6,242 nt of DNA from Desulfobacterales bacterium (lineage in GTDB: Bacteria; Desulfobacterota; Desulfobacteria; Desulfobacterales; JAUWMJ01), in the NCBI GenBank assembly GCA_030613225.1, contig JAUWMJ010000200.1, forward strand, positions 1-6,242, given 5' to 3'. The translations under genes and the position numbers were made by a program. The notes beneath the pieces were generated by a model. That model had not been told where the DNA came from and did no database searches. It saw only the letters and a program-made list of their open reading frames with translations. Below, piece after piece: positions 1 through 6,242 of the stretch (position 1 is its first letter; every line of letters begins with the position of its first letter).

Positions 1-155
1 GGGTTCAGGGTTGAAGAAACAGATACAAGATGCCTTCTGTTCATCGATGCAAAGTATCGCAGAAGTTTTCGATTCCGAGACAAATTCGGAGTTCATCCGG
101 TTCTTGCGATACGTAAAGCGACCAACCTTGAACTGTGAACCCAGAACCTGACAAC
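1..155. repeat. Heptamer-armed inverted-repeat element A (left end cut by window)
   Basis: The left arm is the start of the window, GGGTTCA GGGTTGA (1-14). The right arm (123-158) reads on the opposite strand as degenerate 7-bp units such as AGGTTCT, GGGTTCA and CAGTTCA, ending towards the core in AGGTTGG. The core between them folds: GTATCGCAGAA (54-64) pairs with TTCTTGCGATAC (101-112) with one bulged base, and TCCGA (74-78) pairs with TCGGA (86-90) inside it. A competing stem joins CTTCTG (34-39) to CAGAAG (60-65). I found no convincing reading frame in the core. The element ends about 40 bases before the putative promoter of the next gene. The left boundary lies outside the window, so its full length is unknown. 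Confidence 0.7.
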
Positions 156-195
156 CTGAGTAATTGCAAAATTATTACCTAAAATCGGTTTTTAT

Positions 196-224
196 TTGAC
201 CTTAATGAAATTGACTGATAAATT
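196..224 (+). promoter_or_regulatory. Putative sigma70-type promoter of the Smr-domain gene
   Basis: TTGACC (196-201) and TAAATT (219-224) are separated by 17 bases. The -35 box matches five of six consensus positions and the -10 box four of six. It lies in A+T-rich DNA between element A and the start codon at 254, which gives a leader of roughly 20-25 bases. The -10 is weak, so this is a candidate only. Confidence 0.4.
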
Positions 225-253
225 TTCAATATTCATTTTCAAAGGCAAACACT

Positions 254-976
254 ATGAAACCTACCAGACCCTCAGGCAACTTTCGACCTTTTGAAGACTT
301 GAAAGCCCTTCTTGAAAGCAGGTCAAATCTACCTGAGCATCTCACTTTTGACATCCCTATAAAACCTTTTGGAGAAAAGCCGAACCCGGAAACGTACCCG
401 GACGATGATCAGAAACTTTTTGAAAAAGCTATGGCAGACGTTAAACCTATTGCAAAAGAAGATCGGATAGAAAATACCCCTCTTCCGAGACCGCCGGCCA
501 GCCATGAAAATAATGAAGATTATGAGACCCTGGCGCGCCTTAAAAAACTTGTAAATTCCGGTAAAGGCTTTGTTGTTGCCGATACTCCCGAATATATAGA
601 GGGTGCAGGATACAAAGTCCATCCGGAGATTACTAAACGTCTTCACCGAGGCGATTTTTCAATTCAGGCCCACATTGATCTCCACGGGTTAAATGCAAAT
701 GATGCAAGGTCGGCTTTTGATACATTTTTGAAAAACTCTTTAATGATGAATAAAAGGGCTGTTATGGTAGTACATGGACGCGGGCTTTCATCACCAGGCC
801 ACCCTGTATTAAAATCCAAGGTTCGCGAATGGCTTACATGTGGCCCGTGGCGCAAATGGGTTATGGCCTTTTCAAGCGCAAGGCTCTGTGACGGAGGTGC
901 TGGAGCAACTTATATACTGCTCAGGCAACGCCCCCTGACAAAACAATTCATAAAAGGAAAAAGGCATATTGTTTAA
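254..976 (+). CDS. SmrB-like Smr-domain protein (putative endonuclease)
   Basis: This 240-residue protein ends in a Smr domain (about residues 138-226) with the expected motifs: DLHGL (142-146), HGRG (174-177) and GGAGATYILLR (214-224). The region before it resembles enterobacterial SmrB: an acidic stretch followed by DQKLFEKAM (52-60), comparable to the SmrB N-terminal helix, and RGDFS (132-136) just before DLHGL. No MutS ATPase domain is present, so it is a small stand-alone Smr protein, not MutS2. In E. coli, SmrB cleaves mRNA at collided ribosomes; the same role here is an inference from motifs and from lying near fusA. The Asp and His of DLHGL, and HGRG, which are tied to nuclease activity in the family, are intact. 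The start at 254 has an AAAGG element (241-245) eight bases upstream. The protein looks cytoplasmic, with no signal peptide or membrane segment. Other Smr proteins act on DNA, so the substrate is uncertain. Confidence 0.85.
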   Translation: MKPTRPSGNFRPFEDLKALLESRSNLPEHLTFDIPIKPFGEKPNPETYPDDDQKLFEKAMADVKPIAKEDRIENTPLPRPPASHENNEDYETLARLKKLVNSGKGFVVADTPEYIEGAGYKVHPEITKRLHRGDFSIQAHIDLHGLNANDARSAFDTFLKNSLMMNKRAVMVVHGRGLSSPGHPVLKSKVREWLTCGPWRKWVMAFSSARLCDGGAGATYILLRQRPLTKQFIKGKRHIV

Positions 977-1003
977 AACATAACACGGATAAACCAGAGA
1001 GAC

Positions 1004-1018
1004 CAAGCGCTTCGCTTG
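1004..1018 (+). other. Short hairpin between the Smr gene and elbB
   Basis: CAAGCG (1004-1009), a CTT loop and CGCTTG (1013-1018) form a perfect 6-bp stem 39 bases before the elbB start. No T-tract follows, so I do not call it an intrinsic terminator. It could attenuate or punctuate the Smr-elbB transcript. The 80-base gap shows no convincing separate promoter. Confidence 0.35.
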
Positions 1019-1056
1019 AGGATTGGAGTTAAAACTGATAACGAAAGGAGGACAAT

Positions 1057-1710
1057 ATGGCTAAAATAGGTGTATTACTTTCAGGTTGCGGAGTAAACGA
1101 CGGCAGCGAAATTCACGAAGCTGTGATTACATTACTTACTCTGGACAGGGCTGGAGCCGAAACAGTCTGTATGGCACCTGATGTTGATCAGTTTGATGTA
1201 GTTAACCATTTAACGGGCGAAGCAACTGGTGAAAAAAGAAATGCGCTGGTTGAATCGGCCAGGATTGCAAGGGGCAACATCAAAGATATAAGTAAAGTCC
1301 AGGCGGCAGATATAGACGGCCTCATAATTCCGGGTGGATTCGGCGCTGCTAAAAACTTAAGCAATTTTGCCGTTAAAGGAAAAGACGCCGTTGTAAATGA
1401 AGATGTTAAACGGCTTTTAAACGACATGGTTTCCGCCGGCAAACCAATAGGTGCTATTTGTATTGCACCTGCAACATTGACTAAAGCCCTGGAAGGAAAA
1501 TATCCTGAAGTAACTATCGGCAACGATATCGGCACAGCCGATGCAATCGAGGCAATGGGAGGGCAACATAAAGAATGCAGTGTTGACTTGATCCACGTGG
1601 ACAACAATAATAAACTCGTTACAACTCCTGCCTACATGCTTGGGCCAGGCATAAAGGATGTTGCCGTCGGTATAGAGAAACTTGTAAACAAAGTTTTGGA
1701 ACTTGTTTGA
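1057..1710 (+). CDS. elbB: ElbB, DJ-1/PfpI-family glyoxalase-like protein
   Basis: The 217-residue protein has the same length as E. coli ElbB and matches remembered ElbB sequence at the signature positions: IGVLLSGCGV (4-13), DGSEIHEA (15-22), HLTGEA (51-56), PGGFGAAKNLSNFA (92-105) and the nucleophile-elbow segment GAICIAPA (132-139). Cys135 is the predicted nucleophile and Glu18 the family's conserved acidic residue. ElbB is a cytoplasmic class I glutamine-amidotransferase-like fold protein; the E. coli protein has been linked to isoprenoid formation and to weak glyoxalase activity, but its physiological substrate is unsettled. The start is fixed by a strong Shine-Dalgarno, AAAGGAGG (1044-1051), five bases before ATG. 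It lies 80 bases after the Smr gene on the same strand and may share its transcript. No clear terminator follows; a promoter for the next gene begins 17 bases after the stop. Confidence 0.93.
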   Translation: MAKIGVLLSGCGVNDGSEIHEAVITLLTLDRAGAETVCMAPDVDQFDVVNHLTGEATGEKRNALVESARIARGNIKDISKVQAADIDGLIIPGGFGAAKNLSNFAVKGKDAVVNEDVKRLLNDMVSAGKPIGAICIAPATLTKALEGKYPEVTIGNDIGTADAIEAMGGQHKECSVDLIHVDNNNKLVTTPAYMLGPGIKDVAVGIEKLVNKVLELV

Positions 1711-1726
1711 AAGAAAAAATATTCTC

Positions 1727-1754
1727 TTGACATTGTTGTTTTGATCAATATATT
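1727..1754 (+). promoter_or_regulatory. Strong sigma70-type promoter, probably for fusA
   Basis: A perfect TTGACA (1727-1732) is followed after 16 bases by TATATT (1749-1754), five of six consensus positions. It is the best promoter in the window and lies directly after elbB. The next full-length gene on this strand is fusA at 2020, so the leader would be about 260 nt, nearly all of it element B. Without element B the promoter would lie about 35-40 bases from the fusA start, a normal distance. Confidence 0.65.
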
Positions 1755-1769
1755 TAGCCTTCTTTTTTA

Positions 1770-1994
1770 GTAACCGTTCACGGGTTCAAAGGTTCAGGGT
1801 TCAGAGGTTGTCGGTTCTCAATATAAATCTGAATCCCAGCGGGAATTCGTAATCTCTGACTGGAGAAGGCATGATAATAGAACGATTTGAGGATATTGAG
1901 ACATGGCAGTTGGCCAGAGAGTTAACTCGCAAGGTCTATGGACTGACAAAAAAGCAACCCTGAACCCCTGAACCCTGAACCTGTGAACGGCTAC
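1770..1994. repeat. Heptamer-armed inverted-repeat element B in the fusA leader
   Basis: The outer ends are inverted repeats: GTAACCGTTCAC (1770-1781) against GTGAACGGCTAC (1983-1994), 11 of 12 positions pairing. The arms continue as degenerate units of 7-8 bp, mainly GGTTCAG and GGGTTCA (left arm to about 1817; right arm 1955-1994, read on the opposite strand). Both arms end towards the core in GGTTG (left 1806-1810; right, as CAACC, 1955-1959). The core contains a small hairpin, GAATCCC (1831-1837) with GGGAATTC (1841-1848, one bulge), then a ribosome-binding site and the broken S23/IVP reading frame. No target-site duplication is obvious. I infer a non-autonomous palindromic element; no transposase is present. 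Confidence 0.75.
1871..1963 (+). pseudogene. Truncated four-helix-bundle S23/IVP-family gene (5' end only)
   Basis: ATG at 1871 opens a 30-codon frame, too short for routine gene calling. Residues 3-15 (IERFEDIETWQLA) and the following RELTRKVYGLTKK (16-28) match the typical start of four-helix-bundle proteins of the 23S rRNA intervening-sequence (S23/IVP) family, which also includes the Avd accessory proteins of diversity-generating retroelements. Family members are normally about 110-130 residues, so only the first helix remains. A GGAG (1862-1865) lies five bases upstream of ATG. The last codons, CAA CCC TGA, belong to the right heptamer arm of element B: the repeat supplies the stop exactly where gene similarity ends. 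I infer that the rest of the gene was lost by internal deletion inside the element. The short peptide could still be translated, but function is unlikely. Confidence 0.75.
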
Positions 1995-2019
1995 AATTTA
2001 TCAAACAGGAAAAAGCGAA

Positions 2020-4104
2020 ATGAAAAACGATATACAAAAAGTTAGAAACATCGGCATAAGTGCACACATCGACTCAGGAAAAACAACTCTTACGGAACGG
2101 ATTCTATTTTATACCAAGCGGATACATACCATTCACGACGTTAAAGGTAAGGATGGTGTCGGTGCAACCATGGATTCCATGGAGCTTGAAAAAGAACGGG
2201 GTATAACCATAGCTTCTGCAGCTACATTCTGTAAATGGCACGGTAACGATATCAATATTATTGACACTCCTGGCCACGTCGATTTTACAATTGAAGTTGA
2301 ACGATCCCTGCGTGTGCTTGACGGTGCAATACTGGTCCTGTGCAGTGTTGGTGGTGTTCAGTCCCAATCGATTACCGTTGACCAGCAAATGAAAAGATAC
2401 AAGGTGCCGTGCGTTGCATTCATCAATAAATGCGACAGAAGCGGGGCAAATCCTTTACGAGTCATCAACCAGCTTAAAGAAAAACTTGGTCATAATGCCG
2501 TGGCAATGCAAATATCTGTGGGCCTTGAAGCTGATTTAACAGGAATTGTCGACCTTGTTATAATGAAGGCGATCTATTTTGATGGCGACAACGGTGAGAA
2601 TGTTCGCATCGAAGAGATACCTGACAACCTTCTTCAGGAAGCGCTTCAAAAGCGGGAAGAACTTATTGATGCAGCCTCAATGTTTTCAGATGAGCTTATG
2701 GAAGCCGCACTTGAAGATCGGGTAACTGAAGATCTGCTTATATCCGCCGTACGAAGCGGCACCCTTGCACGTGAATTGACTCCGGTTTTTATGGGATCGG
2801 CCTATAAAAACAAGGGCGTTCAACCGCTCCTTGATGCTGTTACAAACCTCCTGCCATGTCCGTCCGATGTAGAAAACGAAGCCCTTGACATGGAAGATAA
2901 TGAAAAGTCGGTTATCCTTTCCAGCAGTCCTGATGATGATCTTGTTGCATTTGCATTTAAGCTTGAAGACGGGCAATACGGTCAACTCACTTACATACGG
3001 GTATACCAGGGAACCCTTGCCAAAGGTATGGCAATGGTTAACGTTCGTAATGGAAAAAAGGTCAAAGTCGGCAGGGTTGCCAGGATGCATGCAGACCAGA
3101 TGGAAGATATTGATAAAATTGATGCAGGATATATAGGCGCTCTATTCGGTATTGACTGCGCATCCGGAGATACCTTTGCTTCTCCGGGAATGGGCCTGAC
3201 CATGACATCCATGTTTGTACCTGAACCTGTAATTTCTCTTGCGATTGTTCCAAAAGACAACAAATCTCAGATTAACATGTCCAAGGCCCTTGGACGATTC
3301 ACAAAGGAGGACCCAACCTTCAGGACCCATGTAAGTGATGAAACCAATGAAACCATCATAGAAGGAATGGGAGAACTTCATCTTGAAGTTTATGTTGAAA
3401 GGATGCGACGGGAATACACCGCAGAAGTTTCTACAGGTAAGCCCCGCGTTGCTTACAGAGAAACAATAACCAGAAAAGCCCAATTCAATTATACTCACAA
3501 AAAACAAACCGGCGGTGCCGGGCAGTTTGGCCGTGTGGCAGGTTATATTGAGCCGGTCGCAGAAGAAGAATTCGTATTTGAAAATAAAATTACCGGTGGC
3601 TCCATTCCAACCCAGTTCATCAGTGCATGCGAAAAAGGTTTTAAGCAATCCCTTGCCAAGGGGCCTAAAATGGGCTTTTCTGTAACAGGTGTTAAAATTG
3701 TTATTAATGATGGTGCATCCCATTCGGTTGACTCTTCCGAAATGGCCTTTCAGGCTGCGGCTCGCGGAGCATTTAAAGAAGGATATGCCAAAGCAGGCCC
3801 GGTCATCCATGAGCCCATCATGAAAGTCGTAGTCGAGACTCCCACGGAATTTCAGGGTGCTGTCATGGGTTCTTTAAATCAGCGCCGGGGAATGATAGTC
3901 GGTGCTCAGGATGAAGGCCCCATGTGCAGCATCGAATCCCGTATTCCACTATCTGAAATGTTCGGTTATTCAACTGTTTTAAGGTCCCTGACACAGGGCA
4001 AGGCGCAGTTCACCATGGAATTTAATGCATATAAACAGGTGCCGCAGCAAATCATGGAAGAACTTGTCGAAAAAGCCAGGGAAGAAAAAAAGAATGTTGC
4101 GTAA
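2020..4104 (+). CDS. fusA: Elongation factor G, mitochondrial EFG1-like (spdEFG1 type)
   Basis: This full-length 694-residue translational GTPase catalyses GTP-dependent translocation of tRNA and mRNA on the ribosome. G motifs are intact: P-loop AHIDSGKT (15-22), switch I RGITI (60-64), DTPGH (82-86), NKCD (136-139) and GSAYKN (259-264). Domain II follows at about 305-400, domain III near 400-480 with GMGELHLE (449-456), and domain IV carries the decoding-centre loop [10 protein letters not shown] (565-574); domain V ends the protein. Ser19 replaces the Ala usual in ordinary bacterial EF-G. Together with [17 protein letters not shown] (41-57) and [13 protein letters not shown] (374-386) this closely matches human mitochondrial EFG1. 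In the Atkinson and Baldauf scheme that places it in spdEFG1, the translocase paralogue, rather than spdEFG2, proposed for recycling; this subfamily call is from memory of signatures. A weak AGGA (2007-2010) lies nine bases before ATG. Its leader is occupied by element B. Confidence 0.97.
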
Positions 4105-4184
4105 ACTTATTCGCAATACCAAAGACTCAGCACAAGCAAATATCAATTTTAACAGTACTCAGGCAAAGATCTTTCACCTTAAAG

Positions 4185-4191
4185 AAAGGAG
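4185..4191 (+). promoter_or_regulatory. Ribosome-binding site that sets the ATPase start
   Basis: AAAGGAG (4185-4191) lies seven bases before ATG at 4199. The open frame extends upstream to an in-frame ATG at 4025, inside the fusA 3' end, but the residues before 4199 are low-complexity out-of-frame translation of fusA and spacer. The strong site here argues for the start at 4199. Confidence 0.85.
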
Positions 4192-4198
4192 TTTCAGA

Positions 4199-4906
4199 AT
4201 GCTGAAAAATGACCTTATACTTCGAAACCCTTTAAGACTTATGGGATATAAAGCCGAAGAGATTCTTACCCCTGGCGGATTCGGTGCGGTACTCGCACGT
4301 GCCGGTGTCGGAAAAACATCCTTTTTGGTACAACTTTCTTTGAACTCCCTTCTTAAAAATAAAAATGTCCTTCATATAAGCCTGAACGATCCGGTAAATA
4401 AAGTTAATTTATGGTACAGAGAAGTTTTAAGTCGTATAGCAGAACAAAACAATATTCAACAGACAAGCCGACTGGTCGAAACCATCCTGCCCCACAGGTT
4501 TATCATGACATTCAGGGTCGAAGGCTTCAGTGTACCCAAGCTTGAAGAAAGGCTGTCAGATCTTACCGAACAGAATATTTTTTCTCCGCAGATGCTTATT
4601 ATAGATGGACTCCCCTTTGATGAATCCATTTATGAACCGCTTTCACAGCTTAAAACCCTTGCGCAAAAGAATTCATTATATGTATGGTTCACCATGCGAA
4701 CCCATCGCGATGAGACAATGGGACCAGATGGTATTCCCACCAGGCTGATTAAAGTTGCCGATCTTTTTGAAGTAGTCGTCCAACTCCAGCCTGAAGGAAA
4801 AGAAATACATGTTAAAGCCCTGAAAGGAGAAGGAGCGAATTCCGACCATCCATCATTGCTGCTTGACCCTGCGACAATGCTGATAAAAGATCAAACCGAT
4901 AAGTGA
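4199..4906 (+). CDS. Uncharacterised RecA/DnaB-fold P-loop ATPase downstream of fusA
   Basis: With the start at 4199 this is a 235-residue protein. It has one P-loop ATPase domain: LTPGGFGAVLARAGVGKTSF (residues 23-42) gives a Walker A ARAGVGKT (33-40), in which Ala replaces the usual first Gly, as in DnaB-type ARPSMGKT. QMLIIDG (131-137) is a plausible Walker B after a hydrophobic strand. FTMRTHRDE (164-172) may be a sensor or arginine-containing motif. The order and spacing suggest a RecA/KaiC/DnaB-like core with no extra domain. There is no signal peptide or membrane segment, so it is probably cytoplasmic. It begins 94 bases after the fusA stop with no clear terminator or promoter between them, so cotranscription with fusA is likely. 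I do not recognise a named family and assign no substrate; the link to translation is only by position. Confidence 0.85.
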   Translation: MLKNDLILRNPLRLMGYKAEEILTPGGFGAVLARAGVGKTSFLVQLSLNSLLKNKNVLHISLNDPVNKVNLWYREVLSRIAEQNNIQQTSRLVETILPHRFIMTFRVEGFSVPKLEERLSDLTEQNIFSPQMLIIDGLPFDESIYEPLSQLKTLAQKNSLYVWFTMRTHRDETMGPDGIPTRLIKVADLFEVVVQLQPEGKEIHVKALKGEGANSDHPSLLLDPATMLIKDQTDK

Positions 4907-4925
4907 CGCCTGTTCCACCAGAGCC

Positions 4926-4966
4926 TGATGACATAATCCAGCTGCTGTAACTGATGTTATGCATCA
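4926..4966 (+). terminator. Possible terminator-like hairpin after the ATPase gene
   Basis: TGATGACATAA (4926-4936) pairs with TTATGCATCA (4957-4966) as a 10-bp stem with one bulged A and a 20-base loop. CCTGAT (4924-4929) can alternatively pair with ATCAGG (4973-4978). The structure begins 20 bases after the stop codon. No run of T follows directly, so intrinsic termination is uncertain. Confidence 0.3.
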
Positions 4967-4998
4967 TTCACAATCAGGATCTTATCTACGCTTTTGCA

Positions 4999-5152
4999 AT
5001 TGACTATTGACGATTGAATATTGAATATTTGTTGTATTGCTCGCGCAGCGCAAGCGCTTGCGCCGCGTGTCGCTCTGCCGTTTTGACTGAAATTGTCATG
5101 TAAAAATTGGCAGCAACCTTAAATTTTCAATTTTCATTATTCAATATTCAAT
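4999..5152. repeat. Heptamer-armed inverted-repeat element C between convergent genes
   Basis: The left arm (4999-5034) is five 7-bp units, ATTGACT, ATTGACG, ATTGAAT, ATTGAAT and ATTTGTT, then G. The right arm (5114-5152), read on the opposite strand, is ATTGAAT twice, AATGAAA, ATTGAAA and ATTTAAG, then GTTG. Both arms therefore have the same unit number, period and inner GTTG end, in opposite orientation. The 79-base core holds a very G+C-rich palindrome (5042-5069) and a CTGCC/GGCAG pair (5075-5079 with 5109-5113). No gene is visible in it. It lies tail-to-tail between the ATPase gene and the receiver gene, so it could serve as a two-way transcription stop. The rest of the 328-base gap (4907-4998, 5153-5234) shows only weak hairpins. 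Confidence 0.8.
5042..5069. other. Strong G+C-rich palindrome in the core of element C
   Basis: GCGCAAGCGCTTGCGC (5048-5063) is a perfect 16-bp palindrome. After one mismatched pair (5047/5064) pairing continues for five more positions, one of them a G-U, to 5042 and 5069. It stands out from A+T-rich surroundings and would form a stable hairpin or cruciform. Confidence 0.8.
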
Positions 5153-5234
5153 TTTTCTTCTTCGCTGTTTTCCTTCCTCCTATAAAGCATCAATCTTAAA
5201 ACCGATAATGAAAGCAACTTTCTATTTTCGTAAA

Positions 5235-5615
5235 TCAGCCCAACGTGCTATTTATGGCGGCAACAAGTTGCTTTGTTCCAATGGGCTTGGCTATAAATTT
5301 ATGACCAGCGATGTTTGAAATTCCTCCATCTTCTATTTCATGTTTTGTTATCAGTGCCGTGAAAAATAATACTGGTGTTTTTTTAGTTTCAGGAATTTTA
5401 GAAAGTCTTTTAGCAACTTCTTCGCCGCTCATTTCCGGCATAGATATGTCCAGCAAAATCAGATCAGGTTTTTCTCCTTTGGCAATTTCAATCCCTTCTT
5501 TCCCCGAGACAGCCTCTATAACATGAAATTCTCGGGTATTCTCTAAATTGCCTTTTACAAAAAAACGAAAATCTTCTTCATCATCTATTATAAGTATTTT
5601 TTTTCTGTCCATCAT
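5235..5615 (-). CDS. Stand-alone response-regulator receiver protein (CheY-like)
   Basis: This 126-residue protein is a single receiver domain. IIDDEE (9-14) provides the acidic Mg-binding pair Asp11 and Asp12. LILLDISMPEMSG (52-64) carries the phosphoacceptor Asp56. FFTAL (84-88) supplies the conserved Thr86, and FIAKP (107-111) supplies Lys110. All key receiver residues are present and there is no output domain, so it should act by phosphorylation-dependent binding to a partner, as CheY or Spo0F do. Neither a histidine kinase nor a flagellar gene is in the window, so partner and pathway are unknown. Two adjacent ATG codons (5615 and 5612, minus strand) follow AAAGGAGG (5629-5622); the first is six bases away and preferred. 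It is convergent with the ATPase gene. Element D lies 45 bases upstream of its start. I found no convincing promoter on this strand. Confidence 0.93.
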   Translation of the reverse strand: MMDRKKILIIDDEEDFRFFVKGNLENTREFHVIEAVSGKEGIEIAKGEKPDLILLDISMPEMSGEEVAKRLSKIPETKKTPVLFFTALITKHEIEDGGISNIAGHKFIAKPIGTKQLVAAINSTLG

Positions 5616-5640
5616 TTTTCTCCTCCTTTATGAACTTAGC

Positions 5641-5651
5641 GCCCTGCGGGC
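5641..5651. other. Small G+C-rich hairpin in the receiver gene leader
   Basis: GCCC (5641-5644), TGC and GGGC (5648-5651) form a 4-bp stem just upstream of the receiver gene's ribosome-binding site and beside element D. It could be an outlying part of that element or a leader structure. The stem is too short to be sure. Confidence 0.3.
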
Positions 5652-5659
5652 AAACTTTT

Positions 5660-5747
5660 GACAGGATTAACAGGTGTCAGGTGTCAGGTGTCAGAAACGC
5701 GAGATCTGAAACCTGAACACTGAAACCGGAAACCAGTCAACCCTGTC
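5660..5747. repeat. Heptamer-armed inverted-repeat element D upstream of the receiver gene
   Basis: The outer ends GACAGGATTAAC (5660-5671) and GTCAACCCTGTC (5736-5747) are inverted repeats with two mismatches in 12. The left arm continues with three exact AGGTGTC units (5672-5692). The right arm, read on the opposite strand, has the degenerate units TGGTTTC, CGGTTTC, AGTGTTC and AGGTTTC. The core between the arms is only about 11 bases and contains AGATCT. It is the shortest element in the window, 88 bp, with no room for a gene. It differs from A-C in lacking an inner GTTG. Confidence 0.7.
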
Positions 5748-6053
5748 TAAAAATAATATTACATTGACATAATTACAAATAAAATGGAGATTTCTATACT
5801 ATTCTTTTATTGAATTAAGCAGTTATAGCCATCCGCCGCAGCTCTGCTGTTATCCGGCCTTCGTAGCCGAAGTTACTACGGCGGAGTAGGCTGGCGAAGT
5901 CGCCATTTTAACCAGCAACGAGAAGGGAAAGGCACAGAGGCACCCGTCTTCGCCTTCGGCTTCAGACTATGCTTTCCAGCTACGCCTCGACAAGACGCCA
6001 CGGCCAGGAAGGCACATGAAAGGGCTCGGCGAATGCTGGATAACCGGCAAAGA
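5748..6053. other. Gene-free stretch: A+T-rich segment, then G+C-rich hairpin-rich DNA
   Basis: Positions 5748-5825 are A+T-rich and include TTGACA (5764-5769), but no -10 box at normal spacing and no downstream gene, so I do not call a promoter. From about 5826 composition changes sharply to G+C-rich. Small stems are frequent: CGTAG/CTACG (5862-5866 with 5876-5880), GGCGA/TCGCC (5893-5897 with 5900-5904) and GCC-TTC-GGC (5952-5960). GTTATCC near 5850 reappears inverted as GGATAAC near 6038. Open frames on the minus strand here are low-complexity and lack a ribosome-binding site. I infer repetitive non-coding DNA, possibly another REP-like element joined to array E. Confidence 0.55.
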
Positions 6054-6200
6054 GTAACGAGTATCCAGTATCGAGTATCCAGCATCCAGTATCGAGCATC
6101 CAGTATCCAGTATCGAGGATCCAGTATCGAGGATCCAGTAACGAGGATCCAGCAAACAGGATCGAGGATAGATTATCGAGAATGTTGTATCTTGGATCGC
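6054..6200. repeat. Heptamer tandem array E (about 21 units)
   Basis: Eighteen consecutive 7-bp units without any phase slip run from 6054 to 6179, followed by three degenerate ones to 6200. The commonest are GTATCGA and GTATCCA (left half) and GGATCCA alternating with RTAWCGA forms (right half); in places two heptamers form a 14-bp higher-order unit. GTTG follows immediately (6201-6204), as at the inner end of the arms of A-C. No opposite arm is visible before the window ends at 6242, so this may be the left arm of a larger element. The minus-strand frames through it give repetitive peptides of the ILDTGYS kind and should not be annotated as genes. The last 42 bases are unassigned. Confidence 0.85.
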
Positions 6201-6242
6201 GTTGCTTTGAACGCCTATGCTTCCTCTATCGCTGTCAATCAT

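Follow-up and report, generated by a model that had tools for sequence, protein, structure and literature searches.

Intergenic heptamer arrays in a Desulfobacterales contig as probable remains of mobile cassettes carrying a four-helix-bundle gene

Repeat arrays and gene remnants in the window

The window (the whole stretch of 6,242 nucleotides of Desulfobacterales DNA that was analysed) contains five intergenic segments, A to E, which the first-pass annotation described as arrays of a 7-bp unit that differs from segment to segment and, in A to D, recurs in opposite orientation around a core (Table 1). The closest relatives are Desulfobacteraceae. Array score thresholds were chosen by us, and each segment was compared with 500 dinucleotide-preserving shuffles. 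Period 7 scored 20 in segment C and 23 in segment D, and the inverted arms 21 and 20, respectively, and none of these scores was reached in 500 shuffles. In segment B the best period was 15 (7 + 8; score 14, reached by 1/500 shuffles), with scores of 11 for period 7 and 27 for the inverted arms (0/500 each). Segment E gave its best score, 82, at period 14 (57 at period 7; 0/500 shuffles), and its inverted arms scored 11, a value equalled in 45/500 shuffles, with no mirror arm inside the window. Neither the period 7 score of segment A (8, found in 9/500 shuffles at period 7 and in 90/500 at any period) nor its inverted arms (matched by 61/500 shuffles) was significant alone. Segment A, with a left arm truncated at the edge of the window, is too short to be significant by itself and is identified through homology. 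Tandem Repeats Finder reported array rows at 1776-1817, 1956-1981, 4999-5029, 5122-5155, 5671-5694 and 6053-6180, and none within segment A.

The periodic repeats in segments B to E are therefore real and beyond chance (0-1 of 500 shuffles at the best period), and an architecture of mirrored arrays of approximately 7 bp around a core, with differing units, was borne out well above chance in B, C and D. A unit length of 7 held in C and D, but not strictly in B, which mixes 7- and 8-bp steps. Segment D had been read as a mirrored AGGTGTC array; its arms pair beyond chance, but the right arm (CTGAAAC/CTGAACA) is no plain complement of AGGTGTC.

Table 1. Positions of the repeat arrays and gene remnants in the window
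Feature	Position	Strand	Description
Element A	1..167	+	Short left arm 1-16 (window edge cuts left end), FHB remnant core, right arm ~122-160, right end CCTGAGTAATTGC 155-167
Element B	1770..1994	+	Deleted FHB cassette; ends GTAACCGTTCA / TGAACGGCTAC
Left array of B	1776..1817		GGTTCAG-like, 7- and 8-bp steps
FHB (PF05635) gene remnant in B	1871..1963	+	First ~28 codons, then stop
Right array of B	1955..1988		Mirror image of left array
Left array of C	4999..5029		ATTGAAT; best match to FHB arms 15, not good
Right array of C	5122..5155		Mirror image of left; best match to FHB arms 17
Left array of D	5671..5694		AGGTGTC; unit shared with FHB locus L223 in its arms (27 nt, score 24)
Right arm of D	5706..5740		CTGAAAC-like; complementary to left only in part
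Array of E	6053..6200		GTATCGA/GTATCCA; any mirror arm would be outside the window

The homologies of A and B led to PF05635, the four-helix-bundle (FHB) family annotated as '23S rRNA intervening-sequence protein' (IVP/S23). Positions 8-121 of element A show 81% DNA identity over 115 nt to the interior of FHB locus L091, and homology to two relatives (L001 and L002) starts at 168. The left 184 nt of element B are 91% identical to FHB locus L094 and 89% identical to L084. The genes at L094 and L091 match PF05635 at 6.1e-28 and 5.5e-28, both passing the cut-off, and the core of B itself gave a 24-residue match (E 0.015, 16 bits) under the cut-off of 33.8. On the strength of these alignments, the cores of A and B are identified as decayed pieces of an FHB gene. 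The ends of B have 0 and 1 mismatches to those of a family of elements whose terminal inverted repeats start with GTAA; B has no target duplication of its own (4/8 positions).

Element B lies between ElbB and EF-G and has no counterpart at the same site in L001 and L002, which are syntenic and hold a terminator-like hairpin where the window has B. RNA folding gave z-scores of -7.5 for B, -4.2 for A (1-150), -4.0 for C (5006-5155) and -2.4 for D. The stable folds of A to D, and the position of B at the site of the relatives' hairpin, would suit host regulatory hairpins, in which mirrored arrays form stems in transcripts, are retained for a role in termination or mRNA stability, and have the FHB gene beside them only incidentally. 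We regard this explanation as improbable, as B is absent from the relatives at that site and array units track the FHB gene and not the neighbouring genes (see below).

Mirrored arrays around FHB genes in other genomes

PF05635 genes were present in 102/147, 37/79 and 61/80 genomes of three samples. We collected 114 FHB loci in a first set and 59 in a later one, mostly best-scoring places and not a random choice, leaving out L108 (which holds a further piece of the L100 gene) and the weak loci L187, L188, L189, L195 and L200; loci with flanks below 120 bp were dropped (2/114 and 3/59). Both flanks were periodic at 64/112, 12/26 and 9/30 FHB loci in the three samples, compared to 1/400 control ORFs drawn at random from L001-L080, which do not represent every FHB genome. 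Pairing between the two arms of a locus exceeded the 99% point of the controls at 59/112 FHB loci in the first sample, as against 5/400 mixed arms, and at 14/26 (4/650 mixed) and 9/30 (6/870 mixed) in the other two. Periodicity on both sides was absent from 48/112 loci of the first sample and from more than half in each of the others. The arms also showed a strand bias, the left being G-rich in 102/109 and the right C-rich in 100/109. The best period was 8 in 24 and 9 in 5 of 161 periodic FHB flanks, and in others it was a multiple of 7 or 8, so that seven is not strictly counted, contrary to the earlier suggestion of a protein or polymerase that counts seven bases.

We then compared array units with FHB sequences, excluding FHB pieces below 85 residues from the comparisons of arm match, arm bias, sister arms and neighbourhoods. 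Across genomes (161 FHB pieces, a figure derived from the pair count), arms matched in ~2% of pairs below 50% FHB protein identity, in 42/86 at 60-70% and in 81% above 80%, the pairs in this comparison not being independent. Pairs sharing a unit mostly sit in unrelated neighbourhoods, and a common unit was retained in 79/132 pairs of the same FHB subfamily with unrelated neighbouring genes, again with pairs that are not independent. These comparisons show that each FHB subfamily tends to keep its own array unit. Given inheritance of the unit with the FHB gene across genomes, the earlier suggestion of a common generating process acting on each copy, taken as one that ignores sequence and works in situ, is not supported as the main cause of the arrays. 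The two arms of a copy paired better with each other than with the arms of a sister copy in 112/147 comparisons and less well in 24, with 11 ties, among pairs that are not independent. Concerted change within one copy is possible, and slippage may be a way in which arrays lengthen.

The units of D and E resemble those that flank FHB genes elsewhere. For E the best match, with a score of 34, was to the left arm of L196, with a unit similar but not identical; no good match to the units of C was found among FHB-flanking arms.

The unit-length check proposed in the first-pass annotation was applied to a relative, G002, taking at most the first 20 kb of each contig from C1 to C80 (1,037,240 bp, of which 161,670 were non-ORF). 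Arrays outside ORFs numbered 129 in this sample; 58 had period 7, 22 had period 8 and 18 had period 16, compared to 3.4 in all and 0.4 at period 7 in each block-shuffled set. The excess at 7 was thus found, but it is not unique to 7, as periods 8 and 16 were raised too. Many different units occur per genome, in mirrored pairs. FHB-less array pairs with near-identical cores were present in several copies. An FHB gene was near just 4/108 arrays in the G002 sample. Arms of the 11 FHB genes of G002 itself were matched by 52/104 of its FHB-less arrays; with 20 random sets of FHB arms from other genomes the mean was 24.3 (range 11-44). In small totals of non-ORF sequence, loci of FHB-free genomes had 0 arrays of period 7-9 in 11,006 bases, and those of FHB genomes 9 in 13,396.

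The arrays could in principle be slippage tracts, with 7-bp repeats growing anywhere between genes, mirrored by local template switching, and FHB genes merely sitting there. The period 7 excess in G002, the better pairing of own than of sister arms and a proposed 7-nt polymerase footprint (PMC4679880) are in keeping with this. However, such flanks were found at just 1/400 control ORFs and at no Y1_Tnp locus (0/29), the unit tracks the FHB lineage through unrelated neighbourhoods, and terminal repeats and duplications are present. Slippage as the main cause is already hard to keep, and we give it little chance.

Element ends and the mode of movement

Two cassette families were found with terminal repeats and 8-bp target duplications. 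Exact 8-bp duplications were seen in 10/77 rows of the GTAACCGTTCA family compared to 10/5852 mixed pairs, and in 4/27 rows of the second family compared to 2/702; the rows include alternative ends of one element and chance ends, and the end motifs were first picked by eye from some copies that were later counted. When duplications were sought from the array tips of 123 elements, 6 were exact (1.35% expected) and 37 agreed at 7/8 positions or better (16% expected), a modest enrichment only; array tips fall short of the actual ends in elements that bear terminal repeats further out. Inheritance of the unit with the FHB gene, together with terminal repeats and 8-bp duplications, points to a class of mobile cassettes that carry an FHB gene, whole or decayed, as the common factor.

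IS66-like MITEs have GTAA.. ends and an 8-bp duplication, and the GTAACCGTTCA family, which may be IS66-like, resembles them in its ends and, in the rows with an exact duplication, in duplication length; it differs in carrying arrays together with an FHB gene. A search for PF03050 (IS66) gave matches in 2/6 genomes (G007 and G326), and not in G001 or G002. No long donor element with GTAACCGTTCA-type ends and an 8-bp duplication was recognised among the loci examined, the duplication-bearing candidates being already-known FHB elements and one chance-like match in L032. A Y1 transposase was also considered as the carrier and rejected: no Y1_Tnp locus had a periodic flank pair (0/29), and arm pairing exceeded 22 in 3/29.

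The FHB protein has a net charge of approximately 0, so it is not a basic protein and plain nucleic-acid binding is not favoured. Its dN/dS (median 0.11; 23/40 pairs with finite dS) indicates purifying selection at the sequence level. The FHB might be a passenger, the arrays serving the moving transposase, the protein having no dealings with them and the tie between unit and gene reflecting common descent only. This would fit terminal repeats and 8-bp duplications, as in DDE-type transposition in trans, as well as the neutral protein and the FHB-less array pairs with near-identical cores. It sits less well with purifying selection on the FHB, with arms that are strand-biased with respect to the gene and with matching arms at 60-70% FHB identity, long for unconstrained DNA, and we think it rather unlikely.

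Alternatively, a reverse transcriptase with an Avd-like FHB helper could, in the manner of telomerase, extend each end of an intermediate with short templated repeats before it integrates, giving mirrored element-specific units. PF05635 has been likened to the Avd protein of diversity-generating retroelements (PMC10053308), and mirror arrays, one unit per element and the strand bias would follow. No reverse transcriptase was found among the window ORFs searched. In draft genomes, and for one reverse transcriptase family only, PF00078 was matched in 83/147 genomes of the class but in 7/15 of those with at least 9 FHB matches; G002, G110 and G113 are among the 8 FHB-rich genomes without it. Dependence on reverse transcriptase was not supported, and iterative copying seems very improbable.

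We consider it probable that the five segments are copies or remains of widespread small mobile FHB-array cassettes, moved in trans. Sequence comparison shows that FHB genes and arrays are associated across three samples of genomes, that the unit is tied to the FHB subfamily, that cassettes have spread between neighbourhoods with no relation to each other, that target duplications occur in two families and that the FHB is under purifying selection. From the outside in, a cassette would consist of a terminal inverted repeat (two families), an array of 7-bp (or 8- or 9-bp) units, a core and the mirror-image array; the complete core would be a single FHB gene, with A and B as deleted cassettes and C as an array-only relative. 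Cassettes presumably lack a transposase of their own and would be moved by a resident one, perhaps IS66-like for the GTAACCGTTCA family. The FHB may recognise its own unit, probably in a folded transcript or extruded hairpin, and such recognition would keep both arms alike and the unit with the protein. Array-only copies would be non-autonomous derivatives whose relation to the cassettes is that of REPINs to RAYT.

Relation to known systems and significance

REPIN/RAYT systems combine a small gene with partner palindromic repeats and many gene-less repeat copies, and cassettes with their gene-less copies resemble them in this; the RAYT gene, however, encodes a Y1 transposase, and the core gene here is an FHB. 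Intervening sequences of 23S rRNA that carry an S23p/IVP gene, such as that of Coxiella burnetii with its 28-bp stem, share the protein family, a stem that encloses the gene and is built from complementary ends, and a suspected mobile or selfish origin (PMC4990558). Element B likewise has 33-nt arms that are 85% complementary, with the IVP fragment inside the stem. Intervening sequences lie within 23S rRNA helices and are cut from the rRNA, and tandem short-unit arrays do not feature in that source, as far as consulted (PMC4990558); the cassettes, by contrast, are intergenic, with arrays of an FHB-subfamily-specific unit. B is not inside a 23S rRNA gene, and a search of the window against Rfam gave no rRNA family match, its sole match (mir-541) being under its gathering score and taken as chance.

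Intergenic heptamer arrays are known from Xanthomonas, where two genomes have 70 and 75 convergent inverted pairs, and from Nostoc; unlike the present arrays they are described as being of one repeat type per genus and as forming G-quadruplexes, and the text on them mentions no FHB gene ('four-helix' has 0 occurrences) (PMC4692102, as far as consulted). An FHB protein of X. campestris has a solved structure (Xcc0516, 2GSC). The heptanucleotide STRR of cyanobacteria and the TAACTGA repeats of Beggiatoaceae (169 sets, direct, one inverted) are also intergenic 7-bp tandem units (PMC4679880), from which the present arrays differ in their mirrored pairs and many units per genome. B to D are mirrored and not direct, and the relatives are not cyanobacteria, so membership of the STRR is not indicated.

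A broader proposal, possible but one we lean against, is that FHB proteins, together with the mirrored arrays specific to their subfamilies, make up a single mobile system that recognises itself, in which the protein would bind its own unit and spread or protect every cassette or array-only copy bearing it. Such a system would be a main source of the long-noted intergenic heptamer excess in bacteria, 23S rRNA intervening sequences would be copies inserted in rRNA, and Avd would represent a domesticated branch.

Searches of open-licence literature gave no title or abstract that links PF05635/FHB to heptamer or inverted arrays. The function of S23p/IVP proteins is called unknown in the C. burnetii paper (PMC4990558), and the bacterial heptamer excess has been noted with no agreed cause in the sources consulted (PMC4692102, PMC4679880). 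The tie between them would provide an orphan protein with a testable partner, the array, and an orphan repeat with a carrier, and suggests an intergenic parent for the 23S rRNA intervening sequences. With many natural pairs of protein and unit available, rules of recognition could be derived from them.

Repeat segments of the window and their relatives

The first-pass annotation had assigned a 7-bp period to all five intergenic repeat segments (A to E), and inverted arms around a core to A to D. When each segment was compared with 500 shuffles, the periodicity of B, C, D and E and the mirror arms of B, C and D lay above nearly all shuffles, and those parts of the description were retained, with the qualification that the B array mixes steps of 7 and 8 bp. 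Neither periodicity nor arms were significant for A by itself, and no mirror arm of E was found within the window. RNA folding z-scores were -7.5 (B), -4.2 (A), -4.0 (C) and -2.4 (D).

Genes of the window
Gene	Coordinates	Strand	Remark
Smr	254-976		
ElbB	1057-1710		
EF-G	2020-4104		
ATPase	4025-4906		open frame; weak AAA/DnaB-like match
Response regulator	5235-5615	minus	

The closest loci, L001 (Desulfobacteraceae CSMAG_2445; ElbB, 94%) and L002 (Deltaproteobacteria CSMAG_1936; ElbB, 88%), are both syntenic with the window from Smr through the ATPase. Neither has a counterpart of B, and the right end of A coincides with the start of homology to both, at position 168. Between ElbB and EF-G, L001 (~2580-2633) and L002 (~10714-10780) carry a terminator-like hairpin; the window lacks the hairpin and has B there.

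The core of B starts with ~28 codons of a four-helix-bundle (FHB) gene, a fragment whose PF05635 match (E 0.015) is under the cut-off. Over its left 184 nt, B shares 91% identity with the FHB locus L094 and 89% with L084, and the right arms of these two loci match the right part of B; B is therefore a cassette (arms plus core) with an inner deletion. The bases next to the two ends of B agree at 4/8 positions, so the insertion event is not proven by a target duplication and is shown only by the absence of B from the relatives. The core of A (8-121) is 81% identical to the interior of FHB locus L091. The left unit of D is that of FHB locus L223, and E scored highest, at 34, against the left arm of L196, whose unit GAGTACC is similar, not identical. 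No good match to FHB arms was found for C.

FHB genes and their periodic arms

PF05635 was present in 102/147 genomes of the class of G002 (a relative sampled for arrays), in 37/79 from the phylum to which G158 belongs (the genome with the planctomycete locus L073) and in 61/80 from that of G155 (the genome with the Bacteroidetes locus L078), frequently in multiple copies per genome, some with stops. We scored 250 bp on each side of the gene, taking scores of at least 14 as periodic. In a first set, mainly Desulfobacterota relatives plus 15 loci of other groups, both sides were periodic at 64 of 112 FHB loci, compared to 1 of 400 control ORFs; two further FHB samples gave 12/26 and 9/30, and Y1_Tnp loci 0/29. 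The best period among the 161 periodic flanks of the first set was 7 in 98, 8 in 24, 14 in 12 and 9 in 5. Left and right arms of one gene paired with a median score of 23, exceeding 22 (the 99% point of controls) in 59/112, as against a median of 11 and 5/400 for arms from different genes. Irrespective of the unit, the left arm was G-rich in 102/109 and the right arm C-rich in 100/109.

We compared 161 FHBs pairwise, a match being opposite arms scoring at least 18. For pairs from different genomes, arms matched in ~2% in every bin under 50% FHB identity, and in 8% at identity 0.5-0.6, 49% at 0.6-0.7 (n=86), 69% at 0.7-0.8 (n=45) and 81% at 0.8 or above (n=16). Neighbouring frames were unrelated in 132 of the 147 pairs with at least 0.6 identity, and 79 of these 132 (58 elements) had a common unit. 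An element's own arms paired better than with sister arms in 112/147 pairs and worse in 24, which fits either a symmetry constraint or conversion inside a copy. Median dN/dS was 0.11 (23 of 40 pairs, those with finite dS); purifying selection acts on the FHB.

At four loci (L202, L204, L231 and L241), an FHB cassette lies within a DNA-methylase gene (FHB at 1501-1818, gene orientation). The methylase frame is open across the whole insert, with the FHB in another frame. Five aligned methylase homologues have neither arms nor FHB at this position, and 106 of the 120 homologues listed cover 99-100% of the query region. The methylase genes of L202 and L204 hold two more short mirrored repeats, FHB-less and in frame, with a GTTAGTG-like unit as in the cassette there.

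The G002 sample held 129 non-ORF arrays versus 7 FHB domain hits, and the majority of arrays had no FHB nearby; there were 30 inverted pairs, with spacers of 24-465 bp. Of 104 arrays away from FHBs, 52 matched arms of the 11 FHBs of G002 itself; random arm sets from elsewhere averaged 24.3 matches (range 11-44). Arrays of period 7-9 numbered 9 in 13,396 non-ORF bases at loci of genomes with an FHB match and 0 in 11,006 at loci of FHB-free genomes, both small totals. Three array pairs at different places in G002 (L310, ~8420-8830; L311, 6830-7260; L324, 4770-5200) enclose a near-identical ~147-nt core with no FHB match. The sample also contained 18 period-16 arrays (e.g. L260, L284, L313, L319), many with a GAGCGCTTCGCTT-like unit, a kind of repeat that also flanks FHB locus L095.

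Terminal repeats and target duplications

Two end types, first suggested by reading flanks by eye, were counted at every locus analysed that had arms of at least 18. For GTAACCGTTCA..TGAACGGTTAC ends, the family of B, an exact 8-bp duplication was seen in 10/77 rows versus 10/5852 mixed pairs, and one of 7/8 or better in 16/77 versus 20/5852. The GGATCATCTCC..GGAGAAGAACC ends gave 4/27 versus 2/702 and 9/27 versus 12/702, respectively. These fractions are rough, since a single element may enter with more than one choice of ends, some ends arise by chance, and the rows take in copies whose ends had initially been spotted by eye; the contrast between real rows and mixed pairs is large nonetheless.

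PF03050 occurred in 2/6 genomes and was not found in searches of G001 and G002. No donor-like long element with the ends of the two families was recognised among the loci analysed, and a donor of the cassettes is a conjecture. A reverse transcriptase in the same draft genome appears not to be needed.

Other short elements also had 8-bp duplications. L012 carries four of ~130 bp with GTAACTATTCA-like ends (1622-1751, 12155-12283, 13841-13970, 14909-15040), three duplications being exact and one 7/8. A MITE-like family of ~156 bp has exact duplications (L264, 1795-1951; L268; L282, 18731-18887; L084, 1351-1506), the L084 copy sitting within the FHB gene.

Known systems and proposed mechanism

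Intervening sequences of 23S rRNA, as described in PMC4990558, comprise a stem and a gene of the FHB family; they resemble the cassettes in both respects and differ in being located in rRNA. For Xanthomonas, PMC4692102 gives 70 and 75 convergent heptamer pairs in two genomes, and an X. campestris FHB of solved structure (2GSC) matches the FHB of L094 with E 4e-8; that these pairs and this protein may belong together is a lead. Searches among open-licence papers turned up none joining FHB to such arrays.

At the level of sequence, the comparisons establish the cassette structure, the common descent of arms and gene, their spread, selection on the FHB, and target duplications in two families. 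The FHB may recognise its array unit; its near-zero net charge counts against such recognition. The cassettes would transpose in trans.
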